Made by a program: the position numbers and the translations under genes. A stretch of 50,238 nucleotides of DNA from Planctomycetota bacterium (GTDB taxonomy: Bacteria > Planctomycetota > Planctomycetia > Gemmatales > Gemmataceae). The stretch is taken from positions 1-50,238 of the forward strand of contig JAKBCS010000018.1 in NCBI GenBank assembly GCA_021807595.1, written 5' to 3'. Of this stretch, positions 1 through 50,238 are shown piece after piece; positions within the stretch are counted from its first letter, which is position 1; every line of letters starts with the position of its first letter. The notes below the pieces were generated by a model that saw only the letters and a list, made by a program, of their open reading frames with translations, ran no database searches and was not told where the DNA came from.

Positions 1-150
1 CGCCCGGCGAACCGTCTGCGTTAGCTGCCGCGCCCGGCGAACCGTCTGCGTTAGCTGCCGCGCCCGGCGAACCGTCTGCGTTAGCTGCCGCGCCCGGCGA
101 ACCGTCTGCGTTAGCTGCCGCGCCCGGCGAACCGGCTGCGTTAGCTGCCG
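1..150. repeat. 30-bp tandem repeat, five copies
   Basis: Five head-to-tail copies of a 30-base unit beginning CGCCCGGCGAACCG. The first four are identical; the fifth has one T-to-G change. The array begins exactly at base 1, so it probably continues outside. The unit is a multiple of three and keeps the minus-strand frame open, reading as a decapeptide (AANADGSPGA). No spacers separate the copies, so it is not a CRISPR. Confidence 0.97.
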
Positions 151-886
151 GGTAGGGCTCGATACCCGGGAGCGGACTCTGCCGGTTCGCCGATAAGATC
201 CGCACCGTCGCATACACGGCCAACACGACGCTGCACGTCGCCAAGGTATGATTGTTCAGCGAGATGAGAAACGGAGTCACCGAGGTGGCGAAGCAGGCCG
301 CCGTCACGACGAAAAGTCGTCCCCAATCGGTCGCTCCGAAGCGATCCGCCAATCGAGACAATAGCCAGAGGTAGACGAGAAACGGCAGCAAGTTGAACGT
401 CAATAGGCAGACGCGGACCACGGCAAAGCGATGATCCGATTCGCCACTCAGAGTCCAGCCGAAGGTCTTTTTCAGCAGCCAATACTCGCCGGCGACGAGA
501 CACGTCAACAGCGGCGGCTTGGTCGAATAGAATTCGAGCGTTTTGGGATTGAGCATCTTGTCCACGCTTTGCCAGCCGTCCTCAAAGACGATGCCGCTGT
601 CCTTGCCGGTCTTTCGGTCGCGCCGGCCGATCGCCCAGGTTCCTTCGTCCACCAGCGCGCGGACGGTGGCCCAGCGCGAACGGTCGTTGGAACTGAACGT
701 CGGCATGGCGCGAGGCGCTGTCTCCGGCCAGGCGCGGCGCGGATGCTTCGGATCGTCCGGCCAGCTGCGCGACAGACTCGGTTCGGAAACCAGTTCGGCG
801 GAGAGAATGCGACCCAACGCCATCCCCGCTGCCGCGACAATGACGAGGCCGTAAACCATTCGACGCAGATCGAGTGAATCATTCAT
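1..886 (-). CDS. ArnT/PMT-like glycosyltransferase-type membrane protein, C-terminus off the window
   Basis: Reading the minus strand from the ATG at 886-884 gives an uninterrupted frame of 295 codons that leaves the window without a stop. The protein starts MNDSLDLRRMVYGL and has a membrane segment at about residues 9-27. A loop carries YSTKPPLLTCLVAGEYW near residue 120, resembling the PP-containing loop of family 39 glycosyltransferases (ArnT/PMT type). At least two more hydrophobic stretches follow. From about residue 245 the frame enters the 30-bp array and becomes repeated AANADGSPGA. The family assignment is inference. The family 2 glycosyltransferase upstream in the same direction fits a lipid or cell-surface sugar role. 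The repeat-coded stretch is either an interdomain linker or has damaged the protein; the missing C-terminus would decide. Confidence 0.6.
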   Translation of the reverse strand, partial: MNDSLDLRRMVYGLVIVAAAGMALGRILSAELVSEPSLSRSWPDDPKHPRRAWPETAPRAMPTFSSNDRSRWATVRALVDEGTWAIGRRDRKTGKDSGIVFEDGWQSVDKMLNPKTLEFYSTKPPLLTCLVAGEYWLLKKTFGWTLSGESDHRFAVVRVCLLTFNLLPFLVYLWLLSRLADRFGATDWGRLFVVTAACFATSVTPFLISLNNHTLATCSVVLAVYATVRILSANRQSPLPGIEPYPAANAAGSPGAAANADGSPGAAANADGSPGAAANADGSPGAAANADGSPG

Positions 887-900
887 GGATTATCCCTCTC

Positions 901-930
901 CGCGTTCCCGCGCGGAGCGTGGGAGCGAGG
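901..930. repeat. short palindromic repeat (CGTTCCC...GGGAGCG type), copy 1
   Basis: Imperfect inverted repeat between the first gene and the glycosyltransferase, with arms CGTTCCCGCGC and GCGTGGGAGCG. The same motif, as a perfect 13-bp pair, is at 47594-47672. It looks like a dispersed intergenic repeat. Confidence 0.6.
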
Positions 931-940
931 AAGGTGTTAT

Positions 941-1912
941 TCATGGATCTCGTGGGGTGGTTTTATCCGCGATGCTGTAACTGTCTTCATCGCGGCTCAT
1001 GTAAGCGGTGACCAGTTCGGCGAGGAAACCGATGGACATCATCTGCGCGCCCAACAACAGCGCGGCGAGCGAGTAGATGAGCAACGGTCGTTCGTGCAGC
1101 GGGAGGTACGCATCGGGACTCCACAAACGAATGACCCAAGTGACGCCGAGATACGCCAAGACGAGATTGCCGAGCAGGAAACTAACGAGGCCGAGGCTAC
1201 CGAGGAGATGTTGCGGACGCTGCCCGAATCCGGTGAGAAATTTAACCGTTAACAGATCGAGAAAGCCTTTGATAAAGCGGCGCACGCCGTACTTGGAACG
1301 GCCAAAGCGGCGCGGGCGATGGTTGATCTCGATCTCGCCGACGCGGAAGCCGCGCGCCGCCGCCAACACCGGAATGAAGCGATGCAGTTCGCCGTAGAGC
1401 CGGACTTCACGGAACACTTCGGAACGATAACATTTCATACCGCAGTTGTGATCGTGCAGCGATACGCCGGTCAACCAGCTGACCATGAAATTGAAAATCC
1501 GGCTCGGCCAAACTTTGTGCCAGGGATCGAGCCGCACGCGCTTCCACCCGCTGATGACATCGAGAGGCTGCCCCGCTTTCGATTCGTTCAGCAGAACGAG
1601 AAAACGCGGGATCTCGGCGGGATCGTCCTGAAGATCGGCGTCGAGCGTGAAAATGATGTCGCCGCGCGCCGCATGAAATCCCGCCGACAGCGCCGCCGCC
1701 TTGCCGAAATTCCGGCGAAAGCGGATGCCGTGAATCTCCTCATGCTCGCGCGCCAATTCGGCGATGACGTGCCAGGAGCCATCGTTGCTGCCGTCGTCCA
1801 CGAAGAGGATTTCTACCTCGAGCGCCTGCGTTCGAGCCACGTCGGCAATCTCGGCGTACAGCGCCGGCAGACTCTCGCGCTCGTTGAATACAGGAATGAC
1901 GACGGAAATCAC
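941..1912 (-). CDS. family 2 glycosyltransferase, DPM1/ArnC-like
   Basis: A 323-residue protein with a GTG start. The N-terminal GT-A fold begins MISVVIPVFNERESL. FVDDGSNDGSW lies near residue 40 and TLDADLQDDP near residue 90; the latter is the DxD metal and nucleotide-sugar site. Two C-terminal membrane helices (about 232-257 and 275-300) are followed by a short cytoplasmic tail. This is the layout of polyprenyl-phosphate glycosyltransferases of the DPM1/GtrB/ArnC type, which load a sugar onto a lipid carrier at the inner membrane. The ArnT-like protein just downstream could use such a lipid-linked sugar as donor, a pairing seen in many surface-glycan loci. Donor and acceptor cannot be read from the sequence. 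Confidence 0.9.
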   Translation of the reverse strand: MISVVIPVFNERESLPALYAEIADVARTQALEVEILFVDDGSNDGSWHVIAELAREHEEIHGIRFRRNFGKAAALSAGFHAARGDIIFTLDADLQDDPAEIPRFLVLLNESKAGQPLDVISGWKRVRLDPWHKVWPSRIFNFMVSWLTGVSLHDHNCGMKCYRSEVFREVRLYGELHRFIPVLAAARGFRVGEIEINHRPRRFGRSKYGVRRFIKGFLDLLTVKFLTGFGQRPQHLLGSLGLVSFLLGNLVLAYLGVTWVIRLWSPDAYLPLHERPLLIYSLAALLLGAQMMSIGFLAELVTAYMSRDEDSYSIADKTTPRDP

Positions 1913-1935
1913 CGCAGATGCTTCCTATTCTTAGC

Positions 1936-2070
1936 CTAATAGGCGAAGGAGAAGGTTCCCTTCGGTCCATCGTAGAAGAAAAAATAGTGCTGGAGTACGT
2001 CTTGACCGAGCATTCTACGGATCGACTCCTTCGGTTCAAAAACGCACTCGGCATCCTTCTCCAGAGTCAT
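1936..2070 (-). CDS. small ORF, 44 aa, retropepsin-tail-like
   Basis: Starts MTLEKDAECVFEP and ends DGPKGTFSFAY. A strong Shine-Dalgarno (AAAGGAGG) sits about 8 bases before the ATG at 2070. An in-frame ATG seven codons upstream gives a 51-residue alternative. The C-terminal pattern, LGQDVL then an aromatic strand then DGPKGTF, recalls the last strands of retropepsin-like aspartyl proteases, but the catalytic Asp-Thr/Ser-Gly is absent. It is either a genuine small protein or the surviving tail of a protease gene. It lies between the glycosyltransferase and psd on the same strand. Confidence 0.45.
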   Translation of the reverse strand: MTLEKDAECVFEPKESIRRMLGQDVLQHYFFFYDGPKGTFSFAY

Positions 2071-2145
2071 CGGGGAGCCTCCTTTCCGCATGTGGGAGAT
2101 GGAGGAGGTAATTTCGTTTCATCCGTTGGAAATCATCGTTCGTTG

Positions 2146-3129
2146 TTAGAAGGAGTTTTTCATCCGCAACAAGATCGTACTACCGCCGTGAACGGTGTCG
2201 CCGACGCGCACCAGCGCTTCCTGAACCAACTCCAGCGGCACCGAAATCTCGGTGCGCGAGCCGAATTTAATCATGCCCAGACGTTCGCCGGCTTGCACGT
2301 CTTCATTGGGTTTCAACCAGCAGACAATGCGCCGAGCGATGGCTCCGGAGATCTGCTTGACGCGGATCAAACCGCCGGTCTGGGCGTCGGTCAAGTCGAT
2401 CCAGAATTGTTCGTTGCGTACGGCGCAGTCGGCGGCGCGAGCGTCGAGAAACTCGCCCGGATAATAGCGCAGCGACGCCACCCGCCCCGTACGCGGCACG
2501 CGGTTGACGTGGACGTTGAACACCGACAAGAAAATGCTAATGGTGAAGGCCCGGCCGCCGGGGAAATCGGGATCGCTCGTCTCGCCGACGTGTGTGACCG
2601 TCCCATCGGCGGGACTGACGAACGCATTGGAATCGCTGGGGATCGCACGGTGCGGATCGCGGAAGAACGACAAGACGAACAGCCAAGGGGTCAGCGTCGA
2701 GACGAGCAGGAGATACAGCAGTGGGTGGACGAAGAGGCCGAGTAGAACGCTCCCGATGCTGAGAAGCAAGAAAATCCCACTGAAAAACAGCAGTTCGCAC
2801 AGCCCGGCGCGGGCGAGGCGCAGGCGCTCGCGCCAGGCGAAGGCGTCGTCTTCGGGACGGAACGAGTAGCCGCAAACGTTGCGAACCAGTTTAAGATCGC
2901 GTGAGTCGATGATGTCGTGGGGACAGTTCGGACAGTCCCCCCGCCGGCGTTCGGCGATGCGGCGAACGTATCCGGGACGAACGCGGCGCAGCCAAGCGCG
3001 CCGCCAGCGTCCCCAGGCGCGCTCCACGGCGAAACAAAAGCCTCCGCCGGGCTGGATGCTGGTGATAGGGGTGCTTTGCAATCCGGTGGGGATCAAGGGT
3101 GCGATCGTGGTAGCCATGCTCCTTAGCAT
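2146..3129 (-). CDS. phosphatidylserine decarboxylase
   Basis: Makes phosphatidylethanolamine by decarboxylating phosphatidylserine at the membrane. The 327-residue product has a basic N-terminal extension with a Cys pair (GDCPNCP), two membrane helices at about 110-155, then the PSD core (FVSPADGTV, FLSVFNVHVNRVP). The self-cleavage motif is near residue 289 as KFGSRTEISVP, where Gly290-Ser291 would yield the pyruvoyl group. GS rather than LGST, and the short core, fit the short (Asd-like) PSD class; the 100-residue N-terminal addition is longer than usual for that class. Start is ambiguous. ATG at 3129 lacks a Shine-Dalgarno, and ATG at 3117 has AAGGAG only one base away. Confidence 0.9.
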   Translation of the reverse strand: MLRSMATTIAPLIPTGLQSTPITSIQPGGGFCFAVERAWGRWRRAWLRRVRPGYVRRIAERRRGDCPNCPHDIIDSRDLKLVRNVCGYSFRPEDDAFAWRERLRLARAGLCELLFFSGIFLLLSIGSVLLGLFVHPLLYLLLVSTLTPWLFVLSFFRDPHRAIPSDSNAFVSPADGTVTHVGETSDPDFPGGRAFTISIFLSVFNVHVNRVPRTGRVASLRYYPGEFLDARAADCAVRNEQFWIDLTDAQTGGLIRVKQISGAIARRIVCWLKPNEDVQAGERLGMIKFGSRTEISVPLELVQEALVRVGDTVHGGSTILLRMKNSF

Positions 3130-3150
3130 AGCGACGAACGGGCCGCACGC

Positions 3151-3594
3151 CTATTCATCGAGCGAAGGTCGCATCTGTGTGCCGGGATTGGTCATCGCGC
3201 GAGAGCGGAATTTCTCCAAGACGGTGGATTTGATCGACGAAGCACCGCGCGGCGGCATCTGCGACCCCGGAGGGGACGAGTCCGGCTCGATCGCCTCGAC
3301 CTTGGCCGATCCGCCCGACCCCAGCAACTCGAGACTGCCGAACAATTCGTGGAACTCGGACTCCTTAAGAGGCTGTTGAAATCCGAAATAGTCGATGTGC
3401 GAATAGGGTATGAAGAAAACGCGGCCGGAGTCGGTACTGCCCGCCAACCGCCCGCGCAGCGCCAAACACTCCGGATCGAGACGCAAGATACATTGGATCG
3501 TGATTTCCGTCCCGCTGGTGGATACCAGCATGAGTTTCGACTGATCGCTGGCAGGGATGTGGCTCAGCAGTTTCACCCACGCGGCGTTGTGCAT
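3151..3594 (-). CDS. conserved hypothetical protein, 147 aa
   Basis: I do not recognise a named family. The protein begins MHNAAWVKLLSHIPASDQ and has a mixed alpha/beta pattern to about residue 90 (LMLVSTSGTEITIQCI, RVFFIPYSHIDYFGFQQPL). A polar, probably disordered tail rich in Pro, Ser and Arg follows. No signal peptide, membrane segment or metal motif is seen. The compact first half with alternating hydrophobics suggests a small beta-barrel. It lies 21 bp upstream of psd on the same strand and may be co-transcribed. GAGAG about 7 bases before the ATG is a usable ribosome site. Confidence 0.7.
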   Translation of the reverse strand: MHNAAWVKLLSHIPASDQSKLMLVSTSGTEITIQCILRLDPECLALRGRLAGSTDSGRVFFIPYSHIDYFGFQQPLKESEFHELFGSLELLGSGGSAKVEAIEPDSSPPGSQMPPRGASSIKSTVLEKFRSRAMTNPGTQMRPSLDE

Positions 3595-3813
3595 GGCGAT
3601 CTCTCAAGGTGCGTTCCGTCGTGCGAATCGGCCGTCTCCGCGCGCACCGAGGCGGAAAACGACTCTTCTTCAAACAATTCTAGCTCATTCTTGCACCGGC
3701 AAAACGATTCGCGCGTAAAAATAAATGGTGCGCGGGGAAAGGCGCGCGAACGTGGCCGCCGCGCGACCTCGTTTGCTACACTGACGAAAACCCAAGCACG
3801 ACGAGGAGTCATC

Positions 3814-4218
3814 ATGGCCGGCTTAAACATCCAGCAGATCGATCACGTCTCCGTCCTCATCACCGATGCGGTGCGCAGTCGGCGCTTCTACCGAGACACC
3901 CTTGGATTAAACGAGATCGCCAAACCCAAGACATTCGACTTCCGCGTGCTGTGGTTCGATCTGGGCAATCAACAGCTGCACCTGTTGCTCAAGCCCCAAC
4001 CCGACGCCGTGAGCGCTCGGCATTTCGCCCTGCGCGTCGCCGACGTTTCAGAGGCCCGCCGGTATTTCCACGCCCACGGCATCGCCATTCAAGAGACGAC
4101 GCCGATCCCCCATTGCGATCGCTTTTTCGTCTTCGATCCGGACGAGAATCGCATCGAGATCATCCAATGGCTGCAACCCTACGACCCGTCCGCGAGCGGC
4201 GCGGCCCAGTTCGATTGA
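3814..4218 (+). CDS. VOC-family (glyoxalase/bleomycin-resistance-like) protein
   Basis: A 134-residue single-domain protein of the vicinal-oxygen-chelate fold. The start MAGLNIQQIDHVSVLITD contains the typical first metal-ligand His (QIDHV). RSRRFYRDTLGL forms the first helix of the beta-alpha-beta-beta-beta module. QQLHLLL and FFVFDPDENRIEIIQW supply the second strand and the C-terminal Glu ligand. Such proteins are dioxygenases, glyoxalases or resistance proteins that bind a divalent metal; the substrate cannot be told. The chosen ATG has GAGGAG 5 bases upstream. The same frame is open further upstream, but that part has no similarity to the fold. Convergent with mutS, 10 bp apart. Confidence 0.88.
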   Translation: MAGLNIQQIDHVSVLITDAVRSRRFYRDTLGLNEIAKPKTFDFRVLWFDLGNQQLHLLLKPQPDAVSARHFALRVADVSEARRYFHAHGIAIQETTPIPHCDRFFVFDPDENRIEIIQWLQPYDPSASGAAQFD

Positions 4219-4228
4219 ACGAGATGGA

Positions 4229-6814
4229 CTAACGCAAATCGCGCTTCCAACGGCGCACCTCGGCGACGATCTCTTCCGGCGAGTGGCGGTCGAGATCGAG
4301 TTCGCGCAACGCTTGCAGAATAGGATCTCGTTCGTTGGCGAACAGGCTGCGTTGCACGGAGCGAGGACGGCGGAGGCGTCCGGGACGATCCGGCGTTTCG
4401 AGGTGATGGCGTTCCAACTCGGCCAACACTTCCCGCGCGCGCGACAACACTTCTTCCGGCACGCCGGCGCGTCCGGCGACGTGAATGCCGTAGCTTTTGT
4501 CCGCGCTGCCCGGCGCGATTTTGTGCAAAAAGACGATGCCCTCGTCGCCCTCATGCACCACGACATTGCAGTTGCGCAGATTGGGGAGACGTTCGGCCAG
4601 CTGCGCCAGTTCGTGATAGTGGGTGGCGAACAGCGTGCGGCAACCGAGCTGGTCGTGCAAATACTCGGTGATCGCCCAGGCCAGCGAGACGCCGTCGTAA
4701 GTGCTGGTGCCGCGGCCGATTTCGTCGAGGACGACCAGGCTGCGCCGTGTGGCGTTGTTGAGGATGTTCGCCGCCTCGGTCATCTCCACCATGAACGTGC
4801 TTTGCGCTCGGCTCAATTCGTCGCTGGCACCGACGCGGGTGAAGATGCGGTCGGTCAGGCCGATGCGGGCCGAGCGCGCCGGCACGAAGCCGCCCATCTG
4901 CGCCATCAACGTCAACAGCGCCGTTTGCCGCAAGAACGTGCTTTTACCGCCCATATTGGGTCCGGTAACGAGCAAAAAAGTCCCCTCGCCCGCTCCCACG
5001 ATGGTATCGTTGGGTACGAAGGTTCCCGGCGGGAGCAGTTGATCGAGAACAGGATGTCGTCCTTCTTTTATGTCCAGGAGGGGTTCGTCGTCCAACACGG
5101 GTCGGTTGTAGCCGCGCTCGGAGGCCAACTCGGCCAGCGAGGCCAATACGTCGAGGACGGCCAAGACTTCCGCCGTCTGCATCAGCTGCGCCGTTTGAGA
5201 GGCCACGCCTTCGCGCAGCTGTACGAACAATTCGTATTCGAGTTGTTTGATCTTCTCCTCGGCGCTGAGTACCTTTTCGGCCTGCTCCGCGAGTTCGGCG
5301 GTGAGGTAGCGATTGGTGTTCTTGAGCGAGCGGTGCAGCTGATACTCGGCGGGAACTTTGGTCCGATGGGTGTGCGTGATTTCGAGGTAGTAGCCGTAGC
5401 CTTCGGTGAAGCCAACTTTCAAGCTGGGGATGCCGGTGCGCAGCGCTTCCCTGGCCTGAAACTCGGTCATCCACGTCTTGACGTTGGCCCGGAGATGATA
5501 CGTCTCTTTTAATTCGTGGTTGGCTTCGGGGCGAATGATGTTGCCCTCGCGCGGATTGAGCGGCGGATCGGCCGTCAAGGTGGTTTCCAGCGTCTCGCGC
5601 AAGTCGGGGCAAAGCTCCAGGCGTGCGTGCAGGTCGCGCAGCAGGACCGCAGCGCATCCAGACAAGAGCGTCTTAACCCGAGGCAGCAAGGCCAGGGTGC
5701 GTCCGACGGCGGCGAGATCGCGCGGCGACGCGCTGCCGGTGCTGGCGCGGGCCGTCAAACGCGGAAGATCGGAGATGCCGCGCAGACACTCGCGCAACTC
5801 GCCGCGCCCACGGTGTTCGCGCAGCAACTCCTCGACGGCATCCAAGCGGGCCTCAATGGCTTCGCGGTCGGCCAACGGGGCCAGCAGCCAATCGTGCAAA
5901 CACCGCGCACCCATCGGCGTCACCGTGCGATCCAGAGCCGAAAGGAGCGAGCCGACGCGCGCGTTATCGCGCAGAGTGCGCGTCAGCTCCAAACTGCGGC
6001 GCGTCACTTCGTCGAGAAAAAGAAAGCCTCGGTCGGAGCAAGGGCGCAACCGAGTGAGATGCGCCAGGCGGGCTTGAAGGGTCTCGCGTAGATACAAAAG
6101 CAATGCGCCGGCGGCAATCAGGCACGGTTGCCGATCCTCGAAGCCGAAGCCGGCCATCGTCGAAACGCCGAAATGTCCCAACAAGGCATCGTGGGCCGTT
6201 TTGGGATCGAAGGTCCAATCGGGACGGGAAGTCGAGGTCAGCCGCGGCAGCGCGTCCCGAAGGCGCTGAAGCAAGGAAGCCGTCTCGTCGGCCGCCGTCT
6301 CCGCGAAGAGGTATTCCGAGGGCGCAAGTCGCAGCACCTCGTCGGCCAGCCGCGGTTCCGGCACATCGGCGGCCTGAAACATTCCCGTGGATAGTTCGAC
6401 CCAAGCCAAACCGGCCGGCGCTCTCCCATTCGGAGGCACGAATGCCAGCAGATGGTTGGAGCGGAGCGGATCGAGCAGATCGTCTTCGGTCAGCGTACCC
6501 GGCGTCACGACGCGGACGACCTCGCGGCGAACGGGTCGTCCCTTGACGGCGCGCGGGTCCTCCATCTGTTCGCAGATGGCCACGCGATGCCCCGCTTGCA
6601 ACAGTTTGCCGAGATAGCGCTCCAGCGCGTGGTACGGCACGCCGGCCATGGGGATTTCTTTGTCGCGCTTCGTCAGGGTGATGCCGAGCAGACGGGAACC
6701 AATCTCGGCATCTTCCTCAAATAGCTCGTAAAAATCGCCGTTGCGAAACAACACAATCGTTCCCGGATGGCGCTCCTTGGCGTCCCGGAACTGCTTCATC
6801 ATCGGTGTAGTCAT
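4229..6814 (-). CDS. DNA mismatch repair protein MutS
   Basis: An 861-residue MutS that recognises mispairs and recruits MutL. Visible in order: mismatch-binding domain with the Phe-X-Glu wedge (GDFYELF, near residue 26), connector and lever domains, then the ABC-type ATPase. The ATPase has GPNMGGKSTFLRQ (Walker A), RSLVVLDEIGRGTSTYDG (Walker B/D-loop) and the ATHYHEL switch. The C-terminus has a canonical sliding-clamp motif, QRSLF, followed by a helical dimerisation tail. The length is typical of MutS1. ATG at 6814 is preferred over an in-frame TTG three codons upstream; neither has a clear ribosome site. No mutL is next to it, which is common. Confidence 0.97.
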   Translation of the reverse strand: MTTPMMKQFRDAKERHPGTIVLFRNGDFYELFEEDAEIGSRLLGITLTKRDKEIPMAGVPYHALERYLGKLLQAGHRVAICEQMEDPRAVKGRPVRREVVRVVTPGTLTEDDLLDPLRSNHLLAFVPPNGRAPAGLAWVELSTGMFQAADVPEPRLADEVLRLAPSEYLFAETAADETASLLQRLRDALPRLTSTSRPDWTFDPKTAHDALLGHFGVSTMAGFGFEDRQPCLIAAGALLLYLRETLQARLAHLTRLRPCSDRGFLFLDEVTRRSLELTRTLRDNARVGSLLSALDRTVTPMGARCLHDWLLAPLADREAIEARLDAVEELLREHRGRGELRECLRGISDLPRLTARASTGSASPRDLAAVGRTLALLPRVKTLLSGCAAVLLRDLHARLELCPDLRETLETTLTADPPLNPREGNIIRPEANHELKETYHLRANVKTWMTEFQAREALRTGIPSLKVGFTEGYGYYLEITHTHRTKVPAEYQLHRSLKNTNRYLTAELAEQAEKVLSAEEKIKQLEYELFVQLREGVASQTAQLMQTAEVLAVLDVLASLAELASERGYNRPVLDDEPLLDIKEGRHPVLDQLLPPGTFVPNDTIVGAGEGTFLLVTGPNMGGKSTFLRQTALLTLMAQMGGFVPARSARIGLTDRIFTRVGASDELSRAQSTFMVEMTEAANILNNATRRSLVVLDEIGRGTSTYDGVSLAWAITEYLHDQLGCRTLFATHYHELAQLAERLPNLRNCNVVVHEGDEGIVFLHKIAPGSADKSYGIHVAGRAGVPEEVLSRAREVLAELERHHLETPDRPGRLRRPRSVQRSLFANERDPILQALRELDLDRHSPEEIVAEVRRWKRDLR

Positions 6815-6918
6815 ATGCGGCAAACGGGAGTCGGCAAACGGCTATCGGAAGTCGATTAGCGACACGGTTAGGTTATATTGTACAGAATCGGACACCGCTG
6901 AACGATCGGATAGCCGAC

Positions 6919-7404
6919 CTATTTCTTACCGTTGGCGCTGGGATTCGGGTTGGTGCGGAAAAGTTTGCTCATAGTGACGGTGTTGCCGAGGTCGTTGTAT
7001 GCCACTTCGTTCATGTAGTGGCGCATGAGCATGAGTCCGCGTCCGCAGGGACGTTCGAGGTTCTCGAACGCGGTCGGATCGGGTACGTCGCTGGGATCGA
7101 AGCCGGGGCCATCGTCGGTGATCTGGATGTCAAAATGATCGGGAAAGAGTTGGTAGGCGACGTGGATTTTCTTGAGGTGATTCATCTGGTTGCCGTGTTT
7201 GATGGCGTTTACCAGAGCCTCTTCAAGAGCAAGTTTGATGCTGAAGATGTCGCGATCGTTGACCTGGCGTGCGAGAAGAACTTGCTCGATCTCGTCTTGA
7301 AGCCGTCGCGCTTCGGCAGCGTCACTGGGGATGGAGACCTCCAGGGCAATCGCCGGACTGACATCGCGCTGCGGTTTCATGATGGTGGCAACAGTTAAAG
7401 GCAC
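6919..7404 (-). CDS. anti-sigma factor / serine-protein kinase (RsbW-like HATPase)
   Basis: A 161-residue GHKL ATPase of the SpoIIAB/RsbW class, which phosphorylates a STAS antagonist and sequesters a sigma factor. The N-box is EEALVNAIKHGN at 61-72, the G1 box DDGPGF at 98-102 and the G2 box GRGLMLM at 121-127. The start is GTG at 7404 because AAGGAGGT sits 7 bases ahead. The STAS gene lies 94 bp upstream on the same strand, so the two form a partner-switching pair. No sigma factor or PP2C phosphatase is adjacent; the regulated target must be encoded elsewhere. Confidence 0.93.
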   Translation of the reverse strand: MPLTVATIMKPQRDVSPAIALEVSIPSDAAEARRLQDEIEQVLLARQVNDRDIFSIKLALEEALVNAIKHGNQMNHLKKIHVAYQLFPDHFDIQITDDGPGFDPSDVPDPTAFENLERPCGRGLMLMRHYMNEVAYNDLGNTVTMSKLFRTNPNPSANGKK

Positions 7405-7498
7405 GGATTGGACCTCCTTGACGTCGACAATCGGCCTGCGGTCATCGGCATTCCGTTGACGAACCTCGGACTTCCGAGGGGCCGATGGCCAATAGCCG

Positions 7499-7861
7499 CT
7501 AGAACGCTTGCAAGGCCGCTTGTTCTTCCTTCTGGATGTTAAATACCTTATCGAGTTTAGTTATCTCAAATACTTCGAGAATCTGCGGGTCGATGTTGCA
7601 CAGAATCAATCGCCCGCCGGCGGTGTGCAACTTTTTGTTTAGCGTAATGAGTTTACCCAACGCGGCGCTGGAAAGATATTCCACATTGCCGAAATTGAGC
7701 AGCAGCTTGCGAAACCCCTCATTTTCTACCAAGCCGAATAGCTGATCGCCGATGATCTGAATGTTCTGATCGTCCAGAATCTTGCGGTCCACGAAGTTGA
7801 CCACCGTGACATCGCCGATTTGCTCGACCTCAAGACGCCGGCGGCGCGGTTGCGACGACAT
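7499..7861 (-). CDS. STAS-domain anti-sigma factor antagonist
   Basis: A 120-residue single STAS domain (SpoIIAA/RsbV type). After a basic N-terminus (SSQPRRRRLEV), the strand VTVVNFVDRKILD leads to LLLNFGNVEYLSSAALGKL. Ser64-Ser65 in this segment occupy the site phosphorylated by RsbW-type kinases. Dephosphorylated, such a protein releases the sigma factor from the kinase. AAGGAG lies 6 bases before the ATG. It heads the two-gene unit with the HATPase and has a sigma-70-like promoter about 100 bp upstream. Confidence 0.93.
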   Translation of the reverse strand: MSSQPRRRRLEVEQIGDVTVVNFVDRKILDDQNIQIIGDQLFGLVENEGFRKLLLNFGNVEYLSSAALGKLITLNKKLHTAGGRLILCNIDPQILEVFEITKLDKVFNIQKEEQAALQAF

Positions 7862-7963
7862 GGAAAACTCCTTGCGAGGAACACCGCGTTGTTCGATGCC
7901 CCATTCACCAACACACCCGAACCCAAACGGAAGAGACGAGGAGAGAAAACCAATCTTCCATTG

Positions 7964-7991
7964 ATGTTAGACCCCGTATCTCTCTTGTCAA
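7964..7991 (-). promoter_or_regulatory. sigma-70-like promoter of the STAS/HATPase unit
   Basis: On the minus strand TTGACA (7991-7986) is followed after 16 bases by TAACAT (7969-7964), leaving a leader of about 95 bases before the STAS ATG. The -35 is perfect; the -10 matches four of six. Confidence 0.55.
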
Positions 7992-8053
7992 GCATTTTTC
8001 GGCGCGAATCCGCGAAACGATTTGGCGCTCGCCTTCCCAAATGGATTTCGCCC

Positions 8054-8593
8054 TCAACTCGCCGCGCGCGCCGCTTCTTCTTCCTGTTCGCGCGTGAAGC
8101 GTTCGGCCAGAGCGATCTCGGGTTGCAGCGATTCCGCCGCCGGTATCGCGCTGGCTTTGGGGTCGAGGCAAAACAGATCCCACTTATCGTTTTCGTAGCC
8201 CTGTTGCCGAACGTACCATTCGTCGTTGCCGTTCTTGGCCAAGGGGAAGAGGGCGCAGGCGGACGGCTTGTAGCGGTAGGCATCGCCCTCGGCCGCGCCG
8301 ACTTTGTGCAGCACGCAGCCCTCGTGAAAGAAAACGCACCAACTATCTACCACGCGCAGCATCGGCAGGTCGAACTTGCGACGATTGCTCAAATAACCTT
8401 TTTTCTCCAGAAGCCGCCGCGCTGCCGGTCGCAGATGGGGTAGAAATTTCTCCAGATGCGCGTCGAGGCGCTCCACCTCGTCGGGATAGACGGGAGGCCG
8501 ACCGTTCTGGCAGCAAATGCCATCGCAGCCTCGGCCAAAAATGCACTCGAACGTCGCTTCCGTCAGGTTGACCACCGGCAGACTGTTCCGCAT
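8054..8593 (-). CDS. cysteine-cluster protein (YkgJ/DUF3109-like)
   Basis: A 179-residue soluble protein with a cysteine cluster. Cys17, Cys23, Cys27 and Cys28 fall in ECIFGRGCDGICC, and further Cys lie in SWCVFFHEGCVLH, KPSACALFPL and DLFCLDP. This arrangement resembles DUF3109/YkgJ proteins, which are thought to bind a metal or Fe-S cluster; the function is unknown. The C-terminal 25 residues are a charged Glu/Arg/Ala helix. GAGG lies about 9 bases before the ATG. The next gene upstream on the strand is beta-RFAP synthase, 109 bp away. Confidence 0.75.
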   Translation of the reverse strand: MRNSLPVVNLTEATFECIFGRGCDGICCQNGRPPVYPDEVERLDAHLEKFLPHLRPAARRLLEKKGYLSNRRKFDLPMLRVVDSWCVFFHEGCVLHKVGAAEGDAYRYKPSACALFPLAKNGNDEWYVRQQGYENDKWDLFCLDPKASAIPAAESLQPEIALAERFTREQEEEAARAAS

Positions 8594-8702
8594 CGTCGAG
8601 GAACCTCGCTGAAGATGGGGAAAAAGAAATCTCTGGGTACTTTGTTAGCATCGGCACGCCACGACTGCAAGGCGAACCGGCAACGCGAGCTGGCGTTGTA
8701 CT

Positions 8703-9674
8703 CTACAAGAGCCGATGGCCGCGGTTGCAGGCGCTGGCGACCCACACTTGCGATGGCTCCCACTCGAAGTGCCGACGCAGACGTTCGGCCGTCCATTCGG
8801 CTCGATCCTCATCGCCGACCACCGCGAACACCAAAGGCCCCCACGAGCTTTGTCCCACGCCACGCAGGTGCTGATCGCGCAGGAACGCCACCGTCGCTGC
8901 GATGCGCGGACTGGCATAGAGTCCGCCCTGCGATGAGACGAACGCTTCCCCCGCGCGCGCGTTGAACTCGAAGAGCGCCTCACCGAATGCCTCCAGGTCG
9001 CGCTCGATCAGAGACGGCAGCATCCCCAATAAGACCAAACGACACAGTGCATCCGTCCGCGCTCGTGCCCTCGATCCCGTTTTCAAGCCAGCGAACGCCG
9101 CGATTTCGTCTCGGCCATTCAATCCCATCGGTCCCTCGCTCGTTCCAGGCAGGGCCAGAAGCAGACGCCATTGCTCTGGGAACGCATGACGTGCCAACAA
9201 GGGCGACAGCGAATCGTTCGAGCGCTTGCCTCCCTCTACCAGAAAGCCACCCAAGTCGAAACCGTGAATGCCAAGCGCCGAACGCAAACCGCGTCCGACG
9301 CGTCGCGCCAGCGTCGGCGTGTCGCAGTTCAGATTCCACGACTCGGCCAATGCTCGCGCCGTCGCCAGAGCCAACTGCGTGCCGGAGCCTAGGCCGACGT
9401 GCGCCGGCATGGCCCGTTCGATGTGGATACGGCGGTGCGGCAGGTACTCTCGCCCCTCCTCTCGGCAGCTGCTTTCTTGAAAGCGTTGGGCGAACGTCAA
9501 GGCGCGCTCGGCCATCGGCCCCTCGGCGGACCAGGACGCAGCCGGTTCGACGTGCAGGCACAGATCGGGCCGGCCGATCGTCAGCCCCACCCCGCCGAAA
9601 GCGCGGCCAGCACCTCCACCCTCTGGATTCAACAGCCCAAAGTGCAATCGAGCGAACGCCTGCACGGAAACCAT
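8703..9674 (-). CDS. beta-ribofuranosylaminobenzene 5'-phosphate synthase-like (MptG type)
   Basis: A 323-residue GHMP-superfamily protein. It begins MVSVQAFARLHFGLLNPEG, the typical start of beta-RFAP synthases, and has the GHMP glycine-rich motif AHVGLGSGTQLALA at 91-104. The enzyme condenses p-aminobenzoate with PRPP, the first committed step of tetrahydromethanopterin synthesis. That cofactor is used for C1 transfer in methanogens, methylotrophs and many planctomycetes. The DUF447 gene 4 kb away belongs to a family repeatedly associated with this pathway. No other pathway genes are next to it, so it is dispersed here. Confidence 0.85.
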   Translation of the reverse strand: MVSVQAFARLHFGLLNPEGGGAGRAFGGVGLTIGRPDLCLHVEPAASWSAEGPMAERALTFAQRFQESSCREEGREYLPHRRIHIERAMPAHVGLGSGTQLALATARALAESWNLNCDTPTLARRVGRGLRSALGIHGFDLGGFLVEGGKRSNDSLSPLLARHAFPEQWRLLLALPGTSEGPMGLNGRDEIAAFAGLKTGSRARARTDALCRLVLLGMLPSLIERDLEAFGEALFEFNARAGEAFVSSQGGLYASPRIAATVAFLRDQHLRGVGQSSWGPLVFAVVGDEDRAEWTAERLRRHFEWEPSQVWVASACNRGHRLL

Positions 9675-9731
9675 GACGCCGCCTCAGAAAGTTAGCCCCG
9701 GAGAAAAATCGGAAGTTTTTTGGATTCGCTC

Positions 9732-9761
9732 TTGCCTAAACAAAAATCAATCGACTAACAT
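9732..9761 (+). promoter_or_regulatory. putative promoter of the first DUF1559 cassette
   Basis: TTGCCT (9732-9737), 18 bases, TAACAT (9756-9761). The element ahead of the second cassette (11408-11437) has the same form, which raises confidence in both. Confidence 0.45.
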
Positions 9762-10016
9762 ATTTGTATGGGAATCGGTTCTCTTCTCCCGTTAAGGACC
9801 GATCGCCCTACTCTCCTAGCCGAATCGACCTGCCCTCGCCGCTCGGCTCACGATATCAAGCACTCTCTCCCAGAAAAGTGTATCCTTTCATCGGATTCGG
9901 CAGGGTCGTATTCTCCCATCGACTTCGCCAATCCGGGACGGATCGTCGCCTCCCCAGAGTGTCGCTTCTCCCAGAGCGATTTATCCTTCTCGTTTTGATT
10001 TTTATGAGGAGAGGTT
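9762..10016 (+). other. long untranslated leader of the first DUF1559 gene
   Basis: About 250 bases between the proposed promoter and the ATG, without a credible ORF. It ends with GAGGAGAGG close to the start codon. AT-rich patches at 9720-9765 and 9985-10010 stand out. I see no known riboswitch. A role in mRNA stability or translation control is possible, unproven. Confidence 0.4.
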
Positions 10017-10943
10017 ATGTCCAACTTCCAACGCCGCAGGGGCTTCACGCTCATCGAACTGCTGGTCGTCATCGCCATCATCGCCATATTGATCGGCTTA
10101 TTGCTGCCGGCCGTGCAGAAAGTGCGCGACGCGGCGGCGCGTTCGCAGTGCCAGAACAATTTGAAACAGCTGGCTCTGGCCGCCCAGAACTATCAAGGGA
10201 CCATGAACACGCTGCCGCCCGGCTTCAATCCGAACTCCTACCTCGGCAGTCTCGCCTATCTGTTGCCGTACATCGAGCAGAACAACATCTACAACCAGAT
10301 TCCTCAGTACATGTTCAACCCCAACATGAGTAATGGCGTCTGGTGGGGCAACGGTTCCAGCTGGGGAGCTGCCTTCAATCGCATCAAGACGTTTCAGTGT
10401 CCCGCCGACGGCAGCCTCTACAACCCGTCTCAGGGCACTTGGGCGTACATGACCGAGAGCGGCTACTCCCTTAACGCGGGCTATTTCGGCGGCAACATCG
10501 GGCTGGGCGCGACGAACTACATCGCCAACGCCGGCGCGCTCGGCAATGTCAGCGCGTCGGGCGACAAATTCTACGGTCAATGGGTCGGCCCGTTCTATCA
10601 AGGCTCGGCGGTCAGCATCGTGCAGATCACCGATGGCACCTCGAACACGTTGATGTTCGGCGAAACACTCGGCGGCAAGAACGTGGGGACGCGCGACTTC
10701 AATCTCGCGTGGATGGGTGCCGGCTGTTTGCCCACGGCTTGGGACTTGCTCGATCCCTGCGGCTGGTACAGCTACGGCAGCAATCACACGGCCATCATTC
10801 AGTTCGCCTTTTGCGATGGCTCGGTGCATGGCCTGCGCAAGTCGGGTCCAAGCACGCCTTGGTTCAGCAGCCAGTGGTATGCGTTGATGAACGCCTCCGG
10901 CACACAGGACGGCAACGTCGTCGATTGGACGCAGTTGGATTGA
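10017..10943 (+). CDS. DUF1559 protein with prepilin-type N-terminus (copy 1)
   Basis: A 308-residue planctomycete-type pseudopilin-like protein. [20 protein letters not shown] at residues 6-25 is a type IV/type II prepilin signal; cleavage would fall between Gly and Phe, and Glu5 of the mature chain is present. [18 protein letters not shown] continues the pilin helix. The rest is the DUF1559 domain, with DGTSNTLMFGE and the C-terminal H-X9-DG signature (HTAIIQFAFCDG). The family is massively expanded in planctomycetes and its role is unsettled; surface or secretion pseudopilus is the usual guess. It is followed by a hairpin and a tiny lipoprotein, an arrangement repeated at 11.8-13.1 kb. Confidence 0.95.
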   Translation: MSNFQRRRGFTLIELLVVIAIIAILIGLLLPAVQKVRDAAARSQCQNNLKQLALAAQNYQGTMNTLPPGFNPNSYLGSLAYLLPYIEQNNIYNQIPQYMFNPNMSNGVWWGNGSSWGAAFNRIKTFQCPADGSLYNPSQGTWAYMTESGYSLNAGYFGGNIGLGATNYIANAGALGNVSASGDKFYGQWVGPFYQGSAVSIVQITDGTSNTLMFGETLGGKNVGTRDFNLAWMGAGCLPTAWDLLDPCGWYSYGSNHTAIIQFAFCDGSVHGLRKSGPSTPWFSSQWYALMNASGTQDGNVVDWTQLD

Positions 10944-10953
10944 TGTCGTCCGA

Positions 10954-11012
10954 GCCGCGCCCGCTGTTGAGGGAATGCCATCGGCAGACGCGACAGCGGG
11001 CGCGGCCATTTT
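10954..11012 (+). terminator. 14-bp perfect hairpin after DUF1559 copy 1
   Basis: GCCGCGCCCGCTGT (10954-10967) and its exact complement ACAGCGGGCGCGGC (10993-11006) flank a 25-base loop, followed by CATTTTATCC. It sits between the DUF1559 stop and the small lipoprotein. The T tract is interrupted, so it could be a leaky terminator or a 3' stabilising hairpin that sets the ratio of the two products. Confidence 0.6.
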
Positions 11013-11058
11013 ATCCGTTCCACGATGCTTTGTGCCCCTTCGATACAGAGAGGATACC

Positions 11059-11229
11059 ATGCGCTCGTATGTATTTCCGCTTCTTCCATTCGCCCTATGT
11101 GCTTTTCTGGCTTCGGGATGCGGCTCGTCGCATCCGAGCGACCCCGCTCCCACTTCGCCGTCCGGAGTCGCTCCCAACAAGATGACTCCGCCTCCGCCGC
11201 CTCCTCCGCCGCCGCCGGCCCAGAAGTGA
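11059..11229 (+). CDS. small proline-rich lipoprotein (copy 1)
   Basis: A 56-residue protein starting MRSYVFPLLPFALCAF with lipobox LASGC at about residues 17-21, so a signal peptidase II lipoprotein. The mature part is only about 35 residues, rich in Ser and Pro, ending with ten consecutive prolines and AQK. AGAGAGG lies about 5 bases before the ATG at 11059. The same frame is open further upstream but without signal-peptide character. It follows DUF1559 copy 1 by 115 bp across a hairpin, and an equivalent follows copy 2. Function unknown; the polyproline stretch suggests a short wall- or envelope-spanning spacer. Confidence 0.75.
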   Translation: MRSYVFPLLPFALCAFLASGCGSSHPSDPAPTSPSGVAPNKMTPPPPPPPPPPAQK

Positions 11230-11235
11230 GAGGCT

Positions 11236-11300
11236 GTCTCAGAAGCTCCCGTCTCCCCTGTACTCAGGGGGAGAGGGGCTTCTCGGATCGTTTCTGAGAC
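11236..11300. repeat. dispersed palindromic repeat, family A copy 1
   Basis: Outer arms GTCTCAGAA (11236-11244) and TTCTGAGAC (11292-11300) enclose an inner hairpin built on CTCCCCTG/CAGGGGGAGAGG. Its reverse complement matches 46133-46196 closely (CGATCCGAGAAGCC, then CCCCTGAGTAC), and a longer relative is at 41829-41966. It lies directly after the lipoprotein stop. Confidence 0.8.
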
Positions 11301-11407
11301 GGCGCGAGCGGCTAATTCCTCCGCTTCTTGTTACCGTCAGCGGGATCGGAACGAAAGATTCGATGAGGAGAATTTTTGAAAATAGTGAAGAAATGGAAAT
11401 TTTTCAC

Positions 11408-11437
11408 TTGCCAATTTAAGAGAGGAGTAGTTAACTT
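11408..11437 (+). promoter_or_regulatory. putative promoter of the second DUF1559 cassette
   Basis: TTGCCA (11408-11413), 18 bases, TAACTT (11432-11437), in a locally AT-rich stretch (about 11350-11455). It parallels the element ahead of cassette 1. The start codon is about 340 bases downstream. Confidence 0.45.
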
Positions 11438-11780
11438 AGTTTTAATGATTTGTTGTTCTCACTTCGACGGTCACAAGCGCCTCGTCCTCTAAACTCGCGG
11501 AGGACCGAATGTTCGCCCCGCAGTAACCCGAAGAAGACAACTTCTCTCAGGCAGCAATCGTTCGACTCGTTCGCTTTTCGCCGAAACAAGGTTCGCCCGC
11601 TAGCGACTTCTCGCCCATTTCTGTCTCGATCCACACGAATCGCCTTGCAGGCGAGAACGGAGAGAGAGTCCGTATCGATTGTCGCTCCATCGCGAAGGAG
11701 GTATGCCGAATGCGCCCCGTCCGCTTCTCCCGCTTTCCGTGTCGTAATCACTCGTTTTACCCAAGTATTGAGGAGAAGGT
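11438..11780 (+). other. long untranslated leader of the second DUF1559 gene
   Basis: No credible ORF. It contains small inverted repeats (for example TCCTC...GAGGA near 11480-11505) and ends with GAGGAGAAGG just before the ATG. Apart from the ribosome site I see no sequence likeness to the first leader. Confidence 0.4.
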
Positions 11781-12842
11781 ATGACTCGCACGACTCGCAG
11801 ACAGATGGGTTTCACACTCATCGAGTTGCTCGTAGTAATTGCCATTATCGCCATCTTGATTGGTCTCTTATTGCCCGCGGTCCAAAAGGTCCGCGACGCG
11901 GCGGCCCGTAGCAGCTGCCAAAACAACCTCAAACAGCTCGGCCTGGCGGCGCACAACTACCATAGTGCCCTGGGTACGTTGCCGCCCGGTGCCAACGTCA
12001 GTCCCAATTCGAGAGACCCGTTTGGAGGTGCCTACAACTATTCTCCGCCCAACGCTGGTCCCTACACCAGCTGCCTGGCGTACCTTTTGCCGTATGTCGA
12101 GCAGCAGAACGCGGCGAATCAACTCATGGCCAACACCGCTGCGGTATCCGGCGATAACTATGGTCTGTTCCGAATGAATACCACGTTCGGCGCGTGGGCC
12201 TATAGTTTTCCACCCTATAACCTCAACAATCCCAACGGTCTCATTGGTTTTCCGGCGGCATCCACCGTACACGTCAAGTCGTTCGAGTGTCCCGCCGACA
12301 ATTTGTACACGCCGCTCTCCAACGGGCCTTGGGATGCCATGTTTACCACGAATGGAACGCTCGACGGCGACTACTTGTACGATCCGAACGGAACTTCGGG
12401 AGGCAACACGAATCAACTTGGACGCTCTAACTACATCGGCGTGGGCGGCGGTGCCTTGGGCAGTTACGAGTCGATTTACAAAGGTCCGATGACCGCTAAC
12501 TCGTCCACCAAATTGACCGACATCCTCGACGGCACCTCGAATACCCTGCTCTTCGGCGAATCGTTGGGTGGTGCAAGTTTCGGCACCCGAGATTTCGCCT
12601 ATGCGTGGATGGGTGCGGGGTGTCTGCCCACGGATTGGGAATTGCAAGAGCCGGCCAATTGGTGGAACTTCAGTAGCCGACACACGGCCATGGTGCAGTT
12701 CTGTTTCGCCGACGGCTCGGTGCGGTCCATTACCAAATTGGGTTCGAGTACGGGTTGGTACACCCCCCGTTGGTACATGTTCCAGGCCGCCGGAGGAATG
12801 GCGGATGGCACGGTCATCAATTTCGGCATGTTGGGCGAATGA
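11781..12842 (+). CDS. DUF1559 protein with prepilin-type N-terminus (copy 2)
   Basis: A 353-residue paralogue of the 10017-10943 product. Prepilin motif [17 protein letters not shown] at 10-26, then [18 protein letters not shown]. The DUF1559 core includes [11 protein letters not shown] and the H-X9-DG signature [12 protein letters not shown]. It is 45 residues longer than copy 1, the extra lying in the middle (about 130-200), rich in Asn, Gly and Tyr. The two N- and C-terminal ends are close to identical while the centres differ, as expected for paralogues that share an export machine but expose different surfaces. GAGGAGAAGG precedes the ATG. Confidence 0.95.
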
Positions 12843-12851
12843 TCCACTCGA

Positions 12852-12889
12852 ACGGCGCGCGGTTGGACCGATCGTCCAGCGCGCGCCGT
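12852..12889 (+). terminator. strong hairpin after DUF1559 copy 2
   Basis: Arms ACGGCGCGCG (12852-12861) and CGCGCGCCGT (12880-12889) with a nested TGGAC/GTCCA pair, 10 bases after the stop. No T run follows, only GCTTTCC. It is at the same place as the hairpin in cassette 1 but has a different sequence, pointing to a conserved structure. Confidence 0.6.
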
Positions 12890-12924
12890 GCTTTCCAACA
12901 AGAAGAACTTTTGGAGACGGTTCG

Positions 12925-13122
12925 ATGCGCTCTCGATACAAGATCTTGTTTGCCGCGCTCTCGACGGTTGGAATGTTCGCCGGTTGCACGGGTAAGAAGG
13001 CGGCAGATAACGAATCTGGACCGCGTTTGTCCGCGCCGCCCGCGCCGACGAAACAAACGGATAAACCACGGGTGAATATGCCGCTCGCGCCTCCGCCCCC
13101 ACCCGCGCCTCCGAATCAATGA
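12925..13122 (+). CDS. small proline-rich lipoprotein (copy 2)
   Basis: A 65-residue protein beginning MRSRYKILFAALSTVGMF with lipobox FAGC, so a lipoprotein. The mature part has Lys/Asp-rich and Pro-rich halves and ends LAPPPPPAPPNQ. GGAGACGG lies about 7 bases upstream of the ATG. It sits 82 bp after DUF1559 copy 2, across a hairpin, exactly as copy 1 does. Similarity to copy 1 is in architecture (MRS start, lipobox, polyproline end) more than in sequence. Function unknown. Confidence 0.75.
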   Translation: MRSRYKILFAALSTVGMFAGCTGKKAADNESGPRLSAPPAPTKQTDKPRVNMPLAPPPPPAPPNQ

Positions 13123-13161
13123 CGCGAGATCTGCCGAGCCGAGTCTGAAAGAGACGCCTCC

Positions 13162-13770
13162 TCAATCGAGTGGTTCTGTGGAGTGCAGATATTGGTTCAG
13201 AAACGCGAATGCGGCGCGTTCCCGTTCGCCGCCGGTTTTGTCGACGAGGACGGCTAATTTGCGATATTCGGACTCGATTTCTTCGTGCGGCAGAAATGCC
13301 GTGCGCGTGGCCAAGATAGCCGCCTCGACGACGGCATGCTTGGCCCGATTGAATCCGAAGAAATCGCGCAGCCGCCCGCTGTGGACGATCTCGACCTCCA
13401 TGCTGGCGCGAGGGTCGTCCGAAGAACACCCATCGACAAACGCCGCCGATCCACTGGGGAGGCGAAACTCGAAATAGCGACACGCCTCAACCAAGATGCA
13501 CCCGCGCACATGCTCGGCGGGACGCATCAGCGGCAGGGGGTCGAGCGCGCCGACCGCCGATCGCGCCAACAACAAAACATCGTCGGTGACGTGCAGCACC
13601 CCTTCGCCGTGAGCCGATAGGTTGGCGAACGTCTGTGCCGTGCGAAAGGGCCGCAGTATCATCCGCGTCAACGCGCCGGTGCGGGCGTCGATCTCGACGC
13701 GCGGCCCCATCGGCGCGACGTTAACCGCGCCTTGGGGTGAAATCGTGGTGACGATGCCTTCCAGGATCAT
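13162..13770 (-). CDS. DUF447 family protein (COG2457)
   Basis: A 202-residue protein beginning MILEGIVTTISPQGAVNVAPMGP, the typical N-terminus of DUF447, related to flavin-binding split-barrel proteins. FRTAQTFANL and GVLHVTDDVLLLARSAV are the other conserved blocks. The family is found in methanogens, methylotrophs and planctomycetes and tends to occur with tetrahydromethanopterin genes; the biochemical role is not settled. Beta-RFAP synthase lies 3.5 kb away in this window, in keeping with that link. Its ATG overlaps the stop of the upstream membrane-protein gene by 4 bases (ATGA), implying translational coupling. Confidence 0.82.
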   Translation of the reverse strand: MILEGIVTTISPQGAVNVAPMGPRVEIDARTGALTRMILRPFRTAQTFANLSAHGEGVLHVTDDVLLLARSAVGALDPLPLMRPAEHVRGCILVEACRYFEFRLPSGSAAFVDGCSSDDPRASMEVEIVHSGRLRDFFGFNRAKHAVVEAAILATRTAFLPHEEIESEYRKLAVLVDKTGGERERAAFAFLNQYLHSTEPLD

Positions 13771-14279
13771 GTTTCACAAATTAGGGCGAACGGGCGGCTG
13801 AGGCTGTCGGTTGGCCCGTTGTCCACTCGTTGCGTCGGAGCGCGCGTGCCGATTTGGACGAAGGCCAATACGACGAGTACGATTCCCGACAGCAGGGCGG
13901 CCAGCAAGAGCAGCAAGAACAATTCGACGCCGGCGATGGTCAATCCCTTGCGGAGCGACCCGGCCAGCAGCAGCGCGTAGATTCCCGCCGACAACAACCA
14001 CGCCAACAGCAGCGCGACGACGGAGGCGACGATACGGTTCGTGCCAAACCAATCGTTGGGGTCGGTGTCGAAGCGTCCGGCAAACCAGATCAACGCCGCC
14101 GCCAGCGGCACCCAGAAAACGAGCGTGGCCGAGTAAATCGGCAACGAACGAAAGTAGCCTCGCGCCGGCACATCCGCCAGAGCGCAGCCCGCTTGAAACA
14201 GGAATGTGCCCACGCCGAGCAGAGCCAACAAACCGCCCAGCCCGGCGACGATCATCAGGGGAGAGCCGATTGCGTCCAT
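13767..14279 (-). CDS. four-helix membrane protein, unknown family
   Basis: A 170-residue protein with four hydrophobic segments at about 8-30, 46-67, 83-107 and 113-142 and short loops; the C-terminus is polar. I recognise no catalytic motif. The first segment contains a Cys (FLFQAGCALADVP). It is translationally coupled to the downstream DUF447 gene through an ATGA overlap, so the pair should be expressed together. A C1-metabolism-linked membrane role is only an inference from that partner. Confidence 0.7.
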   Translation of the reverse strand: MDAIGSPLMIVAGLGGLLALLGVGTFLFQAGCALADVPARGYFRSLPIYSATLVFWVPLAAALIWFAGRFDTDPNDWFGTNRIVASVVALLLAWLLSAGIYALLLAGSLRKGLTIAGVELFLLLLLAALLSGIVLVVLAFVQIGTRAPTQRVDNGPTDSLSRPFALICET

Positions 14280-14405
14280 GTTCCCTCCGAATTGTCTCGA
14301 CCGCGTTCGAATTCATTGTGAGCATTCCGCCTCAGTCAGGCAAGGTAGAACGCCCCCCTTAAACTCGTCTCGCCTTCCTGTCGCCCATTGACGTAGAATG
14401 AGAGA

Positions 14406-15191
14406 GTGGAGCAAGAATCGATTTTCTCGACCCTCGGCGTGAGGAAGGAACCGGAAGAGACTGTGCCAAACGAGACCGTCGCGTTCCTTCTTCGCAACCC
14501 CGTCAGCGCCGTTACCCATCTCCTGTGGTGCGTGCTGGGGTTCTACGTCACCGGGATATTGTGGCGTCTCACCCGGGGCGACCGGCCACGACAGCTGAGT
14601 ACCGGGGTGTTCGGCCTCAGCCTCATTCTGCTCTACGGTGCCAGCGGCATCTATCACTCCGTGCCCAGTGGAGCGGCGTTGCTGCCCTATCTGCAAAAGC
14701 TCGATCATAGCGCCATATACGTTTTGATCGCCGGAACGTACACGCCGGTGTTCGCGGTGCTGCTGTCGGGCCGATGGCGCGTCGTCTTGCTGTCGTTGGT
14801 GTGGGGTATGGCCGGAGTCGGCATCGCGGCCAAATGGTTGGTGCCGTGGCCTCGCTACGAATGGACGGTAGCGCTCTATGTGGCCATGGGCTGGATCGGC
14901 GTGGTACCCGCCGTGCAACTGATCCGCGCCGTCGGCGTCCAGGCAATGCTCTGGGGATTGCTCGGCGGTTTGCTGTACACCTTCGGCGGCGTGTGCGATG
15001 CGATCCAATGGCCGATCTTGCTGCCGGGGGTCGTTGGGTATCACGAAGTGCTGCACCTGTCCGATATGGGCGGCACGCTCGTTCACATCTTCTTTATCGT
15101 TCGCTACATCGTGCCGTTTCAGCGGTTGGGGACGCCTCCCTCTCCCACACACTCGGAGAAGACAGGCCGGAGCGAGGGGTTTCTCGAATAA
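14406..15191 (+). CDS. hemolysin III family protein (TrhA/PAQR-like)
   Basis: A 261-residue seven-helix membrane protein of the YqfA/HlyIII/PAQR superfamily. Diagnostic residues include SGIYHSVP, LDHSAIYVLIAGTYTPV and a C-terminal HEVLHLSDMGGTLVH, supplying the His/Asp set that binds zinc in PAQR proteins. Bacterial members affect membrane lipid homeostasis. The annotated start is GTG at 14406 without a good ribosome site; GTG at 14463 (VPNETVAF) is an alternative. The last about 20 residues (PPSPTHSEKTGRSEGFLE) are not part of the family and appear to be encoded by a dispersed repeat. Confidence 0.9.
   Translation: MEQESIFSTLGVRKEPEETVPNETVAFLLRNPVSAVTHLLWCVLGFYVTGILWRLTRGDRPRQLSTGVFGLSLILLYGASGIYHSVPSGAALLPYLQKLDHSAIYVLIAGTYTPVFAVLLSGRWRVVLLSLVWGMAGVGIAAKWLVPWPRYEWTVALYVAMGWIGVVPAVQLIRAVGVQAMLWGLLGGLLYTFGGVCDAIQWPILLPGVVGYHEVLHLSDMGGTLVHIFFIVRYIVPFQRLGTPPSPTHSEKTGRSEGFLE
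15130..15187. repeat. degenerate family A repeat inside the hlyIII 3' end
   Basis: The reverse complement reads CGAGAAACCCCTC, a diverged middle, then GGGAGAGGGAGGC, matching the ends of the family A element (compare 41829-41966). It encodes the non-family C-terminal tail of the HlyIII protein. Confidence 0.4.
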
Positions 15192-15223
15192 GAGGTCCGC
15201 AATAAACAGAGGATTGGCTCGCC

Positions 15224-15241
15224 GATATTATCGATAATATC
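15224..15241. promoter_or_regulatory. perfect 18-bp palindrome
   Basis: GATATTATCGATAATATC, AT-rich inside GC-rich DNA, between the convergent hlyIII and zinc-ribbon genes, followed by ACAAAAAAG. With no loop it is more like a protein-binding site than a hairpin terminator, but both flanking genes point toward it, so an operator role is not obvious. Confidence 0.4.
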
Positions 15242-15431
15242 ACAAAAAAGCAGTGCAGTGGAGGAGTTCGCGCACGGCTCTATCGGGAGTCAACTTCGTT
15301 CGGTTCACTCGGCATGGGCTTCAGGCAATCCGTGCGAATGGCGAAATCGGGCGATCGCTTTGAAGTACGTCGACAATCTCTCCAGCTGCGATTTTGGGAC
15401 GAACGCTGCGAGCCGGCAAAGCGTCGTCGGT

Positions 15432-15749
15432 TCAGTTCTCGCTGAAATCGAACTTTTGTGCGGTTTCCTTGTTCGTGGATTTGTTGAGCGGATCGCTCAG
15501 ATAGCGACGGCGACAGTCGGCGCAGAGATCGTAGCGGAGTTGGTGCCGCGATGGTTCGATGGCTTTGTCGAGGTTGTCTTCTTCCAACTCGCGCAGGAGT
15601 TCGGCGACGGCCTCCATGTGATCTTCTTCGAGATCCGACTCGGTAAGTTGGTTGGGATCGTGACGGGCGAAAACCTCAACCTTCACGACATAATGCTCTT
15701 GGTTGGCCCGTAGTTCCTGGCCGCAAAGATCGCATGTAATGTGCAACAT
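15432..15749 (-). CDS. small zinc-ribbon protein, conserved hypothetical
   Basis: A 105-residue acidic soluble protein. CDLCGQEL near the N-terminus and CADCRRRYL near residue 77 form two CxxC knuckles of a probable zinc ribbon. Between them lies a Glu/Asp-rich helical stretch (about 36-60). The strand YVVKVEVFARHDPNQL is typical of a planctomycete family of unknown function. GGAGG lies about 10 bases before the ATG. No operon partner is visible. Confidence 0.8.
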   Translation of the reverse strand: MLHITCDLCGQELRANQEHYVVKVEVFARHDPNQLTESDLEEDHMEAVAELLRELEEDNLDKAIEPSRHQLRYDLCADCRRRYLSDPLNKSTNKETAQKFDFSEN

Positions 15750-16082
15750 GGAAAGCAGACCTCCCTAGCCGATCCCCCATCGCTCCTCGGCAGGGCGAGC
15801 AATGGAGACGTGCCTCGTGCCTTAACACCCAATGATTCAGCCTCGCGCGTGGAAAACTCTCTCCTATCCATCCGTCGCAGGTTTTTGGGTTCATGTCAAG
15901 CCGAATCCGAGAATTGTCGAGAGAATCTCAAGCCTATTCGGAAGCTGTGCGAGCGTCTCCGCGCCCGTCCTCGCCGCGATGCTCGGTTGCGAACGATGGC
16001 CGCGTGCGATAGCTTGAGAACAGATCGAATCGAATGCCATTTGTTTACAAACGTAGGGGATTATTTTGCGAGGACGCGGACG
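15750..16082. other. divergent intergenic region without a gene
   Basis: Separates the zinc-ribbon gene (leftward) from the ABC permease (rightward) and must hold both promoters. The permease frame is open through part of it, but there is no membrane or conserved sequence before the ATG at 16083. I see no convincing -10/-35 pair. Confidence 0.4.
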
Positions 16083-17870
16083 ATGATTGGTGTCGTCTTG
16101 CAACAGGAATGGCTGCTGGGCGGTCGCCGCGCGCGCTTGCACCTTCTCCGCTGGATTTACGGCGCGTGGCTCATCGTTCTTCTGCTCTACGGCTATGCGC
16201 GCCATCTCCACGACGAACATCAACGCCTGCTGGCGCGCGCCTCCGGCAACAGTTCGACCTTTCTGATGCGTTCGTCCGCGCCGGAGATGGTGGGGCAATG
16301 GTTTGCCGAGACGTTCGTGACGCAGCAACTGCTGTTGTTGGCATTGATGACGCCGGCGTTCGTCGGTGGAGCGATTGCCGAGGAGAAACGGCGCGGCACG
16401 CTGCAATATCTGCTGACGGCGGACCTGGAAGCAAGGCACATCGTCGTCGGCAAACTCCTGGCGCGGGCGGCGCAGGTGATTTTGGTGGCGCTGGCGGGGC
16501 TGCCGTTGTTCGCTCTCTTGGCCGGTTTCGGCGGCGTGCAGCCCATTTTTGTGCCGATCTTGGCCGTAGCGCTGCTTGCGCCGATGTTCGGGTTGGCGTC
16601 GATGGCACTGCTCGCTTCGGTGTGGTGTCGTCAATCGCGCGACGCCGTGTTGGCGCTGTACGTCGTCGGGGCGCTAGCTGGGGGCGCTGTCTGGTATCTG
16701 CAAGGGTGGCTGCGCTATTTCGACCCGCTCTTCGTCCTCGCGCCGGCTTGGAGCGCGTGGCGCGGCATGGATGCGGCCGAAGTCGGACGGCGCTTGGCAA
16801 TTTCGTCGGCGTGCTGGGGCATTCTCGGAGGCGTCGCGCTGGGGTTGGCCATCGCTCGGCTGCGTCCCGCCTATCGCGCCGAACTGGAGAATGCGCGACC
16901 GAAAAAACTCCGCTGGTATACGGCCCTGCGCGCTCCCGTTGGCGACGAACCGATTCTGTGGCGCGAACGGCACGTCGAGGGGTTAGCGCCGACTCCAGAG
17001 TTGCGCCGCGTGCCGCAATGGCTGGCCGTCGCCCTGATCTCCGGCCACACCACCGTTTCGTCGCTGCTGATTCTTGGGTTTTCGCTGCCGGCCGGAGTAG
17101 GGCTCGACGAGGTGTTTGCGGCGTTGGCAAACGCTCAAGCGGGACGATTGGCCGCCGTCATGCCCAATGCGAGTAACGGCTTTCTCGTTCAAGGAATGGC
17201 CGTCATGTTACTGGGCAGCCTCGTGGCCGGCATCCGCTGTTCGGGAGCGATCACCGGAGAACGCGAACGCGGGACGTGGGAGGCTCTGTTGCTGACGCCG
17301 TTGTCCGCCAAGGAGCTGATTCACGGCAAATGGTGGGGCATCATGGGTTCCAGCTACATCTACCTGCTGGCCTATGCCGTGCCGGCGCTGGTGCTGTCCG
17401 TGTTGGGCGGCGTCGTGGCGCTGTTGTGGGTTCTGCTGTGTCTGGCGGTCGCGGTGTTGGCAATGTACTACCTCGGTGCGGCGGGCCTGTGGGCTTCGGC
17501 GCGCTCGAACAACTCGTGGCGCGCTCTGTTGACGACATTGCTGGCCGGCTATGTCGGCGGACTGGCGATCTATCTCTGCTCCACGCCCATTCTCGCCCTC
17601 GTCTCGCTGATTCTCAATGCTTTCGTATTCGCCTTCGATAAATACTTCGGCACGCAATGGAGTGCGGCCACCGGTTCGTTCTCGTTCGATCGCCGAACCT
17701 TCACTCTGATGACCTGTCTGGGCTTGGCTCTGCTCTTCTGGTTGATGTCGCGGTTTTTTTTGAACCAGGCGCAACACTGGGTCGCCGACCGCGAACGCAC
17801 GCGCCATTGGTTCGAGGAGCCGGTCTATCGCCGCTCGCGCCGCCGTCCGGTCGAAAAGGCCGCGCGTTGA
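16083..17870 (+). CDS. ABC-2 type transporter permease, two-module
   Basis: A 595-residue integral membrane protein made of two ABC-2-like halves. Half one has segments at about 20-40, 75-95, 120-145, 155-185 and 195-235. Half two starts near 325 and runs to 580. Each half carries the short amphipathic motif seen after the second helix in this superfamily (AEEKRRGTLQYLLTADLEA; TGERERGTWEALLLTPLSA), so it looks like an internal duplication. Basic tail RRSRRRPVEKAAR. The usual partner ATPase is not adjacent. Substrate unknown. Start chosen at MIGVVLQQEWLLGGRRARL, where the amphipathic lead-in begins. Confidence 0.85.
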   Translation: MIGVVLQQEWLLGGRRARLHLLRWIYGAWLIVLLLYGYARHLHDEHQRLLARASGNSSTFLMRSSAPEMVGQWFAETFVTQQLLLLALMTPAFVGGAIAEEKRRGTLQYLLTADLEARHIVVGKLLARAAQVILVALAGLPLFALLAGFGGVQPIFVPILAVALLAPMFGLASMALLASVWCRQSRDAVLALYVVGALAGGAVWYLQGWLRYFDPLFVLAPAWSAWRGMDAAEVGRRLAISSACWGILGGVALGLAIARLRPAYRAELENARPKKLRWYTALRAPVGDEPILWRERHVEGLAPTPELRRVPQWLAVALISGHTTVSSLLILGFSLPAGVGLDEVFAALANAQAGRLAAVMPNASNGFLVQGMAVMLLGSLVAGIRCSGAITGERERGTWEALLLTPLSAKELIHGKWWGIMGSSYIYLLAYAVPALVLSVLGGVVALLWVLLCLAVAVLAMYYLGAAGLWASARSNNSWRALLTTLLAGYVGGLAIYLCSTPILALVSLILNAFVFAFDKYFGTQWSAATGSFSFDRRTFTLMTCLGLALLFWLMSRFFLNQAQHWVADRERTRHWFEEPVYRRSRRRPVEKAAR

Positions 17871-18032
17871 CGGCAAGGCCCCAGTTCGCAACTTTTTCAC
17901 GACTTCTCAACCCGTGGGGCTACCGTTGCAACTTTTACAAGCGGCTGCCCGCGAGAATTGTCGCAGTCATGAAGACACAACCACTTACCGCTCAAGCCAT
18001 AACGCCCATTGCGGACACGCGGCAGGAATCTC

Positions 18033-18046
18033 GGCACGAGACTTGC
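18033..18046 (+). promoter_or_regulatory. sigma-54-like promoter
   Basis: GGCACGAGACTTGC gives GG and GC dinucleotides separated by 10 bases, matching the -24/-12 core (TGGCACG-N4-TTGC) except for C in place of the first T. It lies 50 bases before the start of the 67-residue gene at 18096. I did not identify an enhancer-binding site upstream. Confidence 0.5.
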
Positions 18047-18095
18047 GGTAGAAGAGAGTCGCGTCCGGCAATCGTCCGAATCAACCCAAGTGGAT

Positions 18096-18299
18096 ATGTC
18101 CATGAGTCAGCGCGAAGCCAATCTGTTGTGTCTCCGCGACACGCTCGAGCATCTCTCGGTAAACCAGCAACGGTTAGAATGGACGGAAGATATGGAAGCG
18201 ATCTGTCAATTGACCGAGAGCATGATCCGCGATCTCGTTCGCTGTCAGCGTATGTGCGAGGGGTTGCAGCGTCGTTATCGTTTAGAACAGGTAGCGTAG
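18096..18299 (+). CDS. small conserved-type hypothetical protein, 67 aa
   Basis: Starts MSMSQREANLLCLRDTLEHL and is almost wholly alpha-helical and charged, with Trp in RLEWTEDMEAI and two Cys (LVRCQRMCEGL). There is no signal peptide or membrane segment. It looks like a small coiled-coil or helical hairpin protein; no function can be assigned. An in-frame ATG two codons later is an alternative start; the ribosome site is weak for both. The sigma-54-like element just upstream suggests regulated expression. Confidence 0.6.
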   Translation: MSMSQREANLLCLRDTLEHLSVNQQRLEWTEDMEAICQLTESMIRDLVRCQRMCEGLQRRYRLEQVA

Positions 18300-18715
18300 A
18301 TCTCATCGGCCCGAAGCGCAAGCGAGGGACGCCAAGCGCTCTCGCTCGCGCCTTGGGCCGGTCGGCGTGGTAACGACGATTCTAGTTTCCGTCGTTCTTC
18401 CAAAAGCGCTTGCAGTTCGGCTAATACGAGTAAGTCTTTGGTTCTGCCTGCGGGGTGTCTGAGTCGGAGGAGTCGTTCCAAGGTCGCGACGCGGCAAATC
18501 ACCCCGAATGCCTTGGCTTCTCGAGTGTAGGGAAAGCGTTGTTCGTAGGTACCGCCGCCCGACACCTCTTCAAGGCATCAACGAGGCGGCGGATGTTCTC
18601 CCTGTCGCGTGCATAAACCAAATCGACATCGCTTGGTCGAATGGGTGCTGCCGTGAATGATGGCGGCCCAACCGCGTGCGGTCCACATCCTTCTTGCACG
18701 CCTCGAGGATGGGAT
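18300..18715 (-). pseudogene. broken nucleotidyltransferase-like gene
   Basis: Consecutive minus-strand fragments in different frames join into a protein of the minimal nucleotidyltransferase type found in toxin-antitoxin-like loci. The fragments are DPILEACKKDVDRT, then GWAAIIHGSTH, then RPSDVDLVYARDRENIRRL, then GTYEQRFPYTREAKAFGVIC and RVATLERLLRLRHPAGRTKD. IIHGS followed by DVDLVY is the NTase GS...DxD active site. At least two frameshifts separate the pieces, so no full product can be made. The intact gene would have been about 150 residues. I see no neighbouring partner antitoxin. Confidence 0.75.
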
Positions 18716-18798
18716 CGCTCCCGACATTTCCTCCAGAATAGAGTCACTTGATTCCTTCGTCATTTGATCCGACCGGGCGATGCGAGACCAGCGGCGGT

Positions 18799-18828
18799 AA
18801 ATCCGCGCCGTTCGGCACGCGCGGATTT
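18799..18828. repeat. 10-bp inverted repeat
   Basis: AAATCCGCGC (18799-18808) and GCGCGGATTT (18819-18828) with a 10-base loop, within the gene-free stretch 18716-18986 where I see nothing else. Confidence 0.5.
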
Positions 18829-18986
18829 GCCGTTGCGGGCGGAAGCGGCGAAGGCAGGGTAAGGGCCGTAATTTGTCTCGCGCTCTCATTCTGGGAAGAA
18901 TCGTGAGCCGATAACAACTCGCGGAAAGCTGTTCGTCGTTGACGAACAGCAAGGAGCGAACCCACCTGCTCAAAGGATGGTGGGGT

Positions 18987-19063
18987 CTCTTCTCAGTTTT
19001 GAGTTCCAAGTCGAAATCACTTTCGCTCGGAACTCAGCACTTGGAACTCAAAACTGAAAAGAG
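18987..19063. repeat. 25-bp near-perfect inverted repeat upstream of the cysteine-rich gene
   Basis: Arms 18987-19011 and 19039-19063 match at 24 of 25 positions (core TTTTGAGTTCCAAGT / ACTTGGAACTCAAAA) with a 27-base loop. It ends 82 bases before the start of the cysteine-rich protein gene. It could be a leader structure, a terminator of leftward transcription, or a small mobile repeat; its AT content differs from the surroundings. Confidence 0.85.
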
Positions 19064-19145
19064 GCCCGGCTGGAGTAGCCCCACGCCGGCTGTACTTCTC
19101 CCCTGGGATTCCACACAACATTGTGTCGATGAGGAGGCGATTGTT

Positions 19146-21008
19146 ATGAGGATGCGCTTGGGAGCGCAGTTGCTGGCTGCTTTGTTCGGCCTGTTCGGGG
19201 TCGTCCAGTACGCGGCGGCGGCACATTGCGGGTGTTCCAACTACAGCTGCTGTTCGCAGCCGTGTTGCGACGCTCAATCGTGCTTTCCGGCCTGCCAGCA
19301 ACAGTGCAAGACCTGCTACAAATTGGTGTACGACAACGTCCTGGAAAAGCGCTGGCAGACCTGCTATCAGACGGTTCAAGAAACGGTCATGAAAAAGGTC
19401 TGCAAGACCTGCTACCGCGAAGAATGCAAGACCTGCTACAAGAACTGCTATCAGACTTGCTATAAACAAGTGCCCTGTACCTCTTGCAAGCCGTGCTACA
19501 AGACGTGCTACAAGGAAGTGTGCTGTACGACTTGTAAGCCGTGCTACGAAACGTGCTACAAGCAGTGCTGCTACACCGTCTGCAAGCGCGTTCCGGAGTG
19601 CGTGATGCGCGAGTGCTGCTACACGGTCTGCAAACCGTGCTACGAAACGCACTGCCATCAGTGCTGCCATCAGGCCTGTCATCAATGGTGCGAGAACCAC
19701 TGCCGCGAATGCTGCTACACCGTCTGCAAGCCGGTCTGCGTGCATTGCGTCAAGGAAGTGTGTTGCACCACCTGCAAGCCGTGCCATGAGACGTGCTACA
19801 AGGAATGCTGCCAGACTTGCTACAAGGATTGTGTGCAAACTTGCTACAAGCCTTGCACCAAGATCGTCTGCACCCCGGTGACGACCTGCAAGACCGTCAG
19901 CAAGAAGGTCAAGGAATGCTGCACCGAGACGTACTGCGTGCCCGGCAAGACGAAGCATCAATGGGAACGGACGAGCGATAGCTGCTGCTTCGATCCCTGC
20001 ACTTGCTCGTGCAAGTATCAACGCGGCCACTGGCATCGTTGCACGACGAAGTGCCCCGACCAGGTATGCACCCGTCAGGTCGCCCGCTGGCGCACCGTCT
20101 GCGAAACGGTGCCCTGCACGACCTACTGCAAGAAGTGCGTGACGGAAATGGTTCCGTACACGGTTTGCAAGAAAGTTCCTTACACGGTCGTCAAGAAAGT
20201 GCCCTACACCGTCTGCAAGATGGTGCCGGTCACCACGGTCCAGAAGGTTCCTTACACGGTCACCAAGTACGAAACTCAGGTCTGCAAGAAGCAGATCCCG
20301 TACACGGTGGTTCGTTCGTGCAAGGGCGCGTGGGTTGACGACAAGGGCGTCGGCCACGCCGATCCTGGCCCCGGCGAGTGCGGTCAATCGTTGCCTCCGG
20401 GCACGAAGTCTTCGTCGGGCCGTACCTTTGTCTGCGGCGCGAACTACACCACGACCCATACGACGACCACTTGCCGTATGGTCAAGGAAGTCTGCCGCAA
20501 GCAAGTGCCCTGCACGGTTTGGAAGACGGTTCAGCAGCAATGCGTCAAGACGGTACCCTACAAGGTCTGCAAGATGGTGCCGCACACCGTCAAGAAGTGC
20601 GTACCTTACCAGGTTTGCGAGATGGTGCCCTGCACCGTCATGAAGTGCGTGCCGTACACGGTTTGCAAGCAAGTGCCGTACACGGTCAAGAACTGTGTTC
20701 CCTACACGGTGACCGAGTGCGTCCCCTGCACGATCTGCAAGCGGGTCAAGACCTGCGTGCCGGTCGAAGTATGCGTCAAACGCTGCCGTAAGGTTCCGGT
20801 CGTGGTCGATCCGTGTACCACGAATTGCTGCCCGAAGACGACCTGCTGCGAGACGAAGTGCTGCACTCCTTGCAACTGCACGCCCTGCTGCTGCTGCAAG
20901 AAGCCAGGCTTCTTCCAACGGCTGATGAGCCGTCGCTGCTGTGCGTCCTCTTGCAACACCTGCTGCAACACTACCTGCAATACTTCTTGCGGGAGTTGCT
21001 GCAACTAA
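19146..21008 (+). CDS. giant cysteine-rich YTV-type wall/surface protein
   Basis: A 620-residue exported protein. Signal peptide MRMRLGAQLLAALFGLFG...YAAAA is followed directly by HCGCSNYSCC. The first half (about 30-260) is dense in Cys with repeats such as CKTCYK, CKPCYETCYK and CCYTVCK. A middle patch (about 260-330) has CSCKYQRGHWHRC. The second half has at least eight PYTV repeats (VPYTVCKKVPYTVVKK and relatives), interrupted by a Cys-poor insert near 400-440. The tail is extremely Cys-rich and ends with FFQRLMSRRCC...CGSCCN. YTV-domain proteins were described from Rhodopirellula as planctomycete-specific, disulfide-rich wall proteins; this fits a cross-linked S-layer or wall component. 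The frame is open before 19146, but the signal peptide and GAGGAGGCG ribosome site fix the start. Confidence 0.93.
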   Translation: MRMRLGAQLLAALFGLFGVVQYAAAAHCGCSNYSCCSQPCCDAQSCFPACQQQCKTCYKLVYDNVLEKRWQTCYQTVQETVMKKVCKTCYREECKTCYKNCYQTCYKQVPCTSCKPCYKTCYKEVCCTTCKPCYETCYKQCCYTVCKRVPECVMRECCYTVCKPCYETHCHQCCHQACHQWCENHCRECCYTVCKPVCVHCVKEVCCTTCKPCHETCYKECCQTCYKDCVQTCYKPCTKIVCTPVTTCKTVSKKVKECCTETYCVPGKTKHQWERTSDSCCFDPCTCSCKYQRGHWHRCTTKCPDQVCTRQVARWRTVCETVPCTTYCKKCVTEMVPYTVCKKVPYTVVKKVPYTVCKMVPVTTVQKVPYTVTKYETQVCKKQIPYTVVRSCKGAWVDDKGVGHADPGPGECGQSLPPGTKSSSGRTFVCGANYTTTHTTTTCRMVKEVCRKQVPCTVWKTVQQQCVKTVPYKVCKMVPHTVKKCVPYQVCEMVPCTVMKCVPYTVCKQVPYTVKNCVPYTVTECVPCTICKRVKTCVPVEVCVKRCRKVPVVVDPCTTNCCPKTTCCETKCCTPCNCTPCCCCKKPGFFQRLMSRRCCASSCNTCCNTTCNTSCGSCCN

Positions 21009-21072
21009 CGCCCCTCTCGCCTCGCAGCGTCCCCGTTGTCCGCCGCGAGAATCGAAGGGGAGTAACGCCCGT

Positions 21073-21120
21073 CGAACGGAGGAGAAGCCGGCCCGGCTCT
21101 CCTCCGTTCGATTTTTTATT
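21073..21120 (+). terminator. Rho-independent terminator of the cysteine-rich gene
   Basis: Stem CGAACGGAGGAGAAGCCG (21073-21090) pairs with CGGCTCTCCTCCGTTCG (21094-21110) with one bulged base, tiny loop, then ATTTTTTATTTT. Classic intrinsic terminator, 65 bases after the stop codon. Confidence 0.92.
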
Positions 21121-21145
21121 TTCCTCCCTCGTTCGCCGCGTTACA

Positions 21146-21922
21146 ATGAAGGGCATGAGAAACTTCATGCGTCCAAGCTTGTGCTACCTCGCGTGTTTGA
21201 CCTTAACGGCAGCGGTCCAAACGCTGGGGTGCGAAAGTGCCGCTGAGCGCGAGGTTGGCAAACCCAAGAGCCAGGCCGGCGAGAGGGGCCAGGCCGGCGA
21301 AGCCAAAAAAGTGGCGATGGGCAAGAACGTCTATTTGGAGGTCTTGCCGGACAAGAAGCGGCGCGTCCTCGTGAATGCCGAGGTCTGTCTGCGCGAGGGG
21401 CAATTGGAACTCTTCTTGTGCCGCAGACAGACGAAAGAGCATGAAGCCATTTTGACCGCCGATGTGGATGCGCGCAAAATCCATGCGGCTCTGATTGCGG
21501 CGGGAGCGGTCGAGGGATCGCCGGTGCGTTTCGTGCCGAACTACCGCCCCGCCTCCGGCACGAAGATCGAGATCACCTTGCAGTACGAAGCGAAAGACAA
21601 AAAACCGATAACGGTTTCGGCCAAATCGTGGATTAAGGACGCCAAGAAAAAAGCGATCTTGGAAAGCGATTGGGTTTTCGCCGGCAGTCATCTCGTGGCC
21701 AACCCGCTCGATCCCGATGGTCCCAAGCACTATCTCGCCAACGACGGCGATGTCATCTGCGTGTCCAATTTTGAAACCGCCCTTCTCGATTTGCCCATCA
21801 AAAGCCCCAAGGACGACGCCGACCGCATCTTTGTCGCCAACACCGAGCGCATCCCGCCCGTGGAGACAAAAGTGGTCGTCATCCTCACCCCCATCGTGGA
21901 AGCGAAGAAAGAGAAGAAGTAG
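21146..21922 (+). CDS. YdjY-domain-like lipoprotein
   Basis: A 258-residue protein whose N-terminus (MKGMRNFMRPSLCYLACLTL) leads to lipobox VQTLGC, so an exported lipoprotein. A charged Lys/Gly/Glu linker follows. The YdjY-like domain then runs from about residue 55: KNVYLEVLPDKKRRVLVNAEVCLREG, then HEAILTADVDARKIHAALIAAG, then WVFAGSHLV and YLANDGDVICVSNFETALLDLP. The family is common in planctomycetes; its role is unknown. The first of three in-frame ATGs (21146, 21155, 21167) is used; none has a strong ribosome site. It lies after the terminator of the cysteine-rich gene, so it is a separate unit. Confidence 0.82.
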   Translation: MKGMRNFMRPSLCYLACLTLTAAVQTLGCESAAEREVGKPKSQAGERGQAGEAKKVAMGKNVYLEVLPDKKRRVLVNAEVCLREGQLELFLCRRQTKEHEAILTADVDARKIHAALIAAGAVEGSPVRFVPNYRPASGTKIEITLQYEAKDKKPITVSAKSWIKDAKKKAILESDWVFAGSHLVANPLDPDGPKHYLANDGDVICVSNFETALLDLPIKSPKDDADRIFVANTERIPPVETKVVVILTPIVEAKKEKK

Positions 21923-21975
21923 CAGCGTCACGAATGGATTCGAGCGCCGAATCCGATCGGATCGCATTCGTATTT

Positions 21976-22047
21976 GGTTAGCCGCGACGCGCAAGCGGAG
22001 CGCGTTCGAGTGTACGAACGCGCTCCGCTTGCGCGTCGCGGCTAACC
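21976..22047. repeat. 33-bp perfect inverted repeat
   Basis: Arms 21976-22008 and 22015-22047 are exact complements (GGTTAGCCGCGACGCGCAAG...) around a 6-base loop AGTGTA. It sits between the convergent YdjY and TatD-side transcripts. Such repeats are frequent between genes in this group of planctomycetes; here it could also stop transcription from either side, though there is no T run. Confidence 0.95.
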
Positions 22048-22190
22048 ACACGCGAGGGTGAGGGGACTCGAACCCCCGCATTCAGCCCCCGTCCCCGGCA
22101 GGCTGGCATAACAGTTCGGTTGCTTGGGCCGAACGACTGTCCCACGCGACGCTTCCGTCCACAGTTGCTTGACCGTTCGGCAACGCGGTG
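22048..22190 (-). ncRNA. candidate structured RNA with a tRNA T-arm-like hairpin
   Basis: Minus strand, between the TatD stop and the 33-bp repeat. The 3' part has GGGGGTTCGAGTCCCCT (22077-22061), an ideal tRNA/tmRNA T-arm. The 98 nt from 22148 to 22051 closes on itself: CGCGTGGG pairs with CCCTCGCG (one mismatch). Inside are three hairpins: ACAGT(CG)TTCGG/CCGAACTGT, CAGCC/GGCTG and the T-arm. Further hairpins lie 5' of it (GACG-GAAG-CGTC; GTTGC/GCAAC). It is not a normal tRNA: the acceptor spacing, CCA and anticodon arm are wrong. It is not a full tmRNA either: no tag ORF or 5' TTCGAC motif fits before the TatD gene. A tRNA-like RNA, a tmRNA fragment or chance are all possible. Confidence 0.35.
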
Positions 22191-22199
22191 AAGAATCTC

Positions 22200-23063
22200 T
22201 CACACTCCTACCGCTTGGCGATCTTTGTTCGGTAGGCCGTTCCTCTCCGTCCGCGCCGCCGGGTCCTGCCAGCGAATGCACTGCCGAAAGAACGACAACG
22301 GATTGTCATAAACCACCTTACGAATCACGGCTTCGTCGTGGCCGCGGCGGCGCATGGCGAGGATAAACTCCGGCACGGCCAGGGGGTCCGACTTGCCCCA
22401 GTCGCCGGCCGAGTTGACCATGACGCGCTCCGTGCCCACCATCTCGATCATGTCCACGGCCCGTTCCGGCGTGCATTTCGTCGTCGGATACAGCGTCATG
22501 CCGCACCAGAAACCGCCGTCCAGCGCCAGACGCACCGTATGCTCCTCGACGTGATCGACGCACACCCGCGCCGGATCGACGCGGCGATCGCCCTTGAGCA
22601 TGTCGAGAATCATCCGCGTGCCCTTGTATTTGTCCTCCAGATGCGGCGTGTGGATGAGGATCAATTCGTTGGTCTTCATGGCCAGGTCAACGTGTTCCTG
22701 AAAGATGGTGGCCTCGTTGCGCGTGTTCTTGTTCAAGCCGATTTCGCCGATGCCCAGCACATTGGGCCGTTGGAGATATTCGGGAATCAGCGCGATGACC
22801 TCGCGCGACAGCGAGACATTCTCGGCCTCCTTGGCATTGATGCACAACCAGCTGTAGTGGCGGATGCCGAACTGCGCGGCCCGTTTCGGTTCGACCTCGA
22901 CGAGATGGTGAAAGTAATCGCGGAACCCCTCGGCCGAGCCGCGATCGAACCCGGCCCAAAACGCCGGCTCCGACACCGCCGTGCAGCCGCACTGAGCCAT
23001 GCGATGATAATCGTCGGTGACGCGCGAAATCATGTGAATGTGCGGGTCGATGTAGAAAGACAC
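22200..23063 (-). CDS. TatD-family metal-dependent hydrolase (EboB-like)
   Basis: A 287-residue TIM-barrel hydrolase. [11 protein letters not shown] carries the HxH metal site (His8, His10). [10 protein letters not shown] supplies the Glu ligand, LILIHTPH and VCVDHVEE further His, and [13 protein letters not shown] the final Asp. [10 protein letters not shown] is the usual TatD ending. The pattern [14 protein letters not shown]...VSEPAFWAG resembles EboB, the TatD relative in the ebo (eustigmatophyte/planctomycete/cyanobacterial) gene set, rather than the TatD nuclease; no other ebo genes are here. GTG at 23063 is chosen because AAGGAG is 8 bases upstream; an in-frame GTG at 23084 lacks one. 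Confidence 0.87.
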
Positions 23064-23345
23064 GACTGTAACTCCTTGTGCCACAGCGACTTATATCATT
23101 GTCGTAGGCCGAGGCACGCTTGGGGCTTCAGGACGAAATCGCCACCGAACATCGGAGGTATGAATGAGTTGAGGACAAGTATCATGCCTAAGGATCACCG
23201 GAAACTACTGAGCTTTCCCCAACCGACGACTTGGTTTGGAAAGAAGGCTTGGGTGCATGGGTGCCCGCCAGGTTCTCACAGCAGGGGCGAGAGCGGAGTA
23301 ACGCTTTCGCGGAATTCGAACGGCGAACGGATGATCCAGGCGTCC

Positions 23346-26045
<2,700 letters not shown>

Positions 26046-26101
26046 GATAGACGGCCTTCTCTTGAGCGAACTCTGAGGAAACCCGATGACGTAACATTAG
26101 T

Positions 26102-26130
26102 ATTGTGGGAGAGGAGCCAGACGACGGCAA
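26102..26130 (-). promoter_or_regulatory. possible acnA promoter
   Basis: Minus strand TTGCCG (26130-26125), 17 bases, CACAAT (26107-26102), about 57 bases before the acnA ATG. The -35 matches well, the -10 moderately. Confidence 0.4.
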
Positions 26131-26398
26131 CGCACGACACATCTTCCAACGGCGAAATGCAAGACGGCTCCACGACGATTCGGAAATGGAATTCCGATCG
26201 CCGTCGATTGGGATCGCATCATTCGAAAGAGAAATGCCGAGCGGATTCAGAGAGTCGTCGAATCGAAGATAATCGATCTCCGCAAAGAAGACCGACGGTC
26301 GCTGCGCGGGAGAGGGAACCAACTTTGGCCACGGCAAATCCTATGGCTCGGCTCTACGGATCGCTCGGCCAAGTGGACTGACTCGAAAGTACGTCCGT
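26131..26398. other. gene-free region upstream of acnA
   Basis: No supported gene on either strand. Short frames here have neither a ribosome site nor family likeness. It may be debris from the transposase insertion at its right border. Confidence 0.35.
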
Positions 26399-26620
26399 GG
26401 CCTTGGTTCATAGCGTATTGGCCAGCATCTTGGTGACCTGCAAGCAGCAAGGCGTGAAGTTCTTGGAGTTGGCGCGACAACTTTGGCAGGGCGGCGAACC
26501 ACACGATCCCTTCCTGTGGTTCCGCCGCCGGAGCCGGAGCGACCCTCGCGAGCGCGGGGGCGTCAGGCTCCTGTTACGCCACAACAGGAGGCCGATGCCC
26601 CGGTTCGCCAAAGGATGAGA
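26399..26620 (+). pseudogene. possible IS66-type transposase C-terminal remnant
   Basis: The plus frame encodes VHSVLASILVTCKQQGVKF followed by LELARQLWQGGEP, resembling the C-terminal end of IS66-family transposases, where a TCRQQG-like motif precedes the stop. Nothing of the catalytic core, the accessory proteins or the terminal repeats is present. The downstream part (after about 26510) drifts into unrelated sequence. It is 35 bp beyond the efflux-operon permease stop, on the opposite strand. Confidence 0.45.
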
Positions 26621-26654
26621 CCAGCTTCCACGCCGGGGCGATCTTTGAGCGAAG

Positions 26655-27998
26655 TTATTCGTGGCGGAGCGCCTCAATGGGATCGAGCATGGCGGCTCGG
26701 TAGGCGGGGTAGAGACCGAAGCCCACGCCGACGGCGACGGCCACGATCAACGACAAGAAGATCGACGGCACATGCACCTTGGCGGGGAGGTGCGCGCTCC
26801 AAAACTCGAAGATCGGCGGCATGATGAAGACGATCGTTAGTCCAATCATCACGCCCAGCACGCCGCCGATGGTCGTCTGCACGACGGCTTCGATAAGAAA
26901 CTGCATGGTGATGTCGCGCCGCTTGGCACCGAGCGCTCGGCGGATGCCGATCTCCCGGGTCCGCTCCGTCACGGTGGCCAGCATGATATTCATAATGCCG
27001 ATACCGCCGACGACCAACGAGATGCCCGCGATCATACCCATCAAGATCATAAACCGGCCTTTCTCGCGTTCGGCGGCCTCCAGCTTATCCAAAGGAACCG
27101 ACACCGACCAATCGGCCTTCTCGTGAGTTGAGAGAATGGCCTTGATCCACTCGCCGGTCGTGCGAACTTTATCGATGTCGCTGACCGTCAGCGTCACTTG
27201 ACTGAGTTGGACTTGTTCGCGCTGGAACGAACCGGCCTGTCGGTTGGTGATTGTCGAGCCGAAATGTTCGTTGCAAGCGTCCAGAGGAATGTATACGTCG
27301 TTATTGTAGTCTTCCATCTCTTGCCCGCCGCTGTCCCCGACGGCCGAACGGCTCTTGAGAACGCCCACGACCGTGTAGGGCGATTGACCGATTCTCAGAT
27401 CCTTGCCCAGCGGATTCTCGAAGGGAAAAAGAGCGTTGGCCACTTGCGAGCCAAGTACGACGACATTGGATCGATCTTCGTGGAGAAGGAAGCGTCCCAG
27501 TGCCATGGGGAGATCGTTAACGGCGGCGTAATCCTCGGTGGTGCCGACCGCTCGTCCGGTGTACATCAAATGATAGCGGCGCATTTCCTGTTTGAAGTCG
27601 CGCATCGGCACCATGCGCGTCACCGTACCGCCTTCCTGCAAGACGGCAAATCGATGGTAGTCCGCCTTGGTTAATCCGTAGACGGCCACGCGCGAACGAC
27701 CGGCGGTCGCCGAGTTTTCCGGCGGCCTGCGGCTGCGAACGATGATGTTCGTGGCCCCGAGTTTGCGTATATCGTTGAGGGCTTCTTGCATGCTGCCTTC
27801 GCCGAAGGCCATCAAGGCGATGACGGCTCCCGTGCCGATGATGATACCCAGCACCGAGAGGAAGGCGCGCATCTTATGCAGCCACAAGCTGCGTATGGCC
27901 AAGATCAGGCTTCGCCGTCCCTTGTCCCAATAGAGCAGCGGCACGAAGATGCCCGCCAACAACAACAGCCCAAGCACTAAGTAGAGCAGCAAGTACAT
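26655..27998 (-). CDS. MacB-like ABC transporter permease
   Basis: A 447-residue protein, last gene of the efflux operon. An N-terminal helix (3-23), then a second (about 45-70, SVLGIIIGTGAVIALMAFGEG), then a periplasmic MacB_PCD domain to about 320. Three C-terminal helices form the FtsX domain (INIMLATVTERTREIGIRRALGAK, then VVQTTIGGVLGVMIGLTIVF). The extra leading helix is not in standard MacB. The ATPase is a separate gene just upstream, as in two-gene MacB systems of many phyla. It should form a mechanotransmission exporter with the adaptor and TolC-like protein. Confidence 0.92.
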   Translation of the reverse strand: MYLLLYLVLGLLLLAGIFVPLLYWDKGRRSLILAIRSLWLHKMRAFLSVLGIIIGTGAVIALMAFGEGSMQEALNDIRKLGATNIIVRSRRPPENSATAGRSRVAVYGLTKADYHRFAVLQEGGTVTRMVPMRDFKQEMRRYHLMYTGRAVGTTEDYAAVNDLPMALGRFLLHEDRSNVVVLGSQVANALFPFENPLGKDLRIGQSPYTVVGVLKSRSAVGDSGGQEMEDYNNDVYIPLDACNEHFGSTITNRQAGSFQREQVQLSQVTLTVSDIDKVRTTGEWIKAILSTHEKADWSVSVPLDKLEAAEREKGRFMILMGMIAGISLVVGGIGIMNIMLATVTERTREIGIRRALGAKRRDITMQFLIEAVVQTTIGGVLGVMIGLTIVFIMPPIFEFWSAHLPAKVHVPSIFLSLIVAVAVGVGFGLYPAYRAAMLDPIEALRHE

Positions 27999-28073
27999 GT
28001 TAGGATTCCTGGGGTCGGACGGTTGACGTTGTCCTCGCTCGAATTTCTGCTGGGACGAGAAACCGGGAACGCA

Positions 28074-28838
28074 TCAGACATTCACTGGAAGCTGAGAGAA
28101 ACCGTTAAAGTTTACTCCATCGTTTGCCAGCGCCTTGCCGATGGTCCGATGCTGATTGCGCTCGTCGGTTTCGATGTGGCCGTCGCGCATGCGGATGACG
28201 CGCTTGCCCCACGAGGCGATGTCGTTTTCGTGCGTTACCATGATGATGGTCTTGCCGGTATTATTCAGTTGTTGCAGCCGCTCCATGATTTCATCGCTGG
28301 TGCGCGAGTCGAGATTTCCGGTCGGCTCGTCGGCGAGAATCACATGCGGATTATTGACCAGCGCGCGCGCGATGGCCACGCGCTGCTGTTGACCGCCGGA
28401 CAGTTGCATCGGTCGATGGTCGAGCCGATCGCCCAAGCCGACCAGCGTGGCCAGATGAATGCACCACTCGCGCGTCCGTTCGGTGAGTTTGATTCCCTGA
28501 TAGAGCAGAGGAATCTCGACGTTCTCGACGACGGTGTATTGCGGCAGCAGATTGTAGGATTGGAAGATAAAGCCGAGAAAGCGACTGCGAATCTCGGAAA
28601 GTTGATCGTCGTCCATCTGCGAGACATCCTCGTCGCCGAGATAGTAGTGACCGCTCGTGGGTCGATCGAGACAGCCGAGTTGATTCAGCAGCGTCGATTT
28701 GCCCGAACCGGACGGTCCCATTAGCGCGACGAAATCGCCTTCCTCGACCGTGAGCGACACGCCGCGCAAGGCTTGCACGGTTACGGATTCGAGATAGTAC
28801 GTCTTCACCAGATCGGTTACGCGAACGACATCGGCCAT
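28074..28838 (-). CDS. ABC transporter ATP-binding protein, MacB/LolD type
   Basis: A 254-residue ATPase. GPSGSGKST (Walker A), FQSYNLLPQ (Q-loop), LSGGQQQRVAIARAL (signature), VILADEPTGNLD (Walker B) and MVTHEND (H switch) are all intact. The C-terminus has an extra polar 20-residue tail. ATG at 28838 is used, with GAGAGA upstream; an in-frame start 19 codons earlier encodes a sequence unlike the family. It powers the permease downstream (75 bp away) and follows the adaptor gene by 96 bp. Confidence 0.94.
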   Translation of the reverse strand: MADVVRVTDLVKTYYLESVTVQALRGVSLTVEEGDFVALMGPSGSGKSTLLNQLGCLDRPTSGHYYLGDEDVSQMDDDQLSEIRSRFLGFIFQSYNLLPQYTVVENVEIPLLYQGIKLTERTREWCIHLATLVGLGDRLDHRPMQLSGGQQQRVAIARALVNNPHVILADEPTGNLDSRTSDEIMERLQQLNNTGKTIIMVTHENDIASWGKRVIRMRDGHIETDERNQHRTIGKALANDGVNFNGFSQLPVNV

Positions 28839-28934
28839 CGGGTTGTCTCTCTCGGTTAGCGGCGAGGTTCGAGCGGGCAACCGCGACACCGGCAAGAGCT
28901 ATTCCTGCCGGCGTCGCGGATCGTTGGACGAAAG

Positions 28935-31016
28935 TTACGGATTGGCGGGGGTTTTGCCTCCGGCGGGCGCTCCACCTTGGCTCTGGGGACCGAAGCCGCG
29001 AGGACGACTTCCCCCCGGCGCTCCTCCGGGAGGCCCGCCTGGACCGCCTGGACCGCCTGGACCGCCTGGACCGCCTGGACGACCGCGCTTGTCTCCTTGC
29101 CCTTTACTGCCTTGGCCTTTGCCGCCCTTGCCTCCCCAGCCCTGGTTTCCTCCCGTGCCCGCTTCTTTTGGAGCGGCTTGAACTCCGTAGTCGGCCCGTT
29201 GTTTTTCGGTCAGCAGCGCGCTTGGATTTACGACGACCTCGTCGCCTTCTTCCAAGCCTTCTTTGATTTCGACGTGCGTATCATTTGCCTTGCCCACGAC
29301 AACGTCACGCAGAACGGGGTGGCCTTCAATCAGGACGAAGCAGCGTCGATTCTTATCCATCTCCGTGCCGCCCAGAACGGCCTGTATGGGAACGATCAAT
29401 ACCGGTTCGGAAGTGCTATCCACTTTGATTTCGATTACGGCGTCCATTCCCGGTTTCAAACCTTCCAGATTCGAGTCGTCGATGGCAATGTAGGTCTGAT
29501 AGACTTTCACGTCGGAACTGAAGAAGTCCGTCTGCGACGCCACCGGCGCAATCTGCTTGACGTGTGCCTTCAGCGGTCGATCGGGGAAGGCGTTGACCCG
29601 AACGACGGCCTCCAGGCCGCGCCGTTCTTGTCGCTTCTGCAAGTGGGCGTAGGTGTTGTTGAACGAGTTCTGCAGGGCCGCGTCGAAGGTGACGTAAGCG
29701 CACAATCCCGACAATCGATCCGGCGAGAACAGAAGAGCGGTATTGATGGCCTCGCTGAAGCCGGTGGAGCGTTCGACGTCGTCTTTGACGCGCGACACCA
29801 TCGACTCGTGGACGCGGGCATTGACGACCATGTTCTTCAGATTGGGCACGCTCAGCAACTTCTGTCCTTCCTTGACCTGTTCTCCCTGAGCAATCACGCC
29901 GCCGCTGCTGCCGCCGAAGCGCGCCCGTTCTTCGACGTAGTACACGACCATGCCGTCGCGCGGGGCGCGGATGAAGCAATTGTCGATTTCCTCTTCGATG
30001 TCCTGCAGCTTAGAAAGTTGCTTCTCGTAGAGCGCTCGCGCGGTTTGAAACTTGACGAGGTCGGCCTCGTGCCTTTTTTTCAGCACCGTCTCGTACATTT
30101 TTACTTGTCGATTCAATTTGTCGATGCTGCCTCGGTATTGGGTCTCGAACTTCTTTTGCGTCAGCTTATCGAGTACCTCCGTCTGCTTTTCCAGGTTTTT
30201 CAGCGTCAGTTCGGCGGTACGGCGTCGGGCGGCATCGGCCTCGGCCTGCGAGACGGTGACGTACAACCGGCCCGGACGGGACATGAGGTCCGACCAGTCG
30301 GCCCGCTCGCGCCACATCTCCAGGTCGGATCGGGCCATCGTCAGCTTGTTTTCCAGGTCGATGCGATCCTTGACGTATTGCCCGTCGAGATACTCTTGCA
30401 AGGTGATTTTTCCGACTTCGAGATCCGACTTGGCCAATTCGACGTTGGCTTGGTCTTGAATCTCGTCGATCGCCAGGGTTTGTTCGGCGGTCTTCAACGA
30501 CTCCAAAGATTTGAGAACTTCGATCTGTTGATCGGTGAGCTGGGAACGCAGGGCGGAGTCGTCCAACTCCATGATCTTATCGCCCTCCCGGACGGGAGAG
30601 CCGTTGTCGATCACCCATCGGATGCTGGTGGCGGCTTGTCCGGGATTCTTGGCTTTGACCTTGCACGAGTAGTAAGTATTGTCGGCCGGTTCGAGACTCC
30701 CGCGATCCTTAATGGTAACTTGCAGCGTCTTGCGTTCGACCTTTTGGGTCATCATTTGCGGCCAAGCGGCACTCGAGCGCTTGTAAATATACCAACCGGC
30801 CGCGCCGATGCTGCCGCTTGCGACGAGCAGCGCCAGCGCGACGAGCGACCATTTATTGCGCCGGCTGAAGCGGCGCGCCTTGGGCAGGCGATTGGGCGTT
30901 GGGTTGGTTTCGTTCGGGGCGAGGAGGGGGGAGTTGTTCGAGAGTGCCGGGGTTTTGTTGCTGCTCTCCGGCGGGTTGGTTGTTGTTAGAGGCGTTGTTG
31001 GGGGTTGCGTCTGCAT
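28935..31016 (-). CDS. periplasmic adaptor (HlyD/MacA-like membrane fusion protein)
   Basis: A 693-residue protein. The N-terminal 50 residues are Pro/Thr/Asn-rich, then RRFSRRNKWSL and one membrane helix (about 55-77). Lipoyl/barrel halves follow (DRGSLEPADNTYYSCKVKAK; IRAPRDGMVVYY), separated by a long coiled-coil hairpin (about 170-330). A beta-barrel and MP domain come next, then a glycine-rich end with GGP repeats. GAGGAG 9 bases before the ATG at 31016 fixes the start, which makes the gene overlap the end of the TolC-like gene by 164 bases in another frame. It would bridge the MacB-like pump and the outer-membrane channel. Confidence 0.92.
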   Translation of the reverse strand: MQTQPPTTPLTTTNPPESSNKTPALSNNSPLLAPNETNPTPNRLPKARRFSRRNKWSLVALALLVASGSIGAAGWYIYKRSSAAWPQMMTQKVERKTLQVTIKDRGSLEPADNTYYSCKVKAKNPGQAATSIRWVIDNGSPVREGDKIMELDDSALRSQLTDQQIEVLKSLESLKTAEQTLAIDEIQDQANVELAKSDLEVGKITLQEYLDGQYVKDRIDLENKLTMARSDLEMWRERADWSDLMSRPGRLYVTVSQAEADAARRRTAELTLKNLEKQTEVLDKLTQKKFETQYRGSIDKLNRQVKMYETVLKKRHEADLVKFQTARALYEKQLSKLQDIEEEIDNCFIRAPRDGMVVYYVEERARFGGSSGGVIAQGEQVKEGQKLLSVPNLKNMVVNARVHESMVSRVKDDVERSTGFSEAINTALLFSPDRLSGLCAYVTFDAALQNSFNNTYAHLQKRQERRGLEAVVRVNAFPDRPLKAHVKQIAPVASQTDFFSSDVKVYQTYIAIDDSNLEGLKPGMDAVIEIKVDSTSEPVLIVPIQAVLGGTEMDKNRRCFVLIEGHPVLRDVVVGKANDTHVEIKEGLEEGDEVVVNPSALLTEKQRADYGVQAAPKEAGTGGNQGWGGKGGKGQGSKGQGDKRGRPGGPGGPGGPGGPGGPPGGAPGGSRPRGFGPQSQGGAPAGGKTPANP
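29041..29076. repeat. 9-bp tandem repeat in the adaptor C-terminus
   Basis: Four exact copies of GGACCGCCT with partial copies on both sides; on the minus strand they encode GGP repeats. Likely to vary in copy number by slippage without shifting the frame. Confidence 0.9.
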
Positions 31017-33831
31017 CGATCCACACTCCTCGGTTGTCTAGGGGCATCACTCCCATCTCACGATAGATGTAAGTACGGCTGATAGCGAAGTTAATCCAAG
31101 TATTGTACAAGTCGTTCTGCGAACCTAGAAGAGACGTTTGCGTCGAAAGCAACTGCGTGGTCAAAGCCGCCGGATCGCCCACTTGAGGCCGACCCGAGAC
31201 GGGGCCGATCAGGCCGGCCAGAACGCTGTCGGCACCGGGCGGCGCTTGCGGCTGACTGAAAGCCTGCAAGGCCTGATCCACCTGCATATACGCCAACTCG
31301 ATCTGCCGTTTCTGCACGCGCTGATAGTTGTTGGCCAACACGCGAAGCTGGCGTAGATCGAAGCGGACGTTGAACAGCAGCTGATCTTCAAAGGCCATCA
31401 GGCTGCGGCGCGACTGCTGGAAATTGATGAGCGTGCTGCGGTAGTTGTTGCGCTGAAGGATGCGCACCAGAGGCAATTGACCGGTGAAGATTAACTGGTG
31501 CGTCGAGCGCGACCCGCTGAAGGCGAAGGGATTGGCTCCGCCGGCCGGCGTCGTCGCTCCCAGATGGTAATCGACGTTGAACGTGCCCAACAGAGCGTTC
31601 GCCGCCACGCGGATTTTGCGCCAGGAATCGGTTAGCTGAGCGCGGACGTTCATGAGATCCACGCGGTTCTCAAAGGTGGACTGTTCCACCGCGAGCAACG
31701 CTTGTTCCTCCGGTGCCGCGATCACATCCACGCCTTTCGCGCGCACCGGCGGCAATTCGGGCCACATCCCCTTAATTTTATTCTGGATCTCGACGTAGCC
31801 GTAATCGATCACTTTAAGGAATATCCGGCGGACACGGAAGAATTCATTTCGCGCCCTCCGCACACTATCTTCGGGATTTTTGATGGTCTTCCATTCCTCC
31901 TGTTCGTAGATGCCCAAGCCGAGTTCGTATTCCACCAAATCCAATTCAAACTGAATCGCCGCTCGACGTTGTAGGTCGGCCTCTGGTAGGGGAACGCCGA
32001 TGCTCTCCGCCTCTTTCCGGCGAATCGCATCGCGTTCCTGCCCATATTTCATCATCAGATCCAACAGTATTCGCTTTCGCTCGTCCCAACCTTTGTCCTT
32101 GGCCATGTTTTCGTAATAGGGCAGACGGGACAGAATCACTTCTCGCGCCTTGGTGCCGCGCATCAGCGGCGTTCGATCGAGAATCCGCCGGAACGTCGCT
32201 CGTAACGATTTGGCCTTCTTGGAATCGCTCGACTGATCGATCGCGGTGATAACGCGCTGATGGTCGACGAACAGCTTCTCGAACGTGTCGATGATGGTAA
32301 TCATCGGCTGCAACGGGCCGGGTTGCAAATCGATCGGTACGGTAAGCGGAAGACCGAGCTGTTGCTTTAACTGATCCAACGACACTCGGAATTGGAGTTG
32401 AAGACCAAGTATCGACTCGTAGTTGTTCAACAGCCGCGCCTCGATGAGGCCTTTTTGCACGCTGTTGACCAAACCGCCTTCCAACCACACATCAAAAATC
32501 CGCAAGTAACGCTGAAGAGCCTGGATGTTTTTGTATTGGTTGAAGAGTACGGTTCGTTCTTGGATGGCGGAGAGATAGCCTTGGGGCGTGATCAGTACGC
32601 CGGAATTTTGGATCGCTCCCAACGGCGATGTCGCCGCCACTTGCACCGTCGCCGGATTGGCCACCAAGGGCAGGGTGAATGGGCCGGGCACGAAGGCGGC
32701 CGGCGTGTTCACCGTACCGGGCAACAGAGCGACCACGCCCGCGCCGACGCCGGGGATGAAGCCGGTGGACTGTCCCGCCGCGAAGAACACATAGTATTCT
32801 TGACGGAAGCGATAAAACTGGCGAATGGCATAGACGAGATCGCGCTCGGCCTGGGTCAACGGCTCCAGAACAACGGCGCGGCCGCCCCCTGCCAAGAAGG
32901 GCTGAACGATATCGAGATTGATCGTCGAGACGCTGACCGTGCCGTTGGCACCGCCGCCCAAATTGTACACCGTCTGGTTGGCGAAGTTGAACAGCAGCAA
33001 GGCACCCGTCGAAAACGCCTTGGTGAAGCCGGTCGTGGTGTTGGAGATCCAGTTGTTGGTGCGTCCTCCCGCCGTACCCTTGCCGGAGCGTTGGCGGAGG
33101 AATTGCTCGGTGGCGAAGGGCTGCGCGATGAAGGCGAAGCGTTCGGCGGTCAACGCCAAGGCGGTCAAATACAGTTGCTCGCGCAGCGTTTGAAACTCGC
33201 GGCTGTTGATGAAGCCCAACTCGGTGATTTGCTCCAAATTGAGCCGAAACGGCTTGATCGTCGAAGGATTGGGAACTTCGAGCGAGACAAACAGACGCTC
33301 GTTACTGGTGATCGGTTGGGCCAGATCCTGATCGATATTCAGGTCGGTCTCTCGCGCGCGCTCGGCGATCGTCTTTCTTTCACCCATCAACGTGGGTTCG
33401 GTTTCATCTTCCTGATCCTGCGCCGCCGCTTTGCTGGCTTCCTCCTTGGCGCGGTTCTCGGCGTCCCAGCGGCGCATCAACTCCAGGTAGCCAGTACCCT
33501 GCCAATTGGCATAGCCTTTTAACAGCGGACGTTGTGGATGCGGCGAGAGATCCCAGGCGGCGGGATCGTCGGGAGGCATCGGCGGACGATCCGGGTTGGT
33601 CGGATCGGCGAAGCGCGACAGAGGATGGGGATAAACGTAGTAGCTATCGACCTTCCACTGGGGAAAGCGATCCTTCTCGGCCAATAGCTCGTCTACCTCA
33701 GCGTCGGCACGGCGTCGGAAGAAACGCCGCGAGCAACCGCTGAGAGAGAGCAACTCGGTCAGAGATAAGGCAAGGAGAAGAAACACCCAACCCAGCCTGC
33801 GCGAGGAGCGCTGTTGGTTTGTATTCACCAT
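30853..33831 (-). CDS. giant TolC-family outer-membrane efflux lipoprotein
   Basis: A 992-residue protein, about twice a normal TolC. Signal peptide with lipobox SLSGC at 29-33, so lipid-anchored. After a polar region, TolC-like helical and strand segments appear (LNLEQITELGFINSREFQTLREQLYLTAL; LDIVQPFLAGGGRAVVLEPL). A central insert of about 200 residues (490-700), charged and helical, precedes a second outer-membrane-factor half (FTGQLPLVRILQRNNYRSTLINFQQSRR). The last 50 residues are Gln/Pro/Asn-rich and are overlapped by the adaptor gene. First gene of a four-gene export operon. ATG at 33831 is preferred to one 12 codons upstream because it begins the signal peptide. Confidence 0.85.
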   Translation of the reverse strand: MVNTNQQRSSRRLGWVFLLLALSLTELLSLSGCSRRFFRRRADAEVDELLAEKDRFPQWKVDSYYVYPHPLSRFADPTNPDRPPMPPDDPAAWDLSPHPQRPLLKGYANWQGTGYLELMRRWDAENRAKEEASKAAAQDQEDETEPTLMGERKTIAERARETDLNIDQDLAQPITSNERLFVSLEVPNPSTIKPFRLNLEQITELGFINSREFQTLREQLYLTALALTAERFAFIAQPFATEQFLRQRSGKGTAGGRTNNWISNTTTGFTKAFSTGALLLFNFANQTVYNLGGGANGTVSVSTINLDIVQPFLAGGGRAVVLEPLTQAERDLVYAIRQFYRFRQEYYVFFAAGQSTGFIPGVGAGVVALLPGTVNTPAAFVPGPFTLPLVANPATVQVAATSPLGAIQNSGVLITPQGYLSAIQERTVLFNQYKNIQALQRYLRIFDVWLEGGLVNSVQKGLIEARLLNNYESILGLQLQFRVSLDQLKQQLGLPLTVPIDLQPGPLQPMITIIDTFEKLFVDHQRVITAIDQSSDSKKAKSLRATFRRILDRTPLMRGTKAREVILSRLPYYENMAKDKGWDERKRILLDLMMKYGQERDAIRRKEAESIGVPLPEADLQRRAAIQFELDLVEYELGLGIYEQEEWKTIKNPEDSVRRARNEFFRVRRIFLKVIDYGYVEIQNKIKGMWPELPPVRAKGVDVIAAPEEQALLAVEQSTFENRVDLMNVRAQLTDSWRKIRVAANALLGTFNVDYHLGATTPAGGANPFAFSGSRSTHQLIFTGQLPLVRILQRNNYRSTLINFQQSRRSLMAFEDQLLFNVRFDLRQLRVLANNYQRVQKRQIELAYMQVDQALQAFSQPQAPPGADSVLAGLIGPVSGRPQVGDPAALTTQLLSTQTSLLGSQNDLYNTWINFAISRTYIYREMGVMPLDNRGVWIDADATPNNASNNNQPAGEQQQNPGTLEQLPPPRPERNQPNAQSPAQGAPLQPAQ

Positions 33832-34022
33832 GAGAAACCCGCATCCATGCCCGCAAAAAAGGAACAACCGCTACATCCGTTATCGCCCGCGCGGTTTCTC
33901 ATTCTTTACCATAAACCAACCTACCTCATAAGCCATGAGAAGATGATGAAGATGGGCGGTTCGCTGTCGGCTTTTCGTTCGCTATCGAGGCAGTCCAAAT
34001 CAGCGGGTGACGATTATAATGA

Positions 34023-37000
34023 ATGATTGAGGAGGAGACACGCTCCGTGGTTCAACAATCTTTATCCATCCTTCCCGAACGGTTGCGGGATCTGCCGGCG
34101 CTTGTGGAATCGGCAGAGGGGTTCGCGTCGGTACTGTCCGCGCTCTCCGAGAGACGAAGCGCCGTCGTGGATGGCGCATGGGGTTCGTCCGCGGGGTTGG
34201 CGGCGGCAACGCTCGCCCGCCATGTGTCGGGCACGTTGCTCGTCGTTCTCGCGCATCCGCACGATCTCGACGGGTGGAGCGGCGACCTCGCCAGCTTCGC
34301 CGGAATGGAACCGCTCGTGTTTCCCGCTTGGGATGACTTCCGCAATGAAGCGATGGATTCGACCCGACGCGCCGTCGACGAGATCGCCGGTCAACGCCTG
34401 CGCTCGCTCAAGCGACTGGCGGGTTCCGATCCGCCGCGCTTGTTGTTGGCCACGCTGCAAGCCCTGATGCAGCCGGTTCCCACTCGTGCCGAGTTTGCCG
34501 CGGCGAGTCGCGTCCTGAAATGCGGACAAACCATCGACCTCGAAGAATTGGCATCGTGGCTGGTGGAGCGCGGCTATCGTTCGAGCGAGGCCGTCGAACT
34601 CCCCGGCGAGTTCGGTCGGCGCGGCGGCATTCTCGACGTGTACTCGCCCGATGCCGAGGCACCGTTTCGCCTCGAGTTGTTCGGCGATGAGATCGAGTCG
34701 CTGCGTCAATTCTCGCCGGAGACGCAGCGCAGCCTCGGTACGATGAACGAAGTCGAGATAACCGGCTTTCCAGCCCGGATCGAGAACGCGGTGGACAAGA
34801 AGCCCGCATCGAAAGAGCGAGCCGGGGAAGCGACGGGGCATCTTTGCGATTACTTGCCCGACGGTTCCTGGACCGTACTCGTCGAGGTGGACGAACTCCG
34901 CGAACAGGGAAAGCATTATCTGGAGCGAGTTGTCGAACGGACGGGCTTATTCTCGGTCGAGGGGGTCTTCCAACAACTGCTGGGCTTTCCCAGCGTCACC
35001 GTCTCCACCCTGCCTTCGCCGTCGGTCGAGGCGTCGTGCCATCTCCGCGTCGAATCGGTGGAGCGTTTCAGCGGCGAAGTGGGGCGCGTGCGGGACGAGT
35101 TGGACGCGGCGGCGGCTCACGATGCGGTACTCATTGCCTGCCATAACGAGGGAGAGCAGAAACGCCTGGGCGAGGTGCTGGCTTCGGGACAACTGGCACA
35201 ATCCGATCGCCTGCGCCTCGTCTTGGGCCGCGTCCGTGCCGGCTTTCGTATCTTGGACGCGGAGAACCGTCAGCGCAAGCCGTCGGACGATGGAGTTCCC
35301 CCAACGGCATTCGCTGCCGGATCGCTCATCGTCCTCGGTGGTCAGGAGCTGTTCCACCGCGAGGAAGTGCGGCAAATCCAGCCCCGACGCCAAATCGAAG
35401 CGAGGGCCATCGATAGTTTTCTCGATCTAAGCGAAGGCGATCTCGTCGTCCACGTCAGCCACGGCATCGCGCGGTATCGCGGTATGCAACTCATCGAGAA
35501 AGCGGGGAATCGGCGGCGCGAGTCATCGGGCAGCAGCCAAACCCCGGTGTCTGACGCCGCCGATTCGCCCACGCGCCAGGCCGAAGAGCATCTCATCTTG
35601 GAGTTTGCCGCCGGCGTGCGCGTCTTCGTGCCTGCGTCGAAGATCGACTTAGTACAAAAATACGTCGGCGGTGCCAAGACCGAGCCGGAACTCTCGAAGT
35701 ACGGCGGCACGAGTTGGCAAAATCGCAAGGCGCGCGTGCAAGCGGCGGTAATGGATTTGGCCAGCGACATGATCCAACTGCAAGCGCTGCGCGAGGCCGA
35801 AGCGGGGGTCGCCTTTCCGCCCGATAGCGAGTGGCAGCTCGAATTCGAAGCGTCGTTTCCCTATCGAGAGACGCCGGATCAACTCACGAGTTTGACCGAG
35901 ATCAAGGGAGACTTGCAGCGTCCGCGTCCGATGGACCGTCTTCTGTGCGGCGATGTTGGCTACGGCAAAACCGAGCTGGCCGTTCGCGCCGCCTTCAAGA
36001 CGGTGGACAACGGACGGCAAGTCGCCATCCTCGTGCCGACGACGGTTCTCGCCGAGCAACACTACCGCACCTTCAGCCAGCGTCTCGCCGAGTATCCTTT
36101 CACCGTCGAATGTCTCAGCCGTTTTCGCTCCGCCCGCGAACAGAAGCGCATCGTCGAGGGTCTGAAGAAAGGAGGCGTCGACATCGTCGTCGGCACGCAT
36201 CGCCTCGTGAGTGCCGACGTGCAATTCAAGGATCTCGGCCTGGTGGTGATCGACGAGGAACAGCGGTTCGGCGTCGAACACAAAGAGCGCTTGAAACGAC
36301 TGCGGCAAAAGGTGGACGTGCTGACGATGACCGCCACGCCGATTCCGCGCACGCTCCATTTGTCGCTTTTGGGCATCCGCGACATCTCCAATCTGGAAAC
36401 TCCTCCTCCCGATCGACTGGCCATCGAAACGCGCATCGTCCGTTTCGATAAACAACTCGTTCGGCATGCCGTGCTGCGCGAGTTGAACCGCGAGGGACAA
36501 GTCTATTTCGTGCATAATCGCGTTCACGACATCCACGATGTCGCCGAGCGGGTGCGGCAAATTGTACCGGAGGCCCGCTTCGCCGTCGTACACGGTCAAA
36601 TGGCGGCGGACGAACTGGAGCAAGAGATGCTGCGCTTCGTCCGCCGCGAGGCCGACATTCTCATGGCCACCACGATCATCGAAAGCGGTCTGGACATCCC
36701 AAACGCCAATACCATTTTCATCAACCGGGCCGACAATTACGGCCTGGCCGACCTCCACCAGTTGCGCGGCCGAGTGGGCAGGTACAAACATCGGGCTTAC
36801 GCTTATCTTCTTCTCGACGGCGACCGCGCGATCGCCCCCAACGCCGCGAAACGACTCAAGGCGATCGAAGAGTTCACCGAACTGGGCGCGGGGTTTAAGA
36901 TCGCGCTGCGCGATTTGGAGATTCGCGGCGCGGGCAACATTCTCGGCACGCAACAGAGCGGCCACATCGCCGCCGTCGGCTATGAGATGTACTGTCAGCT

Positions 37001-37490
37001 CTTGGAAAACTCCGTGCGGACGCTGAAGCAGCAGCCGTTGCGAACGCCGTTGGAGATTCACCTCGATTTGCCGTGGTCGGCCTATTTGCCGCGCGATTAC
37101 GTCCCAAGCCAACGCGCGCGGATCGAGGTTTATCGCCGCTTGTCGCGCGTTCGCAAGCTCGAACGGCTGGCCGATTTTCGTCGAGAGTTGCGCGATCGCT
37201 TCGGTCCACTGCCGGAGTCCGTCGAATGGCTTTTGCGCTTCGCCGAGTTGCGGCTCTTGGCTTCTCGGTGGAAAATCGCGTCGATCCATCTGGAAAGAGC
37301 GAGCGAAAGCAGTCCCACCGACGCGGTATTCGGATATCGAAGCGTTCGGTTGATGCAGAAGTTAGCCGCGTCCTGGCCCGATGCGCTGCGCATTGTCGAT
37401 AGTGAAAGCGCATACTATCGCTTAAGGAAGAAGGAGGCCGAGGGTATCGCGCTCCATGCGGTCTTGAAGAAAGTCCTCTCGGTCGCATAA
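34023..37490 (+). CDS. transcription-repair coupling factor Mfd
   Basis: A 1155-residue DNA translocase that removes stalled RNA polymerase and recruits UvrA. Visible: UvrB-like N-terminal domains (about 20-330), the CarD-like polymerase-interaction domain (GDLVVHVSHGIARYRGM near 475) and the RecG-like motor. The motor has GDVGYGKTELAVRAAFK near 643, VVIDEEQRFGVEHKERL near 743, TMTATPIPRTLH, TTIIESGLDIPNANT and RVGR. A C-terminal TRCF domain follows. An insertion of about 30 residues, Ser/Arg-rich, splits the interaction domain after EKAGNRRR. GTG at 34047, with GGAGGAG ahead, could be the true start. The gene is divergent from the efflux operon. Confidence 0.97.
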   Translation: MIEEETRSVVQQSLSILPERLRDLPALVESAEGFASVLSALSERRSAVVDGAWGSSAGLAAATLARHVSGTLLVVLAHPHDLDGWSGDLASFAGMEPLVFPAWDDFRNEAMDSTRRAVDEIAGQRLRSLKRLAGSDPPRLLLATLQALMQPVPTRAEFAAASRVLKCGQTIDLEELASWLVERGYRSSEAVELPGEFGRRGGILDVYSPDAEAPFRLELFGDEIESLRQFSPETQRSLGTMNEVEITGFPARIENAVDKKPASKERAGEATGHLCDYLPDGSWTVLVEVDELREQGKHYLERVVERTGLFSVEGVFQQLLGFPSVTVSTLPSPSVEASCHLRVESVERFSGEVGRVRDELDAAAAHDAVLIACHNEGEQKRLGEVLASGQLAQSDRLRLVLGRVRAGFRILDAENRQRKPSDDGVPPTAFAAGSLIVLGGQELFHREEVRQIQPRRQIEARAIDSFLDLSEGDLVVHVSHGIARYRGMQLIEKAGNRRRESSGSSQTPVSDAADSPTRQAEEHLILEFAAGVRVFVPASKIDLVQKYVGGAKTEPELSKYGGTSWQNRKARVQAAVMDLASDMIQLQALREAEAGVAFPPDSEWQLEFEASFPYRETPDQLTSLTEIKGDLQRPRPMDRLLCGDVGYGKTELAVRAAFKTVDNGRQVAILVPTTVLAEQHYRTFSQRLAEYPFTVECLSRFRSAREQKRIVEGLKKGGVDIVVGTHRLVSADVQFKDLGLVVIDEEQRFGVEHKERLKRLRQKVDVLTMTATPIPRTLHLSLLGIRDISNLETPPPDRLAIETRIVRFDKQLVRHAVLRELNREGQVYFVHNRVHDIHDVAERVRQIVPEARFAVVHGQMAADELEQEMLRFVRREADILMATTIIESGLDIPNANTIFINRADNYGLADLHQLRGRVGRYKHRAYAYLLLDGDRAIAPNAAKRLKAIEEFTELGAGFKIALRDLEIRGAGNILGTQQSGHIAAVGYEMYCQLLENSVRTLKQQPLRTPLEIHLDLPWSAYLPRDYVPSQRARIEVYRRLSRVRKLERLADFRRELRDRFGPLPESVEWLLRFAELRLLASRWKIASIHLERASESSPTDAVFGYRSVRLMQKLAASWPDALRIVDSESAYYRLRKKEAEGIALHAVLKKVLSVA

Positions 37491-37589
37491 TATCGGTTTC
37501 ATCTTCACCAGGAGGAAGAACTCCTCCGGCAATGATGCTCACCGGGACGATTCCTGGGTAGACAGTTGCTTCTCCGATGAGGTGATCGC

Positions 37590-38297
37590 ATGGCTCTGGG
37601 TTTGTTGGGTTTAAAAGTCGGCATGACGCAGGTTTACGACGACGAGGGCAAGATCGCCCCCGTGACCGTGCTGCAAATCGGCCCCTGTCCGATTTTGCAA
37701 GTGCGAAATGTGGAGCGCGACGGATACGATGCCGTTCAGTTGGGTTTTCTGAGCAAAGCGCGACACAAGGCCAGCCGCGCCGAACGCGGGCATGTGTCCA
37801 ATGCCTTGGAATCCCGACGGCGACAGGCTCGCCTGAAGGCGGGAGTTCAGATCTCGGCCAAAGCCGACTGCGAACCGCCGCGGTTCGTCCGCGAGTTTCG
37901 CTTGGAGCAGGCGGGCGATTTTCAGATCGGCTCCCTCTTGAAGGCCGGCGATGTCTTTAAGGACATCAAAGCCGTCGATGTCACCGGAACCTCGAAGGGG
38001 CGCGGCACCGCCGGTGCGATGAAACGCCATAACTTTGCCGGCTTACCCGCCAGCCACGGTGTCAAGAAGCATCACCGTTCGCCGGGAAGCGTCGGTTCGC
38101 TCGCCAGCAATCGCGGCAGCGGCAGACCGAAGCGCGGCAAACGCTTGGCCGGTCGCTACGGCGCGGAACGAGTCACCATCCGCAATCTTCGCATCGTGCG
38201 CATTGACGCCGAAAACCATCTCGTCCTCGTCGAGGGGGCCGTCCCTGGCCCCAACGGAGGCTTGGTGTCCATCCGACCGACGAATAAGAAGAAGTGA
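37590..38297 (+). CDS. rplC: 50S ribosomal protein L3
   Basis: A 235-residue L3. MALGLLGLKVGMTQVYDDEG is the family N-terminus; TGTSKGRGTAGAMKRHNF and HGVKKHHRSPGSVGS form the long loop that reaches the peptidyl-transferase centre, including the conserved His/Arg-rich section. After that the usual PGRVxKGxKMAGxMG is replaced by a Ser/Arg version (NRGSGRPKRGKRLAGRYG). GAGGTG lies 6 bases before the ATG. It stands alone, between mfd and a zinc-ribbon gene, not in an S10-type ribosomal operon. Confidence 0.95.
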   Translation: MALGLLGLKVGMTQVYDDEGKIAPVTVLQIGPCPILQVRNVERDGYDAVQLGFLSKARHKASRAERGHVSNALESRRRQARLKAGVQISAKADCEPPRFVREFRLEQAGDFQIGSLLKAGDVFKDIKAVDVTGTSKGRGTAGAMKRHNFAGLPASHGVKKHHRSPGSVGSLASNRGSGRPKRGKRLAGRYGAERVTIRNLRIVRIDAENHLVLVEGAVPGPNGGLVSIRPTNKKK

Positions 38298-38304
38298 TCG
38301 AACG

Positions 38305-38357
38305 ACGAGGCAACGAGGCGATCCAGAGTCGGCCTCTTTCGTCGCCCGTTGCCTCGT
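38305..38357. terminator. inverted repeat after rplC
   Basis: ACGAGGCAACG (38305-38315) and CGTTGCCTCGT (38347-38357), with a smaller GAGGC/GCCTC pair inside, start 8 bases after the rplC stop. No T run follows, so it may act as a 3' stabiliser or factor-dependent terminator. Confidence 0.5.
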
Positions 38358-38397
38358 GTAGAATCCATCGCAAAACACAGCGGGAGGACGCCCCACG

Positions 38398-38658
38398 ATG
38401 CGCTTTCGCTGTCCGAATTACCGGCAAATCCTCGAGTTGACTCCGTACAGGCCAACGCTCCTCTGCCCGGCTTGCGAGCGTTGGTGTCGCATTCCTATTC
38501 CCGATGAGTTCGAGTTGAGTGGTGGACCGACGCTTACCGCTCCAGCGCCGTCACCTCGCGCGCCGTCTTCCAAAGAGTCGAGCGGGCAATACTCCGAGAG
38601 AGTGCCTCCTCGTTCCACCGACGAGGTCGGAACCGAGAAGGCGCGTTATCCTTGCTAA
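38398..38658 (+). CDS. small zinc-ribbon-like protein with one lost cysteine
   Basis: An 86-residue protein. MRFRCPNYRQILEL, then LLCPACERWCRIPIP, looks like a two-knuckle zinc ribbon (CxxC...CxxC) in which the second Cys of the first knuckle is Tyr. The rest is Ser/Pro/Arg-rich, without structure. GGAGGACG lies about 8 bases upstream of the ATG. It overlaps no other gene; the next gene starts 91 bp later. It could be a working protein using Cys in CERWC as replacement ligand, or a decaying one. Confidence 0.55.
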   Translation: MRFRCPNYRQILELTPYRPTLLCPACERWCRIPIPDEFELSGGPTLTAPAPSPRAPSSKESSGQYSERVPPRSTDEVGTEKARYPC

Positions 38659-38749
38659 AACCCAAAATCCGCGTCGTTCCCGCCATTGCTTCGGGTGGTA
38701 TGGTTTAATGGAAGCAGAAGATCGCTGGTCTCCAAGCCAAGGGGTTCTC

Positions 38750-40780
38750 GTGAATTCTCCATTGCTGCGCCTCATCGCCATCGCGGTGCTATTCGTGTTG
38801 CCGTTCTCCGCTCTACGCTCCGAGCCGAGCGAAGCGAAACTCGTCGAGCGGGACGATGCCGACGTGCGCTTGAAAGGCTTCCTCGCTCCCGAAGGGGTGA
38901 AGATCGAGATCGTGGCCGACGCGCCGACGGTTGCCTCCGACTCGGTGCTGACGTTCGGCGACGACGGCACGGCCTACGTTCTCGAAAAGCGAACCGATGC
39001 GAGCGGCGAAAAAGCGAAGAGTAAAGATGTCGTTAAAGTGCTAAAAGACGTGCAAGGCAAGGGCGTCTACGACTCGGCCAGCGTCCTCTTCGAAGTCGAA
39101 CCATCGGCGTATCTCCTCTACCACGACCACGGGTTGTACTTGGGCGGCGAGACATTGCGTCGCTATCGTCTGGGGCGTGCGGGACACCCGGCGAAAGGAG
39201 AGTTGGTTGCCAAGGGGTTCGGCGGATCTTCGCGGCGGCGGATTCTGGGGTTATCCCTCGGTTCGGACGGGTGGCTCTATTTGGGGGTGGAATCGGGCGA
39301 TCACCGCGTCGAGGGAACCGACGGCAGCCGCGCGCTGGTTCTCGGTACGGGCGCAATCTTCCGCTGTCGACCGGATGGCTCGCGCATGGAGGTCTTTGCC
39401 TCCGGATTTCAACGTCCTCAAGGCGCGCTTATTTTCGATGCGTTCGGCAACGGTTTTCAGTCCGAGACAATTGAATCCGAGGGAGACAAATCGAGAGGCG
39501 GGCGATTGCTCCACGTTGCCGAAGCGTGCGATTTCGGCTGGAGGCAGCGGATGGGAGGTCGCGTCATACGGGCCGACCGCTTTCGTACCGCGCTGAACGG
39601 CGAGCTGCCGGGCAAGATGCCTCCTCTGCACGGAGCCGGGCCTGGCCCGTCGGCTGGCTCCATGATCTACGGCGAGACGCGCTTCCCGGCAAAGTATCGC
39701 GGATTGCTCTACGCAGCCGAAACGGAACGAAATTCGATTCGCGCCTACCGCCTCCAATCCAAAGGCGCTTCTTTTGTAGTCGCCGACGAATTTGTCTTTC
39801 TGAAAAGCAAAGACACGCACTTTCTGCCCAAGCAATTGATAACAGGACCGGACGGCGCAATCTACATAGTCGAGCAAAGAGGGAGGATATATCGCTTATC
39901 GTGGAGTGGAACGAAGACGGAGGGCGCGCTGCCATTGTCTCCGATGGATCGCTGGTTGAAGATCGTCCGTCAGAGTGACGACCAATTGATCGCGTCGTTG
40001 GCCGACGAGAATGCTTTGCGGCGTGCCCAGGCACAATGTGAGCTGACGCGGCGCGGCGCGCGCAATCGGGTTCCGCTTCTCAAACTGGTTCGCGATGGCG
40101 AACGGCCATTGCCGGCGCGTCTGGCGTCGTTGAGCGTACTCGAATCGTTCTGGAACGAAGACGTTCAAAAGGCGTGTGAAACGGTTTTGGCGGACGGCGA
40201 GTCTTCGCTCAGGCGCGCGGCTGCCGAATTGCTTGGACGGAACGCGGCCAGGCGAGACATGCGCGTACACGAGTGCCTGTTGAAAGTGTTGAACGAGAAC
40301 GATTTACCGCTGCGGCGCGCGGCCGCGTTGGCGATGGGACGCCTCGCGGCTCAAGGCGCGCCGGACGTCCTGGTCAATACGCTGGCCTTTGATGGCGGCG
40401 ACGATGCGTACCTCTTCGACGGGCTGATTCGCTCTCTCGAACGACTCGGAAGGCCAGGCATCGAACGCTTGCTCGCTCTGGCCGAGTCCGGCGTCAAAAA
40501 AGATACCGACAGGGTCGTTCGCGTGTTCGCCGCTCTGCGCGTCCGACCCGGCTTCGAGGGATTGCCGATGTTGTTAAAGTATCCCCATCTGACGGTTACG
40601 CAGCGCGCGCAGCTAATCCGCTCGTGCGGAAACTATCTGCTCGATCCGCCCGTAACGCTCGATGCGATCGTGGCGTACTTGTCCACTCCAGCCGGTCAAG
40701 CGCCGGAAGTGAAGCAGGCTGGCGCGGACCTGTTGGCCGCGCGACCGGACATGCCGGCACCGAAGAAGCCCAATCCGTGA
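38750..40780 (+). CDS. PVC-type beta-propeller/HEAT-repeat dehydrogenase-like protein
   Basis: A 676-residue exported protein. GTG at 38750 has AAGGGG 5 bases before it and begins a signal peptide (MNSPLLRLIAIAVLFVLPFS). Residues about 40-400 are a six-bladed propeller of the sorbosone/glucose dehydrogenase type (FLAPEGVKIEIVADAP; LGLSLGSDGWLYLGVESGDH; LITGPDGAIYIVEQRGRIYRL). HEAT-like repeats follow (SSLRRAAAELLGRNAARRD; LPLRRAAALAMGRLAAQGAP). Planctomycetes have many such proteins with a C-terminal haem c domain; no CxxCH is present, so this one ends after the repeats. The substrate is unknown. Confidence 0.85.
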   Translation: MNSPLLRLIAIAVLFVLPFSALRSEPSEAKLVERDDADVRLKGFLAPEGVKIEIVADAPTVASDSVLTFGDDGTAYVLEKRTDASGEKAKSKDVVKVLKDVQGKGVYDSASVLFEVEPSAYLLYHDHGLYLGGETLRRYRLGRAGHPAKGELVAKGFGGSSRRRILGLSLGSDGWLYLGVESGDHRVEGTDGSRALVLGTGAIFRCRPDGSRMEVFASGFQRPQGALIFDAFGNGFQSETIESEGDKSRGGRLLHVAEACDFGWRQRMGGRVIRADRFRTALNGELPGKMPPLHGAGPGPSAGSMIYGETRFPAKYRGLLYAAETERNSIRAYRLQSKGASFVVADEFVFLKSKDTHFLPKQLITGPDGAIYIVEQRGRIYRLSWSGTKTEGALPLSPMDRWLKIVRQSDDQLIASLADENALRRAQAQCELTRRGARNRVPLLKLVRDGERPLPARLASLSVLESFWNEDVQKACETVLADGESSLRRAAAELLGRNAARRDMRVHECLLKVLNENDLPLRRAAALAMGRLAAQGAPDVLVNTLAFDGGDDAYLFDGLIRSLERLGRPGIERLLALAESGVKKDTDRVVRVFAALRVRPGFEGLPMLLKYPHLTVTQRAQLIRSCGNYLLDPPVTLDAIVAYLSTPAGQAPEVKQAGADLLAARPDMPAPKKPNP

Positions 40781-40799
40781 GAAGGGATTCGCTTTGCGG

Positions 40800-41021
40800 T
40801 TAAGGCATCAAACCGCCGTGTACGCGTTCCGGCGTCAGATGCGACGGCATATCCGACAGCCAGATGCGCTCCCACTCCAGCTCAATCTGGCGCAAGTCCT
40901 CGGACTGATTGAGCAGTTGAGACATCCGACGATTGGGATCGGATGAATACATATTGATGAAACACCCAGACTGGCTGAGGATGAACGCCGACGCCGCGAT
41001 CCCAAGCAACATACGCCGCAT
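40800..41021 (-). CDS. small lipoprotein, 73 aa
   Basis: MRRMLLGIAASAFIL leads to lipobox SQSGC near residue 20, so a lipoprotein with a mature part of about 54 residues. CFINMYSSDPNRRMSQLLNQSEDLRQ and ELEWERIWLSDMPSHL suggest an amphipathic helix. GGAGGT lies 4 bases before the ATG, a clear ribosome site. Tail to tail with the propeller gene, 19 bp apart. No family is recognised; small lipoproteins of this type, with a SEDLRQIExEWERIW-like helix, are common in planctomycetes. Confidence 0.75.
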   Translation of the reverse strand: MRRMLLGIAASAFILSQSGCFINMYSSDPNRRMSQLLNQSEDLRQIELEWERIWLSDMPSHLTPERVHGGLMP

Positions 41022-41142
41022 GACAACCTCCGAGGTTGGTGATGAGGCCGCGATCGGCTGGAGCGTCCCGACGCGAAAACCCCACAGGTTGTATCGGATC
41101 TAGCGGTCTGGAACTTGAGACGGCTGATAGCGACGGTGCCGA

Positions 41143-41538
41143 TTATGAGGGCTTGCGCACTCGGCTCGGCTTCTTACGGGGTTTGTGAGTCGTACGCTCG
41201 TCCAAACCGTTCGTGCTTTCGATCGTCCGAGCCTCATTTTGGGACGAAATCGTAGGATGGGTCATTTTGCGCACGCGGTCTTCCATTTCCTTGCCGGGCT
41301 TGAACGTCACGACGTATTTGGGCGGCACTTCGACCGGATCTCCGGTGCGCGGATTGCGCGCCTTGCGCGCTTTGCGCTGTTTCACTTCAAAGACACCGAA
41401 GTTGCGCAACTCGATTCGTCCAACTTCCAACAGGGTCTCCACAATCGCGTCGAAGGTCTGTTGAACGATATCCTTGGTCTTGAGCTGCGTCAGGCCAATG
41501 CGGTCGGATATTTGCTTAACGATCTCTTTCTTCGTCAC
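41143..41538 (-). CDS. HU/IHF-family DNA-binding protein
   Basis: A 131-residue nucleoid protein. Residues 1-90 are the HU fold: [36 protein letters not shown] and the DNA-inserting arm [29 protein letters not shown] 40-residue basic tail ([15 protein letters not shown]) extends beyond normal HU, a histone-H1-like addition expected to bind DNA non-specifically. The start is GTG with GAGGAGATAGG ahead. A strong promoter lies 60 bases upstream. Confidence 0.93.
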
Positions 41539-41598
41539 GGATCCTATCTCCTCAAGAGCGTGCCAGTTGAACCGGCCTAACCGTCATGGAGTGTTTCA

Positions 41599-41627
41599 AC
41601 TGTAAAGCCCACAAGAGTTAGTGTCAA
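41599..41627 (-). promoter_or_regulatory. sigma-70 promoter of the HU-family gene
   Basis: Minus strand TTGACA (41627-41622), 17 bases, TACAGT (41604-41599). Perfect -35, -10 four of six, ideal spacing, leader of about 55 bases. Confidence 0.75.
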
Positions 41628-41828
41628 GGGTCGATTTCTTCCCTCACGAAAATCATTGCCGGGAAATCGGGCTTCCGCTCTCCGCGATTGCAAGGAACCG
41701 TTCACCGCCGCGAACAAAGCACATGGCACATGCCGAACGAAGCCTCTCGTTTCCTCTCTAGCCCGACTTGTGAACTAGAATAGAAGATGGAAAGTTATCG
41801 CGATTGCCCCGATAGCAGCCATTAAGAG

Positions 41829-41966
41829 GCGATCCGAGAAACCGCCTCTCTCCCTGGACTCAGAGGGAGAGGGGTTGGGATGAGGGGGTGAGTTCTCGGA
41901 GAATTCTTGCCCCAACCCCTCTCCCCCGAGTACCGGGGAGAGGGAGGCTTTGCGGATAGTCTCTAA
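41829..41966. repeat. dispersed palindromic repeat, family A long copy
   Basis: Begins GCGATCCGAGAAACC and ends GGCTTTGCGGATAGTCTC, like 46133-46196. It holds an extra inner palindrome, GAGAGGGGTTGGG paired with CCCCAACCCCTCTC. It fills most of the region between the HU promoter and the kinase gene; 41628-41828 shows nothing else I can identify. Confidence 0.8.
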
Positions 41967-42020
41967 CGCGCGAGCCGAATCCAAATGCGCTCGAAGGAAG
42001 ATCCGTCGAGGATTTCGACC

Positions 42021-44684
42021 ATGCCCCTCGTCAAGGAACCACACGCCGAGCCGATTGCGGGCTATCGCCTTCTCGAACCACTCGGCAAGGGTGGATTCGG
42101 CGAAGTGTGGAAGTGCGTGGCTCCCGGCGGACTGCACAAAGCCATCAAATTCCTCAGCGGAGGCACACCCGACGATCCGCATCGCTCCACCGCCGAACAA
42201 GAATTGCGCGCGTTGCAGCTGATGAAATCGATTCGCCATCCGTTTTTATTGTCCATCGAACGGATTGAAGTTTTCGATCGCGAGGCGGCCATCGTGATGG
42301 AGTTGGCGGATCGTAGTCTGCACGACCTACTCAAGGAACGACAAGCGGCGGGACAGCGGGGGATCGCGCGCGGCGAATTGCTCGGATACCTGCGCGAGGC
42401 CGCCGAAGCCATCGACCTTCTCAACCAAGAATACGGTCTGCAACATCTGGATGTCAAACCCCAGAATCTCTTTCTGATCGGTCGGCACGTCAAAGTGGCG
42501 GATTTCGGGTTGATGGCCAGTCTCAGCGAGCTGCAAGAGTTCACAAACGGAAAGCGTCGCGGCGAGTCGTTGACACCCTTGTACGCGGCTCCCGAAACTT
42601 TCCTCGGCCGTTTCACCCTGTTTTCCGATCAATATAGTTTGGCCGTGGTCTATCAAGAAACACTCACGGGAACCTTGCCGTTCGGCGGGACTTCGTATCG
42701 TCAGCTGGCAATGCAGCACGTCCGCGAATCGCCCAATGGAGACCAATTGCCTCCGTCGGATCGCCCGATTGTGGCCCGCGCATTGTCCAAGGAGCCGCGC
42801 GAACGGTATGCGTCGTGTTCCGCCTTCGTGCAAGCATTGACCGAGGCCGACCGTATGCCGGCGAGCGCCGCCAGCATCGTCCCTAGGTCGGAGGTCGGCC
42901 ACCCTTCAACGGAGAGGACGTTAGAGACGAGTGCCAAAACCGTGGCTGCCGCCGTGACTCCGATACCGGAGGCCGCTCCAGCGTCACACGAAACGAGTAC
43001 CTTTCTCACGGGACATCATCTGTTGGAATGCCTCCTTCGCCATCCTGGCGGCGAAGTCTGGACGGCGCAAGCGAGCGATGGACGGAAACGCCTCGTCAGG
43101 ATCATCTACGGCTACGATCCGAACGAAGATCGTCCAGAAGGCGATCCGTTGGCGCGATTGCGCCAGCTGCGACATCCGGCCTTGCCTCGCTTCGAATCGG
43201 CGACGGAATCCGGAGCGCGGCTCGCTCTGCTCACCGATTTGCCAGACGGCTCGCTCGCCGATCGCTTGCGAGAACGACGACAAATCGGACAAGACGGGAT
43301 TCCTCGCGCAGAATTGTTGGCGTATTTGCGTCAGGCCGCGGAGGCCGTGGACGACCTTTACGAAGAGACGCGGCTCCAACATCTCGGTTTGTCGCCGAGG
43401 CATCTCGTGCTGCGCGGGGGCCGTTTGTATCTCCTCGATTTCGCTCTCGCCGAACTGTTTTGGCTGCCCGGAGGCAACAACCTCGGAGCGCTGAATCCCC
43501 GTTACTCCGCACCCGAACTGTTCGACGGTCAGATCGGACGCCGCGCAGACCAGTACAGTCTGGCCTTGATTTATCAAGAGTTGCTTACCGGAGTTCATGC
43601 GTTTCGCAATCTCCATCCGCGTCCCCTGGCCTTGGCTCGTCAAAGAGGGAAACCCGATCTCAGCATGTTGCCAAGTGCCGATCGATCTGTTATTGCCCAG
43701 GCGTTGCATCCCGATCCCGATAGTCGCTTTCCAAACAGCTCGGCACTCTTCGAAGCCCTCGACACCGCGACCGGCCAAGTCGCATCGGGGACGCTCAGTA
43801 CCCACGTTCGCATCGCCACCGTTTCCTTGCCGCCTTCCGCGACGCTGGAGGCGAGAGAATCGGTCGCCGCGTCGCCTTCCCTCTGGACGAGTTCGGTCGA
43901 AGAGATGAAGTGCTTTGTCGCTCGACAAGTTGCCGATGCGGCAGGCGGATTTGAAATCCGCAAGCACTCGTCGCTGCGCTATCGAGTGCTACATCGCACC
44001 GATCCCGTCTCGTTGGCGACTCTCGAACACCGCGCGCACGGCCGGATTGTTCCTGCTACATTGCCTCTCAAATTGGGAGGATTTGAAGCAGAATGGAAGC
44101 CTCAACGCCTGAAGTACCCCGAAGATCCTCTCACTTGGGGAGACGATGGAAGTCTCATTTGGAAGTGGCTATATCAGTTTTCTCTCGGCGGCGGTCTCCT
44201 CAGGCGCGCCCTCGGACGTTTGCCGAGTCTGCTACTGGAAATCGAATTGTCGAAGCCGATTATCGGGGACGCCTCCATTCTCGACGTCTTGTTTCGCCTT
44301 CTTCCTTGTCATTGCGGCCGGGACAAGGACGGTGAGGTTCTGGAGAAGGTGGCCCCTCATTTACTGCGGAGCCTGCGCGATTATCTTCAGCTGCTGCCGG
44401 ACCAACGCTCCGAGGAACGCTTCGCTTGGAACGCCGAACTGCGGGTGCAGCCCATACGCGGTGATGCCGAGTTTGGAGACGCCTTCGTTGCCTCGGCCCA
44501 CGACCTGTGCCGGAATGGATTGGGACTCGAACTGCCCTGTCGTCCCACGAGCGATTTGTTCCTGATACAGTGTCTGACTTCCGATCGGCCGCCGTTGGCG
44601 CTGCCGTTCAAATTGATCCACGCGCATCCTCTCGGCAATGGCCGCTACTTTGCCGGTGGGCGCTTCGCGTGGGAAATGGTATAG
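42021..44684 (+). CDS. kinase-pseudokinase-PilZ-like fusion protein
   Basis: An 887-residue protein with two Ser/Thr-kinase-like domains. Domain 1 (about 14-265) has GKGGFGEVW, Lys43 (HKAIKFL), catalytic HLDVKPQN with Asp144, and DFG (Asp161), so it is probably active although HRD is HLD. A Ser/Ala/Thr linker leads to domain 2 (about 330-590). There the catalytic loop is HLGLSPRHL, lacking the Asp at 456, and DFG is DFA (473-475); a pseudokinase. The C-terminus (about 620-887) is not kinase. It ends with AHDLCRNGLGLELP and YFAGGRFAWEMV, resembling a PilZ domain, with RVQPIR as a possible arginine motif. No membrane helix. Gene starts at ATG 42021 (GAGGA upstream). Confidence 0.85.
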   Translation: MPLVKEPHAEPIAGYRLLEPLGKGGFGEVWKCVAPGGLHKAIKFLSGGTPDDPHRSTAEQELRALQLMKSIRHPFLLSIERIEVFDREAAIVMELADRSLHDLLKERQAAGQRGIARGELLGYLREAAEAIDLLNQEYGLQHLDVKPQNLFLIGRHVKVADFGLMASLSELQEFTNGKRRGESLTPLYAAPETFLGRFTLFSDQYSLAVVYQETLTGTLPFGGTSYRQLAMQHVRESPNGDQLPPSDRPIVARALSKEPRERYASCSAFVQALTEADRMPASAASIVPRSEVGHPSTERTLETSAKTVAAAVTPIPEAAPASHETSTFLTGHHLLECLLRHPGGEVWTAQASDGRKRLVRIIYGYDPNEDRPEGDPLARLRQLRHPALPRFESATESGARLALLTDLPDGSLADRLRERRQIGQDGIPRAELLAYLRQAAEAVDDLYEETRLQHLGLSPRHLVLRGGRLYLLDFALAELFWLPGGNNLGALNPRYSAPELFDGQIGRRADQYSLALIYQELLTGVHAFRNLHPRPLALARQRGKPDLSMLPSADRSVIAQALHPDPDSRFPNSSALFEALDTATGQVASGTLSTHVRIATVSLPPSATLEARESVAASPSLWTSSVEEMKCFVARQVADAAGGFEIRKHSSLRYRVLHRTDPVSLATLEHRAHGRIVPATLPLKLGGFEAEWKPQRLKYPEDPLTWGDDGSLIWKWLYQFSLGGGLLRRALGRLPSLLLEIELSKPIIGDASILDVLFRLLPCHCGRDKDGEVLEKVAPHLLRSLRDYLQLLPDQRSEERFAWNAELRVQPIRGDAEFGDAFVASAHDLCRNGLGLELPCRPTSDLFLIQCLTSDRPPLALPFKLIHAHPLGNGRYFAGGRFAWEMV

Positions 44685-44712
44685 CGCCGTCGGATTCTCG
44701 ATACCGACTCCA

Positions 44713-45786
44713 TCAACGACGACTGCCCTTGATCTTGAGATTGCTCACTTCCGGCTCGATGCCTCCGCCGCGCTTTTCGACCAGACGGAACTTCGTCTCC
44801 TGAATATCGTCCTCCGTCCTTCCGGAATAGTTCTTCTTGAGATAGGCATCCTCGCGTCGATACAGCTTTTGTTCCACTTCTTCGGGCATGAAAGCGATGA
44901 AGTGATCCGGCGGCCGAATGCGAAGTCCGAGAACCTGCACGACCTGAGCGACCGAATCGGGTTTGTTATCGAACCAATAGATGCGGTGTAGTTTCGTGAT
45001 GTCCTCGTCTTCCAACTTGGCGGGGCGGGCGGCCAGGTTGCGCACTACTTGATAATCTTTGCTGCCGGGGATGGGGAACGCCAAGATGGCTCCTAGTCCA
45101 TTCAGTTGCGCGACGTAGTCGGCTGGACTCTGCGGTCGGAACAACATCGTCCAGCGGAGCATGCGCTTTTCGCGCTTGCTGAGCTTGCCGTGCCCTTCCC
45201 CCTCTCCGTTGCCGACCCCTTTCCCGCTTCCATCGCCGCTGCCGCCGCCCGTACCGCTGCCGCCTTGCCCGTACCCGGACGATTTGCCGTCCGTCAATCG
45301 CAACCGCGATGTCACCTTGCTGAGCGATTGGAATGCCTGGGATGCTTGCGTGTCGGTCTGTTGGAGGAAGCGCGTCGATTCCTCGTCGAAGCTCATTTGC
45401 AGGCGCGTGCCCGGTTGCACTTCGATTTTCGTGGGTCGCGGCGGATCATCCGGAGGCGAGGTTTCTTTCGGGTTGTCGTTCGGTCGATCGTTGCTCGCTT
45501 CGACGGGCTGTCCATTATTGGGACCGTCGCCCGATCCGTGGGGATTGCCGCCGCCACCGCCAAGATCGAGACGCACTGCTTCGACCGGAAGCGAACGGCT
45601 GCCTTGATTGAAAAACAGCGTGCCGAGCCAGGCCAACAAAATGAGGACGCCGAAGAGAAGCAGGTGCAGCGCTAACGAACTCGCGCTGGAAAGGGGAAAC
45701 TCCGCATGAGGCGAATAGCGCTGCCAGAAGCGCTCGTCGGGAGGAGTCATTTGCGACTTCGCGGGTCGGACATCGGCCTGTGCCAT
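44713..45786 (-). CDS. single-TM protein with long glycine-rich periplasmic linker
   Basis: A 357-residue planctomycete-type protein I cannot name. Cytoplasmic basic start, one membrane helix at about 37-60 (ALHLLLFGVLILLAWLGTLFF), then a Gly/Asn/Pro/Asp-rich stretch. A helix follows (SRFLQQTDTQASQAFQSL-like, about 135-165), a second Gly-rich linker (about 180-210), and a basic folded C-terminal domain (SKREKRMLRWTMLFRPQSP; YQVVRNLAARPAKL; IYWFDNKPDSVAQVVQVLGL). The layout recalls TonB-like or energy-transducing proteins but no TonB motif is present. It lies on the same strand as the kinase at 46.2 kb. Start ATG 45786; 14 codons of open frame precede it. Confidence 0.7.
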   Translation of the reverse strand: MAQADVRPAKSQMTPPDERFWQRYSPHAEFPLSSASSLALHLLLFGVLILLAWLGTLFFNQGSRSLPVEAVRLDLGGGGGNPHGSGDGPNNGQPVEASNDRPNDNPKETSPPDDPPRPTKIEVQPGTRLQMSFDEESTRFLQQTDTQASQAFQSLSKVTSRLRLTDGKSSGYGQGGSGTGGGSGDGSGKGVGNGEGEGHGKLSKREKRMLRWTMLFRPQSPADYVAQLNGLGAILAFPIPGSKDYQVVRNLAARPAKLEDEDITKLHRIYWFDNKPDSVAQVVQVLGLRIRPPDHFIAFMPEEVEQKLYRREDAYLKKNYSGRTEDDIQETKFRLVEKRGGGIEPEVSNLKIKGSRR

Positions 45787-46083
45787 GATGTAGCCTACTC
45801 TCAAGGAAGGAAGGTGTCGAACGAACATCCTCGGCCCCTTTCCTTCAGTCTATCGGACGAATGCCGCTTGAAGCAAGCAAATTTCCACGACCATCGACCT
45901 CGAAAGGATGCCCGCTCGATAGTTGCTCAGGCCGAAGCTCCCTCGCTTATCCCGGATGGCACACCGTAGAGAGCGCGAAGGAGGAAAGAGTAACGAGTAA
46001 AGAAGAGTGTAGTGAGGTGAGATTGCCGCAAAGCACTTCGGATCCAAAAATGCGTTTATCCCTTATGGAATTCGCTCGTTGTT
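45787..46083. other. gene-free region between two minus-strand genes
   Basis: No supported ORF. I see no convincing promoter for the downstream gene. The right border is made of repeat DNA. Confidence 0.4.
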
Positions 46084-46084
46084 T

Positions 46085-46196
46085 CCCCTCGGCGCTCTCT
46101 GCGTTCTCCGCGGTGAGATATTCGGGTTAGAAGCGATCCGAGAAGCCCCCTCTCCCCCTGAGTACGGGGGAGAGGGGCTTTGAGAACAGTCTCTCA
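46085..46196. repeat. composite repeat: GC-rich element and family A copy
   Basis: 46085-46116 reads CCCCTCGGCGCTCTC then TGCGTTCTCCGCGGTGA, a sequence I know as a common intergenic repeat in planctomycetes. Next, 46133-46196 is a family A copy (GCGATCCGAGAAGCC, CCCCTGAGTAC, GGGGGAGAGGGGC, AGTCTCTCA). The last bases include the stop codon of the kinase gene. Confidence 0.75.
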
Positions 46197-47474
46197 GCGT
46201 GAAGGGGTGGTTTTGCCGGTGTGCGGGGTCGTGCGATTCCAGAGTTGTTGCAGTTGATTGCCCAGATCGGGTAGGTACAAGAGGCAGCCGACGCCGACTA
46301 CCACCAAGACGAACACGAACAGAAACGTCCGCAGCAGCGCCTGAAAGTGCATCATCATCAGAGCGGGAGGCATTGGAAGACTTTCGAGCGTTCGGATCGC
46401 CGGCGCGGCCGAGGGCGCGAGAGCCGCGGCGGGTTTGAGCGCGGCAAACGGTTTCAACGCCTCGGCTGCGGCTCCCGGAGTTTGGAAGCGCTCTTCCGCT
46501 TTTTTGGCCAACATGCGATGCACGATAACGGAGAGTTCGGGAGGAAGATCGGGGCAAAAGCGCAGGATTGGTTCGGGCGGTTGCTGGACGTGCATCATCG
46601 TCAACTCGAACGTGCTGAGCGCGCGGAAGGGCGGCCTTCCGGATAAAAGTTGATAGAGAGTGCATCCTAGCGAGTAAATATCGCTGCGAATATCCACCGT
46701 CCCGCTGTTGCGCACTTGTTCGGGAGCCATGTATTCCGGAGTACCGACCATGATGCCTTCCCGCGTCAGTCCGTCGGCAGCCGCCAGGCCCGCGCCGTCC
46801 GGCGCGACCAAACGCGCCAGACCGAAATCGAGAATCTTCACGAGTGGGGAATCCGGCCAACCGTTGAGAATGCAGCCCGTCGAGGGACGGGCGTTGGCGA
46901 GCATCAGATTCGCCGGCTTGATGTCGCGGTGAACCATGCCGCACTCGTGGGCGTATTGCAATCCCAGCGCGACTAGCCGGGCAATCTCGCACGCCAACGT
47001 CTCGCTCGGCCGCCCGTACTCCGACATCAACCGAGCCGCGTCTTGACCTTCAATGTACTCCATCACCAGAAACCACAAGCCGTCCACTTCGGCCGCGTCG
47101 TGTGCCACCACGATGTTCGGGTGAATCAGGCGGGCGGCGTTGCGCACCTCGCGCTGGAAGCGAGCGCGGGCGACTTTGTCTTGCATCAAGCGCGGCGCGA
47201 TGATTTTCAAGGCGACCGTGCGATCCATGACCGGATGCACGGCTTTGTAGACCTGTCCCATGCCGCCGCCGCCAAGGAATTCGAGGATGCGGTATTGGCC
47301 GAGCATGCGTCCGGAGGGGATCAACTCGGCGGAGGGAGAATCGGCTTTCCTCCCCACATTTTCGACCGTGGCCGCCGTGTTCCCCTGTTCACTCGCGACG
47401 GAGTTGGCGAGAAAATCCGCCGTGGGAACGGGCGGCTGCAACGGAGTCGCCTTGCCCTCTTGCTCCGCTTTCAT
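46194..47474 (-). CDS. membrane-anchored Ser/Thr protein kinase
   Basis: A 426-residue Hanks-type kinase. The N-terminal 60 residues are variable; then GRMLGQYRILEFLGGGGMG (P-loop about 58-77), Lys in VALKII, catalytic HRDIKPANLML near 180, ILDFGLARL near 215 and the activation segment GTPEYMAPEQV. After the kinase domain an Ala/Pro-rich linker leads to one C-terminal membrane helix (about 390-412, LFVFVLVVVGVGCLLYL) and a short basic tail. There is no sensor domain, so input must come through partners. ATG at 47474 has CAGGAG 7 bases upstream. Its stop lies in a family A repeat. Confidence 0.93.
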   Translation of the reverse strand: MKAEQEGKATPLQPPVPTADFLANSVASEQGNTAATVENVGRKADSPSAELIPSGRMLGQYRILEFLGGGGMGQVYKAVHPVMDRTVALKIIAPRLMQDKVARARFQREVRNAARLIHPNIVVAHDAAEVDGLWFLVMEYIEGQDAARLMSEYGRPSETLACEIARLVALGLQYAHECGMVHRDIKPANLMLANARPSTGCILNGWPDSPLVKILDFGLARLVAPDGAGLAAADGLTREGIMVGTPEYMAPEQVRNSGTVDIRSDIYSLGCTLYQLLSGRPPFRALSTFELTMMHVQQPPEPILRFCPDLPPELSVIVHRMLAKKAEERFQTPGAAAEALKPFAALKPAAALAPSAAPAIRTLESLPMPPALMMMHFQALLRTFLFVFVLVVVGVGCLLYLPDLGNQLQQLWNRTTPHTGKTTPSR

Positions 47475-47593
47475 GCCGAGGCTCCTGCGAAATGTCTGGG
47501 CTCGTTTCAATCCGTCGTGAGGCGCGTAAAAGGCGCGTTGAAGACGAGGATAGTATATAAAAATCCTATCGCGGCGGTGCAGCGCCCCTTGTC

Positions 47594-47672
47594 CTCGTTC
47601 CCACGCCCTGCGGGGAACGCGAGTCTCGACGTTCGGCGTCCCGACGCACGCGCCGCGGAGCGTGGGAACGAG
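47594..47672. repeat. palindromic repeat, same family as 901-930
   Basis: Perfect 13-bp arms CTCGTTCCCACGC (47594-47606) and GCGTGGGAACGAG (47660-47672) around 53 bases. It lies in the shared upstream region of the divergent kinase and SDR genes. Confidence 0.85.
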
Positions 47673-47689
47673 AAACCAACGGAGTCATT

Positions 47690-48514
47690 ATGTCCTCATT
47701 GCAAGCAAGAGTCGCCGTCGTCACGGGAGCGAGTCGCGGCATTGGCCGAGCGCTGGCTCTGGGTTTGGCCAAGGCGGGATGCCACGTCGTTGTGGCCGCC
47801 AAGAGCGTCGCATCGAGCGACAAGCTGCCCGGCTCCATCTTTACCGTGGCGGCGGAGGTGGAAGCGCTCGGCGCGCAAGCCCTGCCGATCCAAGTGGACG
47901 TGCGCGACGAACAACAGATTGAAAATATGGCCGCCCAGACGTTGGCGCGCTTTGGCCGCATCGACCTGCTCGTCAACAACGCCGGTGCGCTGCACTGGAG
48001 CCGTCTCCTCGACACCCCGGCGAAACGCTTCGATCTGGTGATGGGCGTCAATGCGCGGGCGGCGTTCCTCTGTTGTCGAGCCGTGCTTCCGGCTATGATC
48101 GCGCGCCGTTGGGGACACATTATCAACATGAGTCCCCCGTTGGATTTGGCGATGGTCCCCGGACGGATCGCCTACTCGATCTCGAAACTCGGCATGACGC
48201 TGCTGACGTTCGGCTTGGCGGAGGAAGTGAGGGAGCATAACATCGCCGTCCACTCGCTGTGGCCGACGACGATCGTAGAAAGCCAGGCGTCGATCAACCA
48301 CGCGCTCGGTACTCCGGCAATGTGGCGCAAGCCGGATATTCTCGTCGATTGCGTGCTGCGTCTGGCCCAAAAGGAACCGTCGGAGCTGACGGGTCAAGCG
48401 TTGCTCGACGAAGACTTCTTGCGCGCCGAAGGCGTCGCGGATTTCAGCGGCTATGCCTGTGTGCCCGGTACGAAGCCGCCGCGCTTATCGTGGTCGATGC
48501 CGCCCCAAGGATGA
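47690..48514 (+). CDS. SDR family oxidoreductase
   Basis: A 274-residue short-chain dehydrogenase. Nucleotide motif TGASRGIGRALALGL (12-26), LLVNNAGALHWSRLLDTPA, catalytic Ser in NMSPP and YSISK (Tyr-X3-Lys). The pattern VVAAKS...LPGSIFTVAAEVEALG and VMGVNARAAFLCCRA...LDLAMVPGRIAYSISK matches the HSDL2-like/planctomycete and actinobacterial subfamily of SDRs, whose substrate is unknown but fatty or steroid-like in eukaryotes. GGAG lies 5 bases ahead of the ATG. Convergent with the MFS gene, 43 bp apart. Confidence 0.93.
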   Translation: MSSLQARVAVVTGASRGIGRALALGLAKAGCHVVVAAKSVASSDKLPGSIFTVAAEVEALGAQALPIQVDVRDEQQIENMAAQTLARFGRIDLLVNNAGALHWSRLLDTPAKRFDLVMGVNARAAFLCCRAVLPAMIARRWGHIINMSPPLDLAMVPGRIAYSISKLGMTLLTFGLAEEVREHNIAVHSLWPTTIVESQASINHALGTPAMWRKPDILVDCVLRLAQKEPSELTGQALLDEDFLRAEGVADFSGYACVPGTKPPRLSWSMPPQG

Positions 48515-48557
48515 ATCTTGGCCCGCCAGCATTCCACTTCGTTGACGCCATGCGACG

Positions 48558-49913
48558 TCAATCCGCTTCGTCCCGAGGACGCACTCGGACGGTCAGAACG
48601 AGCAGCCCTCCCAGGAACAGGGTGGCGGATAGAACCAGGTAGCCGGCGGTGAAACTGCCGGTGACGGTCTTCGCGTGGCCGACGATCTCCGGCCCGAACA
48701 GACCGCCGAGGTTGGCAACCGAATTGATCAAGGCGATGCCGCCCGCCGCCGCTGCCCCGGTCAAAATCGAAGGAGGAAGCGTCCAGAAAATGGGCAACAT
48801 GCACTTCATGCCCGTCAGCGTCAAGGCCACGGCGACGACGAACAACAGACGCGAATCCAGACCGGGTATCGTCCACCGATTCGACGCAACGAGAGCAATC
48901 GTCCCCCAACCCAGCGCTGCCATGAATGCCGAGACGGCCACATGCCAACGCCGCTCGCCGGTTCGGTCGGAGTTTCGACCGATGAGAATCATGCCGCACA
49001 TGGCGATCGAACTCGGAGCCGCCGCCAAGAGGCCGATCCCGAATGGCGACGATTCGGGGAATTGACTTTTGAGGAAAGCCGGAATGTAGAAGGCATAGCT
49101 ATTGTCGCCAACGGCTACCGTAAAATAGATGGCGATGAGCAGCCAGACGCGGTAGTCGCAAATCGCGGCGGCCAGAGAATGGCTGCGCGCGTGGGATCGA
49201 GGATAGCGATCGTTCTCAAGTTGTTGAGCGAGCCAGGTTCGCTCCATCGGGGAGAGCCAGTGCGCGTGTTCGGGGCGATCCGTCAGGTAAGCGAACGCGA
49301 TGAAACCCAGCGCGACGGCGGGCAATCCTTCGAGTAGGAAGACCCATTGCCAGCCCCACAAACCGCCCATCTGGTCCAGGTGCTCGAGAATGAAACCCGA
49401 AAGCGGATTGCCAACCATCGGAGCGATCGCCCCGCCCAACATGAACAGCGCGACGGCTCGAGCGCGTCTCCGCGCCGGGAACCAGTCGTTCAGATAATAG
49501 AGAATGCCCGGAAAGAAGCCCGCCTCGGCGATGCCGAGCAAGACGCGCAAGATGCCGAAACTCCACGGCCCCGTCACGAACATCATCGCCGTCGAGATCA
49601 AACCCCAACTCACCAGGATGCGCGCAATCCACGCCCGCGCTCCCATGCGCAGCAGAATGAGATTGCTCGGAACCTCGAAAAGCAAGTAGCCGACGTAGAA
49701 CAGACCGGCTCCCAGCCCATAGGCCTCTTCGTCGAGAAGGTGCTGCTTATCGACCATTTGCAATCGAGCGATGCCGACGTTCGTTCGGTCGATCAGGTTG
49801 ACGACGTACAGCAAAAAGAGAAACGGCAATAGCCGCAGCGAGAGCTTGTGGAAGATGGCCTCGCCGCACGGTTCGATCCTCGCCGCCTCCACGCGCTTCC
49901 TCTCTTCCGCCAT
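48558..49913 (-). CDS. MFS transporter, ACS (anion:cation symporter) type
   Basis: A 451-residue 12-helix transporter. The first helix follows LRLLPFLFLLYVVNLIDRTN, where DRTNVG is the usual ACS motif; GIAEAGFFPGILYYLNDWFP lies between helices 4 and 5 and RRRARAVALFMLGG follows. This subfamily transports organic acids such as tartrate, phthalate or sugar acids, together with protons. GAGGTGG lies just before the ATG at 49913. The gene's first 121 bases lie inside the tail of the upstream frame. Confidence 0.92.
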   Translation of the reverse strand: MAEERKRVEAARIEPCGEAIFHKLSLRLLPFLFLLYVVNLIDRTNVGIARLQMVDKQHLLDEEAYGLGAGLFYVGYLLFEVPSNLILLRMGARAWIARILVSWGLISTAMMFVTGPWSFGILRVLLGIAEAGFFPGILYYLNDWFPARRRARAVALFMLGGAIAPMVGNPLSGFILEHLDQMGGLWGWQWVFLLEGLPAVALGFIAFAYLTDRPEHAHWLSPMERTWLAQQLENDRYPRSHARSHSLAAAICDYRVWLLIAIYFTVAVGDNSYAFYIPAFLKSQFPESSPFGIGLLAAAPSSIAMCGMILIGRNSDRTGERRWHVAVSAFMAALGWGTIALVASNRWTIPGLDSRLLFVVAVALTLTGMKCMLPIFWTLPPSILTGAAAAGGIALINSVANLGGLFGPEIVGHAKTVTGSFTAGYLVLSATLFLGGLLVLTVRVRPRDEAD

Positions 49914-50238
49914 CCGCCACCTCGCTTTTCACCCCACTGGGTTTCGGGTTTCGCCTGGGGGCGGAATACCTTCATCACTTCGTCATCATAGTGATTGATG
50001 ACTTTCACCGCGATCTTGCCCTTCTTCGGCACGTCGAACGGCACGCTCTGGGTTGCGTACAGCGTGGCCCAGGCCGCCTCGTCGATTTCGGCGCGGAGGG
50101 CGCGTTTCAATTTGTCGTGTTTGGCGGTGTTTTGCACTCCGGATTTGCGTAGATTATCGAGGATGGCGGTCGGATAATCGCGTCCCGAGCGGGGGGCGTC
50201 AGCCCCCTGAGTCGCGTCGGTCTCAGGGGGCTGACGCC
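49793..50238 (-). pseudogene. decayed site-specific DNA-methyltransferase gene, 5' end off the window
   Basis: The minus frame is open from the window edge to a stop at 49793. It starts RQPPETDATQGADAPRSGRD, encoded by a palindromic repeat, then YPTAILDNLRKSGVQNT. Next come DKLKRALRAEIDEAAWATLY and KKGKIAVKVINHYDDEVMKV. From memory the last two blocks are the end of planctomycete site-specific DNA-methyltransferases (type III Mod-like), while the GVQNT block normally lies about 200 residues earlier; here they are fused, so an internal deletion is likely. The frame then runs on with Arg/Ser-rich nonsense into the MFS gene. No methyltransferase active site is in the window. Confidence 0.55.
50195..50238. 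repeat. 17-bp perfect inverted repeat at the window edge
   Basis: GGCGTCAGCCCCCTGAG (50195-50211) and CTCAGGGGGCTGACGCC (50222-50238) with a 10-base loop. The right arm ends exactly at the last base. It is in frame with the decayed methyltransferase reading frame. Confidence 0.95.

Follow-up and report, generated by a model that had tools for sequence, protein, structure and literature searches.

A Planctomycete Protein Joining a Ser/Thr Kinase, a Pseudokinase, an Undescribed Domain, and a PilZ Domain

Results and Discussion

The window, a 50,238-nucleotide stretch of Gemmataceae DNA (contig JAKBCS010000018.1), was found to encode a protein in which an active-looking Hanks-type Ser/Thr kinase (K1), a pseudokinase (K2), an undescribed domain (MID), and a PilZ domain are joined in one chain. 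Between two major signaling systems of bacteria, the messenger cyclic di-GMP (c-di-GMP) and phosphorylation by Hanks-type kinases, few direct junctions are known, and a function is known for almost none of the bacterial pseudokinases; the present family unites all three. We give about an even chance to the reading that the protein is a c-di-GMP-gated Ser/Thr kinase, of which K2, MID, and PilZ would form the regulatory block.

Gene and Start Site

The gene occupies 42021..44684 of the forward strand, as defined from its open reading frame and the alignment of the family's start sites, and codes for 887 residues, the stop codon lying within these coordinates. If translation instead began at an ATG farther 5', at 41985, the product would have 899 residues. 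Since several relatives carry a start motif MP(L/V/I)xK at the position matching 42021 and a GAGG is located approximately 10 nt 5' of it, 42021 is likely the true start. Residues are numbered in the 887-residue frame, for which 12 was subtracted from the figures of the 899-residue frame. The peak 19-residue hydropathy was 1.3, a transmembrane-like stretch was absent from the 887-residue protein, and we regard the protein as cytosolic.

An Intact Kinase and a Constrained Pseudokinase

Two kinase stretches were detected by Pfam in the 887-residue protein. The first, K1 (42063..42854, forward strand; PF00069, E 1.5e-39), possesses every catalytic feature of a Hanks-type kinase, which are the G-loop, the VAIK Lys (K43), the αC Glu (E61), the HLD Asp (D144), the Asn (N149), and the DFG Asp (D161). 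It has HLD in place of HRD and is hence of the non-RD type. All five numbered residues are invariant in 17 of 17 homologues, in agreement with the first-pass annotation, which had described the first kinase as active-looking; judged from these residues, K1 appears to be an intact Ser/Thr kinase. It is connected to the second kinase stretch by a disordered and fast-evolving linker (42855..43001, forward strand; pLDDT <50 at 291–338 of the 899-residue frame).

The second stretch, K2 (43002..43760, forward strand), is a pseudokinase, for it retains a kinase fold, seen as a PF00069 stretch and as a second fold in the model, on which the catalytic residues are lost. A substitution table for this domain gave Arg for the VAIK Lys (R360, 43098–43100), Gly for the catalytic Asp in an HLG motif (G456, 43380–43388), His where kinases carry Asn (H461), and Ala for Gly in a DFA motif (A475, 43437–43445), all on the forward strand. 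The HLG and DFA motifs had already been read from the gene in the earlier annotation. The catalytic Asp is absent from all 31 distinct K2 domains, in which its position is occupied by G (15), A (5), N (3), S (3), M (2), C (2), or E (1). DFA was considered as a defining feature of K2 and rejected, because 15 of 17 homologues retain the Gly. The VAIK Lys is retained in only 9 of the 17 and the DFG Asp in only 10, which suggests that nucleotide binding by K2 is probably variable or absent.

A maximum-likelihood tree was constructed for 99 kinase domains, including 20 K2 domains. All 20 were located on one side of a branch with a support of 100/100, and this clade was nested in a group of HLD-type kinases containing K1, apart from the other kinases of the genome. 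Such a single clade within the HLD-type group points to one duplication of an HLD-type kinase; the K2 branches are long, and their finer placement is unsure. The source group of K1 and K2 is this HLD/HLDIKP-type group, which includes many of the loci L019–L070. Encoded there is a large set of HLDIKP-type planctomycete kinases, with ORFs of approximately 1200 residues and long C-terminal regions.

The dN/dS ratios were estimated by the Nei–Gojobori method for a single pair, the window gene and its nearest orthologue L001, for which dS of the domains was about 0.25–0.29. This pair gave 0.087 for K1, 0.068 for K2, 0.18 for MID, and 0.21 for PilZ, as compared with 0.54 for the linker between K1 and K2 and 0.42 for the second linker (43761..43889, forward strand; pLDDT <50 at 598–632 of the 899-residue frame). 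On this estimate, the ratio of 0.068 against 0.42–0.54 in the linkers indicates that the catalytically dead K2 is under strong constraint, and is as constrained as K1.

The C-Terminal PilZ Domain

The C-terminal region at 44394..44681 (forward strand) is a genuine PilZ domain, and its c-di-GMP motif is largely canonical. Pfam PilZ (PF07238) stayed below detection for both the window protein and its C-terminus alone; it matched 14 of 17 homologues (best 3.3e-9) and 24 of 27 sequences in a wider set of relatives. An AlphaFold model of residues 620–887 built from 27 sequences (pLDDT 88, pTM 0.79) gave MrkH, PP4397, and BcsA with c-di-GMP among its best Foldseek matches. VIA-align superimposed the PilZ fold on 8u0i (PA0012 with c-di-GMP) with a Z-score of 10.2 and 1.6 Å over 82 residues, and also matched VCA0042, BcsA, Alg44, and numerous other PilZ chains. 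The first motif of the c-di-GMP site, RxxxR, is present as RSEER (44406..44420, forward strand), of which R800 is conserved in 27/27 and R796 in 24/27 relatives. The second, [D/N]xSxxG, is present as DLCRNG (44502..44519, forward strand), of which the Gly and the D/N position are conserved in 27/27 and the Ser in 24/27. The window protein thus has R796, R800, D828, and G833, together with Cys830 at the position of the Ser; its nearest orthologue has NLCRNG, likewise with Cys. When all columns of MID and PilZ were ranked by entropy, the top six were R800, G833, L789, D828, R796, and C830, so that the c-di-GMP motif supplies five of them.

A likeness to PilZ arising by chance was rejected from the Pfam matches in homologues, the motif conservation, and the fold matches, and chance is excluded for the observation as a whole by homologues, fold, and selection. 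The domain shares the fold and most of the c-di-GMP motif residues of the PilZ family, and differs from it in the Cys and in lying under Pfam detection. The first-pass annotation had extended the PilZ resemblance over the entire C-terminal region and proposed structure prediction of 620–887 as a check. The predicted fold does match PilZ, and the assignment stands for residues 792–887; residues from about 624 to 791 proved to be a separate domain.

The MID Domain

This separate domain, MID (43890..44393, forward strand), is an alpha+beta domain of approximately 165 residues, delimited by the model (pLDDT 88), the VIA-align matches, and profile matches. No Pfam family covering it was found. Its core was modeled as strand-helix-four strands-helix, comprising two helices and five strands. 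Among the VIA-align matches were two KA1 domains, from SAD (Z 9.7) and from MARK3 (Z 8.4), with rmsd values of 3.5–4.3 Å, as well as the CIPK14 regulatory domain and the METTL16 KA1 domain; START folds were close behind (Z 7–8.3). The KA1 profile PF02149 gave no match over cut-off at the locus or elsewhere in the genome, and no similarity in sequence connecting MID with KA1 or with any PDB chain was found. In view of these rmsd values and the absent sequence link, the modeled fold is called KA1-like (or START-like) and is not assigned as KA1. MID resembles the KA1 domain of SAD/MARK kinases in this core, a likeness at the fold level only, and in being located C-terminal to a kinase; it differs in also occurring behind GGDEF domains.

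MID is not confined to PilZ-linked kinases. It is located C-terminal to ordinary PilZ-less kinases, twice in the window's own genome and at four loci of relatives, and it is also carried by four HD-PAS-GGDEF proteins of other Planctomycetia, in their last 110 or so residues. A profile of these GGDEF tails recovered the MIDs of kinases, for which the best values were 1e-9 without PilZ and 3e-6 with PilZ (nominal database of 100,000), and hhalign gave a probability of 97 between the GGDEF tails and the PilZ-linked MIDs. Another 15 genomes of the class contained MID alone. GGDEF-MID proteins were detected only in relatives of the class and not in the genome of the window itself. A domain common to proteins that make and read the messenger would add a new link to planctomycete signaling.

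Distribution and Architectures of the Family

When the genomes of 84,980 species were scanned, the near-identical orthologue L001 (91%) was recovered together with approximately 15 more full-length homologues with 35–41% identity. Nearly all of these records are named planctomycetes, many of them Gemmataceae. Full-length homologues were found across the order, in which the C-terminal profile matched 76 of 102 genomes, many matches spanning MID and PilZ. In a 294-genome sample of the phylum, in which scoring was restricted to the best few candidates of each genome, the kinase part was widespread; outside the order, the matches listed were to the kinase region only, and none showed the full-length architecture.

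Among the fetched loci, the complete kinase-pseudokinase-MID-PilZ arrangement was observed in the window and at 16 others (L001–L015 and L017). Kinase-MID-PilZ proteins that lack the pseudokinase occur in the same genome (contig C14, locus L113) and in Gemmata-type relatives, so that the pseudokinase is dispensable for some kinase-PilZ proteins; the paralogue at L113:3977-5824 matches Pfam PilZ at 2.4e-8 and carries DISLGG, a canonical form of the motif. A further architecture, kinase-MID, has no PilZ. Pseudokinase-MID-PilZ proteins without a kinase were found at seven sister-family loci (L151, L158–L162, and L168) and at L164, and the likely kinase-less forms thus belong mostly to this sister family. 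The existence of such stand-alone proteins suggests that pseudokinase-MID-PilZ is an independent module, and judging from these architectures, the block moves as a unit. The forms with the kinase, without the kinase, and without the pseudokinase constitute natural controls, through which the role of a bacterial pseudokinase becomes directly testable.

A second dual-kinase protein of the genome seems to be divided between contigs C137 and C130; in the tree, each half pairs with L009. C130 was considered as a natural kinase-less form and dismissed, since it ends at a contig edge and resembles, together with C137, a split orthologue of L009. At L018:5965-8609, a dual-kinase ORF overlaps a MID-PilZ ORF in a different frame, which may be an assembly frameshift or a real split.

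Relation to Known Systems

The earlier annotation proposed a link from c-di-GMP to Ser/Thr phosphorylation through an allosteric pseudokinase and knew of no description of it. A kinase-PilZ fusion as such is already on record, since Pkn1 of Myxococcus xanthus is a Ser/Thr kinase fused to PilZ (PMC8316039); the new elements are the pseudokinase, MID, and the surrounding family, the most novel being MID. Both Pkn1 and the window protein contain a Hanks-type kinase and PilZ in one chain, and they are likened here by domain types alone. A pseudokinase and MID are unreported in Pkn1, which belongs to a different phylum. The PilZ domain of Pkn1 is predicted not to bind c-di-GMP, and loss of Pkn1 reduces sporulation (PMC8316039). 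Within the open-access literature, no account was found of PilZ joined to a pseudokinase or occurring in a planctomycete kinase. PilZ goes unmentioned in a survey of the kinases of planctomycetes from 2024 (PMC11032199), and a review from 2025 on pseudokinases in bacteria (PMC12599244) is silent on both PilZ and Planctomycetes.

The bacterial pseudokinase families ActPs1-3, GLW, CP1, DYD, and DLHK of that review share with K2 a Hanks fold with lost catalytic residues, and CP1, DYD, and DLHK differ from it in retained residues and partners. DLHK is described there as keeping the HRD Asp, whereas the window protein has HLG and the Asp is absent throughout its family. CP1 is linked there to COG3899, whereas the neighbors of K2 are K1, MID, and PilZ, and the window protein has no other Pfam match. 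A Foldseek search with the model of the entire protein ranked TYK2 (4oli) first. The JAK kinases, including TYK2, likewise place an active kinase and a pseudokinase in one chain, a likeness at the level of arrangement only. The domain order is reversed, the kinase being first in the window protein; they serve a cytokine receptor, in contrast to the putative c-di-GMP sensor here; and K2 arises within bacterial HLD-type kinases in our tree, which held no JAK sequences.

Proposed Mechanism and Alternatives

The genome encodes three GGDEF proteins with an intact GGDEF/GGEEF signature and one weaker, together with ten PilZ matches, from which c-di-GMP is expected in the cell. In the gating reading given an even chance above, K1 would phosphorylate target proteins, and K2, which arose by a single duplication within that kinase type, is catalytically dead, and is retained by selection, would make up a regulatory block together with MID and PilZ. 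Binding of c-di-GMP to PilZ would alter the packing of this block on K1 in cis, by which inhibition may be either released or imposed, a logic resembling that of the JAK pseudokinase. Against this reading stand the Cys in the motif, the missing Pfam detection of the window PilZ, and the kinase-MID-PilZ paralogues, which manage without K2. The whole-protein model (pTM 0.38) did not predict interdomain packing and so lends no support to a K2–K1 contact; gating in cis is our inference. In the stand-alone proteins, the block could act only in trans. A wider reading, which we consider rather unlikely, extends this to a network of Planctomycetia in which a shared MID would unite the HD-PAS-GGDEF makers of c-di-GMP, ordinary kinases, and the kinase/pseudokinase-PilZ readers. 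The block would gate kinases in cis, or in trans as a stand-alone protein, and the network would be a second-messenger-driven bacterial counterpart of JAK-type gating.

It is possible, though we hold it only tentatively, that c-di-GMP sets location or partners and not catalysis, such that MID and PilZ anchor the protein to a membrane or complex and the pseudokinase is a platform docking substrates or other HLD-type kinases. The KA1 domain of MARK is a membrane-association module, and an autoinhibitory-sequence-KA1 fragment of SAD binds acidic lipids (PMC4686854). The similarity of MID to these domains favors such anchoring, as do its presence in GGDEF proteins and other kinases, expected of a localization module, and the stand-alone proteins, which have no kinase in cis to gate. 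The KA1 likeness is, however, of the fold only, START folds score nearly equally, and the genome lacks a Pfam KA1 match over cut-off. It is unlikely that the window PilZ has lost c-di-GMP binding through its Cys and become a protein–protein module, as may be the case for Pkn1. DLCRNG here and NLCRNG in the orthologue, the failure of Pfam to detect the domain, and the predicted non-binding of the Pkn1 PilZ would fit such a loss, but both Arg, the Asp, and the Gly are retained, and Cys is a small change from the Ser of 24/27 relatives.

The remaining alternatives concern K2 itself. It seems very unlikely that K2 is active in some noncanonical way, as a nucleotide sensor or in an AMPylation-like manner, as opposed to being purely structural. 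SelO and SidJ, pseudokinases capable of such activities (PMC12599244), are precedents, and the VAIK Lys and DFG Asp persist in about half of the homologues; each is nevertheless missing in some, and the window protein has Arg for the Lys. That K2 is a functionless, decaying relic of duplication is scarcely credible. The lost catalytic residues and long branches are what decay would leave, but the dN/dS of 0.068 in a dead domain contradicts it, and K2 is retained in many genera, also as a stand-alone protein with PilZ.

Surroundings of the Gene

As a clue to targets, the gene neighborhood showed no conservation beyond the nearest orthologue, and the protein had no match in PHROGs. A gene at 37590–38297 resembles ribosomal protein L3 and is the sole L3 match in the genome; the next ORF downstream of it, a long one at 38519–40780, is not ribosomal in appearance. 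A second Hanks-type kinase (HRDIKP) is encoded on the minus strand at 46194–47510, 1.5 kb downstream of the fusion gene. Immediately 5' of the fusion gene, at 41845–41950, the intergenic repeats CCTCTCCC/GGGAGAGG occur in both orientations and are possibly a dispersed repeat or a terminator.
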